The notes beneath the pieces are model-generated. The model was not told the origin of the DNA. It made no database searches and worked only from the letters and a program-made list of their open reading frames with translations. From contig JAUMUF010000001.1 in the NCBI GenBank assembly GCA_030530825.1, forward strand, positions 248,001 to 312,000: a stretch of DNA of 64,000 bases, read 5' to 3'. This DNA comes from a bacterium (GTDB taxonomy: Bacteria; Patescibacteriota; Saccharimonadia; Saccharimonadales; Saccharimonadaceae). The position numbers were made by a program, and so were the translations under genes. This document shows positions 1-64,000 of this stretch, piece after piece (position 1 is the stretch's first letter; each line of letters opens with the position of its first letter).

Positions 1-86
1 CCCGCCCCCGCTAGAATCAACATCGCGCCGTCAAGTGTTTCTACGGCTTGCTTTTGTTTAATATTAAGACCTTTTAATAAATCCAT
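1..86 (-). CDS. UvrD/PcrA-type DNA helicase, N-terminal fragment cut by window edge
   Basis: Only the first 28 codons lie in the window, starting at the ATG whose complement ends at 86. The peptide contains LNIKQKQAV and then DGAMLILAGAG. This is the Q-motif and the start of the Walker A region (LAGAGSGKT) that opens superfamily 1A helicases such as UvrD, PcrA and Rep, which unwind DNA in repair. A TATAAT hexamer at 94-99 sits 7 bases before the ATG, inside an extended -10 (TG-A-TATAAT), and there is no Shine-Dalgarno site, so the mRNA is probably leaderless. The member of the family cannot be decided from this piece. Confidence 0.85.
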   Translation of the reverse strand, partial: MDLLKGLNIKQKQAVETLDGAMLILAGA

Positions 87-194
87 AAACACTATTATAT
101 CATATATTATCGATCGCCCCTAATCCTTAGGATGAAATTTGAGAGTTGAATCCTGCGGGCCAATATAGATTTAATTTATATTAAAGCTAATATA

Positions 195-219
195 AAATAA
201 ACCCCTGAGGGGTTTATTT
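195..219 (-). terminator. Intrinsic terminator after the pilin gene
   Basis: Perfect 11-bp inverted repeat AAATAAACCCC / GGGGTTTATTT with a 3-base loop, followed on the minus strand by a T-rich run. It lies 21 bases past the pilin stop codon. Confidence 0.85.
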
Positions 220-239
220 TTGATGTGCTTAATTAGAAA

Positions 240-716
240 TTATCCTTGTAGACAGTATGCAACATTTGGTGAACTTTCTACGCCAGCTCGGATGACAACT
301 CCATTACCTGCAACTGCAGTTCCGTTGTCTCCACACTGAGCATTTCGAATAACCTGCATTGTTCCTGCGCCAATATTTCCAGCTTGAGCTCCGTTGAGGA
401 TGGTGCCGGTAGTGTATGGGTTTCCGGAAGCTGGATCGACAAAAGTACTTCCACCTACAGTAACATACCGGTCTACAATCTGGGTATTGACGTTAGCGCC
501 TGCCGCTGGTAATTGTCCGCGGTTAGCTGCCCGAGAATCATTAACTGCTGCTAGTAGTCGGCTAGCGTCGTTCTTTCGAGTTGTATCCCTCTGACTCCTC
601 TGCAATGCTGGAAGTGCTAAGAAGACCATCAAGAAGATAAGTCCGGCGATCGCAAGCACGAGGACAACTTCGATGATTGTGAATCCTTTTTTAGTTTGGT
701 TTTTGATAGTGTTCAT
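240..716 (-). CDS. Type IV pilin-like protein with class III prepilin signal
   Basis: 158-residue type IV pilin-like protein. Residues near 9-14 give the prepilin peptidase site KKGFTIIE: cleavage between G and F, with the conserved Glu at position 5 of the mature chain. A hydrophobic helix of about 25 residues follows. A cysteine pair near the C-terminus fits the D-loop disulfide of pilins. The start is the ATG at 716, after a GGTGG Shine-Dalgarno site; an in-frame upstream ATG at 746 overlaps that site and would weaken the signal peptide. No other pilus genes are in the window, so this is a stand-alone major or minor pilin. In Saccharibacteria type IV pili are linked to twitching and host contact (family knowledge). 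Confidence 0.88.
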   Translation of the reverse strand: MNTIKNQTKKGFTIIEVVLVLAIAGLIFLMVFLALPALQRSQRDTTRKNDASRLLAAVNDSRAANRGQLPAAGANVNTQIVDRYVTVGGSTFVDPASGNPYTTGTILNGAQAGNIGAGTMQVIRNAQCGDNGTAVAGNGVVIRAGVESSPNVAYCLQG

Positions 717-792
717 ATTGAAATTTCCACCTTTCTTATAGAACATTATTGTTATTATTACTATTTTTATTTAAGCAGTTATGCTTAGTTAG

Positions 793-822
793 ATATTAGC
801 ATAAGGGAGGTAGATTTGTCAA
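793..822 (-). promoter_or_regulatory. Promoter of the pilin gene
   Basis: TTGACA (817-822), 18-base spacer and TAATAT (793-798). The predicted leader is about 70 bases and carries a Shine-Dalgarno site, unlike most first genes in this window. Confidence 0.7.
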
Positions 823-840
823 GTATTTCGCGCTAAATTT

Positions 841-1959
841 CTATAATTTTTTGACCACATCAGAAATGTCTGATTTTTGCGATACTTCTCTCTTTGAAAG
901 GAAATATTCGTCGATCAAAATCTTAACGCAAGCCGCAATCGGTATCGAAATGAGCGCGCCAAGTAGACCAAGCACATAAACTCCGACCAAAACGGCAGCA
1001 AGCACTACCGCTGGAGAAAGGCTATTGTTTTTGCCTTGAATCATCGGCGAGATAACATTGCCTTCAATCTGTTGGTATATCATGCAATAAATCAAGAAAA
1101 CAATACCTGCTGGAATCGAATTCATTGCCACGAGGATTGTAGAGATAGCCACGCCAATCATCACGCCGAACATCGGTATCATATTAAGGAAGAGCAAAAT
1201 CACGCCCACAGGTACAACCAGACTCATTGGTATCCCCATTGTTAATGCTAAAATCAATGCTCCGAGTGAGGTTGCCACCGCACCAATAGCAGAAACTGTT
1301 AATTGTCCGTTAACGAATCCACTTACGGCTGAGTACATTTTGCTGGCGATGCGTTTATGGCGTTTCATTTTGGCTTTATCATCGTATAATTTCCAGAGAT
1401 CGGCGAGCCATTTTGGACCTTCAACAAGCATAAAGAATGCCATCGTTAACACCATCACGCCGGAAAAAATCATATTAGCCACAGTGTTAACCCCGCCAAA
1501 GAAGATTCGGCCAATATTCTTGGTTAATTCTCCTGCGAAGTTGGTCAAATTCTCGGTGGCTTCTTTGACGAGCCCTGTCATTCCGTGTTTTTCTATAAAT
1601 TGTCGCATGACGGAGTTTTCTGCCGTAACACTATTAATTAAATCTGGCAATGTGCCAATAAATTTGCTCGTCTGCTCCACAATAACAGGCACCACAAATA
1701 GCATAAATAGACTCAATATTATCACCAAAATCAGGTACGCTACGGCTGTTGCTCCAACTCGGTTCTTCTTTGATCCAGGGAGAATTTTGGTGATTTTAGA
1801 AACGGGATGGTTGAGTGCGAGAGCCAAAAACGCTGCAACACCAAGCAAAATTAACGCATCTTTTGATAGCCAAAGCATAAGGCCAGCCAAGCCAAATCCG
1901 ATTGAAACGGTCCAAAATCGGATAAAAGTCTTGGTTTCGATTTCGATTGTAGTTTTCAT
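841..1959 (-). CDS. AI-2E family transporter (PerM/YdiK/TqsA-like permease)
   Basis: 372-residue polytopic membrane protein with the hydrophobic profile of the AI-2E/PerM family: two helices at the N-terminus, a soluble segment rich in Lys/Glu near 100-150, then about five more helices with the conserved IEGNVISP motif near residue 300. Members export varied substrates; the autoinducer-2 function is proven only for TqsA, so no substrate is assigned. The gene is monocistronic. An extended -10 TATAAT at 1967-1972 lies 7 bases before the ATG with no Shine-Dalgarno site, which suggests leaderless translation. The structured element at 2105-2295 lies upstream on the same strand and could control read-through into this gene. 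Confidence 0.87.
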   Translation of the reverse strand: MKTTIEIETKTFIRFWTVSIGFGLAGLMLWLSKDALILLGVAAFLALALNHPVSKITKILPGSKKNRVGATAVAYLILVIILSLFMLFVVPVIVEQTSKFIGTLPDLINSVTAENSVMRQFIEKHGMTGLVKEATENLTNFAGELTKNIGRIFFGGVNTVANMIFSGVMVLTMAFFMLVEGPKWLADLWKLYDDKAKMKRHKRIASKMYSAVSGFVNGQLTVSAIGAVATSLGALILALTMGIPMSLVVPVGVILLFLNMIPMFGVMIGVAISTILVAMNSIPAGIVFLIYCMIYQQIEGNVISPMIQGKNNSLSPAVVLAAVLVGVYVLGLLGALISIPIAACVKILIDEYFLSKREVSQKSDISDVVKKL

Positions 1960-2104
1960 ATCTGTAATTATATCATAGAGTTATAATAAAATAAACATAT
2001 TCTGCATCCGATATAATTATGTTAAAATATATCTATATTAAATAAACATAAGTTCATTGACAAATTATAATTATATTTCTAAATTAAAACATATTTTTAG
2101 TAAA

Positions 2105-2153
2105 ATAAAAATCCACCCGAGCACGGGTGGGCATCGCTCGGATGGATTTTTAT
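2105..2153. terminator. Long bidirectional terminator hairpin
   Basis: An 18-bp stem (2105-2122 with 2136-2153) ends in ATAAAAATCC on one side and GGATTTTTAT on the other, with A/T tracts on both flanks. The loop can form a small inner stem (CCACCC). Confidence 0.75.
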
Positions 2154-2295
2154 CCCTTCGACGCACCCAAGTGTAGGCTCGAAATTCGAAGCGTCTACCC
2201 ACCAAAATACACAAGGGGACGCCGGTCAAAGGGGTTATCGCGCATAATATTATCTTCTCTAAAAGTATAAGGAGGGAGATGAAAGGATAAAAGAA
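2105..2295 (-). ncRNA. Candidate structured RNA or attenuator upstream of the AI-2E permease
   Basis: The gap 1980-2415 holds no convincing gene. On the minus strand a TATAAT (2302-2307) could start an RNA near 2295. Its 5' end (2281-2292, UUUUAUCCUUUC) can pair with 2147-2159 (GAAGGGAUAAAAA) to close a multibranched domain. That second strand overlaps the 5' arm of a strong terminator hairpin at 2105-2153, so the two structures exclude each other, as in riboswitches. I found no match by eye to SRP, 6S, tmRNA, T-box, cobalamin, preQ1 or cyclic-di-GMP consensus motifs. It may instead be a free ncRNA ending at the terminator. Transcription is not shown. Confidence 0.45.
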
Positions 2296-2415
2296 GAAAA
2301 TATTATACACTGTAACGAATAGTATGTTCTTTTGACAAAATAGCAATTTATTTTATCAACTGTGTTTATAATAGCATATATTTATAATAAAGTCAACACT
2401 TATTTTGGAGATTTT

Positions 2416-3276
2416 ATGGATATTGAGACGATCGACCCGCTAAAGTATGAATATTCTCGGCAACTTGAGCATATTTATCAGCCCCCAGAAAGGCTTTTTA
2501 TCAGAGGTAGATTGCCAGAAAAAAGATTGAAGTCTGTAGCGATTGTTGGCGCGCGTAAGCCGACTGCTTATGGTCGTGAAGTTGCTCAAAATCTTGCTTC
2601 CGCGTTGGCTCGCCACGGTGTGGTTGTGATCTCGGGGTTGGCTTACGGCATTGATAGTGAGGCGCATAAGGCGTGTCTGGATGCGGGCGGAACAACTATT
2701 GCTGTGCTGGCTGGCGGACTCGATAAGATTTACCCTGCTTCACACAAAGGCTTGGCTGAAAAAATCATAAATAGTGGCGGAGCGATCTTGAGCGAGTATG
2801 AAATTGGCTCGGCTCCGCAAAAATTCACCTTTCTTGAGCGCAATAGGATTGTGTCGGGGCTTGCCGATGCGGTTGTGGTTGTTGAGGCCGCCGCCCGCAG
2901 TGGCACGCTCAGCACTGCTAACCACGCTCTCGATCAGGGCAAGGAAGTTTTTGCTGTTCCCGGGAATATAACCTCGCCACTTTCAGAAGGTTGTAATAAG
3001 TTGCTTAAAATGGGCGCTACACCCCTGCTCTCTGCGCAGGATGTGTTGGACTTTTTGTTTCCAGATGGGGTTAAAGATAGGCAGGCCTCGCTTTTTTCGG
3101 CAGAAAATAAAGTTGAAGAAACAATCCTTCAGATCATCCAGAGTGGCGAGCGCGACGGCGATGCGATTATTAAAAAATCTGCCCTCTCGGCGCAAGAATT
3201 CAGCCAAGCGATAACAATGCTCGAGATTAAAGGCACAGTCAAATCTCTCGGCAGCAATAAGTGGGGTTTGAGTTAA
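2416..3276 (+). CDS. dprA: DNA-processing protein DprA (Smf)
   Basis: 286-residue DprA. It binds incoming single-stranded DNA and loads RecA during natural transformation. Visible Rossmann-fold motifs are VAIVGARKPTAYG near residue 40, ISGLAYGIDSEAH near 75, the GG-D-YP stretch near 105, and FLERNRIVSGL near 140. A winged-helix DML1-like tail is present after residue 225. The ATG at 2416 follows GGAG by 6 bases and was chosen over an in-frame ATG at 2362 that lacks a ribosome site. TATAAT hexamers at 2367 and 2383 could serve as -10 boxes. Together with the type IV pilin, this supports competence for DNA uptake (inference). Confidence 0.93.
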   Translation: MDIETIDPLKYEYSRQLEHIYQPPERLFIRGRLPEKRLKSVAIVGARKPTAYGREVAQNLASALARHGVVVISGLAYGIDSEAHKACLDAGGTTIAVLAGGLDKIYPASHKGLAEKIINSGGAILSEYEIGSAPQKFTFLERNRIVSGLADAVVVVEAAARSGTLSTANHALDQGKEVFAVPGNITSPLSEGCNKLLKMGATPLLSAQDVLDFLFPDGVKDRQASLFSAENKVEETILQIIQSGERDGDAIIKKSALSAQEFSQAITMLEIKGTVKSLGSNKWGLS

Positions 3277-3300
3277 ACCTCCAACTCTCCAAAACGCTCA

Positions 3301-3335
3301 AAATCCGCCCCCTTCTAAAATCTGGCGGATTTTTT
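3301..3335. terminator. Convergent terminator between dprA and pth
   Basis: AAATCCGCC (3301-3309) pairs with GGCGGATTT (3323-3331), followed by T residues. The stop codon of pth lies in the loop, so both genes share this hairpin. Confidence 0.8.
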
Positions 3336-3881
3336 CTCATTTTGGAGGTGATTTTGGATGAAGTTTTGCGTTAATTCTTCCGCGATTTCAAAGATCTCTG
3401 GCAGGGCTTCCACCTCTGGTTTAGAGAATTTCCCAAGCACAAAGTCTGCCGTGTCCATTCTTGCGCGAAGTTCATTAGATACGCCAATCCTCACCCGCGC
3501 AAAATCCTGCCCAAATGTCCCAATCAGACTCTTGAGCCCATTGTTTCCGCCCGCGGAGCCACTCAGACGCGCTCGCACTACGCCAAACTCTAAATCAACA
3601 TCGTCGCAAACCGCCAAAAAATCCCGTGAAAAATCAATTTTATAAAAATCCACAATTGCGCGTGCTGATCTCCCTGTTTCGTTGTAGAAGGTTGTTGGCT
3701 TGACTAGCAACACTTTTTCGCCATTTGTTGAAATTTCAGTAATCTCGGCTGAGAACTTGGGCACAGGCTTAAAATTGGCGCCCCACTTGTTTGCCCAAAA
3801 ATCACCAAAAGCCCACGCCACATTATGGCGCGTCCCGTGATACTTGGGCGGGAAATTGCCTTGAAGGAGAATAATTTTCAT
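3315..3881 (-). CDS. pth: Peptidyl-tRNA hydrolase
   Basis: 188 residues, normal length. Pth recycles peptidyl-tRNA that drops off the ribosome by cutting the ester bond. Family motifs are visible: LLQGNFPPKYHGTRHNVAW at the N-terminus, holding the catalytic His and the conserved Asn; KPTTFYNETG near residue 61; CDDVDLEFG near 92; GSAGGNNGLKSL near 108, followed by RVRIGVSN. In most bacteria the N-terminus reads GLGNPG-YxxTRHN, and here GLGNPG is replaced by LQGNFP. The upstream region (3922-3981) carries repeats and a palindrome listed separately. Confidence 0.95.
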   Translation of the reverse strand: MKIILLQGNFPPKYHGTRHNVAWAFGDFWANKWGANFKPVPKFSAEITEISTNGEKVLLVKPTTFYNETGRSARAIVDFYKIDFSRDFLAVCDDVDLEFGVVRARLSGSAGGNNGLKSLIGTFGQDFARVRIGVSNELRARMDTADFVLGKFSKPEVEALPEIFEIAEELTQNFIQNHLQNEKKSARF

Positions 3882-3921
3882 AAAATAGCTCTAAAAATTT
3901 CTACATAGTTGCGCAATTGGC

Positions 3922-3981
3922 TGAGATTAGTATCTCAAATCTTTGCGCTTATAATCTCAATGAATTGCGCCTATAATCTCA
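3922..3981. repeat. 22-bp tandem repeat plus adjoining palindrome upstream of pth
   Basis: Two imperfect 22-base copies occur at 3938-3959 and 3960-3981, sharing TTGCGC-Y-TATAATCTCA. Next to them is the palindrome TGAGAT-TAGT-ATCTCA (3922-3937), which reuses the same TGAGAT half-site. They lie 40-100 bases upstream of pth. The rest of the gap 3882-4124 shows no coding signal. Confidence 0.55.
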
Positions 3982-4124
3982 GCAGACTGGGCTTATAAGG
4001 AAAAAAGTTTTCGCTTATAGCTTCGGCGAAGTTCGCTTTTCGTTTCTCGCTTTCAGCATAATAGTGATTTTGCCACGCCTTGCGCTACACCTTTATAAAA
4101 CCAAAAGTCGAACATCGCCTTGCT

Positions 4125-5603
4125 CTATCGCCTTCGTCTTTTGGAGATGTCAATCCCACGCTTTTCGAGCCGTTCGTCACGCTTGCGTTCGCGCTTGTTG
4201 GTGGTGTCGAGTGCCTTTTTGAGCGCGCCACGATTCTTATTGATGGCTTCTTTGCCCTCGGCGAGGCGCTTTTTGTTCTCTTTGATTTGCTTTTCGTCCC
4301 TAAAAGAAAACTTGATCGGCGTGCCTGAAAAATCAAAATTCTCTCGTATCAATCGCTCCAAATAGCGCTTATAAGACCAGTGGACAAATTTAAGGTTGGA
4401 GCCGTGGATTATGAACCAAGGCGGATTGTTGTCTGATTGCGAAATGTAGCGGAGCTTAGGGTGCGTGTTTTTGAGACCTGCTGGCGGGTGCTTTTGTGAG
4501 GCTTGCTGAAGCAGTTGGTTGAGAGTGGCGGTGCGCGCAGTTCGCTTGCGGTTGCGATTAACCTTTAAGATGAGATCAAAGATCTTGGTGACATTTTGAC
4601 CAGTTTTGCTTGAAGTAAAGATTAGTGGTGCCCAAGGTGTAAATTTGAAATAATACGCAATTCTTGGCGCGAGCGCGTCGCGGGTGTAGGCATCTTTACC
4701 CTCAACGCTGTCCCATTTGCTGACCACGATAATAATGCCCTTGCCGGCGTCGTTAATTAGGCCGGCGATGCGCTGGTCGAGTTGGGTGTTGAGTTCGTTG
4801 GCGTCCATTAAGAGAAGACAAATATCAGCCTCGTCGATAGCCGCGAGAGTGCGGAGAACGGAGAATTTCTCAATGCCAACTTCCTGCTTGCCGGGCTTTC
4901 GCATACCTGCGGTATCGATAATTTCGATTTTTTGATTATTGAAGCGAATCTCCGTGCGGTTAACATCGCGCGTTGTGCCTGCTACATTGGCAACGATTGC
5001 CTGCTGTTTACCGGCCAAAGTGTTAAAGAGGTAAGATTTGCCGGCATTTGGGCGACCGACGAGTGCGACTTTGATGACATCTTCGTCGGATTTTTCTTCT
5101 TTAACTTTGGGGATGTTTTCTGAAATTTCGAAAAGCAAATCTTCCACGCCCGCGTTATGTTCGGCGGAAGTTCGAATGATCGTCTTGATGCCAAGGCGCT
5201 GGAATTCTTCGTTCGGTAGATTACCTTTGAGGTCGGTTTTGTTCAAGACTAAAATTACGGGCTTGCGAGATTTGAGGGCTTTTTTGGCGATGAGGCGATC
5301 TTCGTTAGAAAACGGCTTGGTGCTATCAAGAACCACGAGAATCAAGTCCGAAGCATCGACCGCATCTTGGATCTGCTCCTGAATTGTCGCCTCGAACTCA
5401 TCATTTGGGTCTTTAAGTCCTGCCGTGTCAATCAGCCAGAAATTCTGTTTTCGATAAGTTACTTTGCCAAGAACGCTGTCGCGCGTCGTTCCGGCCTCGC
5501 GAGCCACAACGGCCTGCTGGGTTTTTAGCATACGATTAAAAAGCGAAGACTTTCCGACATTCGCCTGCCCGACAATCGCAACTTTAGGAAGATTTTTAGA
5601 CAT
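4125..5603 (-). CDS. der: Ribosome assembly GTPase Der (EngA)
   Basis: 492-residue tandem GTPase needed for 50S subunit maturation. It has two G domains: GQANVGKSSLFNR, DTAGL and NKTD in the first (residues 1-160), and GRPNAGKSYLFNT, DTAGM and SKWD in the second (from about 178). A KH-like domain follows from about 355. The C-terminus is a long Lys/Arg-rich tail ending in KRRRR, longer than in E. coli. Promoter TTGATT (5633-5638), 17-base spacer and TAAAAT (5610-5615) leaves only 6 bases before the ATG, with no Shine-Dalgarno site, so a leaderless mRNA is expected. Confidence 0.96.
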   Translation of the reverse strand: MSKNLPKVAIVGQANVGKSSLFNRMLKTQQAVVAREAGTTRDSVLGKVTYRKQNFWLIDTAGLKDPNDEFEATIQEQIQDAVDASDLILVVLDSTKPFSNEDRLIAKKALKSRKPVILVLNKTDLKGNLPNEEFQRLGIKTIIRTSAEHNAGVEDLLFEISENIPKVKEEKSDEDVIKVALVGRPNAGKSYLFNTLAGKQQAIVANVAGTTRDVNRTEIRFNNQKIEIIDTAGMRKPGKQEVGIEKFSVLRTLAAIDEADICLLLMDANELNTQLDQRIAGLINDAGKGIIIVVSKWDSVEGKDAYTRDALAPRIAYYFKFTPWAPLIFTSSKTGQNVTKIFDLILKVNRNRKRTARTATLNQLLQQASQKHPPAGLKNTHPKLRYISQSDNNPPWFIIHGSNLKFVHWSYKRYLERLIRENFDFSGTPIKFSFRDEKQIKENKKRLAEGKEAINKNRGALKKALDTTNKRERKRDERLEKRGIDISKRRRR

Positions 5604-5609
5604 AACAAG

Positions 5610-5638
5610 ATTTTAACATATTTTGGGCAGAAAATCAA
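5610..5638 (-). promoter_or_regulatory. Leaderless-type promoter of der
   Basis: TTGATT, 17-base spacer, TAAAAT. The -10 box is 6 bases from the ATG, so the expected transcription start is at the start codon. Confidence 0.75.
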
Positions 5639-5645
5639 TTTTAGT

Positions 5646-5674
5646 TTGAAATATCAGTGTTAATGTGTTAAAAT
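5646..5674 (+). promoter_or_regulatory. Promoter of the 5706 gene
   Basis: TTGAAA (5646-5651), exactly 17 bases, then TAAAAT (5669-5674). It produces a leader of about 25 bases with an AGAGGTG ribosome site. Confidence 0.75.
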
Positions 5675-5705
5675 ATATAAATCAAATTAGAAAGAGGTGA
5701 TTGCT

Positions 5706-6257
5706 ATGGCAATTGGGATTTTGGCTTATTTGAAGCACGTTTTTGGCAAAAAGAAAGGTAACGATCTTGCGTTTAGGCGAGAATTGGCGGATAGGATTGA
5801 GATGCTAACGATTATGCTAATCAAGCAAGACGAAGACACTTATCTGCCGATCAGGGAAACTCGCAAAATATTCAACGAAGATATTGAGATGTATCGCGGG
5901 TTGCTCGATGCGCTTAGTTGGTGCTTGGAATCTAAGAGTTTTAAAACTAACTCCGAGATTGAGCGGAGGCGCTTCTTGGACAAATCTGCTGAATTTCGCC
6001 GGACGCTTCAAAATATTATGCTCGAAGCTGGCTATCAGGAGAGTCGATTGCGCGATGAGGGTGAGATTTATCGGTATTCGTCAGGCGGATTCGCTCTGTA
6101 TGCGGAGCGGCTACTATTTCTTAGCGATAATGTTGGCGACAATATGGTTGAACTTATTGTTGTGATGAGTAGATTTCTCGCCCGCATTCTTAGAGATAAA
6201 AATTTCGAAATTGAGGGTATAGTGCTCTCAAATATCGAACGGTCAACTTTCATATAA
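5706..6257 (+). CDS. Hypothetical protein, 183 residues
   Basis: I do not recognise this protein. It starts with a short hydrophobic stretch (AIGILAYLKHVFG) followed by Lys residues. The rest is predicted mostly helical and charged, with a Glu/Arg-rich middle (EIERRRFLDKSAEFRR) and a more hydrophobic helix near residues 135-165 (VELIVVMSRFLARIL). The ATG at 5706 lies 6 bases after AGAGGTG; the GTG at 5697 falls inside that site and is rejected as start. The gene is a single unit with its own promoter and a terminator shared with rluB. It may be a peripheral membrane or helical-bundle protein (inference). Confidence 0.75.
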   Translation: MAIGILAYLKHVFGKKKGNDLAFRRELADRIEMLTIMLIKQDEDTYLPIRETRKIFNEDIEMYRGLLDALSWCLESKSFKTNSEIERRRFLDKSAEFRRTLQNIMLEAGYQESRLRDEGEIYRYSSGGFALYAERLLFLSDNVGDNMVELIVVMSRFLARILRDKNFEIEGIVLSNIERSTFI

Positions 6258-6262
6258 AAATA

Positions 6263-6292
6263 AATAGTCTCGAGAGTCGAGGCTATTTTCTT
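6263..6292. terminator. Convergent terminator between the 5706 gene and rluB
   Basis: AATAGTCTCGA (6263-6273) pairs with TCGAGGCTATT (6277-6287) around a 3-base loop. A T-rich tract follows on the plus strand, and AAAT/TTT on the other side suits the minus strand. Confidence 0.75.
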
Positions 6293-6972
6293 TAGGCTTT
6301 TTTAGTTTCGAAGAAATCTCCACTTTTCAGATCTTCTGGTAAGAAATAATTACCAAACTTCACGCGATGAAGCTCTTTTACTTCGTAGCCGACAGCGGAG
6401 AATGTGCGCCTGATCTGACGATTGCGCCCTTCGCTCATTGAGACGCGCCAGTGATTTCGAGAGTCGTCGAGCCGCTCGAGTCCAAGCTGTGAGCGCCCAT
6501 CGGGTAGATTAATGCCGAAATCTGCAATCATCTGTTGGTGAAGTGGTTCGAGCGGTGCGTCGATTCTTATAAGATACTCTTTAAGTTTTTTGAACTTCGG
6601 ATGCGTCATCTTGAAGGTAAAATCGCCATCGTTAGAAAGCAATAAAAGGCCGCTTGAATCTTTATCAAGGCGCCCAACTGGCTTAAGTGAATGGTACTTT
6701 TTTGGTAAAATTGCGTAGATCGTCTCATTGTCGCCCTGCTTTTTGCGAGAGCAAACGTAGCCACGTGGCTTATTGAATAGAAGGTAAATTTTAGCCGTGG
6801 AGTTAGAGATTATTTTGTCGCCAACTCGCACTTCATCCGTTTCTTCGACTCGGGCGCCAAGTTCTGCTTTTTTGGAGTTGATGTAAATTTTTCCATCGGA
6901 AATTAACTCATCTGCTTGTCGACGAGAAATTCCAAGCTGGAGCGCAAGAAATTTGTTAAGGCGATCGCTCAT
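6292..6972 (-). CDS. rluB: rRNA pseudouridine synthase, RsuA/RluB family
   Basis: 226-residue pseudouridine synthase that isomerises uridines in 23S or 16S rRNA. An S4 RNA-binding domain occupies residues 1-60 (RLNKFLALQLGISRRQADEL). The catalytic domain follows with KPRGYVCSRK, the active-site loop PVGRLDKDSSGLLLLSNDGD (catalytic Asp in RLD) and the late motif EGRNRQIRRTFSAVG. The start codon directly follows the stop of the response regulator gene, whose last codons include GAGG as ribosome site. The family call is firm; choosing RluB rather than RsuA or RluE/F is uncertain. Confidence 0.9.
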   Translation of the reverse strand: MSDRLNKFLALQLGISRRQADELISDGKIYINSKKAELGARVEETDEVRVGDKIISNSTAKIYLLFNKPRGYVCSRKKQGDNETIYAILPKKYHSLKPVGRLDKDSSGLLLLSNDGDFTFKMTHPKFKKLKEYLIRIDAPLEPLHQQMIADFGINLPDGRSQLGLERLDDSRNHWRVSMSEGRNRQIRRTFSAVGYEVKELHRVKFGNYFLPEDLKSGDFFETKKA

Positions 6973-8115
6973 TTACGCCTCAAAATCGAGTCCGCCGAGC
7001 ATTCTTTCAAGGTCGCTATTTAATGCTGCTTCTTGCTCTCGGTTATTATTGGGTAGAGGTGAAATTACTCTTTCTCCAGATTGTTGCTCGGGCTCCTCTT
7101 GTGCAAATCTTGCCCTTGGCGTCACATCCTGAAAATACGCTGGGTTGGGCTGAAGATTAGCTGGCGGCGCAATTGGCGCAGGTTGGGGAGTCCGTGGATC
7201 ACTCAAGGGCTGTGGATTCTGCGTGGTTTGAACAGGATTAATAAACTCAAAGTGTTGACCTCGTGGTTGAGGTGCTGGCGCAGGATTTGGCTGAGGGATT
7301 GATGTTTGATGAGGTTGGAGCTGCGATTGAATTTCTGTCTCTCTTGGCTGAATTTGCGGTTGTTGTACTGCTGGTCGCTCGCTACTTAAGTTCGGCGCGG
7401 AAGTCCTGATTGGACTTGCAGCCTCATTGCTTCTTGGAATTTCTGGCTGAGGTGTCGGACGAAATACTGGCTCTGGCTGTTGCTGAATTTCTGCTTTTGG
7501 TGGTTGTGGAAGTTGTTGCCCGTTAGGAACATTTTGCGCTAAATTTTCGAAAGCTGGTGCTGGTTGAGGTTGAGGAATTGGCGCAGGTTGCGGAGCCTGT
7601 ATAGGCTGAATATTTGCTGCAGGATTGGGTGCGATATTAGGCATTTCGAAATTTTGAGGTGCGCTAAAATCTGCCATAGGCGTTTCAATAGGAGTTTCTG
7701 CTGTAGGGTATTGTTTATTGGCGGTGCGTTGCTCAGGAGTTAAGTGTCCGTCTTCAAGCACGTCATGAACAGTCTTCACGACATCTTCAATGCCAACTTG
7801 AGACTTGACGAGATATCTGTCTGCACCAAGCGCTTCGCCTCGCTGGCGTTGTTCTTCGCTAGAAAGCGCTGTCATCATAATCACTTTGATTCCGCGAGTT
7901 TCCGTAGTCGATCGCAAAATATCTAACATATCAAAGCCGGATATTTTAGGCATCATCACATCGCTAATGATTAGATTTGGTCGCTCTTTGATCGCCATAG
8001 CCAAGGCTTCTTCACCATCTCCAGCGGAAACGATGTCGTAACCCTCCGCTAATAATCGCACGCCGTAGATTTCGCGCAAACTTTTGTCATCTTCTACCAA
8101 TAAAATCTTTGTCAT
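6973..8115 (-). CDS. Response regulator with receiver domain and long Pro/Gln-rich tail
   Basis: 380 residues. Residues 1-125 form a CheY-like receiver: acidic pair EDD near 8-10, phospho-acceptor Asp in IISDVMMP (near 52), Thr in MMTALS (near 82) and Lys in YLVKSQ (near 104). No DNA-binding or enzymatic output domain follows. Instead, residues 145-355 are low complexity, rich in Pro, Gln, Ala and Asn, and the chain ends in a short conserved-looking helix (LNSDLERMLGGLDFEA). AGGAG precedes the ATG, and a TATAAT lies just upstream of it. The kinase is 50 bases upstream and rluB is directly downstream. The tail may be a flexible scaffold or protein-binding segment (inference). Confidence 0.9.
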   Translation of the reverse strand: MTKILLVEDDKSLREIYGVRLLAEGYDIVSAGDGEEALAMAIKERPNLIISDVMMPKISGFDMLDILRSTTETRGIKVIMMTALSSEEQRQRGEALGADRYLVKSQVGIEDVVKTVHDVLEDGHLTPEQRTANKQYPTAETPIETPMADFSAPQNFEMPNIAPNPAANIQPIQAPQPAPIPQPQPAPAFENLAQNVPNGQQLPQPPKAEIQQQPEPVFRPTPQPEIPRSNEAASPIRTSAPNLSSERPAVQQPQIQPRETEIQSQLQPHQTSIPQPNPAPAPQPRGQHFEFINPVQTTQNPQPLSDPRTPQPAPIAPPANLQPNPAYFQDVTPRARFAQEEPEQQSGERVISPLPNNNREQEAALNSDLERMLGGLDFEA

Positions 8116-8165
8116 ATTACTCCTATTATATAATTATTTTTGTCGAAAATCCATAGTTTTTATGC

Positions 8166-9782
8166 TTAATTCTGCCGATTTTGCTGCTGTTGACGCAAAA
8201 TTTCCATCTGTTGAAGGTAGGCTTGGCGTGACGCCTCGATCTCCGCTAGAGTTGGCATCGGTCGGGCGGCTTGATACTGGCTTGTGACTGCTGGCTGTGG
8301 TGGCGCCTGAATCTGTTGTTGTGTCGGCTGATATTGATAATTTTGTTGAAGGTTTTGGTGCTGCGCCGGTGGGTAATTTTGTTGAACTATCTGCGGCTGC
8401 ACAGCTTGATATTGCTGAGATAGCTGTACTTGCTGAGCCGCCAGCATCTGATTGTGTTGAGTTACGGGCTGTGTTGGGGCTTGCTGTGTAATCGGTGTCT
8501 CTTCGAAATTCAGATTCTGATCCTTAAATTCTCTACTTTCAATATTGATTTCGGCGGTAGAATTGACTAAATCAAAACCTTCGCCGAGGTTTTTAGCCTT
8601 CTCCTGAAACTCGGTTTTTTGTATTTCTCTTGCTCTAAAATTTTCTGCCTGTTCGCGAGTAATTCTTGGTAGCCTCAAGATAAAAACACTGCCCTTTTGC
8701 CACTCGCTCTCAACGCGCAAAGTTCCGCCAAGGCTCTCTGCTAATTTTCTCGACAAATAAAGCCCAAGCCCGGTGCCGCCGATTTCTCTGGTGGCAGAAT
8801 TATCCACGCGGTAGAATTTTTGGAATAAATGTGGAATATCTTCTCTTGGAATGCCGATACCGCTGTCTTTGACGGAAATTTCAACAAAATCTCTCTCGCC
8901 AGTCACGCCAACAACCACATCGCCTGCTGGGGTGTATTTTATTGCGTTTTCGAACAGATTGTTAAGAATTTCGCGCAAATGATCCCTGTCTGAATGAATA
9001 TAGAAAACCGGAGAAATTGTGTTGACGCCGGATTTGTTCTCGTCTAGGTCGAAGATGTATCGAAGTCCTTTGCTCTCAGCCTTAGCCCGAAGCCCATCCC
9101 AGACCTCGCGTGAAAACTCTACCGCGTCCAAAACTACCGGCTCGTTTTTTAGCCGCCCATCTTCTGCCTTAGTTATATCTAGTAGATCTTGAAAAAGTTG
9201 CCCCAAATGCTTGACATTCTCGTGGGCTTTTTCCAGATAAGATTTGGCGCGGGCGTCGATTGTAGCAGTAGCAGGATTAAGCGCCAAGCCAAGATAGCCC
9301 TCGATGCTCGCAACAGGGGTGCGCATCTCGTGGCTGGCTGTAGAAATAAATTCAGTTTGCTCGCGATTTTCTTGAATTTCTTTTGCGATATTGCGAAATA
9401 CTACCACAAAGCGAGAGTTCTGCGCATCAATCGGGTTAATATGAAGAAAAATCGGTATGTTTTTACCGCCCTGTGTTTTTATAAAATATTCTCGAGAGGT
9501 GAGTGGAGTTGGATTGGCGATGAATTTTTTGATCGGATTTTCTTGAGGAAGAAGTTCTCTACCCTCGCTGTTGGTGAGTTTAATTACAGACTCAAAAGTC
9601 AGCCCAAAGGCATCCGCCTGTGACCACCCAGTCATATTTTGGGCGGCGGGGTTAATTGTTTCAATGTCGCCATTTTGTCCGATCGCAATCACGCCATCGT
9701 CAATAGCGTTCAAAATAGATTGACTATCACTTGATAGACTGGTTTTAATCTTTGGAGTGTTTTTCTTCTTAAATCCGAACAT
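8166..9782 (-). CDS. Soluble PAS sensor histidine kinase with Pro/Gln-rich tail
   Basis: 538 residues with no transmembrane segment, so it should act in the cytoplasm. Order: PAS domain (about 22-130, with INPAAQNMTGWSQAD), HisKA with phospho-acceptor His in FISTASHEMRTPVASIEGY (near 152), and HATPase with N-box NNLFENAIKYTP, G1 DSGIGIPRED and G2 GGTGLGLYLSRKL. After about residue 380 comes a low-complexity Gln/Pro/Ala-rich tail, like that of its partner regulator. Promoter TTGAAA, 17 bases and TAAAAT (9803-9831) gives a 14-base leader with AAAGG. It forms a two-gene signalling unit with the regulator downstream; the signal is unknown. Confidence 0.92.
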   Translation of the reverse strand: MFGFKKKNTPKIKTSLSSDSQSILNAIDDGVIAIGQNGDIETINPAAQNMTGWSQADAFGLTFESVIKLTNSEGRELLPQENPIKKFIANPTPLTSREYFIKTQGGKNIPIFLHINPIDAQNSRFVVVFRNIAKEIQENREQTEFISTASHEMRTPVASIEGYLGLALNPATATIDARAKSYLEKAHENVKHLGQLFQDLLDITKAEDGRLKNEPVVLDAVEFSREVWDGLRAKAESKGLRYIFDLDENKSGVNTISPVFYIHSDRDHLREILNNLFENAIKYTPAGDVVVGVTGERDFVEISVKDSGIGIPREDIPHLFQKFYRVDNSATREIGGTGLGLYLSRKLAESLGGTLRVESEWQKGSVFILRLPRITREQAENFRAREIQKTEFQEKAKNLGEGFDLVNSTAEINIESREFKDQNLNFEETPITQQAPTQPVTQHNQMLAAQQVQLSQQYQAVQPQIVQQNYPPAQHQNLQQNYQYQPTQQQIQAPPQPAVTSQYQAARPMPTLAEIEASRQAYLQQMEILRQQQQNRQN

Positions 9783-9802
9783 TGCCCAACCTTTATGCTA
9801 CA

Positions 9803-9831
9803 ATTTTAGCATAAGCTTCAATCATTTTCAA
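9803..9831 (-). promoter_or_regulatory. Promoter of the histidine kinase operon
   Basis: TTGAAA (9826-9831), 17-base spacer with extended TGC, and TAAAAT (9803-9808). Confidence 0.75.
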
Positions 9832-9844
9832 TATATCTAAAAAA

Positions 9845-9874
9845 GAAAAAGCCTCGATATTTCGAAGCTTTTTC
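9845..9874 (-). terminator. Terminator of tRNA-Gln
   Basis: GAAAAAGCCTCGA (9845-9857) pairs with TTCGAAGCTTTTTC (9861-9874) right after the encoded CCA. Confidence 0.75.
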
Positions 9875-9875
9875 T

Positions 9876-9949
9876 TGGCTGGGAATGAGGGATTCGAACC
9901 CCCGATCATGGGACCAGAACCCACTGCCTTACCGCTTGGCTAATTCCCA
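9876..9949 (-). tRNA. tRNA-Gln(CTG)
   Basis: Complete cloverleaf: acceptor TGGGAAT/ATTCCCA, D-arm with GCC, anticodon stem GTGGG/CCCAT with loop TTCTGGT (anticodon CTG), and T-arm GGGGGTTCGAATCCCTC. The discriminator is G and CCA is encoded. The promoter at 9960-9988 is TTGATT-17-TAAAAT. Confidence 0.93.
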
Positions 9950-9959
9950 TTGCTCTACC

Positions 9960-10026
9960 ATTTTAGCAAACTTTCCGCCCAAAATCAAGAAATTCTTTTG
10001 ATTTTCTGCTCAAGATGTGATATAAT
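9960..10026. promoter_or_regulatory. Divergent promoter pair: tRNA-Gln (minus) and the 10068 gene (plus)
   Basis: Minus: TTGATT (9983-9988), 17 bases, TAAAAT (9960-9965). Plus: TTGATT (9998-10003), 17 bases, extended TATAAT (10021-10026). The two -35 boxes form a near-palindrome around AAATTC. Confidence 0.8.
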
Positions 10027-10067
10027 CAGAGAGAATTGTTTTATTAAGTTTAACCGAAAGGAATAAA

Positions 10068-10193
10068 ATGGCTAAACATAAAAGTTGGCACGGCGCAGAC
10101 ATCAAAAGAAAGCGCAAAATGCTTGAAAAAATCGCCAAGCGCCGCGAAGCAAAACGCCGTGAGCGAATCGCCGCAGCCTTAGCAGCAAAATAA
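10068..10193 (+). CDS. Very small basic protein, 41 residues
   Basis: The peptide begins MAKHKSWHGADIKRKRKM and continues with repeated Lys/Arg pairs (KIAKRREAKRRERI), ending in AAALAAK. It has a strong promoter (TTGATT-17-TATAAT), AAGGAA 6 bases before the ATG, and a strong terminator, so I regard it as real. The composition resembles small ribosome-associated proteins such as bTHX or AURKAIP1/COX24-type peptides, but the KRR motif spacing is not a clear match. It may bind RNA or the ribosome (inference). It is monocistronic. Confidence 0.8.
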   Translation: MAKHKSWHGADIKRKRKMLEKIAKRREAKRRERIAAALAAK

Positions 10194-10216
10194 TTCGAAA
10201 TTTATTTCGATAATAG

Positions 10217-10245
10217 AATCACTTCGAACTTCGGGGTGATTTTTG
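10217..10245 (+). terminator. Terminator of the 41-residue gene, overlapping the next promoter
   Basis: AATCACTTCGA pairs with TCGGGGTGATT, followed by TTTTGACA. The T-tract supplies the first bases of the TTGACA box of the GNAT gene. Confidence 0.8.
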
Positions 10246-10271
10246 ACATTTGTTCATTTTTATGATAAAAT
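10243..10271 (+). promoter_or_regulatory. Promoter of the GNAT gene
   Basis: TTGACA (10243-10248), 17-base spacer ending in TGA, TAAAAT (10266-10271): a consensus extended -10 promoter. The leader is about 60 bases. Confidence 0.85.
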
Positions 10272-10334
10272 AATCAAATCTATCTTTTCTTGAAGTCTGA
10301 AATAGGATTTCAAAATAAATTTTGGAGGTGAAAG

Positions 10335-11168
10335 ATGGAAGCACTTGTTAATTTTAAGGAAATCATTGAAAATATTCAGGCGCGCGTTGATGCGGGCGAG
10401 TTATATTTTTGCTTTCTTCATGATCTTGGTCTTGATCAGATTGGCGAAATCTGTAATCTAATCTCTGAGATGTCCAAGACTGATGACACGGTTCTGGATG
10501 TTGAGCCAGACGATGTTCTCGAAAAGCGTCTGGTTGCTCTTCTCTTTGATGAAGAAAAATTGGTGGCTTTTGTGACGCTTATGGCGCCATTCGAAAATGA
10601 ACTCGGTATGCGTCTTGGTGAGGTTGGCACGATGTTTACCCTGCCAGAGTATCAAAAGCAAGGCTTTGCGACTTATCTCGTCCATAAGATTGACGAAGAA
10701 GCCGCACGATCAGAGGATATTGACGGCACTTACGCATTCCTGAACGGAAAATCTGATATGCCGTTTGTGCTTTGTGGATACTCCGCTATGATGAAAAATG
10801 GCTTTACTGATGATGAAGTTCTCGTGGCGGATTTCTTGCCTCATCAGGCGGAAGATCTTTGTCGAACAATCTGTAAGAATGAACTTCTTCTTTATAGAGA
10901 TAAAGTTGAGGCGGGTATGGATCCAGATCCTGAAATGGAAGAAAAAATCCTCGCCTATTTCAAAGATCGAGAGCAAGAATTTTTGAATAAATTTTCAGAA
11001 ATTAGCCAAAAATATTTCGAAGAGTGGTACAATGGCGATCGCTCCGAGAAGCAATGGCATATCCTGCTCGGGTCTGATTCTATATCTCGCCGACATATGG
11101 CGATTTATAGCGAAAATTCCTTCAATCGATTGCTTTGCTGCAATTTGGTTGTTGGTAAGATTTTCTAA
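10335..11168 (+). CDS. GNAT family N-acetyltransferase
   Basis: 277 residues. Residues about 60-135 form a GNAT fold: strand LVALLFDEEKLVAFVTL, then VGTMFTLPEYQKQGFATYLV, which contains the acetyl-CoA pyrophosphate-binding motif A (Q-K-Q-G-F-A). The acceptor substrate is unknown. The C-terminal 120 residues are acidic and helical, without a recognised domain. GGAGGTG lies 7 bases before the ATG. It is monocistronic with a strong promoter and terminator. Confidence 0.8.
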   Translation: MEALVNFKEIIENIQARVDAGELYFCFLHDLGLDQIGEICNLISEMSKTDDTVLDVEPDDVLEKRLVALLFDEEKLVAFVTLMAPFENELGMRLGEVGTMFTLPEYQKQGFATYLVHKIDEEAARSEDIDGTYAFLNGKSDMPFVLCGYSAMMKNGFTDDEVLVADFLPHQAEDLCRTICKNELLLYRDKVEAGMDPDPEMEEKILAYFKDREQEFLNKFSEISQKYFEEWYNGDRSEKQWHILLGSDSISRRHMAIYSENSFNRLLCCNLVVGKIF

Positions 11169-11172
11169 CATT

Positions 11173-11197
11173 TCGCTCCGATTTTGGAGCGATTTTT
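11173..11197 (+). terminator. Terminator of the GNAT gene
   Basis: TCGCTCC (11173-11179) pairs with GGAGCGA (11186-11192), followed by TTTTTATTTT. Confidence 0.88.
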
Positions 11198-11225
11198 ATT
11201 TTCTGAATTTTTGGTTGTTTTGAGA

Positions 11226-12356
11226 CTAAATCTCGCGCAAAAAATCCTTACAAATTTGGTAGAAATCGGTAATTTTTTGTTTATAGATGAACTCGTTTTG
11301 GTGGTGTGCCTCTGAAAATTCGCCCGGCCCAAAGACGACGATTTCTGCGCCCAAACCATTGACGAAGAACGCCTGATCGGTTGCGCCGGGGCTGACGACG
11401 GCGGAATTATCGCCAAGATTTGCGACTTTCGTTAGGGTTTTTACCACCTTGGAATCGCTCGAAATCAAGCAAGATGGTGCAGGCTCGCTGTGATATTTCC
11501 ATGAAAAATCAAACTCTTTTGCGAGCGAGTTGATAAAATTCTCGAAGTCGGCGTCGAGTTCCGGCGTAGTCCTTATGTCGCAAATCAGAGTCGCTTCGCC
11601 CGCAGTTTTGTTAGGGCTGGTCGAATCACCTGCGCTCAGACTTGTTGCGACGATACTCGGCGCGCCGAGAATTTGATTTGAATATTTCTCTTGAAGTTTT
11701 TGGTAAATATTGTCTAAATTTTTTGTGAATTTTGATGCTTTTGCCAAGGCTGATTTTTCAAAGTTGTCCTGCTGACTTGCGTGTCCGCTTATTCCCAAAA
11801 AATTAAATTCGACAAAGCGATTTCCGCGATGTCCGACTTCAATCTGTTGGTTACCTGTTGGCTCACTGATAAGACCATAGATTTCTTCATAATTTCGGCC
11901 TGATTTTTTGAGCCACTCAGCAAATTTGGCACTTCCCGAGCCATCGATTTCTTCGTTCGAAACAGCCACAAGCCAAAGGTCGAAATCCGCTCTTTCGCCA
12001 TTTCCTGCCCAAAAGTCAATATCCGAGCAGAAACTCGCTGCGATTCCTGCTTTCATATCGCTTGCGCCAAGTCCAATTATTTTTTCATCTGTTTCTATTG
12101 CTTGCCAAGGAGAATTTTGCCAGCCTGAGAGATCACCACTCGCAACTGTATCGATATGACCAGTCAAGATCACCGCGCGCTTCGAACTTTTAGATTTTTC
12201 ATTTCGAAACACACCAGCCACAAAATCTGCCGTCCGCTTAACTTCTGCTCCGTTTTTACTCAAAAATCGCTCCAAAAATTCCAAAATTTGCGCTTCGTTG
12301 CCAGATACGCTGGGGATTTCTATCAATTTTTTAGTGAGATCAAGTGAATTTTCCAT
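11226..12356 (-). CDS. M20 family metallopeptidase (DapE/ArgE-like)
   Basis: 376 residues, close to DapE and ArgE. Metal ligands are visible in order: GHIDTV (His67), GASDMKAG (Asp100), SNEEIDGSG (Glu pair near 135, one catalytic), and a Glu in ISEPTGN. The dimerisation domain starts with GHRGNRFVEFNFLGISGHAS. DapE removes succinate from succinyl-diaminopimelate in lysine and cell-wall synthesis. With no neighbouring dap genes, a broader aminoacylase or dipeptidase role is equally possible, so no symbol is given. TATAAT at 12363-12368, 6 bases before the ATG, indicates a leaderless mRNA. The promoter diverges from the P-type ATPase. Confidence 0.85.
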   Translation of the reverse strand: MENSLDLTKKLIEIPSVSGNEAQILEFLERFLSKNGAEVKRTADFVAGVFRNEKSKSSKRAVILTGHIDTVASGDLSGWQNSPWQAIETDEKIIGLGASDMKAGIAASFCSDIDFWAGNGERADFDLWLVAVSNEEIDGSGSAKFAEWLKKSGRNYEEIYGLISEPTGNQQIEVGHRGNRFVEFNFLGISGHASQQDNFEKSALAKASKFTKNLDNIYQKLQEKYSNQILGAPSIVATSLSAGDSTSPNKTAGEATLICDIRTTPELDADFENFINSLAKEFDFSWKYHSEPAPSCLISSDSKVVKTLTKVANLGDNSAVVSPGATDQAFFVNGLGAEIVVFGPGEFSEAHHQNEFIYKQKITDFYQICKDFLREI

Positions 12357-12362
12357 AATTAT

Positions 12363-12435
12363 ATTATACGCTTTTATTTTCGAAATTCAAAATCCGCCCA
12401 AAAATCTGGAAATTCCGCACTAAATAAAGTATAAT
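12363..12435. promoter_or_regulatory. Divergent leaderless promoters, M20 peptidase and P-type ATPase
   Basis: Minus: TTGAAT (12385-12390), 16 bases, TATAAT (12363-12368), then 6 bases to the ATG. Plus: TGGAAA (12407-12412), 17 bases, TATAAT (12430-12435), then 6 bases to the ATG at 12442. Confidence 0.78.
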
Positions 12436-12441
12436 TTTAGT

Positions 12442-14859
12442 ATGAAGCAGATCCGTTCAATTATCATTCGCAATTTTATTTCACCAATATCAATCGCAAT
12501 ATTTTTGCTGGCGATAGGACTTTTGGCTCTTGGCGAAGACCGTGATGCGTGGTTTATATCTGTTGTAATTTTAATAAATTCCGCAATTGGGTCAATCCAA
12601 GAAATCCGCGCATATTTAACTTTGAAAAAAATTGAACTGATGAGCCAGCCGCGAGCGAGACTTTTGAAAGAAGATGGCTCGAGTGAAGAGATCTTATTTT
12701 CCAACTTAAAATCTGGCGACAAAATCCTGCTCCAAAATGGTGATGAAGTCCCTGCCGATGCGAAAATTATCACCTCTAATGGTCTTGAGATTAACGAGTC
12801 TATGCTTACTGGAGAGTCGATTCCAATCACCAAGTCTGCTGGCGAAAAAGTTCTTGCTTCCGCGATAGTAGTTGCTGGTGATGCCGTTGCGGAAGTCTTG
12901 GCTGTCGGTGATGCTACTGAATCCGGCCAAATGACCGCTCGTCTCAAGTCATACAAGCCACAACTTACTCCAATCCAAAAAAACATCCAGCGTCTGATCA
13001 CTTATCTTACTTATTTTGCGATTTTTTTGGCGATTGTTGTGATTTTTCGCTATAAATTCTTGGGTCAGACAGATGTTGTAATCTTAAAAACTATCACTTC
13101 TGCCGTTGTCGTATTGGTGCCGGAGGGATTGCTTCTTGCCAGTTCGCTCTTCTTTGCGTATGGTTCTCTTAAACTTCTTCAAGCCAAAGTCTTGCCGCAA
13201 AAAATTTCCGCTATCGAAGATATGGCGCTTCTCGAAGTCTTGGCTACCGACAAGACCGGCACACTGACTTCACCTGAGATTGAGTTTAATGATTTTGAAA
13301 TTTTGGATAAAGATCTCGATGAGGCGAGCCTTGGTGCGATTTTGACCGCGCTAAACTCGCAAAGTAAGGATAAAAATGCCACTGCGCGAGCGATTTTGAA
13401 GCAGTTTTCTGAAGATTCGAAAAAATCTTCTCAGGTCAAAATTTCTGATTTTGTGCCCTTTTCTTCATCTCGAAAATTGAGCGCTGCCACTTTAACTATA
13501 AACAAAAAATCTCAAAGCGTCGTTTTTGGCGCGCCAGAATTTATTTTGCGAAATTTTGCCGATTCGAAACTCGCCGAGCAGACTTCGAAGCGCATCGAAA
13601 CGCTCGCGTCCAAGGGGTTGCGCGTACTTCTTCTCGCTGAATTTGCCGAAAAACCCTCGAACAAAAAGTTGGAGAATCTGATCGATTCTGGCGCAAAGTT
13701 CCGCCCACTGGCAATCGTGACGCTCAAAAATTCCTTGCGCGAAAACGTCCGCGAGACGGTTGACTTTCTTCAAAATCGTGGTGTAAGTATCCGTGTGATT
13801 TCGGGCGATAATCCGCTGACCGTGAGCCATATTGCGGCGGAAGCTGGCGTCAAAAACGCGGAAAAATTCATCACCGGCGCGGAACTTGCGGAATTTTCTG
13901 AGCAGGATTTTGAAGCAGCGGTTCTTGAAAATTCGATTTTTGCGCGCGTACTTCCAGATCAAAAAGAAAAAATCATCGGCATATTTCAAAAAAATCAACT
14001 TTATACCGGTATGATTGGTGACGGTGTTAATGATGCGTTGGCGATCAAGAAGGCTGATCTCGGGATTTCTATGTTTGACGCGGCTCCAGCGACTCGGCGC
14101 GTGGCGGATCTTGTGTTGATGGACAATAGTTTTACTTCCTTGCCGAGCGGGGTTAAAATTGGTAATCGGATTATGCTTTCCATCGAAATGATAGCGATTT
14201 TGTTCTTCCATAAAATTATTTTTGGCACGACGATTTTATTCATTACGATGATTTTGGGTTTGAACTATCCATTTTTGCCGCGACATATCACTTATATGAA
14301 TTTTATTCTTGTGACGATGCCAACGATTCTTGTGACACTGTTTCCTCCGCTCCCAACGCGCAAGATTAGCCCCAAGGATTTTTGGCGAGATACTCTTGGG
14401 AATGTTGCGCCGATTGCCGTGCTGACGGGCGTGGATATTTCCGTGATCTATGTTGGGCTGATTTTGCCGTTTAATGCTGATTTTATTAATTTTGAAACTT
14501 TCCGCGGCTTGGTTGAATACTTCGACGCGCCTTTGATTGAGATTTTGCCCAAGAGTAATTTTGAACTTCGTGGAATTTTGGCCACTGTTGTGATTTCTAC
14601 GGCGTATTTTGGTTTTCTTGTGGCGATTTTGGGTGAAAAAATGCTTCACTCGCGCACTGTTCGCAATACTCGTATCCGTCGATTGTTGTATCTCGCGGGA
14701 ACGATTGTGTTTACTGGTGCGATTTTTGGCAATCGGTTCCTTCGAGATTTTTTCGAATTTAACTTGCCGAGCGGTAAAAAAATCTGGTTCGTTCTTGGCG
14801 TGATAATTTTAGCGTCCATTATTCAAATACGCTTGATGCGCCGTAAGCGTGATAAGTAA
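12442..14859 (+). CDS. P-type cation ATPase, short N-terminus
   Basis: 805-residue P-type ATPase that couples ATP use to cation transport. Motifs: actuator TGES (near 123), M4 motif PEGL, phosphorylation site DKTGTLT (Asp270), nucleotide-domain FGAPEF, and hinge GDGVNDALAIKKADLGISM. About six hydrophobic helices follow residue 560. The chain starts almost directly in the first membrane helix and lacks the roughly 60-residue cytosolic N-terminus usual for the calcium-type family; the leaderless promoter 6 bases upstream supports this start. The ion is unknown. Helix M4 with PEGL fits P2-type pumps. Confidence 0.9.
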   Translation: MKQIRSIIIRNFISPISIAIFLLAIGLLALGEDRDAWFISVVILINSAIGSIQEIRAYLTLKKIELMSQPRARLLKEDGSSEEILFSNLKSGDKILLQNGDEVPADAKIITSNGLEINESMLTGESIPITKSAGEKVLASAIVVAGDAVAEVLAVGDATESGQMTARLKSYKPQLTPIQKNIQRLITYLTYFAIFLAIVVIFRYKFLGQTDVVILKTITSAVVVLVPEGLLLASSLFFAYGSLKLLQAKVLPQKISAIEDMALLEVLATDKTGTLTSPEIEFNDFEILDKDLDEASLGAILTALNSQSKDKNATARAILKQFSEDSKKSSQVKISDFVPFSSSRKLSAATLTINKKSQSVVFGAPEFILRNFADSKLAEQTSKRIETLASKGLRVLLLAEFAEKPSNKKLENLIDSGAKFRPLAIVTLKNSLRENVRETVDFLQNRGVSIRVISGDNPLTVSHIAAEAGVKNAEKFITGAELAEFSEQDFEAAVLENSIFARVLPDQKEKIIGIFQKNQLYTGMIGDGVNDALAIKKADLGISMFDAAPATRRVADLVLMDNSFTSLPSGVKIGNRIMLSIEMIAILFFHKIIFGTTILFITMILGLNYPFLPRHITYMNFILVTMPTILVTLFPPLPTRKISPKDFWRDTLGNVAPIAVLTGVDISVIYVGLILPFNADFINFETFRGLVEYFDAPLIEILPKSNFELRGILATVVISTAYFGFLVAILGEKMLHSRTVRNTRIRRLLYLAGTIVFTGAIFGNRFLRDFFEFNLPSGKKIWFVLGVIILASIIQIRLMRRKRDK

Positions 14860-14871
14860 TTTCGAAGAATA

Positions 14872-14898
14872 AAAAAGCCACCCGAGTGGGTGGTTTTT
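14872..14898. terminator. Convergent terminator between the ATPase and paralog A
   Basis: AAAAAGCCACCC pairs with GGGTGGTTTTT around GAGT, with T-tracts on both strands. A very similar hairpin follows paralog B (17960-17984). Confidence 0.85.
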
Positions 14899-14899
14899 G

Positions 14900-15295
14900 T
14901 TAAAGTTCAATGAGCTTAGTCTTTGAGTAATATTTTTTCTTGGCTCTATCGACCTCTTCTTTAAGAAAATTCTCTACTTTATAAATTAGCTCATCATGTA
15001 AAATCGGGGCGTAATTGTAGCTATCTTCATCATATGATGTTCTTATTGCGTATGAATGTATTTCGAAATATATATTTGCTAAGAGATATATTCCGAAACG
15101 CTTTTTCTCTCGTAAATTAACTTCAACTCCGCGAGATCCGAGAGTGTATGTTATTGTAAAATCTGTATCTTTTTTACCGGAGCCATAAAACACAATTTTA
15201 TTTTCAGAATATTGCTCAGTAATATTTTCGCTTATTAGATATTTAGCTAACCTTCGCACTGCGTTAAGTGATAGTATGAAGACATACTCTATCAT
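14900..15295 (-). CDS. Small orphan protein, paralog A
   Basis: 131 residues, no family recognised. It looks like a compact alpha/beta protein: LSLNAVRRLAKYLI helix, strand ENKIVFYG, then YFEI...YDEDSYNY and a charged C-terminal helix. It aligns along its length with the protein at 17987 (shared LA-LI helix, EN-I-FY, YFE/TFE, YDE, final EL). Promoter, ribosome site and terminator are also shared, so the two arose by duplication. The start is the ATG at 15295, because AAGGAC lies at the same distance in both copies; an in-frame start at 15349 is rejected. No signal peptide is seen. Confidence 0.75.
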   Translation of the reverse strand: MIEYVFILSLNAVRRLAKYLISENITEQYSENKIVFYGSGKKDTDFTITYTLGSRGVEVNLREKKRFGIYLLANIYFEIHSYAIRTSYDEDSYNYAPILHDELIYKVENFLKEEVDRAKKKYYSKTKLIEL

Positions 15296-15327
15296 ATAAA
15301 AGTCCTTCTTTCTTTTAGAATAAATAT

Positions 15328-15380
15328 ATTTTACCACTTTTCCGAACAAAAATCAACCCCGCCCTTTTTCGAGCGAGGTT
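15328..15380 (-). promoter_or_regulatory. Terminator-promoter overlap before paralog A
   Basis: Hairpin arms GCGAGGT (15373-15379) and ACCCCGC (15356-15362) end the ATPase unit. Its T-tract TTGATTTTTG contains the -35 box TTGATT (15351-15356), followed by 17 bases and TAAAAT (15328-15333). Confidence 0.65.
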
Positions 15381-15398
15381 TTTGATTTTTTCTTCGAA

Positions 15399-17921
15399 CT
15401 ACTTTTCGAACTTCTTTATCTTATTCGAAAAGAATTTGTGAACTTCGACCAATATTATTGGAGCAATAAATGCCAGTAGGCTCACGCTAAGTAAATCTTC
15501 AATCTTAACCGGTGAAACGTGGAGAAATTGCGCGAGCGGAGTGAAAATCGCAAGAAGTTGAAGGATGATCGCGACAGCCATTCCAACCCAAAATGCGGGA
15601 TTGAAGGCGCGAGACCCTTTGGTAAAGATTGACTTATCTAAGTTGCGCGCATTGATTGCGTTGGCCCACTGCATAACAACCAAAAGTGTAAATGTAAGTG
15701 TGCGAGCAGTATCTACCCCAGAGGTCTGAGCATAGTAATTGTAGGTCGAAATCGCCATTATAGCCATTAATATCGCAACCCAGATCATCCGCAATGCGTG
15801 AGATTTTTTAAGAATTGGCGCGTCAGGAGCGGATGGTTTTTGCTTCATAATATCTCCCGTAGCAGGCTCAAGTCCGATAGGGATGATCAAGGCGGAGTCA
15901 GTGACTAAGTTGATCCACAAAATCTGAACCGGCACAAGCGGTAGTGGAATACCCAAAATCAGTGCGCCGATCATTGTCAAAGCCTCGCCGGCGTTGGTGG
16001 CGAGAGCATAGAAGAGCATTTTTGAAATATTGGAAACAATTATCCTGCCCTCTTTCATCGCGGTGACGATTGACTTAAAGTTATCATCAAGAAGTACAAT
16101 ATCGCCCGCATCTTTGGCGATCTCACTACCTGAGCCCATAGCGAAGCCGACATTAGCGCCGGCCAGCGCAGGAACATCATTTACGCCGTCACCTGTCATT
16201 GCGGTGATTTGGGATTCTTCAAGCACTTTAAGAATCTTGAGTTTAGTTTCTGGGGTGATTCGAGCAAAGACTAGAGATTTTTCTACTGCTGATTTAAGTT
16301 CTTTATCGTTCAAATTATTTATACGGCTTGCATCAAAAATTTGTTCACGGCTGTCGGCTAAGCCTAATTTGGTGGCAATATGGAAGGCTGTTTCTGGGTG
16401 GTCGCCGGTGATCATCCGCACGGATACGCCCGCCGCCCGCGCTTGCTTGATGGCGGCTGCGCTGGTTTTTCGCAAAATATCAGCCACGGCGATTATCCCA
16501 GAAAATTCCCACTTTTCGCTTGGAGAAACTTCGCTCAGATCGGTGATTTCTTTCGAAAAATCTTTCTTAACAATGGCGAGAACTCGAAACCCGTTAGAGG
16601 TGAAGTGTGCGATTTTTTCAAGCACGATTTTTTTGTCTTTTGTTGGCAAATTAGAATTTTCAAGCAGTTTTTCTGGCGCGCCTTTAGCATAAAGCGTAAA
16701 GTCTTTCCCTGTGTGAAACAGATTGCCACTCAATGCTAAATCTTGGTTGAATCCAAAAGCGTGGAGTGGCTTGGTTTCCGCCAGACTAACACCTTTAAGG
16801 CGCGAAAATTCTTCCATCGCCGTGTCGAGCGGATCGTGGGTTTTGGCGGAATTATTCTTGGAACGGAAGATATTTTCGAAGAAATTTTGCTCGTCTTCGA
16901 AGGTGAAGAACTGCTGAATTGTGAGTTTATTCTCTGTCAAAGTTCCAGTTTTGTCAGTGGCGATTGTAGTGATAACGCCGACGGTTTCAATTGCGCGGAG
17001 ATTGCGAACGAGCGCTTTTTGGCGCGCCATTCGTCGCATTCCAAGTGCGAGAATAATGGAAATTGCGATTGGTAAGCCTTCTGGTACAACCGAAACGCTG
17101 AGACTCATCACAAATTTTAGGCTTTCGAGTAAATCCATCCCGCGGTAAAGGCTAAGCCAAAATGCGAAAACCGCCATAGCGATCGTGGCAAGAATAATTT
17201 TTTTGACCAAGTTGTTGACCTTTTTTTGAACGGGGCTTTCGCTGGAGATTTCTGAAGAAAGTTTGGCGAGTTTACCGAATTCTGTCCTCTCGCCAGTCGC
17301 CGTCACGACTGCCACCAAGTTGCCAGAAATCACAAACGCGCCAGAAAACAACATATTGATTTGCTGGTAGGCCTCAAGATTTTTGCTGTCCAAGGCGTCG
17401 GCGGTTTTGGAGATTGGCAAAGATTCGCCCGTGAGCAAACTCTCGTTGACACGCACGGAGTTGGCGCTCAAAATCCGCGCATCGGCGGGGACTTTGTCTC
17501 CTTCTTTTAGGTTCAAAATGTCGCCTGGCACGAGTTCTGTCTGGCTGATTTGTATGACTTTTCCGTCGCGGACAACTTCGACAATTTGCTCGCTGGTTTT
17601 TCTAAGTTCACGCAGGATTTTTTCTGTGGAATATTCTTGAATGTAAGAAATTGCCGCATTAACGCCAACAATCGCAAAGATAATGATTGCGTCCAGCGTG
17701 TCGCCGTGAAAGACAGAAACCACGCCGGCAAAAATCAACACCAACATAAAAATGTCGAGAAGCGGCTCGAGAATCTTCTTCCAGATTGGCTTGCCGGCGA
17801 CTTTAATTTCATTCAATCCAAATTGCTTTTGTCGAGATTGAACTTCCTTTTTCGAAAGCCCCTGCTCGCTGGAGTTAAGTTTTTTAAGCGTTTCTTCTAC
17901 GGAAAAATTATAAAAATCCAT
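15399..17921 (-). CDS. P-type calcium-like cation ATPase (P2A family)
   Basis: 840 residues with the full P2A layout. It has an N-terminal cation-ATPase domain (VEETLKKLNSSEQGLSKKE), actuator TGESLPISK (near 168), M4 motif VVPEGLPIAI, phosphorylation site DKTGTLT (near 325), GDGVNDVPALAGANVGFAMG hinge, and a C-terminal cation-ATPase domain of about six helices. By family it exports calcium (or manganese) from the cytoplasm. Promoter TTGCCA-17-TAAAAT (17928-17956) lies 6 bases from the ATG, so the mRNA is probably leaderless. Paralogs A and B flank it on the same strand, which may reflect a working link. Confidence 0.92.
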   Translation of the reverse strand: MDFYNFSVEETLKKLNSSEQGLSKKEVQSRQKQFGLNEIKVAGKPIWKKILEPLLDIFMLVLIFAGVVSVFHGDTLDAIIIFAIVGVNAAISYIQEYSTEKILRELRKTSEQIVEVVRDGKVIQISQTELVPGDILNLKEGDKVPADARILSANSVRVNESLLTGESLPISKTADALDSKNLEAYQQINMLFSGAFVISGNLVAVVTATGERTEFGKLAKLSSEISSESPVQKKVNNLVKKIILATIAMAVFAFWLSLYRGMDLLESLKFVMSLSVSVVPEGLPIAISIILALGMRRMARQKALVRNLRAIETVGVITTIATDKTGTLTENKLTIQQFFTFEDEQNFFENIFRSKNNSAKTHDPLDTAMEEFSRLKGVSLAETKPLHAFGFNQDLALSGNLFHTGKDFTLYAKGAPEKLLENSNLPTKDKKIVLEKIAHFTSNGFRVLAIVKKDFSKEITDLSEVSPSEKWEFSGIIAVADILRKTSAAAIKQARAAGVSVRMITGDHPETAFHIATKLGLADSREQIFDASRINNLNDKELKSAVEKSLVFARITPETKLKILKVLEESQITAMTGDGVNDVPALAGANVGFAMGSGSEIAKDAGDIVLLDDNFKSIVTAMKEGRIIVSNISKMLFYALATNAGEALTMIGALILGIPLPLVPVQILWINLVTDSALIIPIGLEPATGDIMKQKPSAPDAPILKKSHALRMIWVAILMAIMAISTYNYYAQTSGVDTARTLTFTLLVVMQWANAINARNLDKSIFTKGSRAFNPAFWVGMAVAIILQLLAIFTPLAQFLHVSPVKIEDLLSVSLLAFIAPIILVEVHKFFSNKIKKFEK

Positions 17922-17927
17922 ATCTAT

Positions 17928-17956
17928 ATTTTAACATAAGCGAGAATTTTTGGCAA
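17928..17956 (-). promoter_or_regulatory. Leaderless-type promoter of the calcium-like ATPase
   Basis: TTGCCA (17951-17956), 17 bases ending in TGT, TAAAAT (17928-17933), 6 bases to the ATG. Confidence 0.75.
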
Positions 17957-17959
17957 AAA

Positions 17960-17984
17960 GAAGCCACCCGGGTGGGTGGTTTTG
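17960..17984 (-). terminator. Terminator of paralog B
   Basis: CCACCC (17964-17969) pairs with GGGTGG (17974-17979), flanked by AAG and TTTT. It is nearly the same as the hairpin at 14872-14898. Confidence 0.75.
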
Positions 17985-17986
17985 GG

Positions 17987-18406
17987 TTAGAGTTCAGCCT
18001 CCTCGTTTCCCGAATGGAATGAGGTCATAGCCTTCTCGACCTTCACTTCTATAAATCTTTTGGCGCGATCTGAAATAGATTCATTTATGTATCTGTACTT
18101 ACTGTATAAGGGTTCATCGTATTCGACAGCAAGCGAATTATCGATCAACTCGAATGTTATTCCTGCAATAACAGTGCCTCCGCCGCTGGTATCGTGCATT
18201 GCGTAAAGTTTGATTTTCGAAGTGGTTTTATCGAAATACATTCGAATTCCGAAAAATCCCCCGTCAGGGTGATAGAATGATATTGTATTTTCGTCATCCT
18301 GCGACTCCTCGATGGCAGACCCTCCGGCTATTAAATCCTTAGCTAGCTCCCTTGCTAGGTTTTCGGAAAATGAAAGCGAAAGTGAAAATGTGAAACTCTT
18401 ATCCAT
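17987..18406 (-). CDS. Small orphan protein, paralog B
   Basis: 139 residues, unrecognised family. It begins MDKSFTFSLSLSFSENLARE and has several strands (ENTISFYHPDGG, GIRMYF, KIKLYAMHD), a glycine turn GGGTVIAGITFE, then YDEPLYSKYRYI and a C-terminal amphipathic helix. It is homologous to the protein at 14900 but carries a longer middle section. The ATG at 18406 follows AAGGAC by 6 bases, as in paralog A. It is monocistronic, between the calcium-like ATPase and a small membrane protein. Soluble, with no signal peptide seen; function unknown. Confidence 0.78.
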   Translation of the reverse strand: MDKSFTFSLSLSFSENLARELAKDLIAGGSAIEESQDDENTISFYHPDGGFFGIRMYFDKTTSKIKLYAMHDTSGGGTVIAGITFELIDNSLAVEYDEPLYSKYRYINESISDRAKRFIEVKVEKAMTSFHSGNEEAEL

Positions 18407-18437
18407 ATAAGGTCCTTCTTTCTTTTAAGATAAATAC

Positions 18438-18490
18438 ATTATATCATTTTTTCGGTAAAAAGTCAACCCTGCCCTTTTTGAGCGAGGTAT
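18438..18490 (-). promoter_or_regulatory. Terminator-promoter overlap before paralog B
   Basis: A weak hairpin (18466-18488) after the 18497 gene is followed by TTGACTTTTT, which supplies -35 TTGACT (18461-18466). The 17-base spacer ends in TGA before TATAAT (18438-18443). Confidence 0.65.
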
Positions 18491-18496
18491 TTTAAA

Positions 18497-18769
18497 TCAA
18501 CAATTCAATAATAATTCAATAATCAAAACTCCGATTATGAAAAATATTGATTCTATAACTATGCTTTTTTGTATATTTTTAAATAAGATGTTGCCGGAAT
18601 ATATAGCACAAAATAGACTAATATATAGAAAAATTATGGCATATAGATTCCAGAACGGCATTACTCTGTATGTAAAATACAAAAGCAAAGATTGTACAGT
18701 AAATGTTGCGAAGAACAAGAGTGGCGCAGGATCTTTTTCTGCGCGAGAGCGACGAGAATATTGACTCAT
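18497..18769 (-). CDS. Small membrane protein, 90 residues
   Basis: Starts MSQYSRRSRAEKDPAPLL, with a basic cytosolic N-terminus. Three hydrophobic segments follow: near residues 17-35 (LLFFATFTVQSLLLYF), 40-62 (LYAIIFLYISLFCAIY) and 68-88 (ESIFFIIGVLIIELLL). The family is not recognised. The ATG at 18769 follows GGAGGTG by 6 bases; an in-frame TTG inside that site is rejected. It has its own promoter and lies between an ABC exporter and paralog B. Confidence 0.75.
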   Translation of the reverse strand: MSQYSRRSRAEKDPAPLLFFATFTVQSLLLYFTYRVMPFWNLYAIIFLYISLFCAIYSGNILFKNIQKSIVIESIFFIIGVLIIELLLNC

Positions 18770-18803
18770 CGAGATCACCTCCAAAAATATTTTTCAGTAT
18801 CTT

Positions 18804-18855
18804 ATTATAGCAATGGTGCAATAAAAAATCAACCCCGCCATTTTCAAGCGGGATT
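18804..18855 (-). promoter_or_regulatory. Terminator-promoter overlap before the 18497 gene
   Basis: Hairpin AATCCCGC / GCGGGGTT (arms 18848-18855 and 18831-18838) ends the ABC exporter unit. The T-tract TTGATTTTTT contains -35 TTGATT (18827-18832), then 17 bases with TGC and TATAAT (18804-18809). Confidence 0.78.
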
Positions 18856-18879
18856 TTGATTTTCGAAAGGAATTTTGAA

Positions 18880-20091
18880 CTATTTTTTAACAAAAAGTGA
18901 TTTTGGATTGACGATTTTGCCGTATGAGAGTGTGCCGTGCTGGAAAATTTTGACCGCCAGCCAGATTGCTAACGCGCCAAAAACCACCAGAAGCCCAATT
19001 CCAATCATTGCTTCGCTTTCGGGTAAAGTACCGAGCGTATTTCTGAGGAGAAGCGCTATTGGCGAAGTTGGCGGGAAGTAAGTCAACGCATCAACTACAA
19101 TTGTTTTTTCTGCGCTGAAGAACATCGGCATCACAAAGAACGGTGCCATCAAAAGCAGAACGATAAAGCCAAAATAATTGGAGGCTTCTTGTGCGGTTGG
19201 CATTGCAGCGCCGAGCGCAATAACAAATCCAATAGTCATCGCAAGTCCGAAAATCAGAATCAGCGCACTCTTGAAGATCGTCCAAGTGTCAAAATTGACA
19301 TTGCTGAAAATTCCGCCCACATCAGGGAGTCCCAGCACCTCACGGAAGTTGAGCGCGATCAGGATTGGTACGAGTAGTGTCAAAATCTGTATTACGCCCA
19401 AGATTGCGATTGAGATAATTTTTCCCAAAATCAATGTTCTAGCGGAGATGCTTGTCAAGATCATCTCTGTTACTCGGTTTTCTTTTTCTTCGGTGACGCT
19501 TGTGAGCATTCTGTTAGACAAAAATACCACTATGAAGTAGAACACCACCAAGAATATTGCTGGCGCGACCATTTCGCGGAGTGGATTGTATTCTTCGCCA
19601 TCACGGAAAAGTTTGTCTTCTACCGAGATTGCATCATTTACGGCTGCGAGTTTATTCTTGTCGATTGTCTCGATTGAAGAATTTTTCAAAAGCGATTTAA
19701 TTACAGCAGAATATTTTCCGTTCTCGTTGAAATTTTTATATTTTCCGTAAACTTGGACTTTTTCTTCGCCCAAATTTTTAGGCACGAAGTAAAACGCGTC
19801 CAAATCGCCCTTTTTGACCTTTTCGATGGAAGAATTTTTATCTTGAGAGATTTTTCCGCCAACGCTCTCGATAACTTGTGGCGCCAAGATTGAACTTTCA
19901 TCACGGATTTCGAAGGAGAATTTTTCTTTAGCGAGTTTCTCGGCGGACTCTGCGGCTTGCTTGCCGGATATATTGCCTAGCCAGAAAAATACGCCATAAA
20001 ACGCTGGAATCATCAAAATTCCTAGCCAAAAAGTTGGTTTTTTGAGCGTGCGACCAACTTCAAACTTGATGACTGTGCCGAGATTAAACAT
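18880..20091 (-). CDS. ABC-2 type exporter permease (NatB-like)
   Basis: 403 residues. One N-terminal membrane helix (PTFWLGILMIPAFYGVFFWL) is followed by an extracytoplasmic domain of about 160 residues. A bundle of five or six helices comes after residue 190, including NRMLTSVTEEKENRVTEMIL, the typical ABC-2/NatB loop. The C-terminus is basic. The ATG at 20091 lies 6 bases after GGAGG; a longer in-frame start at 20124 is rejected. It overlaps the ATPase gene by 8 bases, so the two are translationally coupled. NatAB exports sodium in Bacillus; the substrate here is unknown. Confidence 0.88.
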   Translation of the reverse strand: MFNLGTVIKFEVGRTLKKPTFWLGILMIPAFYGVFFWLGNISGKQAAESAEKLAKEKFSFEIRDESSILAPQVIESVGGKISQDKNSSIEKVKKGDLDAFYFVPKNLGEEKVQVYGKYKNFNENGKYSAVIKSLLKNSSIETIDKNKLAAVNDAISVEDKLFRDGEEYNPLREMVAPAIFLVVFYFIVVFLSNRMLTSVTEEKENRVTEMILTSISARTLILGKIISIAILGVIQILTLLVPILIALNFREVLGLPDVGGIFSNVNFDTWTIFKSALILIFGLAMTIGFVIALGAAMPTAQEASNYFGFIVLLLMAPFFVMPMFFSAEKTIVVDALTYFPPTSPIALLLRNTLGTLPESEAMIGIGLLVVFGALAIWLAVKIFQHGTLSYGKIVNPKSLFVKK

Positions 20092-21004
20092 TTTTTGCCT
20101 CCGTTTCAGAATTCTGATCGCCATAAATCTTCAAGAAAATCTCATTCAAAGTTGATTTTTGGACATTAAAATTGGTAATTGTCAAATTTTCGAAGTTTGC
20201 GAGTTCCTGTAGAATTTCGCGTGGGCTTGCCACTGGCTTAATTTCAGCGTAATTTGCTTCTTTTTTGATAATTTCGAAGAGTTTGGATTCTGGAAGATCG
20301 CCAGAGAATTCCAAGATTATGCGATTTTCGCCGTATTTGTCGCGGATCTGGTCGATCGTGCCGTAAGCTTCGGCTTTGCCGTTTTTGAGCAAAATCGCTC
20401 GCTGGCAAAGTTTTTCAACTTCTTCCATCTGGTGAGTGACCATCACGACAGTAGCGCCACGGGCGTTTTCTTCCTTGATAATTTCCATCAAGAGTTCACG
20501 GTTGACAGGGTCAAAGCCTTTTGTTGGCTCATCAAGAATCAGCAAATCAGGCTCGCCAATAATAGTGATTCCGAGTTGGATTTTTTGCTGTTGACCGCCA
20601 GAGAGTTTTTCAATTTTGAGATCTTTTTTATCTAAAAGGCCTACACGCTCCAAGAATTTATGAGAAAATTCCAGCGCTTCTTTTTTAGAAAGTCCTTTTA
20701 ATCGAGCAAAATAAACCATCACATCGATGACTTTTTCTTTTTTATAGAGCCCTCGCTCCTCTGGCAAATAGCCAATTTTGTGCGATTTTTCTGGGCTAAA
20801 CTTCTCGCCGTTTAATAGAAGTTGTCCGCTGTCGGGTGTGTAGATTCCGAGCAATGCGCGAATTGTGGTGGTCTTTCCGCTTCCGTTAGAGCCTAAGAAG
20901 CCAAAGATCTCGCCCTTTTTTACTTCAAAATTCAATCCATCGATGATCTTTTTTGAACCAAAAGACAGATTAAAATCTCTGATCTCAATGATATTTTCTT
21001 TCAT
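20084..21004 (-). CDS. ABC exporter ATP-binding subunit (NatA-like)
   Basis: 306 residues. Walker A GSNGSGKTTTIRALLG (near 37), Q-loop YLPEERGLY, signature LSGGQQQKIQLG (near 135), Walker B LLILDEPTKGFDP and H-loop THQ. A C-terminal domain of about 80 residues is typical of the NatA/DUF4162 group. It energises the permease encoded next. TAAAAT (21011-21016) lies 6 bases from the ATG, and the -35 position falls inside a run of 16 A (T on the coding strand). GGAG lies between the -10 box and the ATG, but the expected transcript would start at the ATG. Confidence 0.92.
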   Translation of the reverse strand: MKENIIEIRDFNLSFGSKKIIDGLNFEVKKGEIFGFLGSNGSGKTTTIRALLGIYTPDSGQLLLNGEKFSPEKSHKIGYLPEERGLYKKEKVIDVMVYFARLKGLSKKEALEFSHKFLERVGLLDKKDLKIEKLSGGQQQKIQLGITIIGEPDLLILDEPTKGFDPVNRELLMEIIKEENARGATVVMVTHQMEEVEKLCQRAILLKNGKAEAYGTIDQIRDKYGENRIILEFSGDLPESKLFEIIKKEANYAEIKPVASPREILQELANFENLTITNFNVQKSTLNEIFLKIYGDQNSETEAKNV

Positions 21005-21028
21005 AACTCCATTTTATCACGAAATCTC

Positions 21029-21044
21029 AAAAAAAAAAAAAAAA
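21029..21044. repeat. Homopolymer A16 in the ABC exporter promoter
   Basis: Sixteen consecutive A residues, T16 on the strand coding the exporter. Measured from the -10 box, the tract covers the expected -35 position, so changes in its length would alter the upstream promoter. Confidence 0.8.
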
Positions 21045-21053
21045 CGATTTTGC

Positions 21054-22298
21054 TTATTTTGTAATAAAATCCGCCGCCCGCTCTCGGTCATAATATTTTT
21101 CGAGAAAATCTTTTTTATACTCAAAGAAGTTACCGTTTTCAAGACTTTCTCGGATTTTATCGACAGTATTGATTACAAAATACTCATTGTGAATCGAAGC
21201 CAAAGTGCTTGCCAGAATTTCATCGGCACGGAAAAGATGGTTGATGTAAGCCTTGGTGAAGTTCTGGCAAGTATAGCATCCGCAATCCGCGTCAATCGGC
21301 GTAAAGTCCTCTTTGAACTTGGCGTTAGAAATGTTAATCCTCCCACTATAAGTAAAGAGAGCGCCGTTTCGGGCCTGACGAGTTGGTGCTACGCAATCAA
21401 AAGTATCGATACCATACTCAACGCCCAAAAATAAATCCGCAGGTTGCGCGCCCATCCCGAGTAGGTGTCGTGGTTTATTCTCTGGCAAAGTTGTATTGAC
21501 CCAAGTTAAAACTTCTGGAATTTCTTCTGGTTGAAAAATTCCGCCAATACCATAGCCCTCAAAGTCTTTCGACCCCAAAAATTCTGCTGATTCTTTTCGA
21601 AAATCTTCTTCTCGCGCACCCTGAACTACGGCAAAAAGCGCCTGAAGCGGCTCGCCTTTTTTCAGATGCTCGCGGTTAAGTTGATCGTGCCGCGTTAAGC
21701 ATCGCTCCGCCCAAGCGTGAGTTTTGTCTAATGCGGATTTGATCTGCTCTCGCCCCGCAAGAGGTGAGGTCAACTCATCAAACGCCATATGGATGTCGGC
21801 GCCAATTTTGTGTTGAAGTTCCATCGAGATTTCGGGCGACATAAAAATCTTCTCGCCAGAAATGTGTGACTTGAACCAAACGCCATCTTCGCCAACTTTG
21901 GCCAATTGCTCGGCAGAATGCTTAGCCAATTTCGAAGAGCCCTTTTCTGTATGCGAAGTTGCGTCGATGCCTTTTTTGTAGGCCATTCCCAGTGAAAACA
22001 CCTGAAATCCACCGCTGTCCGTAAAAGTCGGTGCCGGCCAATTCATAAATTTATGGATTCCGCCGGCTCGTGCCAAAATATCCGCTCCTGGTCGAAGCAT
22101 CAAATGATATGTATTAGCCAAAACTGCCTGCGCGCCCGTGCTTCTGATCTGTTCAGGAGTGAGCGCCTTGACAGTAGCGTTGGTTCCGCCTGCGATGTAA
22201 GCGGGTGTTTTTATCTCGCCGTGTGGAGTTTTGATGATTCCGGTTCTTGCGAGGGTTCCGTCAAGGCGAGTTTTAATTTCGAAGTTGATTGCTTTCAT
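21054..22298 (-). CDS. tgt: Queuine tRNA-ribosyltransferase (tRNA-guanine transglycosylase)
   Basis: 414 residues. It swaps guanine 34 for preQ1 in tRNAs with GUN anticodons. Visible: NTYHLMLRPG, FTDSGGFQVFS (catalytic Asp), DECTSPL equivalent FDELTSPL near residue 145, the second catalytic Asp in YGIDTFDCVAPTR, and the zinc site CGCYTC with a distal His in INHLFR. The ATG at 22298 follows GAGGAC; a longer ORF reaching 22460 overlaps the upstream gene and is rejected. It forms an operon with the gene at 22306, 7 bases upstream. No preQ1 synthesis genes are visible, so the base may be scavenged (inference). Confidence 0.95.
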   Translation of the reverse strand: MKAINFEIKTRLDGTLARTGIIKTPHGEIKTPAYIAGGTNATVKALTPEQIRSTGAQAVLANTYHLMLRPGADILARAGGIHKFMNWPAPTFTDSGGFQVFSLGMAYKKGIDATSHTEKGSSKLAKHSAEQLAKVGEDGVWFKSHISGEKIFMSPEISMELQHKIGADIHMAFDELTSPLAGREQIKSALDKTHAWAERCLTRHDQLNREHLKKGEPLQALFAVVQGAREEDFRKESAEFLGSKDFEGYGIGGIFQPEEIPEVLTWVNTTLPENKPRHLLGMGAQPADLFLGVEYGIDTFDCVAPTRQARNGALFTYSGRINISNAKFKEDFTPIDADCGCYTCQNFTKAYINHLFRADEILASTLASIHNEYFVINTVDKIRESLENGNFFEYKKDFLEKYYDRERAADFITK

Positions 22299-22305
22299 TT
22301 TGTCC

Positions 22306-22785
22306 TCAGATGATTTTTTTGTAAGAAATTCGCTTAAAAGTCCGCCAAGTGCCCACGCTATCGGCGTTAAAACAGCGCAATTCGCCATCTTTAATTTCTG
22401 CGATTTCGACCAATGCTGGGTTGTATGGGACGCGCGTTTTGTAATATCGAAGTTCCTCATCAGAAATATGATGTCGCGATGGGAAAATCTCTAAAAATTG
22501 AAGTCTTGCCCGCTCGGAAAAATACTTTTTTTGACCATTTGGCGGAAAGATTTTGGCAGATTTTATGTTCATTTTGGATAAGAATTTTTGAATATCGCCG
22601 AGCGTCAGCCGAGATTCGCCAGAGATAAATGCATAAAGTTTGCCTTTTTCTGCGCGAAAAATAGTCGCTTCAGCAGAATAACTTACTGCCATATCGCGCG
22701 CCAAGACTTCATCGAATTTTAACTTAACTTCGAAGTGTTTTTGGATAAATTCTTCAAGATTTTTATCTGAGTAGGTTGATTTCAT
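22306..22785 (-). CDS. Hypothetical protein, 159 residues, operon with tgt
   Basis: I do not recognise this protein. It is hydrophilic, mixed alpha/beta, with a helix near 60-75 (LGDIQKFLSKMN), FPPNGQKKYF, and a conserved-looking stretch RYYKTRVPYNPALVEIAEI. The C-terminus is basic (WRTFKRISYKK). TAAAAT at 22792-22797 sits 6 bases before the ATG with no Shine-Dalgarno site. Its promoter diverges from xseA. The tight coupling to tgt hints at an RNA-related role, but this is a guess from context only. Confidence 0.8.
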   Translation of the reverse strand: MKSTYSDKNLEEFIQKHFEVKLKFDEVLARDMAVSYSAEATIFRAEKGKLYAFISGESRLTLGDIQKFLSKMNIKSAKIFPPNGQKKYFSERARLQFLEIFPSRHHISDEELRYYKTRVPYNPALVEIAEIKDGELRCFNADSVGTWRTFKRISYKKII

Positions 22786-22841
22786 GAAATTATTTTACCA
22801 CAAATTGGGCAAAAAATAAACACGCGTGTTATAATATTTAT

Positions 22842-23993
22842 ATGAGTTTTGACTTTGATGAATTTGCCGACCTCTTGGACCAGCCGAGCGAGAAGGTAGA
22901 AAATCTCGTGCCACTTTTTACGGTTTCCGGATTTGTTGAAACGGCTAATCAGATTTTCGAAACGGCCGCACCTTTGGTGATGATTGAGGGTGAAGTTTCG
23001 AGTTTCAAGATTAATCAAGGTAAATATGTTTTCTTTGACCTTAAAGATAAAAAATCAACGCTGCCCTGTTTTATGATGCTTTATCAGATGAGATTGCCGC
23101 TTGAAGATGGTATGCGTGTGGTTGCGACGGTTCGCCCCAAGATTACTGATTGGGGCAAATTCAGTCTGACCGTTGTTGAGATCAAGCCGCAAGGAGAAGG
23201 TGAACTCAAGAAGAGTTTTGAGATTTTGAAGAAGAAACTTGAAGCAGAGGGCCTTTTTGATCAAAGCAAAAAACAGTCTATCCCTGTTGGGTCTAAAAAT
23301 ATCGCCGTGATTTCAAGCACACAGGCGGCTGGATATGCTGATTTTATTAAAATTTTGAATCAGCGTTGGGGAGGAGCGCGCGTGCGAGTTGCTCATACGC
23401 AAGTTCAAGGAGCGAGCGCCGCTAACCAGATCGCCAGCGCTATTGAGTATTTTAACAATCTTGATGATAAGCCTGAAGTTATTGCGGTAATTCGTGGCGG
23501 TGGATCGGCGGAAGATTTGGCGAGTTTTAATGAAGAAGTTCTGGTGCACGCGATTTTTAATTCCAAGATTCCGATAATTACTGGTATTGGTCACGAGATT
23601 GATGATAGTTTGGCTGACTTGGCGGCTGATTTGGCGGCTGCTACTCCGAGTCATGTGGCGCAAATTCTTACTCCAGATAGGATGGCTGAGATTGAGATTA
23701 TTCGTTCTCGAATTATCCGAGCTGGTGATTCTATCGTTTCGAAAATTGGCTTGGAAATTTCCAATATTGCAGAAAAGCGCGAGAGTTTAATGACTGTGAT
23801 TTCGGAAAGTATCGCAGATGTGCGAGCGGAAATTTCTTCCAAGAGGCGATTGCTGGAAAATCTCAATCCAGAATCAGTTTTGAAAAAAGGCTATGCGATA
23901 GTGAGAGGCGTTTTATCAGAAAAACAAGAAATTGAGATTGAGTTGTTTCAAAAAATAATTAAAGCGGAGGTAAAAAATGTCAGAGAAAAATAA
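22842..23993 (+). CDS. xseA: Exodeoxyribonuclease VII large subunit
   Basis: 383 residues. An OB-fold lies at about 25-115 (VMIEGEVSSFKINQGKYVFFDLKD). The nuclease core follows with ISSTQAAGYADFIKIL, the conserved VIAVIRGGGSAEDLASFN, and PIITGIGHEIDDSLADLAA near residues 205-270. The C-terminal half is helical. XseA with XseB degrades single-stranded DNA to oligonucleotides. TATAAT (22830-22835) is 6 bases from the ATG and no ribosome site is present, so the mRNA is likely leaderless. The gene overlaps xseB by 17 bases. Confidence 0.95.
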   Translation: MSFDFDEFADLLDQPSEKVENLVPLFTVSGFVETANQIFETAAPLVMIEGEVSSFKINQGKYVFFDLKDKKSTLPCFMMLYQMRLPLEDGMRVVATVRPKITDWGKFSLTVVEIKPQGEGELKKSFEILKKKLEAEGLFDQSKKQSIPVGSKNIAVISSTQAAGYADFIKILNQRWGGARVRVAHTQVQGASAANQIASAIEYFNNLDDKPEVIAVIRGGGSAEDLASFNEEVLVHAIFNSKIPIITGIGHEIDDSLADLAADLAAATPSHVAQILTPDRMAEIEIIRSRIIRAGDSIVSKIGLEISNIAEKRESLMTVISESIADVRAEISSKRRLLENLNPESVLKKGYAIVRGVLSEKQEIEIELFQKIIKAEVKNVREK

Positions 23994-24174
23994 TATAGAA
24001 AATCAAATTGCGGAGATCGATGAGATTTTGCGCCAGATTGAAAATGGCGAGATATCTTTGAGCGATGTGAGTGGTAAGTATCGCGAGGCTCTGGAAAAAT
24101 TCTCCAAAATTGAGAATGAACTATCTAAGATAGAGAATGAGATTGAAGTCCTCACGCAAGACTTTTCAAAATAA
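23977..24174 (+). CDS. xseB: Exodeoxyribonuclease VII small subunit
   Basis: 65 residues, the usual size. It is a helical hairpin with ENQIAEIDEILRQIENGEISL and the late KFSKIENELSKIE, matching the XseB pattern. Its start lies inside the end of xseA, and GGAGG in that gene serves as ribosome site. A terminator follows at 24176. Confidence 0.93.
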   Translation: MSEKNNIENQIAEIDEILRQIENGEISLSDVSGKYREALEKFSKIENELSKIENEIEVLTQDFSK

Positions 24175-24175
24175 A

Positions 24176-24198
24176 ATCGCCCCGCAGGGCGATTTTTA
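24176..24198. terminator. Terminator after xseB, shared with the 24196 gene
   Basis: ATCGCCC pairs with GGGCGAT around CGCA, followed by TTTTT on the plus strand and AAAAT/TTTT on the other. Confidence 0.85.
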
Positions 24199-24870
24199 AT
24201 TATATTTGACTGTCTGGATAAGTTTATCAAAGTCTGCGCGGAATATGTCTGCGTCTGTTCGCATCATCAAGGTCTTATCGTTGACCTTGAAGAAGTATGC
24301 GACACCACGAATCCGATCATCTTTGTTGGAGTGTGGGAATAATCCTTCAAGTTTGGTTGCGTTTTGGCCATTAGCGATTGTGTTGGTTGATGACAATTCG
24401 CCCTTTTCGATGGTCTTTTGATATTCCTCTAAGACTTTGTCTAGTGGAAGATTATAGATTGCCACACGGAGTGCAAATCGCTGTTGAGTCTTTGAGTCTC
24501 GGGGTACGAATGGGACTACTTTTGGATGAAGATAGGCTGTGTAATGCTTTCCGCCAGCTCCATCTGTGTCAACATATGCGCTCCAAGTTTTTGGGAACAT
24601 AAAACGGACTTTACCCAAATCCTCTGGCGCGTTAAACTCGGTATTTGGCTCTTTTTCTCGCTCAGCGTATTTTTTCTCTTGAAGTTCACCCTCTTCCTTT
24701 TTAGCCTTAGCAACTTCTAGTGCAACCTTATTATCTACGCCATTCTTCTCTTGAGAGTACTGCAAGTATGACCAAACGCCAAACGCACCCATACCAACAA
24801 GTGCGACAGTTAATAAGATAATTACAATCGTGGAGCCCTCTACGGCACCGTTCTTAAAATTCTTTTTCAT
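24196..24870 (-). CDS. Membrane-anchored extracytoplasmic protein, PsbP-like fold possible
   Basis: 224 residues. The N-terminus is basic with one membrane helix (STIVIILLTVALVGMGAFGVWSY, about 14-36), then a charged linker (VAKAKKEEGELQEKKYAEREKE). A globular domain follows with VRFMFPKTWSAYVDTDG, FALRVAIYNLPLDKVLEEY, ATKLEGLFP and VAYFFKVNDKTLMMRTDAD. The order of strands recalls PsbP-like domains but the match is weak. TTGAAA-17-TATAAT (24877-24905) lies 6 bases before the ATG, leaderless type. Function unknown. Confidence 0.78.
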   Translation of the reverse strand: MKKNFKNGAVEGSTIVIILLTVALVGMGAFGVWSYLQYSQEKNGVDNKVALEVAKAKKEEGELQEKKYAEREKEPNTEFNAPEDLGKVRFMFPKTWSAYVDTDGAGGKHYTAYLHPKVVPFVPRDSKTQQRFALRVAIYNLPLDKVLEEYQKTIEKGELSSTNTIANGQNATKLEGLFPHSNKDDRIRGVAYFFKVNDKTLMMRTDADIFRADFDKLIQTVKYN

Positions 24871-24876
24871 AAGCCT

Positions 24877-24905
24877 ATTATACTTGTGTTTATCTAAAAT
24901 TTCAA
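24877..24905 (-). promoter_or_regulatory. Leaderless promoter of the 24196 gene
   Basis: TTGAAA (24900-24905), 17 bases, TATAAT (24877-24882), then 6 bases to the ATG. Confidence 0.8.
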
Positions 24906-24909
24906 GACT

Positions 24910-26346
24910 TTAGTCCAAGATTATTCGAGATTTGTTTAGTGAAAATGTTCCGTTTGAATTTTTAGCAACTGAAAACAAAAACTTATCATTGGCGGATATT
25001 GAGGATTTGAAGTTCTCCGATTCCACAACCACTCTTTTGTTTGACCCATCAAAGTCTTCCCAGATTATTTTTCCGTTTTCGATGCTATAAAGTATAAAGT
25101 TGTCCACCCAGTATTTTTTACTGCTTGTTAGATTGTAAGATTTTATGGTTTCGAGATCGATGATCTGATTTTTTTCAGGAGATGAAAGAAGAATCATTCG
25201 ATTTTCCTGATTGAGTTCTATATTGCTGGGTGTGAATTTTAAAGTAAAAGTCTTGTAAATTTTTGGCGAATACGCGCCTCGCCAGTCACTTCCCTTATAG
25301 ATTGTTAGTATATTGTCAGTTAAGATATGGACGTAATTTTCATTGTAATAGCGCCCCATTTCTATTTTGGGCGTATGAGTAATTGATTTCTTGATAGTAG
25401 TTTTTTTGCCATTTTTATCAAGGACTTCGACTGTAAAATCACCATCTTTTATTTTTCTCGAAACTAAAATTGAATCGTTATTGTGGATTTTAAGATCAAG
25501 AACGCCAGTTGTTATGTTGGCTGATACTGTAGAATTATCGAGGTTTATTTCTCGAAGGTCGCCAGAAATAGTTGAATAAAGCCTTGTAAAATCTCGATTT
25601 GCTGGTGTGATATTTTCGAAGTTAAGATGAAAAATCTCTGTTAGATTGGTTGATTTTTCTGGATTTTGTGTGTCTATGATGAGATTTTGTGTTTCTTTAC
25701 CCTTTTTCCATTGAGCTAAGATTCGTGAGCCATTTTCGCTGATTTTTTTGAAAGATATTGTTGAAATAACTTGTTGCTTTTGAGTCTCGATTTCCGGATT
25801 GTCTTCTATATTAAAGATAGAATCGGGCAAGATAATTTCAGTTAATTGTTGGTTTTCTTCTTCCAAATTTATTTTGTATATCTTAAACGATCCGCCATTT
25901 TGGGCGACAATGATGCTCCATTTTTTGTCTGCGGAAAATATAATATCTTGAATTTTTTCAAAGTTGAAGAATTTTTTTGAAGTTAGTTTTTCTGGCAGAA
26001 GTCTCGCGTAGTTAAGCCATAAAATCTTACCAGCGTCAACCTGTGCAGTTCTCCTCCATGTGGTATAGTCTTTCTTTGATATTTCGAAATTGTAGACATT
26101 AGGGTCGAGTTGACGCTTGGTGTTAGTTGTGTCATTGATTTGCGTGCCATTTATCTTGACATTAGCGTTATTTGGTGTGGAAATAAATTGAACTAGCCCC
26201 GTCTGATGAGGATTGCCTTTGGGTGTTATTGTCCAACCTTGTGTTAAAAATACAGCAACAAAAACAACAGATAAGACGAAGATGATCGCCAAGATATTTT
26301 TAGAAATATTTATCACCGCTTGACGGCGTTTATTTTCAAAAATCAT
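24910..26346 (-). CDS. Membrane-anchored PEGA-domain protein
   Basis: 478 residues. One signal-anchor helix (about 14-35, ILAIIFVLSVVFVAVFL) is followed by a PEGA domain (about 50-110: VQFISTPNNANVKINGTQI ... YNFEISKKDYTTW). The remaining ~350 residues form repeated short strands that could build a beta-propeller. The ATG at 26346 is chosen because TATAAT (26354-26359) lies exactly 7 bases upstream, the spacing seen for other leaderless genes here; the ATG at 26352 would be only 1 base away. PEGA domains occur in surface proteins. Likely envelope-exposed; the role is unknown. Confidence 0.8.
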   Translation of the reverse strand: MIFENKRRQAVINISKNILAIIFVLSVVFVAVFLTQGWTITPKGNPHQTGLVQFISTPNNANVKINGTQINDTTNTKRQLDPNVYNFEISKKDYTTWRRTAQVDAGKILWLNYARLLPEKLTSKKFFNFEKIQDIIFSADKKWSIIVAQNGGSFKIYKINLEEENQQLTEIILPDSIFNIEDNPEIETQKQQVISTISFKKISENGSRILAQWKKGKETQNLIIDTQNPEKSTNLTEIFHLNFENITPANRDFTRLYSTISGDLREINLDNSTVSANITTGVLDLKIHNNDSILVSRKIKDGDFTVEVLDKNGKKTTIKKSITHTPKIEMGRYYNENYVHILTDNILTIYKGSDWRGAYSPKIYKTFTLKFTPSNIELNQENRMILLSSPEKNQIIDLETIKSYNLTSSKKYWVDNFILYSIENGKIIWEDFDGSNKRVVVESENFKSSISANDKFLFSVAKNSNGTFSLNKSRIILD

Positions 26347-26378
26347 TGACATAATTATAACCCTTTTTATTGAAAAAA

Positions 26379-27695
26379 TCAAGCGGATTTCAGTTGGAGA
26401 ACGATTAAATTCTCGATGTGTGGTGTGCGTGGGAAGAAGTTGTAGCCACGAGCATAAATGATCTCGTATTTTTCGCTTAAAATTGCCACATCGCGGGCTT
26501 GAGTCGTCGGGTTGCAACTGAGATAGATGACTCTCTCTGGCTGTGTTTGGAGAATTTTGGCGCAGACTTTTTTGTCCATACCTGCGCGCGGAGGATCAAC
26601 GATTAGATTAGCGCCAGTTTGGATAAAGTCGAGCGCATTCTCGCTTGGAGCCAGGATCGCTTGGGCGGAAGTTTCTCGCCCTAAAACTGCGATGTTTCTG
26701 CGCATTTCTGCCACAGCTGATTGATTGATTTCTACCATTGTGAGTGCATTTTTGCCGATAGTTAGCCCGATTGAGCCAACCCCAGAATAGAGATCGACGG
26801 TTGGTTTTTTGCTATCAAGAAATCGCTCCATATCGCGTAGACTCTGCTCGTAAACTGGTAGATTTATCTGGAAAAAACTCTCGGTTGCATAATTAAAATC
26901 AACGCCCAGAACGCTGTCGGTAAGATTTTTTTCGCCACTAGCTTGGAGGATTTTGGTAATGACGCTGGCTGGAGATTTTGGATTGGAGAAAATTATTTCA
27001 AAGGATTTGAAATTTAATTTTAGTAGTTCTTCATCTGTAAAAATCGGAAAATCCTCTTGTTTTACATAAAGTTGCGCAGCAATTTGATTGTGCTGATTGG
27101 CTCGAATAAGTAGTGTTTTTAGATCTCGGCTCGAAGTCTTCCGCGCGCGTAAGATTTCAAGGACTTTTTGCCCTGCTTCGTTGATTTCTGGTTGCGTAAG
27201 ACTTGTACCGAACACTGGAATTTTGCCTTTGCTTCCACGCTTGAAAAATGCCAGATTTAACTCGCCGTCATCACTGTCTTCGTATTTTTCGAACCAAAAA
27301 GAAAATTCTACCTTGTTGCGATACTCAAAAATCTTGCCGTCTGAATAAAATTGATCCAAGTTGGAGAGATCGATTTTCTCTTGTCGAAAACTCTCCAAAA
27401 TCAATTCTTGCTTAGTTTTTTGCTCAAAATCAAAGTCGAAAATCTGCCACGGACTGGTCGAAAGATAACTTTCTGGATCGCGCGGAGTAATCCTCTGGGG
27501 CGAACTTTCTAAGATTTCAACCGCAAAGCCCTCGCAGAATGACGATTTATTTTTGGTGATTTGAATTTTAGCCGTTTCTCCCGGTAAAACGCCCCACGCA
27601 AATATCTTTTTACCGCTGTCAAGCGTGCCAAGCGCTTGACCACCAGGGGTGATTTTGTCGAATTTTGCAGTTTCGAATTTAATTTTTCTCGCCAT
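26379..27695 (-). CDS. 23S rRNA (uracil-C5) methyltransferase, RlmD/TrmA family, without iron-sulfur cysteines
   Basis: 438 residues. A TRAM domain spans 1-60 (FDKITPGGQALG), followed by a central domain and a SAM-binding methyltransferase domain with LYSGVGSIGL, the IVDPPRAGMDKKV motif and the catalytic Cys in VIYLSCNPTTQARD near residue 390. The four cysteines that hold the [4Fe-4S] cluster of RlmD after the TRAM domain are absent (the segment reads SPWQIFDFDFEQKTKQ). Both 23S U747/U1939 and tRNA U54 are possible targets. It follows the Erm-like gene by 5 bases; a TAAAAT at 27705-27710 may give an internal start. Confidence 0.88.
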   Translation of the reverse strand: MARKIKFETAKFDKITPGGQALGTLDSGKKIFAWGVLPGETAKIQITKNKSSFCEGFAVEILESSPQRITPRDPESYLSTSPWQIFDFDFEQKTKQELILESFRQEKIDLSNLDQFYSDGKIFEYRNKVEFSFWFEKYEDSDDGELNLAFFKRGSKGKIPVFGTSLTQPEINEAGQKVLEILRARKTSSRDLKTLLIRANQHNQIAAQLYVKQEDFPIFTDEELLKLNFKSFEIIFSNPKSPASVITKILQASGEKNLTDSVLGVDFNYATESFFQINLPVYEQSLRDMERFLDSKKPTVDLYSGVGSIGLTIGKNALTMVEINQSAVAEMRRNIAVLGRETSAQAILAPSENALDFIQTGANLIVDPPRAGMDKKVCAKILQTQPERVIYLSCNPTTQARDVAILSEKYEIIYARGYNFFPRTPHIENLIVLQLKSA

Positions 27696-27700
27696 AATTT

Positions 27701-28438
27701 CTATATTTTACCATTTTTCTGCTGATTTTTCCAGATTTCTAGCCACTCTTCACCCACGAGTTGGCTTGGCGTGCGCGTGCGGAACTTTCTGCCGCAGTTG
27801 TTGAGATAAAAGTTCTTGTTGGCAAACATTCGGTCAATGAAATCACAAAAATCGCCAATTTCTTGCCTTGCGATCAGCGGAACTTCTCGCCTTTTCATCT
27901 CAAAAAACACTGTTTCGACTGCAGGCGGCGGTGTAAAATCAGTTTTTCGAAGCGGCTTTTTGATTTTTGCCTCAAAGAATGGAAAAATCTTGGCGCCCAG
28001 CGCAGAAGTAAAATGCTGGTTGCTTGAAATTAGTTTTTTAGCAAATTGCTTTTGAAGAATTAAATAAGCCGATTTGGGCGGATTGCCAGAAAAGACTAAC
28101 TTTTGAATAATTTCCGAACTCAAATGGAACGGAATGTTGGCACAAACCTTATAATCCTTTGGTAATTTGTTGAGATTGAAGTGTAGAAAATCAGCATTTA
28201 GGATTTCTACATTTTTTAAATCTCGAGTGTTTTGCTTTAATTTTTGGAATGTTGAGCGGTCGAATTCAATCGCTAAAACTTGAGCCGATTTCTTGCTCAA
28301 AGCATAAGTTATAACACCACTTCCTGCGCCAATGTCAAGAGTAAAGTCACGCTTTCTGATGTTGGTGTGGCCAACGAGCATTAGCGCAATTTTGGGTGAA
28401 CGCAGGAAGTTTTGCGATATGCGGTGATTTCGAGCCAT
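27701..28438 (-). CDS. rRNA adenine N6-methyltransferase, Erm/KsgA family
   Basis: 245 residues, short for KsgA. Motifs: N-terminal HRISQNFLRSP, SAM site LDIGAGSGVITYAL, acidic IEFD and motif IV NIPFHLSSEI near residue 100. KsgA enzymes usually read NLPYNIS; NIPF/NIPY with a following Ser is typical of Erm enzymes that methylate A2058 of 23S rRNA. It could therefore be an Erm-type enzyme giving intrinsic macrolide tolerance, or a divergent KsgA that methylates 16S A1518/A1519. The gene starts directly at the stop of the permease gene and is read with rlmD-like downstream, so the cluster is an rRNA-modification pair. Confidence 0.85.
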   Translation of the reverse strand: MARNHRISQNFLRSPKIALMLVGHTNIRKRDFTLDIGAGSGVITYALSKKSAQVLAIEFDRSTFQKLKQNTRDLKNVEILNADFLHFNLNKLPKDYKVCANIPFHLSSEIIQKLVFSGNPPKSAYLILQKQFAKKLISSNQHFTSALGAKIFPFFEAKIKKPLRKTDFTPPPAVETVFFEMKRREVPLIARQEIGDFCDFIDRMFANKNFYLNNCGRKFRTRTPSQLVGEEWLEIWKNQQKNGKI

Positions 28439-29722
28439 TTACTCGTATCTCAACGCCTCGATTGGGTCTTTTTTGCTTGCTGATCGGGCTGGAAGACTTC
28501 CCGCCAAAAAGGCAATAATCATCACGATTATAGTGATTTGAATTGAACTTTGAAGAGAAAATTCAGTTAAGTTAAAGCCTTCAAGACCTTTCAAGAAGTT
28601 CTCCGCGGCAAATTTGTTGAGCGAATTTCCTGCTCCAATAGCCGCCAAAATCCCCAAGATTGATCCAAGTACACCAATTAGTATCGCTTCAAAACTAAAC
28701 AGCGCAAAAATCTTCCCGCCAGAAAGCCCCATCGCTTTCATTAAGCCGATCTCGCGAGTCCTCTCGCGCACGCTCATATAAAGAGTATTGATGATGCCAA
28801 AACTTGCTGCAATCAGCGCAATCGCGCCAAATACGGTTAGCGCGCCAGTAATCCCGTTGACGATATCTCTAACAGATTGAATTCTATCCTGAAGTCGCGC
28901 AATCGAGTAGCCACGCTTTGCAAATTCTTTTTTAATATTGTCGAATTTTTCATCATCAGTCGCCAAAGTTTCATCATTGAAGTAAAAATACGCGCCAAAA
29001 TATTGCTCGCGAGTTTCTGCTGGCAAGGTCTTGGTGTTGAAGTCATAAATCTCTTGGGCTAAATCTGTAGGAAGAAGCACCGAATTGGATTGGATTATAT
29101 TTTTATTCAAAATTCCAACGATTTTAACTTCGAGAATTTTATTTTCTTTAGTTATTTGATCTGAGATTCGAAGTTTAAGTGTCTTATTGATAATATTTTC
29201 GGCCGAAATATCAAACGCTTCGAGGTAGTCTTGCGTTAACATAACTTCTCTGTTGTTTTGTGGAAGTCGACCTGTTTTGATATCTGGCGCAAAATCATCA
29301 CCAAAAACTAGTCCGCCAGTTTTGAACTTTTTGCCGTCGCCAATCTGAATATAATCTATCGTTGACTGGATAGTTGGCTGGATGCTGTCTTTTTTGACTT
29401 CTGACATATCTTCAATCTTAGCTAAGTCGTCTTTGCTCAGCAACTTAAAATTGCCATCGCTTGGGCTGGCGTCTTCTTTGAACTCTTGAACCCCTGTCGA
29501 TACGAGAGCGGATCCTTCTTGCTTTTTGTTGATTGTTATGGCGCGACTATTGCCAAAAACTGCCAATTGTTTATTGATATAAGAATTAACACCGGTATTT
29601 ACGCTTGAAGTCAGGGCAATTGTAAAAGCGCCGACAAAAATCGCAATCACGGTCAAAAATGTTCGGCCTTTATTTCGCCAAAGGTTAACGCTCGAAGTTT
29701 TCAATATGTCGATGAAATTCAT
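28439..29722 (-). CDS. MacB/FtsX-type ABC permease
   Basis: 427 residues. Layout: one N-terminal helix (KGRTFLTVIAIFVGAFTIAL), a periplasmic-type domain of about 220 residues, then three helices near 285-420, with MSVRERTREIGLMKAMGLSGGKIFALF marking the FtsX loop. This is the mechanotransmission class (MacB, LolCDE, YknZ). The ATG at 29722 overlaps the ATPase stop as TAATG and follows AAAGGAG; a longer in-frame start at 29779 is rejected. It works with the ATPase encoded upstream. The substrate is unknown; export of peptides or lipoproteins is typical. Confidence 0.9.
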   Translation of the reverse strand: MNFIDILKTSSVNLWRNKGRTFLTVIAIFVGAFTIALTSSVNTGVNSYINKQLAVFGNSRAITINKKQEGSALVSTGVQEFKEDASPSDGNFKLLSKDDLAKIEDMSEVKKDSIQPTIQSTIDYIQIGDGKKFKTGGLVFGDDFAPDIKTGRLPQNNREVMLTQDYLEAFDISAENIINKTLKLRISDQITKENKILEVKIVGILNKNIIQSNSVLLPTDLAQEIYDFNTKTLPAETREQYFGAYFYFNDETLATDDEKFDNIKKEFAKRGYSIARLQDRIQSVRDIVNGITGALTVFGAIALIAASFGIINTLYMSVRERTREIGLMKAMGLSGGKIFALFSFEAILIGVLGSILGILAAIGAGNSLNKFAAENFLKGLEGFNLTEFSLQSSIQITIIVMIIAFLAGSLPARSASKKDPIEALRYE

Positions 29723-30405
29723 TATTTTTCTCCTTTCGAAATGATCTTTCCGTCGCGAATGTGTATTTGGCGATCGCATTTTTCCGCCAAAGCCTCGTCG
29801 TGTGTGACGATGATTAGTGTGATTCCTTGATTTTTGTTAAGGTCAAAGAGCAATTTTTCAACTCGCTCACCCGTATTGGAATCGAGATTGCCTGTTGGCT
29901 CATCTGCGAATAAAACCTTAGGTGAGTTGGCGATTGCGCGAGCAATACAAACGCGCTGCTTTTGTCCGCCGGACAAATTGTTGGCTTTGTTCTTAGCCTT
30001 GTCGGCAAGATCAACCGCTTCAAGCGCGTGCATTGCGATGTCTTTTCTTTTGCTAAAAGGCACACCTGCGATTTTTAACGGTAAAATCACATTTGAGAGA
30101 ACCGTATCTTTAGGATTCATAAAAAATTGCTGAAAAACAAAGCCAAAGGTGTGGTTGCGTAGTTTGTTGAGTGCGCGCTTTTTTAGTTTGGTTGTGTTTT
30201 GTCCGTCGATTAGGATTTCACCCTCGGTTGGCTTGTCTAGCGTGGCAAGCAGGTGCATCAATGTTGATTTTCCTGAGCCGGATTTTCCGACGATGGCTAC
30301 GCTTTCGCCCTCTTTTATTGAGAGAGAAATATTATCCAGCGCCTTAAAAAAGTTGTTGCCGTCGCGATAAACTTTGGTTAAATTTTTGACTTCAATTAGA
30401 TTCAT
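29722..30405 (-). CDS. MacB/LolD-type ABC ATPase
   Basis: 227 residues. Walker [18 protein letters not shown]-loop FVFQQF, signature [17 protein letters not shown], Walker [14 protein letters not shown] and the H-loop Asp/His of THDEAL, all typical of the LolD/MacB group. AAGGAG precedes the ATG by 5 bases. It lies 21 bases downstream of the VirD4-like gene, so it may be in the same transcript. Confidence 0.93.
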
Positions 30406-30426
30406 AGTTCTCCTTAATTTATAATC

Positions 30427-33186
30427 TTATCTCGAAATTTTTAATTCGTTGGAAGGCTCTTCTTGACCACTAACATTCCTTTTATGGCGTGGTTTTTTCT
30501 TCTTGGAAATATTTATGCCTTTTTCTTCGAGCAGTTTAGAAATATCTTTAAGACCATTGTTCGGCTCTTTTTGCTCAGCCGTGTTGGGGCTGATTTTTTT
30601 AGGGTTTAAGTTAGAAGAAAAATCGACTTTTCCGCCAGAAAATGCAGGCGTAATTGGTTTAATTTCCGCCTTACTTGGTCGAAGGTTTGGCCTGTTTGCG
30701 GGCTTTTGAGTTTCTTGGCGGTAAGATTCTGGTTTGCTCCAATCCCAACCACGAGCCTCAGCCATTTTTTTATTGATCATATTTTGCGGTATTGCCACGG
30801 CTGCTTCAACGATCTTTTCGGCTTCAGCGCGAGGAACGGCGTAAGTTTGCCGAGTATTTTCGACAATTTTGAATGTTTGATCATTGAAAGGCTTTGGTAG
30901 AGTCAAAGTTGTAGCAGAAAATGGTGAAGATTTCTCGCCGTTGATGATCATTGTCATTACAAAGTGTCGGTTGTTGAGACTCATCAAGTCGGAAGAGTCG
31001 AATTGAGGCTTGAATTGCTCCGCCAAAATTGGCGCATCTTCAACTGAAACTCGGAAAGATATCATCGAGCCGACATTCCCGAAGACGGCATTTCGAACGC
31101 TGTCCGTCATCTGGGACACATACTGATTGGCGACAGTCAAAGTTAAACCGTATTTACGGATTTCGGATAAAATCACAGCGAATGAATCCGTCGCAAAGTT
31201 TTGGAACTCGTCCACGTAGAGATGGAACGGACGACGATCTTCAATCCTCTCGATATCTGCGCGGGATTGTGCCGCCAATTGAATCTTGGTAACAAGGAAG
31301 GACCCCAGGATTGCCGCATTGTCCTCACCAATCAAACCCTTAGATAAGTTTACTACCAAAATTTTGCCTTCATCCATAATTTGTCGAATATTGAAAGTGG
31401 ACTTTGGTTGGCCAATAATATTACGTATGATCGGGTTGGTGGTGAATGCTCCAACCTTGTTTAAGATTGGCGCAATCGCCTCATTGATTTGCTTTTCACT
31501 CCATTGGCCAAATTCGTCCCGCCAGAATTTAATTATGGCCTTATCCTCGACATATTTATCGATGGTTTCCTTTCGAAATTCCGTATCTGTTAATAAGCGC
31601 GAAATATCAAGCATTGTCGTATCTGGGCGTTCGAGCAAAGTCAAAAGACACCAGCGCAAAATATACTCGAGGCGTGGACCCCAAGAGTCGCCAAACATAC
31701 GCTTCAAAACACCAATCACCTCTGATGAGATATTGGTTTTGCGCGCAGGATCGTGGACTTCTAGCGGGTTAAACCCGAGAGGAAACTCTGTGTCGCTTGG
31801 GTTGAAATACACGACATCCTTTAAGCGATGCTCTGGGATGAAGCGCAAGTTGTTTTGTGCAAAATCGCCGTGCGGATCAATAATTGCATAACCTTCATTA
31901 TGAAAAATATCAGATAATGCCAAAAGTTCGAGAGCACCAGATTTACCAGTTCCTGTCTGACCTATAATATAGAGATGGCGCGAGCGATCTCGACGAAGCA
32001 TTCCAAATTGGTGATTGATTCCGCGGAAATTGGTTAATCCAAAAGCAGATATATTCTCGTCAACGGTATGGTCACCTGTGAGAATTGGTAACTTTGAAGG
32101 TGGTTCAGCAGTCTTGCTTGAAGCCCAGACGATGTTGGGTGTCTCGACATTGGTGTGCGGTAAGTGCCAAACGCTGGCGAGTTCTTTTATGTTCAGAATG
32201 AATCCGCCGTCAAAAAACTCACGATTCTCGAAGTTGTCGAGATTGGAGCGATCAAAAGTTGCCCTAACCATCTTGAAGCCGTTAAGGTTGGTGCTATTGA
32301 ACTGCTTAAATGTTCCTGTTAAGGCTTGGATTTGGAGACGAGCAGTAGTCTCTTCATCGCCGAGATACGCCAATCGTATTTTAACCCTATAGCCAAGTTT
32401 AGTAGCCTTTTCTTCCGCTTTAGAAACACGAGTTTTGTCGCGCTCGGAAAGTTCTTTCTTCTCGTCCTTCTTCTCGCCTGATTCTGGCGGTTTGATTAGC
32501 GCACCAAAAGCCTGCACTAGCCATTTCCAGTCTAGTTTGAAGCCCTTTTTGCCGTCTTTGACTTTTTTGATCCATTCGTCTGATTTTTTATGCCAATCAT
32601 CTGCAATTGGGCGAATCAAAACTTGTGTCCAGATCTGGTCGTTAGTGCCATCTAGTTTGGCCAAAGTCCCTGTAATTCCTGCCAGCGGGTCGACTTCAAA
32701 GCCGTCAAAAGTCTTGATCGGTAAGGCCTCATCATCTGTCAACTCTAACTCTGCAGAATAAACTACTGGCTTAAGATTGGTGGCTGCAGCGTAATCATCT
32801 TTAGACTCATAAATTTGAACAGTTGGATACTGCGCATAAATCTGCCCTTCGACAAAATTCTGAAGAATTTTCGGCACCCATACATAAAACCTGATTGCGC
32901 CATTAGTTGAAACCAACTCAAAACTCAAGTGTTCTTGGACGCCCCCGTTGTTTTTTAGCTCTTGAGCGTCGCGCAATATTCCATGAAGGCTGGCGAAGAG
33001 TTGCTCCGCTGAGAGTTCTGATTTGTCGTTGGTTTTAGGGATTTCTAGCGCAAGAAGAACCGCCTCTGTATTGAGCGCTTGGATTTTATCGATTTTTTTA
33101 TAATTTTGGCGCGTTAAATATGCCAAAACAAGCACAATTGGTAGCCAAACTAAAGGGTTGAATAAAAAAGTAAAAAATGCCGACAT
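30427..33186 (-). CDS. VirD4/TraD-like DNA-translocase ATPase of CPR type
   Basis: 919 residues. An N-terminal membrane helix pair (about 2-25) is followed by a ~350-residue domain of unknown fold. The HerA/FtsK-like motor comes next: Walker A GQTGTGKSGALE near 408, IIDPHGDFA, FNPSDTEFPLGFNPLE, and Walker B LYVDEFQNFA near 655, with GNVGSMISFRV late. The last 130 residues are basic, Pro/Lys-rich and disordered. Coupling proteins of this type move DNA or protein through type IV secretion channels; no relaxase or channel genes are here. The promoter TTGACT-17-TACACT (33197-33225) leaves a leader of only about 4 bases. Confidence 0.88.
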   Translation of the reverse strand: MSAFFTFLFNPLVWLPIVLVLAYLTRQNYKKIDKIQALNTEAVLLALEIPKTNDKSELSAEQLFASLHGILRDAQELKNNGGVQEHLSFELVSTNGAIRFYVWVPKILQNFVEGQIYAQYPTVQIYESKDDYAAATNLKPVVYSAELELTDDEALPIKTFDGFEVDPLAGITGTLAKLDGTNDQIWTQVLIRPIADDWHKKSDEWIKKVKDGKKGFKLDWKWLVQAFGALIKPPESGEKKDEKKELSERDKTRVSKAEEKATKLGYRVKIRLAYLGDEETTARLQIQALTGTFKQFNSTNLNGFKMVRATFDRSNLDNFENREFFDGGFILNIKELASVWHLPHTNVETPNIVWASSKTAEPPSKLPILTGDHTVDENISAFGLTNFRGINHQFGMLRRDRSRHLYIIGQTGTGKSGALELLALSDIFHNEGYAIIDPHGDFAQNNLRFIPEHRLKDVVYFNPSDTEFPLGFNPLEVHDPARKTNISSEVIGVLKRMFGDSWGPRLEYILRWCLLTLLERPDTTMLDISRLLTDTEFRKETIDKYVEDKAIIKFWRDEFGQWSEKQINEAIAPILNKVGAFTTNPIIRNIIGQPKSTFNIRQIMDEGKILVVNLSKGLIGEDNAAILGSFLVTKIQLAAQSRADIERIEDRRPFHLYVDEFQNFATDSFAVILSEIRKYGLTLTVANQYVSQMTDSVRNAVFGNVGSMISFRVSVEDAPILAEQFKPQFDSSDLMSLNNRHFVMTMIINGEKSSPFSATTLTLPKPFNDQTFKIVENTRQTYAVPRAEAEKIVEAAVAIPQNMINKKMAEARGWDWSKPESYRQETQKPANRPNLRPSKAEIKPITPAFSGGKVDFSSNLNPKKISPNTAEQKEPNNGLKDISKLLEEKGINISKKKKPRHKRNVSGQEEPSNELKISR

Positions 33187-33196
33187 AAGTATTTTA

Positions 33197-33225
33197 AGTG
33201 TAGCATAAACGCAATAAAAAGTCAA
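33197..33225 (-). promoter_or_regulatory. Promoter of the VirD4-like gene
   Basis: TTGACT (33220-33225), 17 bases, TACACT (33197-33202). The ATG is 10 bases beyond the -10 box and there is no Shine-Dalgarno site. Confidence 0.7.
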
Positions 33226-33238
33226 GATTGGAGAAAGA

Positions 33239-33265
33239 AAATCAGCCGTTTTTGGGCTGATTTTT
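33239..33265 (-). terminator. Terminator of the sigma4/HARE gene
   Basis: AAATCAGCC pairs with GGCTGATTTT; a T-rich tract follows on the minus strand. It ends about 15 bases before the -35 box of the next unit. Confidence 0.82.
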
Positions 33266-33270
33266 GGAAG

Positions 33271-34296
33271 TTATTTGGCGAGTTGATAAGTGGCTTTAGC
33301 GACTCGCTTGAATTGTTTTTTGCTTTGAAGGTTGAGAAGAACAGTTGTTTCTTTAACTTTACGCTTTTCGAGAACGCGTTTTACGATTTCATCACGGAAG
33401 AGCGGCTCGCCTGCTTCTTGGAGAACAGCCTCAATTATATCGGCGACAGTTCCCTTTTTGAATCCCCAGATATCAAGTGCGTAAATCCCGCGGCCGATTA
33501 AGACAAAGCGCTTGTCTTTGATGAGTTCATTGTGGATGGCTTGAGTGGTGACTTCTTTCCTGGAGAAGTTGCTTGCCTGGATTTTTTCAGCAATTTCTGA
33601 GAAGTGCATAGGCTTCTTTTCCTCGCCCAAAACTACAAAAATCTTGTCACGGATATTTTTTGGGTTGACTTCTGGCCACTTTTCAAGACCCCATTTTCCG
33701 CCCAAAGTTGCAAGAAGTTTACTGATTGAAGCCATTGCGTTTATCTGGCTTGGGTGCTCATAGGCGAGTTTGCTATCCAGGTCATCCAAAGTGATTGGAC
33801 TTTTTTGTTTTTTAATGATATTGACAATTTCATCTATAGATGCTTTAATTTTGCGCTCATCACCGTAATCTGCATTGGCGATTGCTGCGTGATATTTGTC
33901 GTTTTCTGGAACAAAGATTAGTTTGGCGCTGACTTCGCTCAAGAAAATCAAAACTGCGCTATCTGCTTTTTCATTTTCGAAGAATATATCTGTTAGTTGC
34001 TTAACTTTGATGATTCGGCCGTTTTCTGCCAAAATTCGAATAATCGCTTTTTCGATTTCTGCTAGACCTTCAATAACTCCCTTTTCTGCTGCGATTTTGA
34101 GCCTGATTAGTGCCGCTTTCTCCAACTGTCGAACGCGCTCACGAGTGATATTTAGTCGCTCGCCGATCTGTTCGAGAGTTTCTTTTTTGCCATTCAAACC
34201 AAATCGGCTCGAAATAATTTCTTGCTCGCGCGGATTGTCCACTACTTCCAGCGCGACTTTCAAAACATTTTTGATGAGTTGCGATTTTTTCTCCAT
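33271..34296 (-). CDS. Regulator fusing sigma-70 region 4 to HARE-HTH domains
   Basis: 341 residues. Residues about 20-75 read REQEIISSRFG ... LEQIGERLNITRERVRQLEKAAL, a full sigma-70 region 4 helix-turn-helix that normally contacts the -35 box. Regions 2 and 3, needed for -10 melting, are absent. Two winged-helix segments of the HARE-HTH/RpoE-delta class follow: PMHFSEIAEKIQASNFS near 225 and EPLFRDEIVKRVLEKRK near 300. It may act as a -35-binding regulator or an RNA polymerase accessory factor like delta (inference). The ATG at 34296 follows GAGGAAG. A perfect palindrome overlaps its -10 box. Confidence 0.85.
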   Translation of the reverse strand: MEKKSQLIKNVLKVALEVVDNPREQEIISSRFGLNGKKETLEQIGERLNITRERVRQLEKAALIRLKIAAEKGVIEGLAEIEKAIIRILAENGRIIKVKQLTDIFFENEKADSAVLIFLSEVSAKLIFVPENDKYHAAIANADYGDERKIKASIDEIVNIIKKQKSPITLDDLDSKLAYEHPSQINAMASISKLLATLGGKWGLEKWPEVNPKNIRDKIFVVLGEEKKPMHFSEIAEKIQASNFSRKEVTTQAIHNELIKDKRFVLIGRGIYALDIWGFKKGTVADIIEAVLQEAGEPLFRDEIVKRVLEKRKVKETTVLLNLQSKKQFKRVAKATYQLAK

Positions 34297-34332
34297 TTTC
34301 TTCCTCAAATTTGTTAAATTATTATTCTAAAT

Positions 34333-34368
34333 TTGTATTATTTTATAATAATACAACCCCTTTGTCAA
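34333..34368 (-). promoter_or_regulatory. Promoter with operator-like palindrome, sigma4/HARE gene
   Basis: TTGACA (34363-34368), 17 bases, TAAAAT (34340-34345). A perfect 10-bp inverted repeat (TTGTATTATT, 4 bases, AATAATACAA; 34333-34356) covers the -10 box. A second TATAAT lies upstream at 34396-34401. The rest of the gap 34309-34549 shows no gene. Confidence 0.75.
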
Positions 34369-34522
34369 TATCTTTTTGTCTCTCTTTCTTAATTATTATA
34401 CCACAAAATTGTCGAAAACAACAAAAAATGTGATTAAAATTTATTTTTTTCGAAATTGTGGTTTGATGATTGTGCTTCTGGTTAAAATGTTGGGAGGAAT
34501 TTAAGCAAAAATCAACAAAAAC

Positions 34523-34541
34523 CGCCCTCGAAATGAGAGCG
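34523..34541 (-). terminator. Terminator of topA
   Basis: CGCTCTC pairs with GAGGGCG (one mismatch) and is followed on the minus strand by GTTTTTG. Confidence 0.7.
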
Positions 34542-34549
34542 ATTTACAA

Positions 34550-36919
34550 TTATTTTTTTGAAGCGGTTGACTTTTTCTTGGTTGAGGTTTTCTTTGCTGT
34601 GGATTTTTTTGCCGTTGTCTTCTTGGTTGTTGTGCGAGATTTTTTGTCTGGCGCGGCTGTCAAAAGCGCGCGCGCTTGCTCGTGAGTGATCTCGCTTGGC
34701 GTTTGGTCTTTTGGTATTTTTACATTTTTAGTGCCATCGGTAATATATGGGCCAAAACGACCATTGATAATCTTGATTCCGTCGCCAAAATCAGCGATAT
34801 TTTTGTTGGCTTCTGCCTTTAATTTTTCTTCGTAAAGCATTCTCGCCTCTTCTTCTGTAATTTCGAAAGGAGAAAGTGGCTTGATGCTTACAAAAAGTTT
34901 GCCAACTTGAATGTAGGGGCCGAAGCGACCGATATTTGCTTTGATTTCTTCTCCGGTAGAAGTTGTGCCGACTGTACGAGGCAACTGGAACATTTTGAGT
35001 GCTTCTTGGAGCGAGACGGTTTCAATTTTTAGCCCCGCGGGCATTGGCGCGAATTTGACTTCCTCGCCCTCGATCTTATTATCGCCCAACTGAATCATTG
35101 GACCGAAGCGACCAAATCGCGCAAAGACTTTTTTGCCGGTCTTGGGGTCTACACCAAGTTCTCGCGCTTGAGAAACTTGACTTCGGTCAATTCCGCCACT
35201 CTCAAGGATCAACTTATGGAACGGCTTATAGAACTCATCCAAGACAGTATTACGCTCTTCTTCACCGGTGGCAATTTTGTCGAAGTCGTTTTCGAGATTC
35301 GCCGTCCAGCCGTAGTCAACAACCTGATTGAAGTGCTCATTCAAAAAATCGCTCATTACGCCGCCGATGTGCGTTGGGACTAACTTACCTTTGGTTGAAC
35401 CTGACTTTTCTTGGAGAATTTCTTTTGAAATTTCGTCGTTATCTGGTGTGATTTTTAGTTGAATCGCATCGCGGGGCTGACCTTCACTCTCGCCCTTTTC
35501 AGCATATCCGCGCACTTGAATTGTGTCGATAATTGTAGCGTAAGTTGACGGCCGTCCAATGCCAAGATCCTCGAGTTTTTTGACAAGCGAACCTTCTGTA
35601 TAGCGTGCTGGTGGCCGTTGAAAAACTTCTTTTGCGATAATTTCTTGAAATGTCAATGCTTCTCCGCTATTTAAAGTTGGCAAGAATTCATCTTTCTTGC
35701 TCGAAGCATAAACTTTCAAAAATCCATCAAAGATCGCAACTTCACCCTTGGCTTCAAAAAGATAATTTTGTCCAGAAATATCCACGCTGACTACTGTTTT
35801 TTCGAGTTGTGCTGGCGCCATCTGGCTTGCGAGAGTGCGTGCGCGAATCAGGCCATAAAGTTTCTTGGCGTATTGGTCGCCCGTTGCGACTTCTTTGGCT
35901 ATATTTGTTGGGCGGATGGCTTCGTGAGCCTCTTGCGCTCCGGCGGATTTTGTTTTATAAGTTCTAAAATGGTGATAATTTTCACCAAAAGTTTCTTTAA
36001 TAAATGCCGCGCTCGCCGCCAAAGCCTGCGCGCTTAAATTGACGCTGTCGGTTCGCATGTATGTGATTTGACCGCTTTGGTAGAGTTTTTGCGCCGCGCT
36101 CATTGTGGTTTTGGCGGAGAAGCCAAGTCGAGCGTTGGCCTCCTGCTGAAGTGTTGAAGTCGTGAAAGGCGCGCTCGGATTGCGACTGGCTGGGCTTTTT
36201 GAGACGCTAGAAACGGTAAAATGAGCATCTTTAATCTGCGCAAGAAAATCTTGCGCTTTCTCCTCCGTGTCGAATTTTTGGTTGAGTTCTGCCTTTATAG
36301 TTTCGCCAGAGTTTGAAGCGAATTCGCCAGTGATTTTGAAAGAAGATTTGCCGTTGAAAGCGTCAATTTCTCTCTCTCGCTCAACCAGAAGTTTGACCGC
36401 AGGGCTTTGGACGCGTCCAGCAGACTTTCCGCCGGGGACCTTTTTCCAGACAACAGGAGAAAGTTCAAACCCAACGAGGCGATCGAGAATTTGGCGGGCC
36501 TGTTGCGCCTGAACCATCTTCATATCGATGGTGCGAGGGTTTTGGATGGCTTCAAGGATGGCGCTTTTGGTAATTTCATGAAAGACAATACGCTTGGTTT
36601 TGGCGATCGGCAACTTCAAAACCTCCGTGAGATGCCAAGCGATTGCTTCCCCCTCGCGGTCTTCGTCGGTTGCGAGCCAGACTTCTTCTGCCGATTTTAC
36701 AGCTTTTCGAAGTTCCGCCACAGTTTTTTTCTTGGCTGAGTCAACTTCGTAAGTAGTTTTGTAGCCATTTTCAGTTTCAATAGCGTCCGCACCGGCCTTG
36801 TTTTTCTTGGCAATAGCACGAATATGCCCCACGCTCGACATCACAGTGAAGTCTTTTCCGAGGTATTTTTCGATAGTTTTAGCCTTTGCGGGGCTCTCAA
36901 CGATGACTAGATTTTTCAT
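34550..36919 (-). CDS. topA: DNA topoisomerase I
   Basis: 789 residues. The TOPRIM domain is at the start (IVESPAKAKTIEKYLG, then DEDREGEAIAWH). The catalytic domain carries the active Tyr in ITYMRTDS near residue 287, and RYTEGSLVKKLEDLGIGRPSTYA near 430. In place of zinc fingers, the C-terminus has repeated Topo C-terminal modules (ARFGRFGPMIQLG, GRFGPYIQVG, GRFGPYITDG). It ends in a 35-residue Lys/Thr/Ser tail resembling histone tails. The enzyme relaxes negative supercoils. Both neighbours face the same way but are separate units. Confidence 0.96.
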   Translation of the reverse strand: MKNLVIVESPAKAKTIEKYLGKDFTVMSSVGHIRAIAKKNKAGADAIETENGYKTTYEVDSAKKKTVAELRKAVKSAEEVWLATDEDREGEAIAWHLTEVLKLPIAKTKRIVFHEITKSAILEAIQNPRTIDMKMVQAQQARQILDRLVGFELSPVVWKKVPGGKSAGRVQSPAVKLLVEREREIDAFNGKSSFKITGEFASNSGETIKAELNQKFDTEEKAQDFLAQIKDAHFTVSSVSKSPASRNPSAPFTTSTLQQEANARLGFSAKTTMSAAQKLYQSGQITYMRTDSVNLSAQALAASAAFIKETFGENYHHFRTYKTKSAGAQEAHEAIRPTNIAKEVATGDQYAKKLYGLIRARTLASQMAPAQLEKTVVSVDISGQNYLFEAKGEVAIFDGFLKVYASSKKDEFLPTLNSGEALTFQEIIAKEVFQRPPARYTEGSLVKKLEDLGIGRPSTYATIIDTIQVRGYAEKGESEGQPRDAIQLKITPDNDEISKEILQEKSGSTKGKLVPTHIGGVMSDFLNEHFNQVVDYGWTANLENDFDKIATGEEERNTVLDEFYKPFHKLILESGGIDRSQVSQARELGVDPKTGKKVFARFGRFGPMIQLGDNKIEGEEVKFAPMPAGLKIETVSLQEALKMFQLPRTVGTTSTGEEIKANIGRFGPYIQVGKLFVSIKPLSPFEITEEEARMLYEEKLKAEANKNIADFGDGIKIINGRFGPYITDGTKNVKIPKDQTPSEITHEQARALLTAAPDKKSRTTTKKTTAKKSTAKKTSTKKKSTASKK

Positions 36920-37005
36920 AAATATTTATATATTAAAACAAATTCCCTCTTAAATTTCAATAGAAATTGTGCTAATGTTTTCATTTTATCACGAAAAAAT
37001 AAAAA

Positions 37006-37025
37006 ACGCCAGCTGTTGCTGACGC
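37006..37025 (-). terminator. Terminator of the 37032 gene
   Basis: GCGTCAGC, loop AACA, GCTGGCG, then TTTTTTATTTTTT on the minus strand. Confidence 0.85.
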
Positions 37026-37031
37026 GGTTAG

Positions 37032-37280
37032 TTAAAGATGGAAGAATAATATTCTTGTTCTTCCTATTAGACCCATTTCGCAAAGAATATTCATCTTTAA
37101 GTTTACAAACTTAAAGAAAGAAGATTTATCTATTATATTGTCTTTATATTCTTCGTATAATGGCCCTGCTACTTCTTCTAGGGAGAACCTTTTTTTCTTG
37201 ATAGAGAAGGTTGTTTCAGCTATCTTGATAAGCAGGGTGTGAATATCCCCCTTTGATAGGTTTATGAAGTTTTTATACAT
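37032..37280 (-). CDS. Hypothetical protein, 82 residues
   Basis: Unrecognised. It is basic, mostly helical (DIHTLLIKIAETTFSIKKKRFSLEEVAGPLYEEY), and its order of helices resembles a small winged-helix fold, but no clear DNA-binding motif is seen. GGAAGAGGAAG precedes the ATG and a strong terminator follows. It is a lone unit between topA and a glycosyltransferase. Confidence 0.65.
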   Translation of the reverse strand: MYKNFINLSKGDIHTLLIKIAETTFSIKKKRFSLEEVAGPLYEEYKDNIIDKSSFFKFVNLKMNILCEMGLIGRTRILFFHL

Positions 37281-37366
37281 TTTCTTCCTCTTCCTAAAGT
37301 TACTAAGGCTTTTGCCTTGTATCTTGCTTTGAATTATATATCAAATCTCGGAAAATATCAACATCG

Positions 37367-37395
37367 TTGAAAAACTAGTTTATTTTTGATATAAT
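37367..37395 (+). promoter_or_regulatory. Promoter of the glycosyltransferase operon
   Basis: TTGAAA (37367-37372), 17 bases ending in TGA, TATAAT (37390-37395), 10 bases to the ATG; the expected leader is 3-4 bases. Confidence 0.8.
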
Positions 37396-37405
37396 TATAA
37401 CCATT

Positions 37406-38719
37406 ATGAAAATCGCAATCGCATCTGATTTATATTGGCCGATGATTAACGGAATATCGGTTTTTACTAAAAATTTGGCTGAAAAAATGTCCGCGCGCGG
37501 TCATGAAGTTGTCGTTTTTGCGCCAAGCCAAAACGGGGATTTTTATGTAGAAGAAGCCGACGGTTTTCGTGTAGTGAGGCTGACTTCTTATAATTTTCCA
37601 TTTTATCCAAGTCAAACTAAGCCACTTGACCCACCCAAAACTCTTGCTGGCGGAAAAATCAAAGTTCCTCGTCTTTATCTCAACGACGGCTATCGCTTTT
37701 GTCTCGCGCCTTACGGCGAGATTAAGAAGTTTTGTAAATCTTATGATTTTATGCCTGATGTTGTTCATATTCAACTTCAGTTGATGGTTGGACAAAATAT
37801 GATTAACTTTGCTAGAAAGAATCACATTCCGATTGTTTCCACCAATCATTCAAGCCCAGAGAATTTATTCGACAATCTTAAACTTCTTGCGCCCTTTTCG
37901 CCAGTTATTAACCGCGCGACAATTCTTTACACCAAGCGCTTTAATATTCAGGCGGATTATGCCACGATGCCGACGCGGCTTGCGATTGAGCGATTTTTTG
38001 GTGAAAAACACAATCAAAAAATGCCGATCGAAGCGGTGTCCAACGGTATTGATTTGAGCCGTTTTACGCCAGAAAAACCTTCGAAATACTTCTTCGAAAA
38101 GTTCGGGCTTGACCCTAAGCGCCCGATTGTTATGAATATTGGCCGAGTTGACGCGGAAAAACATATTTCTACGCTGATTTTGGCGTTTAATGAAGTTCTT
38201 CAAAAGGTCAAAGATGCGCAATTGGTTATCGTTGGCGATGGTACGGATCGCGTAAATCTGGAAAATCTAGTCTATCAACTCGGAATTCACGACCATGTTC
38301 ATTTTATGGGTACGCAACTTGGTGATGATTTGGTCGAATTTCATCGTGCGGCGGATGTTTTTGTGAGCGCTAGTCCGACTGAAACGCAAGGAATTGTCTA
38401 TCTCGAAGCCGCGGCTTGTGGTAAACCTGTGATCGGTGTTGATGTTGGTGCGGTTAAGGAGATTTGTCAAGACGGCGTGAACGGTTTTCTTTGCGAGACC
38501 GATAATGTTGAGCAAATCGCCGACAGCATTCATAAAATTTTAAGCGATAAAGTTTTAAGAGAAGAATTTTCTAAGAATTCTCTACAGATTATTAAGAAGC
38601 ACGATCTCAATTATACGATTGAGAAGTTTGAAGAGATTTATAATTTCGTTATTGAAAAGAAAAAGAAAGAACCTCGCGGATTTCGAGCCAAGATTTCTGC
38701 CAAATTCAACAAAAAATGA
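37406..38719 (+). CDS. GT4 family glycosyltransferase (diacylglycerol glucosyltransferase-like)
   Basis: 437 residues, GT-B fold. The N-terminal Rossmann domain starts MKIAIASDLYWPMINGISVF, with the typical glycine-rich NGIS loop. The C-terminal domain has IVMNIGRVDAEKH, VIVGDGTDRVNL and the E-x7-E motif SPTETQGIVYLEAAACGKPVIG near residue 330. Together with the basic C-terminal tail, this matches GT4 enzymes such as those making glycolipids from diacylglycerol. The acceptor is not certain. It overlaps the ABC-F gene by 4 bases (ATGA), so they are co-translated. Confidence 0.9.
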   Translation: MKIAIASDLYWPMINGISVFTKNLAEKMSARGHEVVVFAPSQNGDFYVEEADGFRVVRLTSYNFPFYPSQTKPLDPPKTLAGGKIKVPRLYLNDGYRFCLAPYGEIKKFCKSYDFMPDVVHIQLQLMVGQNMINFARKNHIPIVSTNHSSPENLFDNLKLLAPFSPVINRATILYTKRFNIQADYATMPTRLAIERFFGEKHNQKMPIEAVSNGIDLSRFTPEKPSKYFFEKFGLDPKRPIVMNIGRVDAEKHISTLILAFNEVLQKVKDAQLVIVGDGTDRVNLENLVYQLGIHDHVHFMGTQLGDDLVEFHRAADVFVSASPTETQGIVYLEAAACGKPVIGVDVGAVKEICQDGVNGFLCETDNVEQIADSIHKILSDKVLREEFSKNSLQIIKKHDLNYTIEKFEEIYNFVIEKKKKEPRGFRAKISAKFNKK

Positions 38720-40398
38720 TACTCAGTGTAGATATTAGCGAGAAAAGTTTTGGCGACAAAGTCTTGCTGACGGGCGTGAAATTTGCCGTCGATAAAGGCG
38801 AGAAAGTTGGTCTTATTGGTCGAAATGGTATCGGTAAATCGACGCTGTTTAGCATTATCAAAGGCACGGATAAAGACTTCTCTGGCGAGGTGATTCTTCG
38901 TCGTGGGGCTGTGACGGCCTCTACCCGGCAAGAATACACCGATATCGATGGCCAAACTGTGATGGATTTTGTGCTCAATGATCTGCCAGATTACGCGCGC
39001 CTTTCTCATTTGGTCAAAACTTTGCCAGAAAAGATGGGGGATAATCTCAACTTGATTGAAAAATATTCCGCCGCGCTCGATGCCTTTCATCAGAAAGGAT
39101 TTCATTATATTGAAGACAAAATCCGCGCTGAACTCTCCGACTTTGGCTTGAGCGGACTAGAGAATGCTCCGCTTCAGTCTTTATCTGGTGGGCAAAAACG
39201 CCTTGTCGATACTATTAAAATTATTCATTCTCAAGCCGATATTGCGCTGGTTGATGAGCCGACCAACTTTATGGATTTTGCCGCTAAGAAAAAGTTTCTC
39301 GACTGGATGAAAACTACACAAGACGCAGTTCTGGTCATTACTCACGACCGAGATGTTTTGGCGAATGTCGATAAAATCATTGAAATTCGCGATGGGCAAA
39401 GTTTGATTTTTAAGGGAAATTATGATGATTATTTGAAGCAGAACGCATTTTCGACAACCAATAAAATCCAAGATTACGAAAACACAGTCAAAACTATCGC
39501 CAATTTGCGTGAAAAGGTGAGAGAATATCAGCGGATGAAGGAACGCGCGCGCGACCCTGGCACAATTCAGCGGTTTAAGAGGCTTGAATCTAGGGCTCGC
39601 GATAATTTGGCGCAACTCGAAGCCATCGATCGCCCGACTTTTTGGATTGATGAAGAAAATGTTGAGGGGCTTAATTTTAAGGCGGCTGAGTCTTACCACA
39701 AATTCAAGGCGCGCAATGTTAAAATCTCAATGAAGTCCGAGGAAGAAAAATCTCGGCGAAGTTTGATTCGGGCGGAAAATTTGGCGCTTGGCTACGGCTC
39801 GCTCGAAGACGCGCTTGAAGGCGTTAACAACGCCAAGATTTTGTTTGAAAGCATCAATTTTGATTTGCGTTTTGGCGAAAAGTTGGAACTTCGCGGTCGC
39901 AATGGTGCTGGTAAATCGTCGCTCATTTCGGCGATTCTCTTCGGTGAGCATTATAGGGGTTTGGAGTTTTATGACGGCGAGATTTTTCGTGACGAAAATA
40001 TCAAAATCGGCGTTTATGAGCAGGAGATTTCTGCCGATTTTTTGGAAATGCCACTCAAATTGGCGGTGGAGCGAGTTTATCTGGATCAAAATTTGTCCAT
40101 CACCGAGACTAAAATCCGCCAACTTCTGGCGCAGTATCTTTTCATGGAAGAAGATTTTGATACGCCTGTCGGCAGATTGTCCGGTGGTCAGAAGGCACGT
40201 TTTCAACTTATAAAGATGTTGAGTAATGATCCGCAGATTTTGATTTTGGACGAGCCAACTTCACACCTTGACCTGCCAAGCATAGAGGAGTTGGAGGCGG
40301 CACTGCTTAAATTCTCCGGCGCCATCATCTATGTCAGCCACGATGATTATTTTCGCAAGAAGATTGGCGGTGAGATTGTCCAAATCGGAGCGGAATAA
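38716..40398 (+). CDS. ABC-F family ATPase (ribosome-associated)
   Basis: 560 residues, two ABC domains without membrane segments. First: GRNGIGKSTLFSII, signature LSGGQKRLVDTI, LVDEPTNFMDF. The inter-domain linker is near 245-300 (VREYQRMKERARDPGTI), typical of ABC-F. Second: GRNGAGKSSLISAI, RLSGGQKARFQL, LILDEPTSHLDLPS. ABC-F proteins bind the E site of the ribosome and relieve stalls or protect from antibiotics. Nothing here shows which subgroup it belongs to. The last gene of its operon. Confidence 0.92.
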   Translation: MILSVDISEKSFGDKVLLTGVKFAVDKGEKVGLIGRNGIGKSTLFSIIKGTDKDFSGEVILRRGAVTASTRQEYTDIDGQTVMDFVLNDLPDYARLSHLVKTLPEKMGDNLNLIEKYSAALDAFHQKGFHYIEDKIRAELSDFGLSGLENAPLQSLSGGQKRLVDTIKIIHSQADIALVDEPTNFMDFAAKKKFLDWMKTTQDAVLVITHDRDVLANVDKIIEIRDGQSLIFKGNYDDYLKQNAFSTTNKIQDYENTVKTIANLREKVREYQRMKERARDPGTIQRFKRLESRARDNLAQLEAIDRPTFWIDEENVEGLNFKAAESYHKFKARNVKISMKSEEEKSRRSLIRAENLALGYGSLEDALEGVNNAKILFESINFDLRFGEKLELRGRNGAGKSSLISAILFGEHYRGLEFYDGEIFRDENIKIGVYEQEISADFLEMPLKLAVERVYLDQNLSITETKIRQLLAQYLFMEEDFDTPVGRLSGGQKARFQLIKMLSNDPQILILDEPTSHLDLPSIEELEAALLKFSGAIIYVSHDDYFRKKIGGEIVQIGAE

Positions 40399-40415
40399 CG
40401 TCAAAAATAAAAAAA

Positions 40416-40432
40416 GGGAGCCAAATGCTCCC
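40416..40432 (-). terminator. Terminator of the 52-residue gene
   Basis: GGGAGC, loop, GCTCCC, followed on the minus strand by TTTTTTTATTTTT. Confidence 0.85.
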
Positions 40433-40437
40433 AAAAC

Positions 40438-40596
40438 TCAAACTCTCACTGCGCAGTGATGGATAAGGTCGCTTCTGACCCCGATTGCTTGCGAGCCTAT
40501 TATTCTCGCATCAGCCATCACCCAATCTGGGAGAGATTCAACTTCTCGTTGATCTCTCGTAGTGAAAGTTGTGTCTAAAGGTTCGAAGAATGGCAT
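40438..40596 (-). CDS. Small protein, 52 residues
   Basis: Begins MPFFEPLDTTFTTRD and continues with a WVMADARIIGSQAIG stretch. No membrane segment or known motif is seen. The gene is convincing from its signals: TTGACA-17-TAAAAT promoter, AAGGAGG 7 bases before the ATG and a strong terminator, an expression kit stronger than that of most neighbours. An in-frame upstream start at 40644 is rejected because the ribosome site lies after it. Possibly a highly expressed small structural or regulatory peptide. Confidence 0.75.
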   Translation of the reverse strand: MPFFEPLDTTFTTRDQREVESLPDWVMADARIIGSQAIGVRSDLIHHCAVRV

Positions 40597-40643
40597 TTTT
40601 TTGCCCTCCTTTGATTTTATTTTTGCCGATTTTAGTAATAACA

Positions 40644-40672
40644 ATTTTAACGCTGAAAACCGCTTTTGTCAA
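40644..40672 (-). promoter_or_regulatory. Consensus promoter of the 52-residue gene
   Basis: TTGACA (40667-40672), 17 bases, TAAAAT (40644-40649). The leader is about 40 bases with AAGGAGG. Confidence 0.85.
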
Positions 40673-40698
40673 GACTTTATTTGAATTTTACTATATAA

Positions 40699-40732
40699 AA
40701 ATAAGCCGCCTTTCAATGGCGGTTATTTTTTG
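40699..40732 (-). terminator. Terminator of the glutaredoxin/DUF2798 unit
   Basis: AATAACCGCCA pairs with GGCGGCTTATT, followed by TTTATA on the minus strand. Confidence 0.85.
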
Positions 40733-40735
40733 GTT

Positions 40736-41239
40736 TTAGGCTTCTTCTTCGGCTAATTTTTCTAGGTCTTTTTGCTCTTTTCTAAAGATCCATCCAAAGA
40801 TTGTGCGCGCTATTGGGCCAGCAAAAGCCAAGTTTACGACCATCGCAGCGGGGAAATTTCGTAAAATATTCAATCCCCAGATTGGTAAAATCGCATCAAT
40901 AGGAGCACCGTGAGTGACAGCGATAATTGACCCATATAACGACATTAAAATCACCATCGGCACGACCATTGAAAGCGTCATAGCGAGAATCTTTCTCCAG
41001 TGAGGTGTTGAATCTTTCATTAAGAATTTATGAGCAAAGACTTTTGCTGGCTTATTGACCACGAGTTCATCTAGCGTAAATGCAACTATGAATGAAAGCG
41101 GTAGTCCGAGCCAGGCTTCTGTGATTACTTGTGGAGTCCATCCATGCTGCCAGAGCATCACATAGATGCTCATTCCTAGCACCATAAAAAAGCACATCAA
41201 AAATCCAAAGACTATTCCTTCTTGTCTATTTTTTGGCAT
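40736..41239 (-). CDS. DUF2798-like membrane protein
   Basis: 167 residues. Four membrane helices occur near 8-30, 42-60, 85-110 and 120-150. Starts MPKNRQEGIVFGFLMCFFMV, the pattern of DUF2798 proteins (helix, GW-P..., ALP-F helix pair duplicated). The C-terminus is Lys/Glu-rich and cytosolic. No function is established. It lies 9 bases after the glutaredoxin gene in one unit. Confidence 0.75.
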   Translation of the reverse strand: MPKNRQEGIVFGFLMCFFMVLGMSIYVMLWQHGWTPQVITEAWLGLPLSFIVAFTLDELVVNKPAKVFAHKFLMKDSTPHWRKILAMTLSMVVPMVILMSLYGSIIAVTHGAPIDAILPIWGLNILRNFPAAMVVNLAFAGPIARTIFGWIFRKEQKDLEKLAEEEA

Positions 41240-41248
41240 AAAATTTCC

Positions 41249-41500
41249 TTAGAATTGAGAAATTCCCAACAATTCTCGAAGTTTATTTCGATCAAAGCCA
41301 AGAACCAATTGTCCGTCAATGTCGGTCACTGGCACGCCACGGAACTGTCCGCCCATTTTGGCTTGAAGTTCTGCAAATGCCTCTGGATCAGCCTCGACAT
41401 CTTTGGCTTCGTAAGGGATTTTATTGAAGTCGAGCCATTCTTTTTCAGCGGAGCAGTATCCGCACCAAGGTGTTGTGTAGATTGTTATTTTCTTTTCCAT
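41249..41500 (-). CDS. Glutaredoxin-like thiol oxidoreductase (NrdH/Grx type)
   Basis: 83 residues. The active site CGYC follows the first strand (ITIYTTPWCGYC), the cis-Pro motif is GVPVTDIDGQ, and the late G-F-DRNKL matches the glutathione-binding GF motif. It reduces disulfides, for example in ribonucleotide reductase. TATAAT (41508-41513) lies 7 bases from the ATG with no ribosome site, leaderless type. It is first in a unit with the membrane protein. Confidence 0.9.
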   Translation of the reverse strand: MEKKITIYTTPWCGYCSAEKEWLDFNKIPYEAKDVEADPEAFAELQAKMGGQFRGVPVTDIDGQLVLGFDRNKLRELLGISQF

Positions 41501-41538
41501 AGGTATTATTATAACATATTGGGATTATATTTTCCACG

Positions 41539-41742
41539 CTAAAATTGCTTATTCTTGCTGGTCAAATACCAACCGCCGTCGATATCTTGGTAAATTTCCA
41601 ACTCCACGCCACGAGTTAAAGACAAGTATTCGACGGCTTTTTGTGCTTCTCGCTGATTGGGGTAGCGCTTTTTATTACTGCGTGGCGCATTCATCTCGAA
41701 GCGCTGGAACTTTGGGCGGGATTTGTTATTCTTGCGCGGCAT
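41539..41742 (-). CDS. Small conserved-type basic protein, 67 residues
   Basis: Begins [20 protein letters not shown], highly basic, then an alpha-beta unit ([33 protein letters not shown]). Its first 17 bases overlap the end of dus, so it is translationally coupled to it. The compact domain could bind tRNA or rRNA, but this is only a guess from the context. Confidence 0.75.
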
Positions 41743-42736
41743 TTTGCTCGAATTCCACTAAAATTTGGCGCACTTCTGCTGTTGATTTACTTTCCATCAG
41801 CCTTGCGCGAAGGTCGCTTGCTCCGTCAAATTCTCTGATATAAATTTTGAAGAATCGTTTAAGCGGCTCGAATTTTCGAATCTCGAATCGGGTCGCATAT
41901 TCGTCAAAAATATCAAGATGAAGTTTGAGCAGACCGAGAAGTTCGTCCTTGGAATGATTTTTTGCTTCTTTTTCGAAAACGAATGGATTGTGAAAAACGC
42001 CACGACCGATCATAATTCCGTCGATGCCGGGATGTTTTTCTGCGAGTTTAAGCCCTTGTTCGATGCTCAAAATATCACCGTTAATCTGGATGAGGGTGTT
42101 AGGTGCGATTTCATCGCGAAGCGCCAAGATTTCAGGAATAATCTCAAAATGAGCCTCGACTTTACTCATTTCTTTTTTAGTTCTGAGATGAATTGTCAGC
42201 ACGGCAATATCTTGATTGAGCAGATGGGCCAGCCAATCGCGCCACTCGTCAGTTTTAGAGAAACCCAAGCGTGTCTTAACGGAAACAGGTAGCCCGCCCT
42301 TCTTGGTTGCTTGAATAATTTCTGCCGCGAGATCTGGATTTCTGATCAAATCACTTCCTCCCCCGCTCTTAATTACCGCCTTGTCGGGGCAGCCCATATT
42401 TATGTCGATGGCTTTATAGCCCATTTCAGCCAAGCCTTTTGCCATTTGAGAGAAGTTCTCTGGCTTGGATCCCCAAATTTGCGCCACGATTGGTTGTTCG
42501 TCCTTGGTAAAGTGAAGTCGCCCGCGCGTTGAATGCTCGCCCTTTTCACTGCAATAACTCGCCGAGTTAGTGAATTCCGTATAAAAAACATCTGGGCGCG
42601 CTGCCTCAGCCACTACGTGTCGAAATATCACATCTGTGACCGCTTCCATCGGTGCGAGCGAGAAAAACGGCTTGCATCGCCCGTCCGCAAAAGTTCCAGT
42701 TTTTGAGATAATTTCTTGCCAAAAGTCGTGTTTCAT
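41726..42736 (-). CDS. dus: tRNA-dihydrouridine synthase
   Basis: 336 residues, FMN-dependent TIM barrel that reduces uridines in the tRNA D-loop. Motifs: [16 protein letters not shown] at the start, then [31 protein letters not shown] (with the catalytic Cys replaced: typical DusB/C read GCPxxKVxxxxxGSALL with Cys here as NMGCP), [24 protein letters not shown] and [21 protein letters not shown] (42743-42748) lies 6 bases before the ATG and there is no ribosome site, so the mRNA is probably leaderless. Confidence 0.93.
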
Positions 42737-42779
42737 TGTTTAATTTTAACATAAAAAGCTATAAAACACAAATAAAAAT

Positions 42780-42798
42780 CGCCAGCATTCAGCTGACG
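42780..42798 (-). terminator. Terminator of the 42807 gene
   Basis: CGTCAGC, loop, GCTGGCG, then ATTTTTATTTG on the minus strand. It resembles the hairpin at 37006-37025. Confidence 0.8.
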
Positions 42799-42806
42799 AA
42801 ATTATG

Positions 42807-43064
42807 TTATTCGACGAGTTTTCTGAGTTCAGCGACAATCCTGTCTTTTTCTTGCCTGAACTTCTCTGGATTATTCTTGGGAGAAATTTCGAAACTGTCG
42901 TACGGAATGTTGGAGTAATGGCATAGATTGATAAGATAAATCAGCGTTGAATTATAATCATTTTCCATTGGATTGTTGAGTCCAACTTCATTGATCTCGA
43001 CTGTGATCTTTCTGGATAGTCTATTATATCTAGTTACTCCTGTCCTGAAGATAATTTTTCGCAT
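42807..43064 (-). CDS. Hypothetical protein, 85 residues
   Basis: Unrecognised, basic, starts MRKIIFRTGVTRYNRLSRKI. It contains two cysteine-free predicted strands followed by a helix (STLIYLINLCHYSNIPYD) and a charged C-terminal helix. It is a lone unit with a terminator, and the extended -10 TGATAAAAT lies about 45 bases upstream. No clear Shine-Dalgarno site. Moderately supported. Confidence 0.55.
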   Translation of the reverse strand: MRKIIFRTGVTRYNRLSRKITVEINEVGLNNPMENDYNSTLIYLINLCHYSNIPYDSFEISPKNNPEKFRQEKDRIVAELRKLVE

Positions 43065-43170
43065 ATTCGAAATGTCAAGATACTCGACTGTGTATCCCTA
43101 TTTTATCATTTTATGCTCCAAGCTTCAACCTATGGACTTTTTTTGCGCTATATGTTATACTCTAAAAAGT

Positions 43171-43246
43171 GCCGCGATAGCTCAGTTGGTAGAGCGCATC
43201 CATGGTAAGGATGAGGTCACGGGTTCAAGCCCCGTTCGTGGCTCCA
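43171..43246 (+). tRNA. tRNA-Thr(GGT)
   Basis: Acceptor GCCGCGA/TCGTGGC, D-arm GCTC/GAGC, anticodon stem CATCC/GGATG with loop ATGGTAA (anticodon GGT), T-arm ACGGG-TTCAAGC-CCCGT, discriminator T, encoded CCA. The upstream box is TG-T-TATACT (43153-43161) with a weak TGGACT -35. Only a weak T-tract follows. Confidence 0.95.
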
Positions 43247-43292
43247 CGGTATTATTTTTGCGAAGCGCCTTGGAGCGTTTTTATTTTATAAA

Positions 43293-43988
43293 TTAAATCA
43301 TTGGTGAAAATTGCTTCATTTCCTGAACGCATTTTTTGTAGTCGGGGCAATATTTTTCAACTTCCGCCCAAAAAGCAGGCGAGTGGTTCATCTGTCGGAG
43401 GTGGCATAGTTCATGGATAATCATATAGTCTATCAGGTGTAGGGGTAAATTCATTAGCGCAATGTTGAGAGAAATCGTCCCGCGTGAGGAGCAACTCCCC
43501 CAGCGTGTTGCGGTATGAGAAAATCTTAATTTTTCGAAAATAAACCCGCCGTTCTTGGCGAGCACCTCAACTCTTCTGGTTAGGTAAGTTTTTGCTTCTT
43601 TGCGGAGTATTTTACTGATGTTCTTTCTAATTTCGGCCTGAGTTTGAATACTGTCGAATTCTGGCGCAAAAACTATAATTTGATTTGCGGAAATATCAAT
43701 TTTTACTTTTTGTTCGGCAGAAAAATCAACTCTTTGCCTAAAAACCAGCCAGTGGTTTTGCCCAATCTGCTGACCGTCACGATAAAGATTGCGCCCAGCG
43801 TGGTCGCTCATTAGTCTTCTAATCTCTTCTCGATTATGTCGAATAAGCCTCGAAATTGAAAATTCTGGCGAATAATACGGAATCGAAGCCCGCAAAATAC
43901 CATCAACGCCTACGTATATCTTGAATTTGCGGGCCAATTTGGAGCGCCTGACTTTAATTTCGCCAAATTCTGGGTCAAAAATCGCCAA
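43293..43988 (-). CDS. M48-like metallopeptidase of the YgjP/SprT-like DUF45 group
   Basis: 231 residues. The zinc site HELCHLRQMNHS (HExxH variant with His-Glu-Leu-Cys-His) lies near residue 183, preceded by ATRWGSCSSRGTISLN, the hallmark of DUF45/YgjP proteins. The third ligand would be in ...FWAEVEKYCPDY. Such proteins are putative zinc peptidases of unknown substrate. The start lies 3 bases after the sortase stop in the same unit. Confidence 0.88.
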   Translation of the reverse strand: MAIFDPEFGEIKVRRSKLARKFKIYVGVDGILRASIPYYSPEFSISRLIRHNREEIRRLMSDHAGRNLYRDGQQIGQNHWLVFRQRVDFSAEQKVKIDISANQIIVFAPEFDSIQTQAEIRKNISKILRKEAKTYLTRRVEVLAKNGGFIFEKLRFSHTATRWGSCSSRGTISLNIALMNLPLHLIDYMIIHELCHLRQMNHSPAFWAEVEKYCPDYKKCVQEMKQFSPMI

Positions 43989-43991
43989 AAC

Positions 43992-45287
43992 TTAACTCCA
44001 ATCCCAAGAGAAGAGCCTTTCGAAAAAGGTTTTTGAGTTGCGGGGAATTTCAGCCGGCTCACTCAAATTGGCAGAACTCTGCTCTGCTGGCGCTGCGGCG
44101 GCTGGATCTGGTGAAATCTGCTCGGCAAACACCAAAAGTCGCTTTTGCGCAGTTCCAAGCGGCGTACAGGTGATAAGTGTGAGCCAAGGTTTACCGTCGT
44201 TTCTGATGACGGAACTCACCTCATTTGGCATAACAACTTTAAATTCTCTCACGGCGTAAGAATACTGCTTACCCTGATAGTTGGCGTAAATTATATCGCC
44301 TTCTTTTAACTTTTCCAGTTGGGCAAAAATAAATTTATAATCACCGCCATCAAAAAGGTCGTTAGAAGAGTGTCCGGAAATCACCGTGTTGCCAATTTGG
44401 CCCGGAACGCTATTGGCGCCAGGGATTGCAAAGTGCGCAAGTCCGTTGTTCATTGCGTCTAACTGAGATTTTGCGTCGTTGCCAATACCATACGCCACAG
44501 GTGCGTCAACATTGATTTTAGGGATAATAATCTTTGGGTCTGCGGAAACTTCAATCTTGGCGTTTGGCGTTTGGATAGTTTGGCGCTCGGAAGGGTTATT
44601 GGGCTTGATATATGCTTCAACGCTAGCAAAGATTAAGCGATTATATTGTAAGAACAAGAATGTAGCAACTACTACAAAAGCTGTAGTAATAGGCACAAAA
44701 TGGCGGGATTTTCTAACTCTTTCCGTCTGTTTGCGGGCTCTGTCGGCAATGTCTTTTTTAAGTTGTGCGAGAGCCCTTTGCTTTTTTTGTTCTTCGGTCA
44801 ATTCTTCAGCCACTTCTGGTTGGATGGCTGGTGTGGATTTTTTATGATATTCTAATGCTGCAGAATAGTACTTTTCATAATATTTTTGGTAATAATTCTG
44901 CCAAGCGGCGTGATATTTTTTCCAAGCCTCGCCGTGTGCTTGAAATTGTTGCGGTTGATGAGAATTTCTTGGTGTCTGTGAGTTTTGCTTGATATAGGTA
45001 TTTTGCTGATTTTGTGTCTGATTATTTTGAACTTGTGCTGGAGCGGTTGGAGTATTATTTCTGAATTGCTCCGCCAAGTTGGATTTTGCGCTCGAAACAA
45101 CCGTCTCCGTGCGAGAGACTGGTGTTGTTTGTGGTGTAGAGAACCGGCTCCTTCCACTATAAATTTGTTCCAACTTTTCGCGCTGAAGATTGAGAAGCGC
45201 CTGCCTTTGGCGCTCGCTAAGATTGCTAGACTGTTGCCTAGGTGGAGCAGTGAGAGGTTTTTGATTAGAATTTGAATTATTGTCCAT
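43992..45287 (-). CDS. Sortase with long Gln/Tyr-rich cytosolic N-terminus
   Basis: 431 residues. The first ~190 are low complexity: Gln/Asn/Thr/Pro, then a Tyr-rich stretch (YYQKYYEKYYSAALEYHKK) and a charged coiled segment. One membrane helix (about 198-217) follows. The catalytic sortase beta-barrel is at about 245-395: His in VISGHSS, Cys in LITCTPLG, and Arg in QKRLLVFAEQ. Sortases join LPxTG-type surface proteins to the cell envelope or build pili. The C-terminus ends in FERLFSWDW. A TATAAT (45314-45319) gives a short leader with AAAGGA. Confidence 0.92.
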   Translation of the reverse strand: MDNNSNSNQKPLTAPPRQQSSNLSERQRQALLNLQREKLEQIYSGRSRFSTPQTTPVSRTETVVSSAKSNLAEQFRNNTPTAPAQVQNNQTQNQQNTYIKQNSQTPRNSHQPQQFQAHGEAWKKYHAAWQNYYQKYYEKYYSAALEYHKKSTPAIQPEVAEELTEEQKKQRALAQLKKDIADRARKQTERVRKSRHFVPITTAFVVVATFLFLQYNRLIFASVEAYIKPNNPSERQTIQTPNAKIEVSADPKIIIPKINVDAPVAYGIGNDAKSQLDAMNNGLAHFAIPGANSVPGQIGNTVISGHSSNDLFDGGDYKFIFAQLEKLKEGDIIYANYQGKQYSYAVREFKVVMPNEVSSVIRNDGKPWLTLITCTPLGTAQKRLLVFAEQISPDPAAAAPAEQSSANLSEPAEIPRNSKTFFERLFSWDWS

Positions 45288-45362
45288 AAAATACTTGATT
45301 TTTCCTTTACTCTATTATACAATAGAAATAGTTTTGAGTAAATAACAAAACATTACCACTTT

Positions 45363-45449
45363 GCCGCGATGGTGGAATTGGTAGACACGCTAGACTCAAA
45401 ATCTGGTGAACAATAGTTCGTGCCGGTTCAAGTCCGGCTCGCGGTACCA
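45363..45449 (+). tRNA. tRNA-Leu(CAA)
   Basis: Acceptor GCCGCGA/TCGCGGT with one G-U pair, D-arm, anticodon stem with loop CTCAAAA (anticodon CAA), long variable arm (TGGTGAACAATAGTTCGTG), T-arm GCCGG-TTCAAGT-CCGGC, discriminator A, encoded CCA. Confidence 0.95.
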
Positions 45450-45458
45450 CAAAAAGTA

Positions 45459-45492
45459 GATGATGACAAATCAAGTTATCATCTCTTTTTTG
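45459..45492 (+). terminator. Terminator of tRNA-Leu
   Basis: GATGATGA pairs with TTATCATC, followed by TCTTTTTTG. Confidence 0.85.
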
Positions 45493-45543
45493 TTAAAATA
45501 AAAAGTCGCACCCGTCCAGAGATGCGACCTAAAAGCAATAAAA

Positions 45544-45572
45544 ATCACTGCTTTGGTTTGCAAAACAGTGAT
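45544..45572 (-). terminator. Terminator of tRNA-Glu
   Basis: ATCACTGTTTTG pairs with CAAAGCAGTGAT, then TTTTTATTG on the minus strand. Confidence 0.8.
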
Positions 45573-45584
45573 ACTGATCCAGTT

Positions 45585-45659
45585 TGGTGACCTCACGGGG
45601 AATCGAACCCCGATTGCCAGGATGAGAACCTGATGTCCTAACCGTTAGACGATGAGGCC
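45585..45659 (-). tRNA. tRNA-Glu(CTC)
   Basis: Acceptor GGCCTCA/TGAGGTC, D-arm, anticodon stem TCAGG/CCTGG with loop TTCTCAT (anticodon CTC), T-arm GGGG-TTCGATT-CCCC, discriminator A, encoded CCA. Confidence 0.94.
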
Positions 45660-45700
45660 AATGCCTTTATTTTATCAAAAACCTAAGTATGAGTCAACTC

Positions 45701-45729
45701 TTGACTTTTTAGTAAAATCATGATATATT
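45701..45729 (+). promoter_or_regulatory. Promoter of the 49-residue gene
   Basis: TTGACT (45701-45706), 17 bases ending in TGA, TATATT (45724-45729). The expected start is near 45736. Confidence 0.8.
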
Positions 45730-45735
45730 ATAAAA

Positions 45736-45848
45736 GTCGAAAGATAAGATTTTATAAAAGCTCACTGGAATGAGTTTCTATAAAGTCGGCGAGAGATATA
45801 AAATAACAGGATTTATATCTCTAAATTGCCAAGAAATGGGGTGAAAAT
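45736..45848 (+). promoter_or_regulatory. Structured 113-base leader before the 49-residue gene
   Basis: Two hairpins: AAGCTCA / TGAGTTT (about 45758-45777), and an 11-bp stem AGAGATATAAA / TTTATATCTCT around a 9-base loop (45792-45822), extended by GGC/GCC. The second ends about 15 bases before the GGGGTG ribosome site. No known riboswitch matches by eye. It may be a cis-regulatory RNA or a thermosensor-like element. Confidence 0.55.
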
Positions 45849-45998
45849 ATGGCAATAATCAAAAGCCGTATGGCTTATGGTAGACTACTCGAAGTCGTGG
45901 AAACGTCTTACGGCGAGTATCAACTCGTTTACGATGGTGACATCAAACAGCAATCATCGGATATGGGTTATATCCTGTCTGAATTTGACAGTTACTAG
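45849..45998 (+). CDS. Small protein, 49 residues
   Basis: Starts MAIIKSRMAYGRLLEVVETS and continues YGEYQLVYDGDIKQQSSDMG, with a short beta-rich look and an acidic C-terminus. GGGGTG lies 6 bases before the ATG. A strong promoter and a strong terminator (46056-46087) frame it, so a dedicated transcript of about 350 bases is expected. The family is unknown. The long structured leader is the notable feature. Confidence 0.65.
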   Translation: MAIIKSRMAYGRLLEVVETSYGEYQLVYDGDIKQQSSDMGYILSEFDSY

Positions 45999-46055
45999 TA
46001 TCTTTCTTCTCTTCGAAACATGCCATCTATCAACTATTTCGAAGATACCTCTCTC

Positions 46056-46087
46056 AAGCAGATTTTCCAGAGTCTGCTTTTTCTTTT
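46056..46087 (+). terminator. Terminator after the 49-residue gene
   Basis: AAGCAGA (46056-46062) pairs with TCTGCTT (46073-46079), then TTTCTTTTTTT. Confidence 0.88.
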
Positions 46088-46118
46088 TTTAGCAAAAAAT
46101 TAAACCCCCGGAGGAGAT

Positions 46119-46781
46119 TTAATTAATGATTTTAGCGCTGGAGTTTTCTGTTAGCTTTTGCTGAAGTTTTTGGCGTGTTTGAGTGATTTGATCCAAGCGC
46201 TCTTTGATTTCTTGAGCCTTGTCGGTTTGCTCGGCTTTAAGATATAATTGTCCAAGTTGGCGAAGATTTTGCGGGCGGCCGTCAAGTTCTACTGCCTTCT
46301 CCATGGCGGCGATTGCTGCTTTGTCCTTCTCTAGCCCTTGAAGCGCGCGAGAATAAGCAATATAGCGAGTTGGTAAGTTGTCCTCCATCTTGATTGCCTG
46401 CTCGAACGCCAGAGCCGCCTTAGTAAAGTCTCCGGTCTCCAAATAAATCAATCCTACATTATGAAGGCTTGACGGTGAACTCTCAAGACTTTGCGCAATC
46501 TCAAAGCATTCAATCGCTTCTTCATAATTTTTTTGCCCTGCGTAGATAATTCCAAGTCTGTTATAGGCGGTTGCATTTTTCTCGTCAAAACGCAATATTG
46601 TAAGCAAAATCTTCTCCGCGCGCAGATATTTTTTATCGATAATCGCCTCTTGTGCCATCTTCCACATTCGATCAATTTTGAGCGAAATATTATCGGGCAA
46701 CAAATTGCGTGCAGTATCATCCAAAGGTGTTTTTAATGTTATATAGATGACTAAAGCCGTCAAAAAAACCAAAACAATCAT
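46119..46781 (-). CDS. Membrane-anchored TPR protein
   Basis: 220 residues. An N-terminal helix (about 1-17, IVLVFLTALVIYITL) anchors it, then at least three or four TPR repeats from about 40-180 (each starting near NRLGIIYAGQKNYEEAIECF, NVGLIYLETGDFTKAALAF, AYSRALQGLEKDKAAIAAM). The C-terminus is a charged helix. TPR proteins serve as scaffolds. Extended TG-A-TATAAT (46788-46793) lies 6 bases before the ATG, leaderless type. Confidence 0.87.
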   Translation of the reverse strand: MIVLVFLTALVIYITLKTPLDDTARNLLPDNISLKIDRMWKMAQEAIIDKKYLRAEKILLTILRFDEKNATAYNRLGIIYAGQKNYEEAIECFEIAQSLESSPSSLHNVGLIYLETGDFTKAALAFEQAIKMEDNLPTRYIAYSRALQGLEKDKAAIAAMEKAVELDGRPQNLRQLGQLYLKAEQTDKAQEIKERLDQITQTRQKLQQKLTENSSAKIIN

Positions 46782-46817
46782 TCTTCAATTATATCACGCT
46801 TATTTATTTTGAGCAAA

Positions 46818-47099
46818 TTATTTTTTCTTTTTTGAAGAAGCGTTTTTATTGTTTGGATTATTAAAGTAAAACTCGAACATTGCTTTCGAAAGAACGGAAA
46901 TGATAGCGTTGAGTAGGAAAATCACAGCAGAACTTACGGAAAACAGTAAAATATTCCGCCCAAAATCATTGTTAAAGATAGAAACAAAACTTGACAACAT
47001 AAAACAAAAAATGCTTAATATTAAATAAGTTCTTTGAAGAAAAATTCTGTCGTTATCTGTTGATAGATAGACCTTTAGTGATTTTAATAAAGTATTCAT
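46818..47099 (-). CDS. Small membrane protein, 93 residues
   Basis: Two membrane helices are visible, near 25-45 (LILSIFCFMLSSFVSIF) and 51-72 (ILLFSVSSAVIFLLNAIISVL), ahead of a basic Lys/Asn-rich tail (NNKNASSKKKK). Family unknown. TAAAAT (47106-47111) with extended TGA lies 6 bases before the ATG. It is a lone unit. Confidence 0.7.
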   Translation of the reverse strand: MNTLLKSLKVYLSTDNDRIFLQRTYLILSIFCFMLSSFVSIFNNDFGRNILLFSVSSAVIFLLNAIISVLSKAMFEFYFNNPNNKNASSKKKK

Positions 47100-47149
47100 G
47101 TAGTTATTTTATCATAATATTATAGTTTAGTCAATATATAAAAAGTGGC

Positions 47150-47178
47150 TTGCTTTTATCGTTTGTTTGTGATAAAAT
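47150..47178 (+). promoter_or_regulatory. Promoter of rpmG
   Basis: TTGCTT (47150-47155), 17 bases ending in TGA, TAAAAT (47173-47178). Leader about 30 bases. Confidence 0.7.
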
Positions 47179-47214
47179 AGTTAAGAATTGTAAATAATAA
47201 ATTTAAGAGAGATT

Positions 47215-47421
47215 ATGGCTAAAAAGAATACGAAACGAAAGATTATCGGTCTTGTCGGCAAAGAATCCGGCCTCCGAATTTACTACACTCGCAAAAACAC
47301 TCAGAACACTCCTGAAAAATTATCTTTGCGAAAATACAACCCAAAGACTCGCAAGCACGAAATCTTTGAAGAAACTAAGAAAAACCTTGGTCGAAACGAA
47401 GTTAAACCTCGTAAAGGCTAA
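47215..47421 (+). CDS. rpmG: Ribosomal protein bL33
   Basis: 68 residues. SGLRIYYTRKNTQNTPEKLSLRKYNP matches the core of bL33 (G-x-R-Y-T-x-KNK-NTP-L-KKYNP). It is longer than the usual ~50, with an extended basic C-terminus. It lacks zinc-binding cysteines, the C-minus form. Monocistronic, with its own terminator at 47428-47458. Confidence 0.9.
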   Translation: MAKKNTKRKIIGLVGKESGLRIYYTRKNTQNTPEKLSLRKYNPKTRKHEIFEETKKNLGRNEVKPRKG

Positions 47422-47427
47422 AACAAA

Positions 47428-47458
47428 ACACCCCTTCTATCAAGTCGGGGTGTTTTTG
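47428..47458 (+). terminator. Terminator of rpmG
   Basis: ACACCCC pairs with GGGGTGT, then TTTTTGT. Confidence 0.88.
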
Positions 47459-47508
47459 TAAATCGCTGAGCGTTTTTATACTTACAATAGAGCATTTAGT
47501 CAGCGCGG

Positions 47509-48312
47509 CTAAGACAAGATTAGCCTCAAAAGTTCTGCCCTAACACTACCGTTTTTTGATATTCTATTGTAGGCTTGCAGAATTTTGCGCAACTGTCTTG
47601 CTGTACGCGCCGCTGTGCTTTCATTGATCGTGGCGCATGATATCTTAATTAGGCTTTCGAGCATATTCAGCGCTGCTTCGCGATCAGATTTTATCTTCGC
47701 CGCCATCACCAAACGGTCAAAATCATTACCGCTCAACCACTGCTTGGCGGTTTCTATATTTTTGAGAGTGGCGGTAAAATATTTTTTATCTGTAGCAAGC
47801 CGTTCAATTTCTTCAGGTAAGCCTTCTGCTAAAAACAAAATCTGCCGCCGCTTGGTGTCGTCAATCTTTAATTTATTTAGAATTTCTTCTGAATTTTCTC
47901 GACTCGTTGGAGGTATTTTGACAATTTGAGCGCGTGACTTGACCGTGGGGAGAAGATTGTCGCTAAGTGTTGTTAATAGTATGAAGTTAAGATTACCTCT
48001 TGGCTCTTCCAGCAATTTCAGGAATTTATTTTGCGCGGCTTCGTTCATTTTTTCTACCTCGTGAAGTATCACGAATTGTCTTTTTTGACTCTTGCCGCGT
48101 AGTTTTGTGCGTAAAGTTTCAATATCGTCGGTATTGATTATCTCGGTTTTTTGCTTGTCATGAATTGTCGGGTAGAAATCCAAAATGTTTGACTCTGCCG
48201 GAAACTCAATCTGTTTTTTAGCGAAATCAAAGCCGTAGCCACGCGGAATTTCGACGATTACGGCGTGGGCTTGGGCTACGATTTGGTTCAAAAAATGGTT
48301 TTTTGAAGTCAT
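47509..48312 (-). CDS. holB: DNA polymerase III delta-prime-like subunit (HolB/clamp loader)
   Basis: 267 residues, shorter than typical (~330). The AAA+ core is divergent and lacks a Walker A. Visible: FVILHEVEKMNEAAQNKFLKLLEEP (sensor and DEXX-like region) and LPTVKSRAQIVKI (SRC-like motif reading SRA). The C-terminal helices fit the collar domain. It would be a non-ATPase clamp-loader stator. It is last in the unit with the RluD-like synthase and trpS. Confidence 0.8.
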   Translation of the reverse strand: MTSKNHFLNQIVAQAHAVIVEIPRGYGFDFAKKQIEFPAESNILDFYPTIHDKQKTEIINTDDIETLRTKLRGKSQKRQFVILHEVEKMNEAAQNKFLKLLEEPRGNLNFILLTTLSDNLLPTVKSRAQIVKIPPTSRENSEEILNKLKIDDTKRRQILFLAEGLPEEIERLATDKKYFTATLKNIETAKQWLSGNDFDRLVMAAKIKSDREAALNMLESLIKISCATINESTAARTARQLRKILQAYNRISKNGSVRAELLRLILS

Positions 48313-48326
48313 CTTTCTCCTTCGAC

Positions 48327-49523
48327 TTAATTTTCTGATATTTTGGTGTCAAATTCTGGAGGCAGTTGCGCTTCAAAAACTACGCGCTGAGAATTTTCGC
48401 CCTCATTTTTTGGCGGAATCGAAACTTCGAGGCTCGCCGCATGGAGGAACATTCGATCCTCGAGCTCTTTTTTGGAAATGGTTTTATCATAAACGCGGTC
48501 GCCGAGAATCGGACTTCCCAGATATGCGAGGTGAACGCGGAGTTGGTGGGTGCGGCCGGTTTTTGGTATCAATTTGATAAGCGAGAATTTGTCGTTTTCG
48601 GCGAGAACTTCATACGCGGTTTGCGCCGGCTTACCCTTGATATTAACCAAAAAAGTGCTTGGCGCGGAGTTATTGCGCGCGATCGGTAGGTCGATGAGAG
48701 CCTTTTTTTGCTTCAATTTACCCTTTACGATGGCAAAATAAGTCTTTTTGGCGGTACGTTCAGAAAATTGCTTTTGAAGTTTTTTGGCCGCAGCATCGGT
48801 TTTGGCGCCAGCAATCACGCCCGAAGTTTCGCGGTCGAGGCGATGGACGATTCCGGCGCGGTTAGTCTCACGGGCGAATTGCGCGCCCTTCTCAGCGAAA
48901 AAGTCTGCCACAGTAAATTCGTCGTTCAAAACACCTTTGGAGTGTGTCAAAATTCCGCGCGGTTTGTTGATCGCGATGATATTTTCATCTTCGAAAATAA
49001 TTTCGAAAGTCTCAGATTTTTTAGAATTTTCCGGAATTTCAAGTTCAACTTGATCGAATTTTCCGACCAAAATTCGAGGTTTTTCGGCAATTTTGCCATT
49101 GATTTTGGCGTAGCCGTTTTTGATATATTTTTGAATTGTGGCGCGCGAAAGTTCTGGATTTTTTTCAGCAAGAACCACGTCGAGGCGAATTTTGCTCGGA
49201 ATATTTTTGAAAAGATAGATATCCTTGCCCTCAAATGGCAACGCAAAGCCGCCAAAATCGTCGATCGGGCTGGCGAGAAGTTCACCCTCGATTTCGCCAA
49301 AATTTTTGCGAAGAAGCTCGTGAATGTAAAATTCGTCGTCTTCCGCCGTACCGTCATTAATCAGAAAATATTTTTGCCCGTTAAATTTAAAGGTGAAAAG
49401 TTCTGAAAACTCGTCAACTATTTTTTTCTTGACATCTTCAATATGGCGAGGGACATTTTCTTCACCCGCTTCGCCGAACTTTCGCAAAATGCGCAAAATA
49501 TCGCAAGAGTTGAACTTTGCCAT
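48327..49523 (-). CDS. RluA/RluD-family 23S rRNA pseudouridine synthase with N-terminal extension
   Basis: 398 residues. About the first 108 (MAKFNSCDILRILRKFGEAG ...) match no family I know. An S4 domain (RLDVVLAEKNPELSRATIQKYIKNGYA) and the RluD catalytic domain follow, with AGIVHRLDRETSGVIAGAKTD (catalytic Asp in RLD), then LPIARN and TGRTHQLRVHLAYLGSPILGD. The extension has an alternating helix/strand pattern with FTFKFNGQKYFLIND. The start follows the trpS stop directly; a GGAAAGG upstream is the only ribosome site. Confidence 0.88.
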   Translation of the reverse strand: MAKFNSCDILRILRKFGEAGEENVPRHIEDVKKKIVDEFSELFTFKFNGQKYFLINDGTAEDDEFYIHELLRKNFGEIEGELLASPIDDFGGFALPFEGKDIYLFKNIPSKIRLDVVLAEKNPELSRATIQKYIKNGYAKINGKIAEKPRILVGKFDQVELEIPENSKKSETFEIIFEDENIIAINKPRGILTHSKGVLNDEFTVADFFAEKGAQFARETNRAGIVHRLDRETSGVIAGAKTDAAAKKLQKQFSERTAKKTYFAIVKGKLKQKKALIDLPIARNNSAPSTFLVNIKGKPAQTAYEVLAENDKFSLIKLIPKTGRTHQLRVHLAYLGSPILGDRVYDKTISKKELEDRMFLHAASLEVSIPPKNEGENSQRVVFEAQLPPEFDTKISEN

Positions 49524-50567
49524 CTAGTTTTCTCGCCTTTCCTTGTTGAAATAGTTAATCTTCATAGCATCTTTGACCTCGCGCAAAGTTTGAGCGGCGA
49601 ACTTTTCAGCCCTAAGAGTACCCGCACGCAAAATTTCCATAACTGCCTCTGGATTTTTGGCGAGTTCTTCTCGGCGCTCGCGAATCGGGCGGAGAAATTC
49701 ATCCAAAACTTCGATCAAATATCGCTTGACAGCCACATCGCCAAGTCCGCCACGCTGATAGTGCGCTTTCATTTCAGCAACCTTTTCTTTATCTTTGGCA
49801 AAAACATCGAGGTAAGCAAATACGACATTGCCCTCGATTTTGCCGGGATCTTGGACACGAATATGGTCAGGGTCTGTATACATTTTCATCACTTTGGCGC
49901 TCATTTCTTCGAAAGAGTCAGCCAGATAAATGCCGTTATTGAGGCTCTTGCTCATCTTGGAGTTGACTCCATCGATGCCAGGAAGACGACGAGAAGCGCC
50001 TTCCGCAGACAAGAACATCTCTGGCTCGACAAGTGTTTCGGTGTTATATGTTTGATTGAAAGAACGGGCAATCTCGCGAGTAAGTTCAATCATTGGGGCT
50101 TGATCTTCGCCAACTGGAACGGTTGTAGCCTTGAACGCCGTGATATCTGCTGCTTGAGAAATCGGATAATAGACAAAGCCTGCCGGCACGCCTTCGCCGA
50201 AGTTTTTTTGCTTGATTTCAGTCTTTACTGTTGGGTTGCGCTCAAGTCGTGCGATAGATACGAGATTGGAGTAGTAGAGCGCCAATTCTGGTAGTTGAGG
50301 TATTTGGCTCTGGATGAAAATTGTTGTTTTTTGCGGGTCCAATCCAACCGCAAGGTAGTCAAGCGCCACCTCGAGAATATTATTGCGGACTTTTTCTGGA
50401 TTGTCGGCGTTATCAGTAAGTGCCTGTGCGTCGGCAATCATCACAAATATTTCATCGAATTCGCCAGAATTTTGTAATTCTACACGGTTTTTTAGACTCC
50501 CTACAAAATGCCCGATATGGAGTCGTCCAGTCGGTCTATCGCCTGTCAAAATAATCTTTTTACTCAT
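49524..50567 (-). CDS. trpS: Tryptophanyl-tRNA synthetase
   Basis: 347 residues, class I synthetase. HIGH-like [12 protein letters not shown] near residue 17, [14 protein letters not shown] near 205, and the typical DAQALTDN stretch. The C-terminal part is helical. It charges tRNA-Trp and makes UGG a sense codon; UGA is a stop here. It overlaps the hydrolase gene upstream by 8 bases and the RluD-like gene follows directly. Confidence 0.96.
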
Positions 50568-51375
50568 CTTTCTCCTTCAAAATCTTATTAATTCCGCTTG
50601 AAACTTCTTTCATCATCACGATAGTCGGGTCGTGACTCGCCAAAACTCGCTTGGTTGAGATCATTTTGTTCTGCCGACCAAGTCTTCTGATATTAGCCCC
50701 AATCACAACAGGGTCAAGAATGCCATAAACTATTTTGGTCGGAGTTGAAATTTCGAGAAGTTTATTGAAAGTGTCTTGCTTTATAATTGCATCTCGAAGC
50801 GATTTTCTGATCGGGCGAAAGTCCTCTTGACTATCAAACCTGTTCACCGCCACGATGCCTCGGTCGATCACGCTATTAATAAAGTTTATACTCTGATCTG
50901 GCTCGGTGTAAATTCTATTATAGCCACTCTTCAAGATTCTTTCTTGAATGCCGCTCTTAATCTCTTCAGGTAGGTAAATTGGTGGTGAGAGCAAGAAGAT
51001 TCCATCCGCAAAATCAGGCCAATTATTAGCCAATTCTGCAGTCACTAACGCGCCCATCGAGTGACCAACAATAAAAAGTGGTTTTCCTGCTTTTTTGATT
51101 TTTGAAAGTGTTTTTTTGAGCGACTTGGCTTGATTTTCTAAATTCTGAACTCCGCCCCAAATTGGTTTGGGTGAATTTCCGTGACCAAGCAAATCCACCG
51201 CATAAAGGTCAAAATTTCCGTCGATTCGCTCTTCTGCTTCGCTCCACATTTCAGTAGAACTTGCGATTCCATGAACAAAAACCACCGTCGCCAGACTATC
51301 TTCTTGAAGTCGCAAAACTTCCAGATTCAGGCGATAAGCCAAGCCAAGATTTTTATGAAGAAATTTATCAAACAT
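50560..51375 (-). CDS. Alpha/beta hydrolase
   Basis: 271 residues. Oxyanion-hole HG motif ([14 protein letters not shown]), nucleophile elbow GHSMGAL near residue 105, and late His in VLASHDPTI. The catalytic Asp is in YGILDPVV. Substrate unknown (ester, lactone or haloalkane-like). TATAAT (51383-51388) lies 7 bases before the ATG, leaderless type. It is the first gene of a four-gene unit with trpS, the RluD-like synthase and holB. Confidence 0.88.
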
Positions 51376-51418
51376 ATCTTAAATTATACCACTTTTTCTA
51401 ATTAAACGCAAAAGAAAA

Positions 51419-51438
51419 CAACCACCTTTCGATGATTG
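51419..51438 (-). terminator. Terminator of the alpha-operon (after rpsI)
   Basis: CAATCATC, loop GAAA, GGTGGTTG, then TTTTCTTTTG on the minus strand. Confidence 0.82.
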
Positions 51439-51449
51439 CTTTCCGTGGA

Positions 51450-51848
51450 TTAACGCTTCGAGAATTGCTCTTTCTTTCGAGCAGATCGAAGTCCATATTT
51501 CTTGCGTTCTTTTTCGCGAGGGTCGCGTTTCAAGAGTTCTGCCTTCTTCAAAACTGGTCGAAGGTCGGCGTGCGCAACTGTTAGGGCTTTCGAGATAGCC
51601 AATTTAATTGCGTCAACTTGTCCAGCAAGACCACCGCCATTCACTTTGATTGTGATATCGTAGTCGTTTTGTTTGGCTACGAGCGCAAGTGGGTCGGTAA
51701 TTTCAGCCAATTGAGATTTGTTATTGCTGAAATATTCCGCAGCAGGCTTATCATTGATTGTAATGTTACCTTTACCCGCAAAAAGTCGAGCGCGTGCCGT
51801 TGCGGATTTGCGTCGTCCAAGACCGTAGAAATATTTTGCTTCAGCCAT
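51450..51848 (-). CDS. rpsI: Ribosomal protein uS9
   Basis: 132 residues, 30S head protein. FYGLGRRKSATARARLFAGKG at the start, and the basic C-terminal tail ends in KKYGLRSARKKEQFSKR, which reaches the P-site tRNA. It follows rplM by 2 bases. Last gene before a terminator. Confidence 0.97.
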   Translation of the reverse strand: MAEAKYFYGLGRRKSATARARLFAGKGNITINDKPAAEYFSNNKSQLAEITDPLALVAKQNDYDITIKVNGGGLAGQVDAIKLAISKALTVAHADLRPVLKKAELLKRDPREKERKKYGLRSARKKEQFSKR

Positions 51849-51850
51849 AA

Positions 51851-52297
51851 TTATTTAACCTCAACTTTCTGTGGTTTTTGCGCAGCATGATTGTGCTCGT
51901 TACCTGCATAAACCTTCAACCGTTTCATTCGGTCATCTCGAAGTTTGTTTGTTGGAAGCATTCCATAAACAGCCTTTTCGATGATCATTTCAGGGGTTTT
52001 GGCTCGAAGTTCTTTAAGAGAAGCCTCGCTCAAACCACCTGGGAAACCGCTGTGGCGGTAGTACATTTTATCTTCTTCTTTATTGCCTGTTACTTTAACT
52101 TTTTCAGCATTGATAACTACAACGAAATCTCCACCATCAGTGTGCGGTGTGTAAGTCGCTTTATTTTTGCCCATCAAAGCCTTGGCAATAAATGCGCTTA
52201 GGCGACCAAGAGTTGGCGCTTCAGCGGCGTCGATCAAAAGCCAGTTTCGGCTGACTTCTGTCGGTTTTTGTGAATAAGTTTTTGCATTAACAGCCAT
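51851..52297 (-). CDS. rplM: Ribosomal protein uL13
   Basis: 148 residues. Matches uL13: NWLLIDAAEAPTLGRLSAFIA, the GDFVVVINAEKVKVTGNKE stretch, and MLPTNKLRDDRMKRLKVYAGNEHNH. Start overlaps the rplQ stop by one base (TAATG), so they are coupled. Confidence 0.97.
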   Translation of the reverse strand: MAVNAKTYSQKPTEVSRNWLLIDAAEAPTLGRLSAFIAKALMGKNKATYTPHTDGGDFVVVINAEKVKVTGNKEEDKMYYRHSGFPGGLSEASLKELRAKTPEMIIEKAVYGMLPTNKLRDDRMKRLKVYAGNEHNHAAQKPQKVEVK

Positions 52298-52680
52298 TAC
52301 TTATCCTCCTTGTTGTGTTTAATTTCGTCAACAAATTCAATTGTCGCCATCTCAGCAGCGTCACCGCGGCGAATTCGAGTTCTCTCAATTCGAAGGTGTC
52401 CGCTATTTCGAGAAGTCAACTGTGGCGCGATCACATCAACCAACTTGTTGGCTGCGTCGATGTTGCCAAGTTTAGCAATAATCTGTCGGCGGTTGTGAAG
52501 ATCACCTTTTTTAGCCTTGGTGATCAATTTTTCTGTGTAGCGCAATGTCTCTTTGGCTTTTGGCAAAGTTGTTTCGATTTTGCCGTGAATCACTAACGAG
52601 GTAGCCAAGCCTTTGAGGAGTGCGCGGCGTTGATCGCGTTCACGACCAAATTTTCGCCCTTTATATCCATGTCGGTGCAT
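52297..52680 (-). CDS. rplQ: Ribosomal protein bL17
   Basis: 127 residues with MHRHGYKGRKFGRERDQRRA and ETTLPKAKETLRYTEKLITK, typical of bL17 near the exit tunnel. It lies 1 base after rpoA in the alpha operon. Confidence 0.96.
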   Translation of the reverse strand: MHRHGYKGRKFGRERDQRRALLKGLATSLVIHGKIETTLPKAKETLRYTEKLITKAKKGDLHNRRQIIAKLGNIDAANKLVDVIAPQLTSRNSGHLRIERTRIRRGDAAEMATIEFVDEIKHNKEDK

Positions 52681-52681
52681 A

Positions 52682-53605
52682 TTATAAATTTAACTCCGCT
52701 ATTTTATCTTTAACTTCATCAAGTGCCTTGCTTCCAAAGCCTTTGAGTTCACGCAAATCTTGTTCGGTAAGGTTAATCAAATCGTGAACATTGCGAATGT
52801 TGTTATTAACAAGCGCATTTGTTGTTCGAGCCGTCAAGTTTAAGTCTTCAATTGGAGTGAAAAGTTCGCTTGCTTCGTCAGATTTTTCATCACCAAGAGC
52901 AGGCGCAGCCTCCATAGTTGTTGAGCCGGCGAGTGCAGAATATTGGTTTACTAAAATCGCAGCAGCCTGCTCGAAAGCGTCGCGTGGAGTAATTGAGCCG
53001 TCAGTTTCGACTGTGATGTCGAGACGGTCAAGGTTGGAATTTTGCCCAACGCGAGTGTTGTCAACTTTGTATCGAACTCGAAGAACTGGGCTAAAAATCG
53101 CATCCAAAGCAATCATATCGCTGTGAATTCGATCTTCGCTTGATTCCTCGATAGTTTTATAGCCGTGGCCAGATTCAACAACAAAATCCATAACGATTTT
53201 GGTTTTCGCATCATCAATAGTTGCGATGATTTGATCTGGATTTACAACTTCCATATCAGCATTGGCAGTAATATCACCAGCAGTGATTACGCCAGCGCCA
53301 GATTTTTCCAATCGAAGTTCAACCGGGCTGTCAGTATGAGCCTTAAATTTGATATTCTTAAGATTGAGCATAATATCAACAACATCTTCTTTGACGCCAT
53401 CAATAGAAGTGAACTCGTGGCTCACACCTTCAATCTTAAAAGCAGTAATTGCAGCGCCGTTAATGCTTGAGAGCAAAACGCGTCGCAAACTGTTTCCGAG
53501 CGTATTGCCGTATCCAGGCTCAAGAGGCTTCACAACAAAAGTTGCAGAAGTTTCGTTGATATCCTGAATCTCAGCAAGCGCTGGATTATGAATTAATTTT
53601 GACAT
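52682..53605 (-). CDS. rpoA: RNA polymerase alpha subunit
   Basis: 307 residues. The N-terminal domain (dimerisation, about 1-220) has PGYGNTLGNSLRRVLLSS and HEFTSIDGVKEDVVDIMLNLK. The C-terminal domain (about 245-305) contains NLTARTTNALVNNNIRNVHD and LKGFGSKALDEVK, which binds UP elements and activators. TAAGGAG precedes the ATG. Confidence 0.97.
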   Translation of the reverse strand: MSKLIHNPALAEIQDINETSATFVVKPLEPGYGNTLGNSLRRVLLSSINGAAITAFKIEGVSHEFTSIDGVKEDVVDIMLNLKNIKFKAHTDSPVELRLEKSGAGVITAGDITANADMEVVNPDQIIATIDDAKTKIVMDFVVESGHGYKTIEESSEDRIHSDMIALDAIFSPVLRVRYKVDNTRVGQNSNLDRLDITVETDGSITPRDAFEQAAAILVNQYSALAGSTTMEAAPALGDEKSDEASELFTPIEDLNLTARTTNALVNNNIRNVHDLINLTEQDLRELKGFGSKALDEVKDKIAELNL

Positions 53606-53631
53606 ATAAACTTTTAGCTCCTTACCCTTTT

Positions 53632-54249
53632 TTATCGTGAGTAGTACTCGACGATTAACTGTTCGTTGATGCCAGTTTCTGCTTCTTCTCGTTTTGGAAG
53701 ACCAGTGATTTTAACTGTCATTTTTTTGCTGTCAGCCTTGAGCCAACTCTTTGGTTGAGCGTCAGCATCAGCAACAACATTTTCAAGATTTGCGAAATAG
53801 CCAGATTTTTGGCTTTTTGGTCGAACAACGATTTCGTCGTCAACTTTTACGCGAATTGATGGAATATCAACTCGGCGACCATTCAACATAAAGTGACCGT
53901 GGCTTACCAACTGTCGAGCCTGTCGGCGTGAAGTTGCGAAACCTGCTCGGTAAACTGCGTTGTCAAGTCGAAGTTCAAGAAGTTGAAGCAAGTTTTCACC
54001 AGCCAAACCTTCTCGACGAGATGCTTCTTTCATTAGACGCGCGAATTGTTTTTCCAAAAGACCATACAATCGGCGAACTTTTTGCTTTTCACGCAATTGG
54101 ATTGCGTAAAGGCTTGGTTTTCCTTGTCGAGCGCCAGAGTGCTGACCAGGAATTCCGCTTTTTCGCGCCATAATTTTGGCTGCCTTTGGATGAAGGGCAT
54201 AGCCTTCTCGGCGTGATTGTTTAACAATCGGAGACCTATCTCGAGCCAT
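53632..54249 (-). CDS. rpsD: Ribosomal protein uS4
   Basis: 205 residues. The S4 RNA-binding domain is at about 95-160 (RLDNAVYRAGFATSRRQARQ), preceded by a conserved N-terminal helical region (QLREKQKVRRLYGLLEKQF). No zinc cysteines. It helps start 30S assembly. Directly upstream of rpoA in one operon. Confidence 0.96.
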   Translation of the reverse strand: MARDRSPIVKQSRREGYALHPKAAKIMARKSGIPGQHSGARQGKPSLYAIQLREKQKVRRLYGLLEKQFARLMKEASRREGLAGENLLQLLELRLDNAVYRAGFATSRRQARQLVSHGHFMLNGRRVDIPSIRVKVDDEIVVRPKSQKSGYFANLENVVADADAQPKSWLKADSKKMTVKITGLPKREEAETGINEQLIVEYYSR

Positions 54250-54252
54250 AAA

Positions 54253-54639
54253 TTAAGCCCTCCTTGCTTTCTTTGGACGAACGCCACCATGTGGAACGCC
54301 AGTCACATCTTTAATACTATCTACATTGATGTTCAAGTTTGAAAGTGAACGGATCGCTGAGTCACGACCGAGTCCAACACCTTTCACGAAAACATCTACT
54401 GAGCCAAGACCGTAAAGAGTCTTTGCTGATTCTGCTGCTTTTTCGGTAGCAACTTGGGCTGCATAAGCAGTACCTTTTTTGCTTCCTCGAAAGCCACAAG
54501 CACCTGCACTTGAAGCCGCCAACGCGTTACCTTTTTTATCAGTGAAAGTGATAATGGTATTGTTGAAGGTTGCCTGAATGTGCATTTGACCTGACGGAAC
54601 AGATCGGCGCTGTTTTTTACGACTAACTTTTTCTGCCAT
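54253..54639 (-). CDS. rpsK: Ribosomal protein uS11
   Basis: 128 residues. Contains HIQATFNNTIITFTDKKGN, SSAGACGFRGSKKGTAYAAQ and GVGLGRDSAIRSL, ending in TGVPHGGVRPKKARRA, all diagnostic of uS11. Confidence 0.97.
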   Translation of the reverse strand: MAEKVSRKKQRRSVPSGQMHIQATFNNTIITFTDKKGNALAASSAGACGFRGSKKGTAYAAQVATEKAAESAKTLYGLGSVDVFVKGVGLGRDSAIRSLSNLNINVDSIKDVTGVPHGGVRPKKARRA

Positions 54640-54660
54640 TTTCCTATTCCTTCCTTAATC

Positions 54661-55047
54661 TTAGGTCTTACTTGCTGCTTTAGGTTGAGCGCCACCAACG
54701 GCGATTGCGCGACCCTTACGAGTTCGTGCGTTCGTTCGTGTTCGCTGACCGTTCACAGGCAAGCCTGCTTTGTGTCGCATACCTTTGTAATTGTTAATGT
54801 CTTTTAGACGTTTGATATTGTTTGCTACGAGGCGTTGCAGATCACCTTCTACAGTGTAATCATTGTCGATGATTTCACGTAGTTTCTGTTCTTCAGCCTC
54901 GGTGAGATCTTTCACCCGAGTGGTCGGCTCAATGTCAGCCGCCGCAAGGATGGTCTTAGCAGTTGTTCGCCCAATGCCATAAATATATGTCAAAGCGATC
55001 CAAACTTGCTTTTCCGCTGGGATTGTTACACCTGCGATTCGAGCCAT
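54661..55047 (-). CDS. rpsM: Ribosomal protein uS13
   Basis: 128 residues. Starts [20 protein letters not shown] and has [14 protein letters not shown] and [20 protein letters not shown] before a basic tail. It contacts the P-site and bridges to the 50S. Confidence 0.97.
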
Positions 55048-55049
55048 AT

Positions 55050-55166
55050 TTAACCCTGCCTTTGCTTATTCTTAGGTTTTTTCTTGTTGATGACGTATAG
55101 TCGACCTTTACGGCGAACAATTTTGTCATCAGGACTGATTTTTTTAACACTTGCACGAACTTTCAT
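55050..55166 (-). CDS. rpmJ: Ribosomal protein bL36, zinc-less form
   Basis: 38 residues. Starts [20 protein letters not shown] and ends [12 protein letters not shown], so the order and ends match bL36. The usual zinc ligands (C-x2-C and C-x4-H) are replaced: ISPDD for ICxxC, and VINKKKPKN in place of VICxNPKH. This is the C-minus form. It is separated by 2 bases from rpsM. Confidence 0.93.
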
Positions 55167-55229
55167 AAGTGTTTCAAAACTCCTTATCCTTTAGTTAATA
55201 TTATCTGCAAGCCTCCAAAACAATATAAA

Positions 55230-55246
55230 GCCATTTATAAAATGGC
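55230..55246 (-). terminator. Possible attenuator between infA and rpmJ
   Basis: GCCATTT, loop, AAATGGC, then TTTATATTGTTTT on the minus strand. It could end part of the infA transcripts before rpmJ. Confidence 0.5.
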
Positions 55247-55263
55247 GAAATATAATTTCGAAT

Positions 55264-55524
55264 TTATCGCTTGCGAGCAGTCGGATTGGTAGCCGATTGC
55301 TTTTCGTCTCGGAGTCGGAAGCTGATTCTGCCCTTCGTGAGATCATAAGGGGTCAACTCTACTTCCACTCTGTCGCCCGGAACCAAACGGATGTAGTGCT
55401 TGCGCATTTTTCCGCTGATGTGAGCGATGATTGTATGCCCATTTTGAAGTTCAACCTTAAATTGCGTGTTAGGTAAAGCCTCCACGATTTTTCCTTCCAA
55501 TTTAATTACTTCTTTTTGAGCCAT
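55264..55524 (-). CDS. infA: Translation initiation factor IF-1
   Basis: 86 residues, OB-fold: [20 protein letters not shown], then [20 protein letters not shown] and [18 protein letters not shown]. The C-terminal extension is basic ([12 protein letters not shown]). Promoter TTGACT-17-TAAAAT (55536-55564) leaves about 11 bases to the ATG, so the leader is only 4-5 bases. That matters because IF-1 itself is needed for initiation. First gene of the S13-S11-S4-alpha block. Confidence 0.96.
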
Positions 55525-55535
55525 AAATCTTTCCC

Positions 55536-55564
55536 ATTTTATCTTATTTTAAAGTAAAAGTCAA
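55536..55564 (-). promoter_or_regulatory. Promoter of infA and the alpha block
   Basis: TTGACT (55559-55564), 17 bases, TAAAAT (55536-55541). Confidence 0.8.
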
Positions 55565-55606
55565 GAGTAATTTTTACAATATTTTGGTTTTTAGAAAAAT
55601 AAAAAA

Positions 55607-55627
55607 CGCCCAGAATGTCTCTGAGCG
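55607..55627 (-). terminator. Terminator of the HAD hydrolase gene
   Basis: CGCTCAGA pairs with TCTGGGCG (one mismatch), then TTTTTTATTTTTC on the minus strand. Confidence 0.8.
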
Positions 55628-55685
55628 AAAATTTAGATTAAAGGATTTTCTGCAATGTTCTACTGCGATTCTTAAGAATGTCGAC

Positions 55686-56630
55686 TTAATCCCCACGAAT
55701 CATTCTATCAATATCTATATCCTCTTCAGTTTTTCGAAGAACATCAGATGTAAAGTTGGCATAATCAGCCTTCTTATGAAGGATATTAGTTTGTGACACA
55801 GACAGAACCGAACCCTGAACAGAAAATACTCTGTGTGTATCTGTAAGATTAGCCGCAAAAGCCGAGTTTTTGGCAACTTGAACTGAATAAAACCGCTTTT
55901 GGCTATCCCAAGATTGCGAGATTTTGTCGAGTAAGCCACTAGATGGATTGATCGCGAAGGCGATTTCTGCCAATTTTAGCATTTCAAAATCGCCAGCAGT
56001 ATCGCCAACTGCAACAATCTTAAAATCATCCCAACATTTAGAGCGATAATGCCCACTTAAAAGATCGTAGTTTTCGCGCAAAAAATCACGGATAATCTTA
56101 TCTTTGTTGTGATAAGTTTCTGGACCGACCGGCTTATATCTTAGATCTTGAGGATCCTGAATAAATATTTGCCCGACGCCTCCGTCAAAATTAAATTTTT
56201 CAACAAAGGCATCAACTAAAAATTGCGGAGAACCAGAAATCGCAATCAGTTTATATCCTTCACTCCTAAGAACTTCGATAAGCTCAACCGAGAAGTCGTA
56301 ATAAAGCGCACGATCAACCGCTTTTTGAGCCACATCGCGAAGCTCATCGAGAGAGTAGCGATTAAGCGAGCTCATCAGGTACCCTACAAGCTGATGGCTA
56401 TATTCGCCAAAATCCGCATCGTCATTGGTTTCTCGATATTTTTTCTTGGCGGCTTCGAGATGGTTACCGAGCATATCTTGCTTTAAGCGAAGATCGTAAT
56501 CATCTTTAATCTCACTAAAATGTCTTTTTAGCCCGTCAAGAACCTTTAGCGCCTGCTCAGGTAGTGGTCGCTTCGATACTGTTCCATCAATATCAAAGAA
56601 AGCAATTTTTGTTTTATCCAGATTCCCCAT
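55686..56630 (-). CDS. HAD superfamily phosphatase, phosphoserine phosphatase-like
   Basis: 314 residues. Motif I FFDIDGTVSKRPLP (Asp nucleophile), motif II LIAISGSPQFLVDAF, and motif IV AVGDTAGDFEMLKLA. The cap is C1-type, helical (about 35-120). It belongs to the HAD-IB group, as does SerB, but the substrate may be different (sugar phosphate or phospholipid). GGGAGGA precedes the ATG. It is a lone unit, with terminators on both sides. Confidence 0.87.
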   Translation of the reverse strand: MGNLDKTKIAFFDIDGTVSKRPLPEQALKVLDGLKRHFSEIKDDYDLRLKQDMLGNHLEAAKKKYRETNDDADFGEYSHQLVGYLMSSLNRYSLDELRDVAQKAVDRALYYDFSVELIEVLRSEGYKLIAISGSPQFLVDAFVEKFNFDGGVGQIFIQDPQDLRYKPVGPETYHNKDKIIRDFLRENYDLLSGHYRSKCWDDFKIVAVGDTAGDFEMLKLAEIAFAINPSSGLLDKISQSWDSQKRFYSVQVAKNSAFAANLTDTHRVFSVQGSVLSVSQTNILHKKADYANFTSDVLRKTEEDIDIDRMIRGD

Positions 56631-56702
56631 TAGAAAATCCTCCCTATTTGTAAAATTTCGAGCAAGGCTCTGTCACTATTTTATCAGATTAAGAATTAAA
56701 AT

Positions 56703-56736
56703 AAAAACTCTTTCGCTTAATTTTCGAAAGAGTTTT
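56703..56736 (-). terminator. Terminator of the secY-sortase unit
   Basis: Perfect 12-bp stem AAAACTCTTTCG / CGAAAGAGTTTT, then TATTTT on the minus strand. Confidence 0.9.
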
Positions 56737-56747
56737 ATGTTTATCAA

Positions 56748-57452
56748 CTAAACTTGAACCGCTCGTAGCATAACTCTACTGTTGTAAGTCTGCTCACGTT
56801 CATTCCATTGACCAACGCAAGTAATAACGTTGAGTCCTTGCTTTCCCTGCTCGTGAGAGTTAAGCATCGTGGACATTCCGTATGGATTTTTGGGATCGTT
56901 TATGTCTGAGACTAACATTTCTCGGCTATCTTTGACTTCATATGTAAAAATTTGCCCGTCGCCTCGCTCGATGATAATTCTTCCACCATTTTTTAGTTTA
57001 CCTAACTTCTTGAAAATGCCATCAAAGTTAGGTCCGCCGTTGTGCCCATCCAACAACAAAGCACCCGTGCCGTTGTTTTCTGGCTTAGCACTGCCAACAT
57101 ACCATCCAGCATCATAAATTGAAACTGGCGCATCTAATTGATTAGTTGATTTGACGACATTCAGTGGGACAATTCTTGCTTTATTTATGCCAAGTTCTGG
57201 CACTGAGATATATCTTGGGTGGGTCGCAGGGACCGTCCATTCAACCTTCTTCTCTTCGGTGATTGGAGTTTCGTCAACACGAGTATTATCACCTTCAGCA
57301 ACTAAAGAATTGGTTGGATTATTTACTGTGGGCGTCTTATTACCTTGATCTATGAAATATTTCACAGAATAAACAATCAGACCAACCCACGCAATCGCTA
57401 AAATTATCCAAGATATAATTTTAACTTTTGATTTTTTTCTTCGAACAATCAT
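56748..57452 (-). CDS. Class E/F-type sortase
   Basis: 234 residues. A membrane anchor at about 11-30 (IISWIILAIAWVGLIVYSV) is followed by a short linker (Thr/Asn-rich) and a sortase beta-barrel. Catalytic His in LLDGHNGG, Cys in VITCVG, Arg in YNSRVMLRA. It differs from the sortase at 43992 and may serve another substrate set. It starts 3 bases after the secY stop, so it is in one unit with the translocon that would export its substrates. Confidence 0.9.
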   Translation of the reverse strand: MIVRRKKSKVKIISWIILAIAWVGLIVYSVKYFIDQGNKTPTVNNPTNSLVAEGDNTRVDETPITEEKKVEWTVPATHPRYISVPELGINKARIVPLNVVKSTNQLDAPVSIYDAGWYVGSAKPENNGTGALLLDGHNGGPNFDGIFKKLGKLKNGGRIIIERGDGQIFTYEVKDSREMLVSDINDPKNPYGMSTMLNSHEQGKQGLNVITCVGQWNEREQTYNSRVMLRAVQV

Positions 57453-57455
57453 CTC

Positions 57456-58865
57456 TTATTTATAGTCATCGTAAGTAACCATCATTGCGCGAGAGCCAAG
57501 ACTTCGAAGTGTCTCAAGCGCAACAGTGACTACAATCAACAACCCTGTTCCACCAATTGATAAGTTACTATTTTGGACTTGCGCCCAGTGATAAAGCAGA
57601 TAATCCGCTACAAACGGCATAATCGAGATCAAGCCAAGCGCCAAAGCGCCAAATAGGTTGAGTCGATTAACTATTCCATTCAAAAAATGCGCAGTCTTAA
57701 CACCTGGTCGCACACCCTCAATAAATCCACCTTGTTTCTGGAGATTTTCAGCAATTTCATTAGAATTAAATACAATAGAAGTGTAGAAATATGTAAATGC
57801 CACAATCAAAATAAAGTAAACGACTGGATATATAAACGCTTCCCAAGTTTGACCAGTGAAAGATCCTGGGTTTGGTGCTTGGAACCAAGTTATAAGTTTG
57901 TCGGCCAATTGCGTATTAGTATTGGAAGACTTCATAACTTGCCCAATAAAGGCAGGAAGACTAAGGAACGACACGGCAAAGATAACCGGAACGACACCCG
58001 CCACAATCATTTTAATTGGCAAAATACTCTTAATACCACCATAGGTTGAGTTGCCGTGAACACGCTTGGCGTAATTAATAGTTACCACGCGTTGCGCTTC
58101 GTTAATTTTAACAAGAATATATAGCAAAATTATACCGACAGCAAGCATAACTACCATAATCCAGAACGCCACAGGATTTACAGGCAGGCTAAACCAGTTA
58201 AAGATGCTCATTTTTCCATAAGTAGAAGTATCTCCAAGTGAAGCAACAAAAGTTCCAAGAGTTGCAGGAAGTTGCGCCACAATACCAGCAAAAATAATCA
58301 AAGAGATACCATTACCGACACCTTTTTCAGTGATAAGTTCACCAAGCCACATCAAAAGAATCGATCCAGCGCTCATCGAGGCGACCGCCACAATCCAGTC
58401 GAGTTGCGACATACCCTCAAATACAGTTGTATTGTTTTGAAGGACGGTACTTTGAAGAATGAAAATATATGCGATAGACTGAACAATCGCTAACGGCACG
58501 GCAATAATTCGAGTCCATTGATTAATTTTCTGACGGCCAGACTCACCGTTATTACTCATTTCCTCCAACGCAGGAATAGCCTTAGTCATAAGTTGCGAGA
58601 TGATTGATGCTGTAATAAATGGTGAAAGACCAACAAGCATAATAGAAAATTGCGTTAACGCCCCGCCGGACAGTAAGTTTAAGATTCCACCAAGATCAGT
58701 AGAGTTGATTGCTTTAGAAACAACATCTTTAAGTTGGGTAGGTTCTGCCAAAGGCACAGGTATATGTGACAAAAATCGGTAAATAACAATTATACCAATC
58801 ACGCCGAATACGCGCTTTTGCATATCCTTGTTTTTAAGTGATTTAAATATAGTCTTCCATTTCAT
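57456..58865 (-). CDS. secY: Protein translocase subunit SecY
   Basis: 469 residues, ten membrane helices. Starts MKWKTIFKSLKNKDMQKRVF; the plug, PFITASIISQLM and the conserved C5-loop HGNSTYGGIKS are visible, with GIRPG-like GVRPGVKT near residue 375. It forms the protein-conducting channel with SecE and SecG. TAAAAT (58873-58878) lies 7 bases before the ATG, leaderless type. In most bacteria it follows rplO directly; here uppP lies between them. Confidence 0.97.
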   Translation of the reverse strand: MKWKTIFKSLKNKDMQKRVFGVIGIIVIYRFLSHIPVPLAEPTQLKDVVSKAINSTDLGGILNLLSGGALTQFSIMLVGLSPFITASIISQLMTKAIPALEEMSNNGESGRQKINQWTRIIAVPLAIVQSIAYIFILQSTVLQNNTTVFEGMSQLDWIVAVASMSAGSILLMWLGELITEKGVGNGISLIIFAGIVAQLPATLGTFVASLGDTSTYGKMSIFNWFSLPVNPVAFWIMVVMLAVGIILLYILVKINEAQRVVTINYAKRVHGNSTYGGIKSILPIKMIVAGVVPVIFAVSFLSLPAFIGQVMKSSNTNTQLADKLITWFQAPNPGSFTGQTWEAFIYPVVYFILIVAFTYFYTSIVFNSNEIAENLQKQGGFIEGVRPGVKTAHFLNGIVNRLNLFGALALGLISIMPFVADYLLYHWAQVQNSNLSIGGTGLLIVVTVALETLRSLGSRAMMVTYDDYK

Positions 58866-58911
58866 AACAACTATTTTACCACATTCTTCTCTTGAAAAAA
58901 AGACAAAAACG

Positions 58912-59739
58912 CTATTTCATCAAGAAAAATATAAGCACAATCACACCCAAAGCGATTCGATACCATCCAAAAGCCTGAAAGTCGTGCTTTTTGATAAATT
59001 TCATCAAGAATTTTATAACAAAAATCGAAACCCAAAAAGTCAAAGTTGTAGCAAAAATCAGATAAGAAATTTCATTCAGCGTAAAATTAAATCCGAATTT
59101 AACAATCTTCAAAAAACTCGCGCCGAAAATCACAGGAATACCCATAAAGAACGAAAATTCCGCAGCAGTTTCTCGAGAAAGACCAAGAATTCTTGACCCT
59201 AAAATAGTCGAACCAGACCGAGAAGTTCCAGGAATCAGAGCAAGCAATTGGAACCCACCAACTTTGAGCGCATCGAGATAAGAAATCTCACCCAAATCTT
59301 TAGTCTTAGGTTGGATTTTTTTGACCTTATAGATTCTTTCGATAACAATGAACAACACACCATAAACAATCAGTGCCCCAGCCACAACCCATGCGTTCAT
59401 CAATTTTGCATCAATAAAATCATCAAGCAAAAAGCCAAGTATCGCCGCCGGGATGCTTGCCACGAGAACTTTTTGCCATAAAGTCCAAGTTTTATGTTTC
59501 TCATATCGAGTTTTAAGGCTAGAAAATGGATTTAATTTTTCAAAATAAAGATACACAACTGCTAAGATTGCTCCAAGTTGGATCACGACCAAAAACAGGC
59601 TCTTAAAATCATCCGTAAAACGGAATTTCACGAGTTCATCAAATAAAATCATATGTCCAGTGCTAGAAACAGGCAACCATTCAGTCACGCCCTCGATCAC
59701 GCTCACCGTCACAATTTTTAGCAATTCAAAAATATCCAT
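58912..59739 (-). CDS. uppP: Undecaprenyl-diphosphatase UppP (BacA)
   Basis: 275 residues, polytopic. Catalytic motifs EGVTEWLPVSSTGHMI (near 15-30) and the PGTSRSGSTIL motif (near 155) match UppP. It dephosphorylates undecaprenyl-PP to recycle the lipid carrier of peptidoglycan; known inhibitors include bacitracin. The ATG at 59739 has TATAAT (59746-59751) 6 bases upstream and no ribosome site, leaderless. It sits between rplO and secY on the same strand. Confidence 0.95.
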   Translation of the reverse strand: MDIFELLKIVTVSVIEGVTEWLPVSSTGHMILFDELVKFRFTDDFKSLFLVVIQLGAILAVVYLYFEKLNPFSSLKTRYEKHKTWTLWQKVLVASIPAAILGFLLDDFIDAKLMNAWVVAGALIVYGVLFIVIERIYKVKKIQPKTKDLGEISYLDALKVGGFQLLALIPGTSRSGSTILGSRILGLSRETAAEFSFFMGIPVIFGASFLKIVKFGFNFTLNEISYLIFATTLTFWVSIFVIKFLMKFIKKHDFQAFGWYRIALGVIVLIFFLMK

Positions 59740-59770
59740 AAGCCTATTATACATTATTTTCGGTAAAAAT

Positions 59771-59798
59771 AAAACAGCCCCTTTTGAGGACTGCTTTA
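59771..59798 (-). terminator. Terminator of the rplF-rplR-rpsE-rplO unit
   Basis: AAAGCAGTCC pairs with GGGCTGTTT around TCAAAAG, then TATTTTT on the minus strand. Confidence 0.8.
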
Positions 59799-59804
59799 TT
59801 CTAA

Positions 59805-60269
59805 TTATTCAACGTCGGCTGCTTTGGTTTTAAGAGGTGTAGGAACCTTTTCGAATTTACCACCAGCCTTTTCAATTGCTGCGATAACAGATTTCGAAGC
59901 GGCTTGAACCTTCAAGTTAACCTTCTCGTTCAACTCACCACGAGCGATGACTTTAACCTTATGGAAAGGTGTTGCAATGTAGCCTTCTTCAAACAATCGG
60001 AAGTTGTCAACATCACCAGCCAAATCATTCAAGTGGTCAAGGTAAACAACTTGCGCAGGTTTTGCCAAAGATTTGAAACCTTTGATCTTTGGGGTAGCCT
60101 TAACGATTGAGTTCTGTCCACCTTGGAAGGTTGGGCGAAGTTTTTTACCAGTTCGAGCACCCTGACCTTTTGTGCCACGGCCGGCAGTTTTACCGCGACC
60201 AGCCGAGATACCGCGACCAACGCGGATTCGCTTTTTGTTGGCTTCTACTTGGAGTTCATTGTATTTCAT
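59805..60269 (-). CDS. rplO: Ribosomal protein uL15
   Basis: 154 residues. Contains RVGRGISAGRGKTAGRGTKG and the FQGGQNSI stretch, diagnostic of uL15. It overlaps the rpsE stop by 1 base. No rpmD (uL30) lies between rpsE and rplO, as is common in CPR genomes. Confidence 0.96.
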   Translation of the reverse strand: MKYNELQVEANKKRIRVGRGISAGRGKTAGRGTKGQGARTGKKLRPTFQGGQNSIVKATPKIKGFKSLAKPAQVVYLDHLNDLAGDVDNFRLFEEGYIATPFHKVKVIARGELNEKVNLKVQAASKSVIAAIEKAGGKFEKVPTPLKTKAADVE

Positions 60270-60841
60270 TACTTAGTCTCCTTTTTTGCTTTTGGGGCAT
60301 TTAGCCACTGATTTTTAGGAACAAGGCTCGCCAAAGCATCAACAGTTGCGTAAGCGATGTTCACTTTATTGGTTGAACCAAGCGATTTTGAAAGCATATT
60401 TCGAACGCCAGTTACGCCGATAATTTGTCGAACAACACCACCAGCGATAATACCAGTACCAGGAGCGGCAGGCTTCAAAAGAACGTGCGCACCAGTAACT
60501 TTTTTCTCAACTTCGTGTGGGATCGTGTCGCCTTCGAGAGCGATTTCAACCATATTCTTCTTTGCGACATTGGTTGCTTTTGCGATAGCCGCAGTCACAT
60601 CTTGACCTTTGGCTACACCAACGCCAACTTTGTTTTTGCGGTCACCCACAACAACAAGAGCCTTAAAGCGGAATCGGCGACCACCTTTTACCACGCGAGA
60701 AACGCGGTCGATATTGATAACCAATTCTTCAAATTGTTTTTCTTCGCGAGGCTGCTCATTGCGTCGGCCTCGGCGTTCATTGTTTTTACCGCCGCGATTG
60801 TTAGCGCGTGGTGCTCGGTTTTGAGTTTTTTGGTTTTCCAT
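60269..60841 (-). CDS. rpsE: Ribosomal protein uS5
   Basis: 190 residues. An N-terminal disordered Arg/Asn-rich extension (about 1-30) precedes FEELVINIDRVSRVVKGGRR, then FKALVVVGDRKNKVGVGVAKG and ARKNNMVEI-like helix. C-terminal LLKPAAPGTGIIAGGVVRQI is diagnostic. Confidence 0.97.
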   Translation of the reverse strand: MENQKTQNRAPRANNRGGKNNERRGRRNEQPREEKQFEELVINIDRVSRVVKGGRRFRFKALVVVGDRKNKVGVGVAKGQDVTAAIAKATNVAKKNMVEIALEGDTIPHEVEKKVTGAHVLLKPAAPGTGIIAGGVVRQIIGVTGVRNMLSKSLGSTNKVNIAYATVDALASLVPKNQWLNAPKAKKETK

Positions 60842-60844
60842 AAA

Positions 60845-61201
60845 TTAAAACTCCAATCCTTCTTTTCGAGCAGCGTCAGCAAGTGCGGAAAGTCGACCTG
60901 CGTATTGGCGACCATTTCGGTCGAACACTACTGAATTAATTTTAGCCTTCTTTGCTTTTTTGGCGATTTCTTCACCAATTTTAGCGCAAAGTTCAGTCTT
61001 CGAACCCTTCAATTTTGAACCAACAGTTGTCGCAGAAACAAGAGTTTTTTGCGCAACATCATCGATGATTTGGGCTTGAACGTGAAGGTTGCTGATAGTC
61101 ACGGTTAGGCGTGGTCGTTCAGCAGTTCCTGAAATTTTTGCGCGAACGCGGTTCTTTCGAAGAGATTTATTCAAATTCTTCTTTACTAAAGCCTTAGACA
61201 T
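60845..61201 (-). CDS. rplR: Ribosomal protein uL18
   Basis: 118 residues. Contains RVRAKISGTAERPRLTVTISN, VVFDRNGRQYAGRLSALADAAR and GLEF at the end, matching uL18, which binds 5S rRNA. Start overlaps the rplF stop by one base. Confidence 0.96.
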   Translation of the reverse strand: MSKALVKKNLNKSLRKNRVRAKISGTAERPRLTVTISNLHVQAQIIDDVAQKTLVSATTVGSKLKGSKTELCAKIGEEIAKKAKKAKINSVVFDRNGRQYAGRLSALADAARKEGLEF

Positions 61202-61737
61202 TATTTACCTGCCTTTCCTGCTTTGCGCAAGATTACTTCGTCAACATATTTAATACCTTTACCCTTGTATGGTTCAGGCTTCTTCAAAGCACGAATTTCT
61301 GCAGCGGTTTGACCAACGGCTTGTTTGTCAATTCCGGCAACAGTGATAATCATTTTGTCATTAGACAAAGTAATACCATCTTTTGCTTTGTAGATTACAG
61401 GGTGAGAGAAGCCAAGTTGCATCTCAAGTTCCTGTGGGTTGTTAGTTTGGACGCGGAAACCAACTCCGTTAACTTCCAATTTCTTTTCGAAACCTTTAGT
61501 TACGCCAGTAACGGCGTTATTCAAAAGGGCTCGTTGTAGACCGTGTTGTGCTCGGGCTACGCGTTCGTCATTTTTTCGAACAACCTTGAGAGTAGCCTCT
61601 TCGAGAGAAACCTCGACATCTGAGAGATGAGGCACAGTCAATTCGCCCTTAGCGCCTTTAACTGAAATCTCGTTCTCGTCAATCGTGATTGTCACGCCGG
61701 CTGGTACCTCAATAGGCAGTTTTCCGATTCGACTCAT
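61201..61737 (-). CDS. rplF: Ribosomal protein uL6
   Basis: 178 residues. Starts MSRIGKLPIEVPAGVTITID; two uL6 domains and the C-terminal PEPYKGKGIKYVDEVI are seen. The ATG at 61737 follows AAAGGA; a longer ORF to 61827 is rejected. It is the first gene of a separate unit: rpsH, which precedes it in most bacteria, is not adjacent here. Promoter at 61844-61872, leader about 100 bases. Confidence 0.97.
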   Translation of the reverse strand: MSRIGKLPIEVPAGVTITIDENEISVKGAKGELTVPHLSDVEVSLEEATLKVVRKNDERVARAQHGLQRALLNNAVTGVTKGFEKKLEVNGVGFRVQTNNPQELEMQLGFSHPVIYKAKDGITLSNDKMIITVAGIDKQAVGQTAAEIRALKKPEPYKGKGIKYVDEVILRKAGKAGK

Positions 61738-61843
61738 TGAACTTTTCCTTTCATTAAAGAGTGATTTTTGTTTTGTTGTGCTTTCGAATTGCTTCGAGGC
61801 GCAAAATCTCCCAAATTTCACTCGCATTATTATTAACTTTTCC

Positions 61844-61872
61844 AGTTTATCATAATACTACTAAAAAATCAA
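61844..61872 (-). promoter_or_regulatory. Promoter of rplF-rplR-rpsE-rplO
   Basis: TTGATT (61867-61872), 17 bases ending in TGA, TAAACT (61844-61849). The ~100-base leader shows no clear ribosomal-protein autoregulatory fold by eye. Confidence 0.75.
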
Positions 61873-61953
61873 TAGTTTTTACTGGCTTTTAAAAAACTTT
61901 ATTTCACAATCTGAGTAAATTTTTTCAAATAATAACCGATCGGCTTTGTTCGC

Positions 61954-61982
61954 TTGTAATTTTAGTGAAAATATTGTAAAAT
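61954..61982 (+). promoter_or_regulatory. Promoter of the 62029 gene
   Basis: TTGTAA (61954-61959), 17 bases, TAAAAT (61977-61982). Leader about 40 bases with GAGGAGG. Confidence 0.7.
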
Positions 61983-62028
61983 TATATTAAATTTGCTTCG
62001 GCAAGAACATTTAAAGAGGAGGTTTCTT

Positions 62029-63279
62029 ATGAAACTAATAATGGCGTATCAGCATCCAGCGCTCTTGGAGCCTGTTTGCGAAGTTGTCAAACGAGGAAGA
62101 CTTTATAGTTCCGCGTTTAATGTAGAAAAATTTCTGAGCGCAGAAGTCGATGAATCAGTAAAAGACATACTTTTATCTTTGCCGAGACCGACCACTGATG
62201 AAGAGATAAGCAAGATTTCAACAATTCTATCTCTTTCTGCTAGGCGCGACATCTATGACCCTAACAAAAAATTAGGCTGGCGTAGCAATGAAGCACTCTG
62301 CTCATTAGACACAGAAACCCTTGAGATTCTGGCTGTGTCGCTCAATATTTTTACTCAAGAAGGGCTAAATGAGGTCGTCAGCCTTCTTATTACTGGAGTT
62401 TTACCAGAAGAACTTTTGCGCGAGTTTATAGACTCTATGATATTAAAGAATCGTATAAATAAGCCAAGTTTTTATGAATATTTCCTAGATAAAATTGGAA
62501 TCGATAATATCGAAGAGAGTTTTATGGATTTTCTGGAAAACGATATTTTACTCCATTATTATCCGATGTATTCAAGCCTTAAGCATCTTTTTAGGATTGA
62601 ATTTTGGAAGTGGATCTGGCTCAAAGAGCGTGGAATTCTGAAAAATCCCGCGGCGAGATTTTTTGAAAAGTTAATCGAATTCGAAGGTATCCGTGACGAT
62701 AATCCGAGATTTCGAGTTCTGGAAGAGTTACGCAAAGAACGACGCAGAATCGTGGCAATTAGCAAGGGCCTCAACGCTAAGATGGGCGCACTGTCCAGAG
62801 ATTATAACTGGCAAGAGGAAATTGCTAATCTGACTCGAGAAATTCAGAATTTCCCCAAAGGATTTCAGTCAAATCGAGATGGTGAAAGCAATATTCATCA
62901 CCTATTCTTCCCATCCAACAGATACACCCACGGTATTACCAAGGCGTATCGCGGCAAAGCATTCAATAAAATCCGCATATTGAAAAAATCTCACGCGCGG
63001 ATGAATATTGAATTAGAAAATTTTGGCGACAGATATGGGTTCCCGATTTTAACGCCAGATCTGATTGATGCAATCAAGGCCTATCGAGAAAATTTCGAAA
63101 TTCCGTATCTTAACTTTTTGAGTCTAAGAAGAACTTTTGCTGAAATTTGCTCGGCCACAGAGCCATCGATCGAGGATGTTCAAAACGACCAAGTGCGTGA
63201 GATTTATGCGCTGTCTGCTAGATTTTACGATCTGTTTGAAGTTCAGGCAAAGTATATTAATCGAGAAACCGTCCGCTGA
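62029..63279 (+). CDS. Hypothetical protein, 416 residues
   Basis: I do not recognise this protein. It is helical and soluble, with Leu-rich helices (DILLSLPRPTTDEEISKIST, LNEVVSLLITGVLPEELL), a Trp/Tyr-rich patch (FRIEFWKWIWLKERGI) and a long charged coil near 215-260 (RVLEELRKERRRIVAISKG). Mid-protein GESNIHHLFFPSNRYTHGI may be a conserved site, but no catalytic motif is clear. The ATG at 62029 follows GAGGAGG by 6 bases; an in-frame ATG at 61993 is rejected. Lone unit with its own promoter and terminator. Confidence 0.78.
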   Translation: MKLIMAYQHPALLEPVCEVVKRGRLYSSAFNVEKFLSAEVDESVKDILLSLPRPTTDEEISKISTILSLSARRDIYDPNKKLGWRSNEALCSLDTETLEILAVSLNIFTQEGLNEVVSLLITGVLPEELLREFIDSMILKNRINKPSFYEYFLDKIGIDNIEESFMDFLENDILLHYYPMYSSLKHLFRIEFWKWIWLKERGILKNPAARFFEKLIEFEGIRDDNPRFRVLEELRKERRRIVAISKGLNAKMGALSRDYNWQEEIANLTREIQNFPKGFQSNRDGESNIHHLFFPSNRYTHGITKAYRGKAFNKIRILKKSHARMNIELENFGDRYGFPILTPDLIDAIKAYRENFEIPYLNFLSLRRTFAEICSATEPSIEDVQNDQVREIYALSARFYDLFEVQAKYINRETVR

Positions 63280-63286
63280 TTCCTAG

Positions 63287-63310
63287 CCCGCTTCAGTAAG
63301 CGGGTTTTTT
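63287..63310 (+). terminator. Terminator of the 62029 gene
   Basis: CCCGCTT, loop CAGT, AAGCGGG, then TTTTTT. The stop codon of the convergent gene lies at its end. Confidence 0.9.
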
Positions 63311-64000
63311 ATCGCCTAAATTCTAAAAATCTCACAAAATCACCAAATTTATCCCTAGAAAATTCATGCTGAATTTGTTCAGCCAAATCAAGCCTGTCTG
63401 TTATAATGCCATCAACTTCAGATTGAATATAGCGAGAAATCCGCTCACGATCATTAATTGTCCACACAAAAATCTCTAGTTTTTTGTTCTTTGATCTCTT
63501 TATAAATTTTGGTCTAAAAGAAAAATCCTCAACAGCATAAAAATCCAAATTCAGCCGACCAAAATCACCAAAAATCAGCGGAATCACGCCACCAGTCTTG
63601 ATCTCTGGTGCCAAGCGCTCAATCTTAGAAATCAGGCCAAGATCAATCGACATAACTCTCTCTGTTTTAGAAATTCCCAGATCTCGAACTTTTTTAATGA
63701 AGAGTTGTGGCAGATTTTCAGGCTCCTGCCCGTGCGTTTTGATCTCAATCAAAAGACCGATCTTCAGGCTCTTAGCGCGAGCAACAAATTCTTCAAAGGT
63801 AGGAATTCTACTCTCAAAATTACCATCAGAAATTCTAAGTGCTTGAATCTGCTCCAAAGTCAAATCACCGACCCGCAGATCTTGCCCCGTCAAACGCTTG
63901 AGGTTAGTATCATGAACTACCACAAAATGGCCATCGCGCGTCAATTGAATATCCATCTCCACCAGATGAGCGCCTTTGCTTTTGGCGGACTCTAGCGCTT
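63309..64000 (-). CDS. Glycerophosphodiester phosphodiesterase, N-terminus beyond the window
   Basis: 230 residues are visible and the reading frame is open through the window edge. GAHLVEMDIQLTRDGHFVVV is the GDPD signature, followed by HDTNLKRLTG (catalytic His), LLIEIKTHG (Glu ligand) and late FVWTINDRERISRYI. The catalytic first His lies upstream, outside the window. It hydrolyses deacylated phospholipid head groups to glycerol-3-phosphate. An internal ATG at 63962 is not the start, because the signature begins before it. Confidence 0.9.
   Translation of the reverse strand, partial: ALESAKSKGAHLVEMDIQLTRDGHFVVVHDTNLKRLTGQDLRVGDLTLEQIQALRISDGNFESRIPTFEEFVARAKSLKIGLLIEIKTHGQEPENLPQLFIKKVRDLGISKTERVMSIDLGLISKIERLAPEIKTGGVIPLIFGDFGRLNLDFYAVEDFSFRPKFIKRSKNKKLEIFVWTINDRERISRYIQSEVDGIITDRLDLAEQIQHEFSRDKFGDFVRFLEFRR

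Follow-up and report, generated by a model that had tools for sequence, protein, structure and literature searches.

Minus-strand positions 2361-2105 of the window – the whole 64,000-nucleotide stretch of Saccharimonadaceae DNA analysed here – almost certainly hold a stand-alone, conserved RNA gene of about 255 nt (Table 1). The gene lies between the divergent dprA and a gene for an AI-2E permease, which is on the same strand as the RNA and starts at 1959, about 145 bases past the terminator. A preliminary description had presented the region as a transcription attenuator or riboswitch of this permease, with a terminator hairpin at 2105-2153, a competing stem, and a GC-rich core. The hairpin is real and strong, at about 2149-2109 on the minus strand, and the core is indeed GC-rich (0.47 over 2161-2280, 0.56 over 2154-2233) compared with flanks of 0.15-0.20.

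The transcript had been placed to start near 2295, behind a TATAAT at 2302-2307, which we find to lie within the 5′ strand of stem P1. A better and conserved candidate, TTGACT-17-TATTAT at 2396-2368, is probably the promoter of the RNA: its two hexamers have 10 of 12 consensus matches, with a 17-base spacer and a TG ahead of the -10 hexamer, and the same layout (in the form TTGAC, spacer, TGnTAnnnT) stands 5′ of the RNA in 53 relatives, with conservation extending up to the promoter in all. With the 5′ end predicted from this promoter, the RNA is longer than originally proposed and starts about 66 bases further upstream; covariance model matches in relatives support the gene. Folded from the predicted start (2101-2361, minus strand), the RNA reaches -90.4 kcal/mol (z = -8.6 versus shuffles); the stretch first considered (2095-2300) has z = -4.0 on the minus strand and z = -2.0 on the plus strand. 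There is no conserved reading frame in the RNA, the median length of the longest internal frame among relatives being 28 codons, and a protein-coding reading of the 91-residue frame that overlaps the region was rejected. We infer that the gene yields a noncoding RNA transcribed from a constitutive promoter and ended by its own terminator.

Table 1. Positions of the RNA gene, its candidate promoter and its structural elements in the window, in 5′ to 3′ order of the RNA
Feature	Position	Strand	Sequence and remarks
Whole RNA gene	2105..2361	-	predicted 5′ end ~2361, 3′ end in T tract ~2105; ~255 nt
Promoter, -35 hexamer	2391..2396	-	TTGACT; predicted from sequence
Promoter, -10 hexamer, extended (TG)	2368..2373	-	TATTAT; predicted from sequence
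5′ hairpin P0	2332..2359	-	UUGAUAAAAU / AUUUUGUCAA; in minimum-energy fold
Stem P1, 5′ strand	2299..2316	-	GUUA, 2-base internal loop, GUGUAUAAUAUU; includes the TATAAT
C-rich P1 loop	2271..2278	-	CUCCCUCC; anti-Shine-Dalgarno-like
Stem P1, 3′ strand	2234..2251	-	AAUAUUAUGCGC, internal loop, UAAC; minimum-energy fold and covariation
Core stem P3, 5′ strand	2225..2233	-	CCCUUUGAC
Core stem-loop P4	2191..2222	-	GCG...CGC, inner pairs variable; covariation alignments
Possible pseudoknot partner of terminator loop	2196..2203	-	GGUGGGUA; would compete with inner P4
Core stem P3, 3′ strand	2154..2162	-	GUCGAAGGG
Terminator hairpin, then T tract	2109..2149	-	strong; in minimum-energy fold; stem covaries
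Terminator loop	2125..2135	-	GAUGCCCACCC

Secondary structure and covariation

From 5′ to 3′ the RNA is composed of the hairpin P0, the stem P1 with its CCUCC loop, the core stem P3, within which lie P4 and a variable hairpin, and the terminator; many relatives have a single-stranded GCACCUUAUACCCCC stretch between P0 and P1. P1, P3, and the terminator all covary. In alignments of 12 core sequences, of 16 full-length relatives, and of the window with four congeners – all made with MAFFT and without structure – two-sided changes are present in 14 of 29 pairs (6.8 in shuffles), 26 of 55 pairs (14.1 in shuffles), and 13 of 55 pairs (6.6 in shuffles), respectively. Among the 16 full-length relatives 90.5% of cells are paired, versus 35-49% in slid versions, and slid controls overall are 25-55% paired. 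When 52 sequences were fitted to the model, giving an alignment that leans to the structure, two-sided variation is seen at 26 of 29 pairs, with 255 such cells versus 66 in shuffles.

The pairs of P0 are kept with two-sided changes both in the 16 full-length relatives and in the window with its four congeners, and the corresponding counts for P1 (2316-2299 with 2251-2234), which in the window has two parts separated by a small internal loop, are 8 of 16 pairs and 6 of 16 pairs. P3 is 100% paired in the 12 core sequences, with two-sided changes at three pairs, and changes on both sides at 8 of its 9 pairs in the 52-sequence structure-fitted alignment. The inner pairs of P4 are shifted in the window itself. 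Clade 2 has UUGC/GCAA instead of GUUAG/CUAAC in the outer part of P1, with the internal loop at the same place.

Two further variations were seen among relatives. In those of clade 1 (columns 50-100 of alignment A2) a CUAAC located 5′ of P1 is also complementary to the GUUAG of P1, and strand exchange between this copy and P1 is possible; the copy is absent from the window. In distant members of the order (loci L078-L094) P4 gives way to insertions that reach about 100 bases and have conserved motifs of their own, e.g. CAGGCGCGCACC.

The competing stem on which the attenuator reading depends was said to pair 2281-2292 with 2147-2159. Complementarity to 2148-2159 does exist (12 pairs, including one G-U), but it is not a conserved pairing: the stem does not appear when the full RNA is folded to minimum energy, its 3′ strand shares bases with the covarying P3 (at 2162-2154), and in the five congeners 74.1% of its cells are paired versus 72.0% in shuffles, with a single two-sided change and 101 of 500 shuffles scoring as high. 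The two strands are therefore not conserved as a stem, and the idea of two mutually exclusive conserved folds, one of them the terminator, does not hold among the congeners.

Neighbouring genes and distribution

The RNA is independent of the genes that surround it. AI-2E lies downstream in one of 53 loci, that of the window, and in the other four congeners the first downstream gene is convergent, on the opposite strand; pth is convergent and downstream in 22 of the 53 loci, and in another clade it lies on the upstream side. Because the terminator and the fold are kept while the downstream gene changes strand and identity, the RNA is not a leader. That the permease gene has an attenuator or riboswitch leader, to which the order of genes in the window lends itself, is scarcely credible given that the competing stem is not conserved and that the terminator persists at loci with no gene for it to control. 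We reject it on the grounds of pairing and gene order, and for the order as a whole this reading is refuted.

On the other side dprA is divergent in 38 of the 53 loci, and the predicted RNA start and the DprA match are mostly 53-62 bases apart, a spacing kept in most relatives, so that the two promoters would overlap. This arrangement would suit a cis element of dprA, with the divergent transcript under the control of the RNA or of the RNA gene, e.g. through promoter interference or as an antisense to the dprA leader. We regard such a role as improbable, as 15 of the 53 loci have no dprA match upstream, one clade has pth there with the same RNA structure, and conserved structure over 255 bases is more than a cis role would call for. 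Within 2362-2415 of the window the RNA promoter and the dprA start overlap or nearly do so, and with the spacing kept the two genes may therefore be co-regulated.

In a DNA search of 61 genomes every congener had the region, and pieces of it turned up throughout the family; a search for relatives via the AI-2E protein found none. A covariance model of the core (R1) detects a single copy in 184 of the 198 family genomes, and in 137 of the 139 that are nearly complete and clean. In a phylum sample R1 matched all 32 genomes drawn from the order and, among about 348 genomes outside it, gave one weak match (E = 0.0016), which is expected by chance. A second model (R2), built from 52 sequences, matches 209 of 245 genomes of the class, namely about 206 of 213 in the order and three weak matches among about 32 outside it, with 16 match-less genomes taken as outside the order from a list sorted by kinship. 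The RNA is thus single-copy and nearly universal in the order, and close to absent elsewhere in the phylum.

The taxon names of the relatives come from a pattern scan of named genomes, in which 76 of the 80 matches listed bear Saccharibacteria or TM7 names, including oral TM7 and Nanosyncoccus; of the other four listed loci, the model does not match three (from Isoptericola, Krumholzibacteriia, and an unnamed bacterium). The fourth, on a contig labelled Nomurabacteria (L185), does carry the RNA, with 95 bits by the model, and the contig is probably that of a mislabelled Saccharibacterium. Carriage by viruses was also considered and rejected, with no exact match to a core pattern of the RNA in viral contigs.

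Saccharibacteria genomes are among the smallest free genomes known, and that nearly all genomes of the order keep the RNA in spite of this, with its loops preserved letter for letter, points to a basic task. The covariance models from this analysis would let annotators name the gene at once, and the availability of cultured Saccharibacteria with working genetics (PMC10633639) makes knock-out, tagging, and partner mapping feasible.

Known RNA families

The RNA matches no catalogued RNA family. Rfam at gathering score finds only four tRNAs in the window; a search of the RNA region with 4227 families at E up to 5 gave nothing meaningful, and the same 4227 families have no match in 20 relatives at E up to 0.1. 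Riboswitch models are without a match in the window, the RNA region, or the 20 relatives, in agreement with the initial impression that no known class is recognisable. The 6C family has no match in the RNA region or the 20 relatives, and 6S RNA (RF00013) none in the RNA region, the genome of the window, or the 20 relatives. A literature search, with subscription papers and preprints outside its reach, found no description of such a Saccharibacteria noncoding RNA.

Nor is it SRP RNA, tmRNA, or RNase P RNA. The tmRNA model (RF00023) has no match at the RNA region and the tmRNA of the genome is elsewhere, as is its RNase P RNA (RF00010, 237 bits). SRP RNA models (RF00169, RF01854) find nothing at the RNA region or in the genome of the window, and nothing above cut-off in 41 relatives, which would leave room for a derived housekeeping RNA of one of these three types that Rfam fails to recognise. 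This is very unlikely: tmRNA and RNase P RNA are accounted for, the SRP core motif is no commoner than in a reversed control, and the M domain of SRP54 (PF02978), to which SRP RNA binds, is absent from all five genomes of the genus that were searched, that of the window and those of four congeners, with the control positive in 14 of 14 genomes, such that an SRP RNA is not to be expected. With no such domain in the five genomes and no SRP RNA above cut-off in the 41 relatives, these bacteria may lack a signal recognition particle altogether.

C-rich loops and possible function

The most constrained letters of the RNA sit in loops and junctions and not in stems. CCUCC is present in the P1 loop of 51 of 53 RNAs and matches the core of the ribosomal anti-Shine-Dalgarno sequence at the 3′ end of 16S rRNA, and the terminator loop has the same GCCCACCC in 52 of 52 RNAs. 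Against the translation starts of 48 predicted window genes the P1 loop pairs with a mean of -8.1 kcal/mol, versus -6.5 ± 0.6 for shuffles and -7.9 for the anti-Shine-Dalgarno itself. The comparison, which covers one window, is a weak one, since any sequence with CCUCC would match Shine-Dalgarno sites and the starts were themselves chosen partly by Shine-Dalgarno strength. The terminator loop pairs with the same starts no better than shuffles, and was rejected as their binder. That the P1 loop matches anti-Shine-Dalgarno pairing and exceeds shuffles, whereas the terminator loop does not, favours an RNA that would touch ribosome-binding sites via P1; a specific mRNA target, sought within the window, was not found.

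For the same reason an internal pseudoknot is the preferred role for the terminator loop. A GGUGGG in the core is complementary to it in 53 of 53 RNAs, at a position that varies by clade, within P4 in some and beside P3 in others. Because an equally good GGUGGG-type match is present, per sequence, in about 9% of shuffled cores and the strands are invariant, the case for this possible pseudoknot rests on its universality and relocation and not on covariation.

The best explanation, which we offer tentatively, is a housekeeping RNA that acts in trans, likeliest by base pairing. Its CCUCC loop would bind Shine-Dalgarno sequences of mRNAs and so cover their ribosome-binding sites, and its terminator loop would either pair back with GGUGGG to lock the fold or be held by a protein. 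Speaking against base pairing, the RNA varies from about 240 to 380 nt across relatives, with elaborate clade-specific insertions in the core, and in this it resembles an RNA-protein particle more than a simple sRNA.

It is conceivable, if less favoured, that the same RNA is the scaffold of an RNA-protein particle or, in the manner of 6S, regulates a large enzyme, either RNA polymerase or the ribosome, without mRNA pairing. Its length, single copy, and near-universality are consistent with this, as are the concentration of invariant letters outside the stems and the large, well-folded core insertions of some clades; moreover, the role of 6S might be free, as the Rfam model finds none in the genome of the window, although a failed search does not prove absence. 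The RNA does resemble 6S in being stand-alone and single-copy with a long stem and no reading frame, but it has an intrinsic terminator hairpin with an invariant loop and no match to RF00013, and fold and covariation place P0, P1, P3/P4, and the terminator in series, with ends that do not close on each other and no long rod with a central bubble. The original alternative of a stand-alone RNA with a closing stem, like 6S, is thus right as to stand-alone, but the stem is a different one and the RNA is not 6S-like in any way tested. On a combined view, which we consider somewhat doubtful as a whole, this would be a housekeeping RNA new to the catalogues, perhaps working as an RNA-protein particle, that is part of the core genes of a whole order of episymbiotic bacteria with reduced genomes and acts on translation via a built-in anti-Shine-Dalgarno copy.

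Loops of this kind have precedents. The staphylococcal C-rich sRNAs and the streptococcal csRNAs block translation starts with loops that, as here, resemble anti-Shine-Dalgarno sequences, but they are shorter RNAs that often occur in several copies and have no sequence relationship to the Saccharibacteria RNA, which has no Rfam match. The 6C / B11 sRNA of Actinobacteria also has C-rich loops for G-rich ribosome-binding sites and is conserved in a large group. It differs in having no sequence or model match to the Saccharibacteria RNA, which is two to three times longer than 6C, and in lacking counterparts of its P3, P4, and terminator loop. In B11 a G tract in a 5′ UTR is the target of two C-rich loops whose action is redundant (PMC10470900). 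One clade of the Saccharibacteria RNA (loci L053, L061-L065, L067, L068, and L070-L073) has an extra hairpin in P1 with the loop UUACCUCCACUU, whose ACCUCC exactly reproduces the anti-Shine-Dalgarno core of 16S rRNA.
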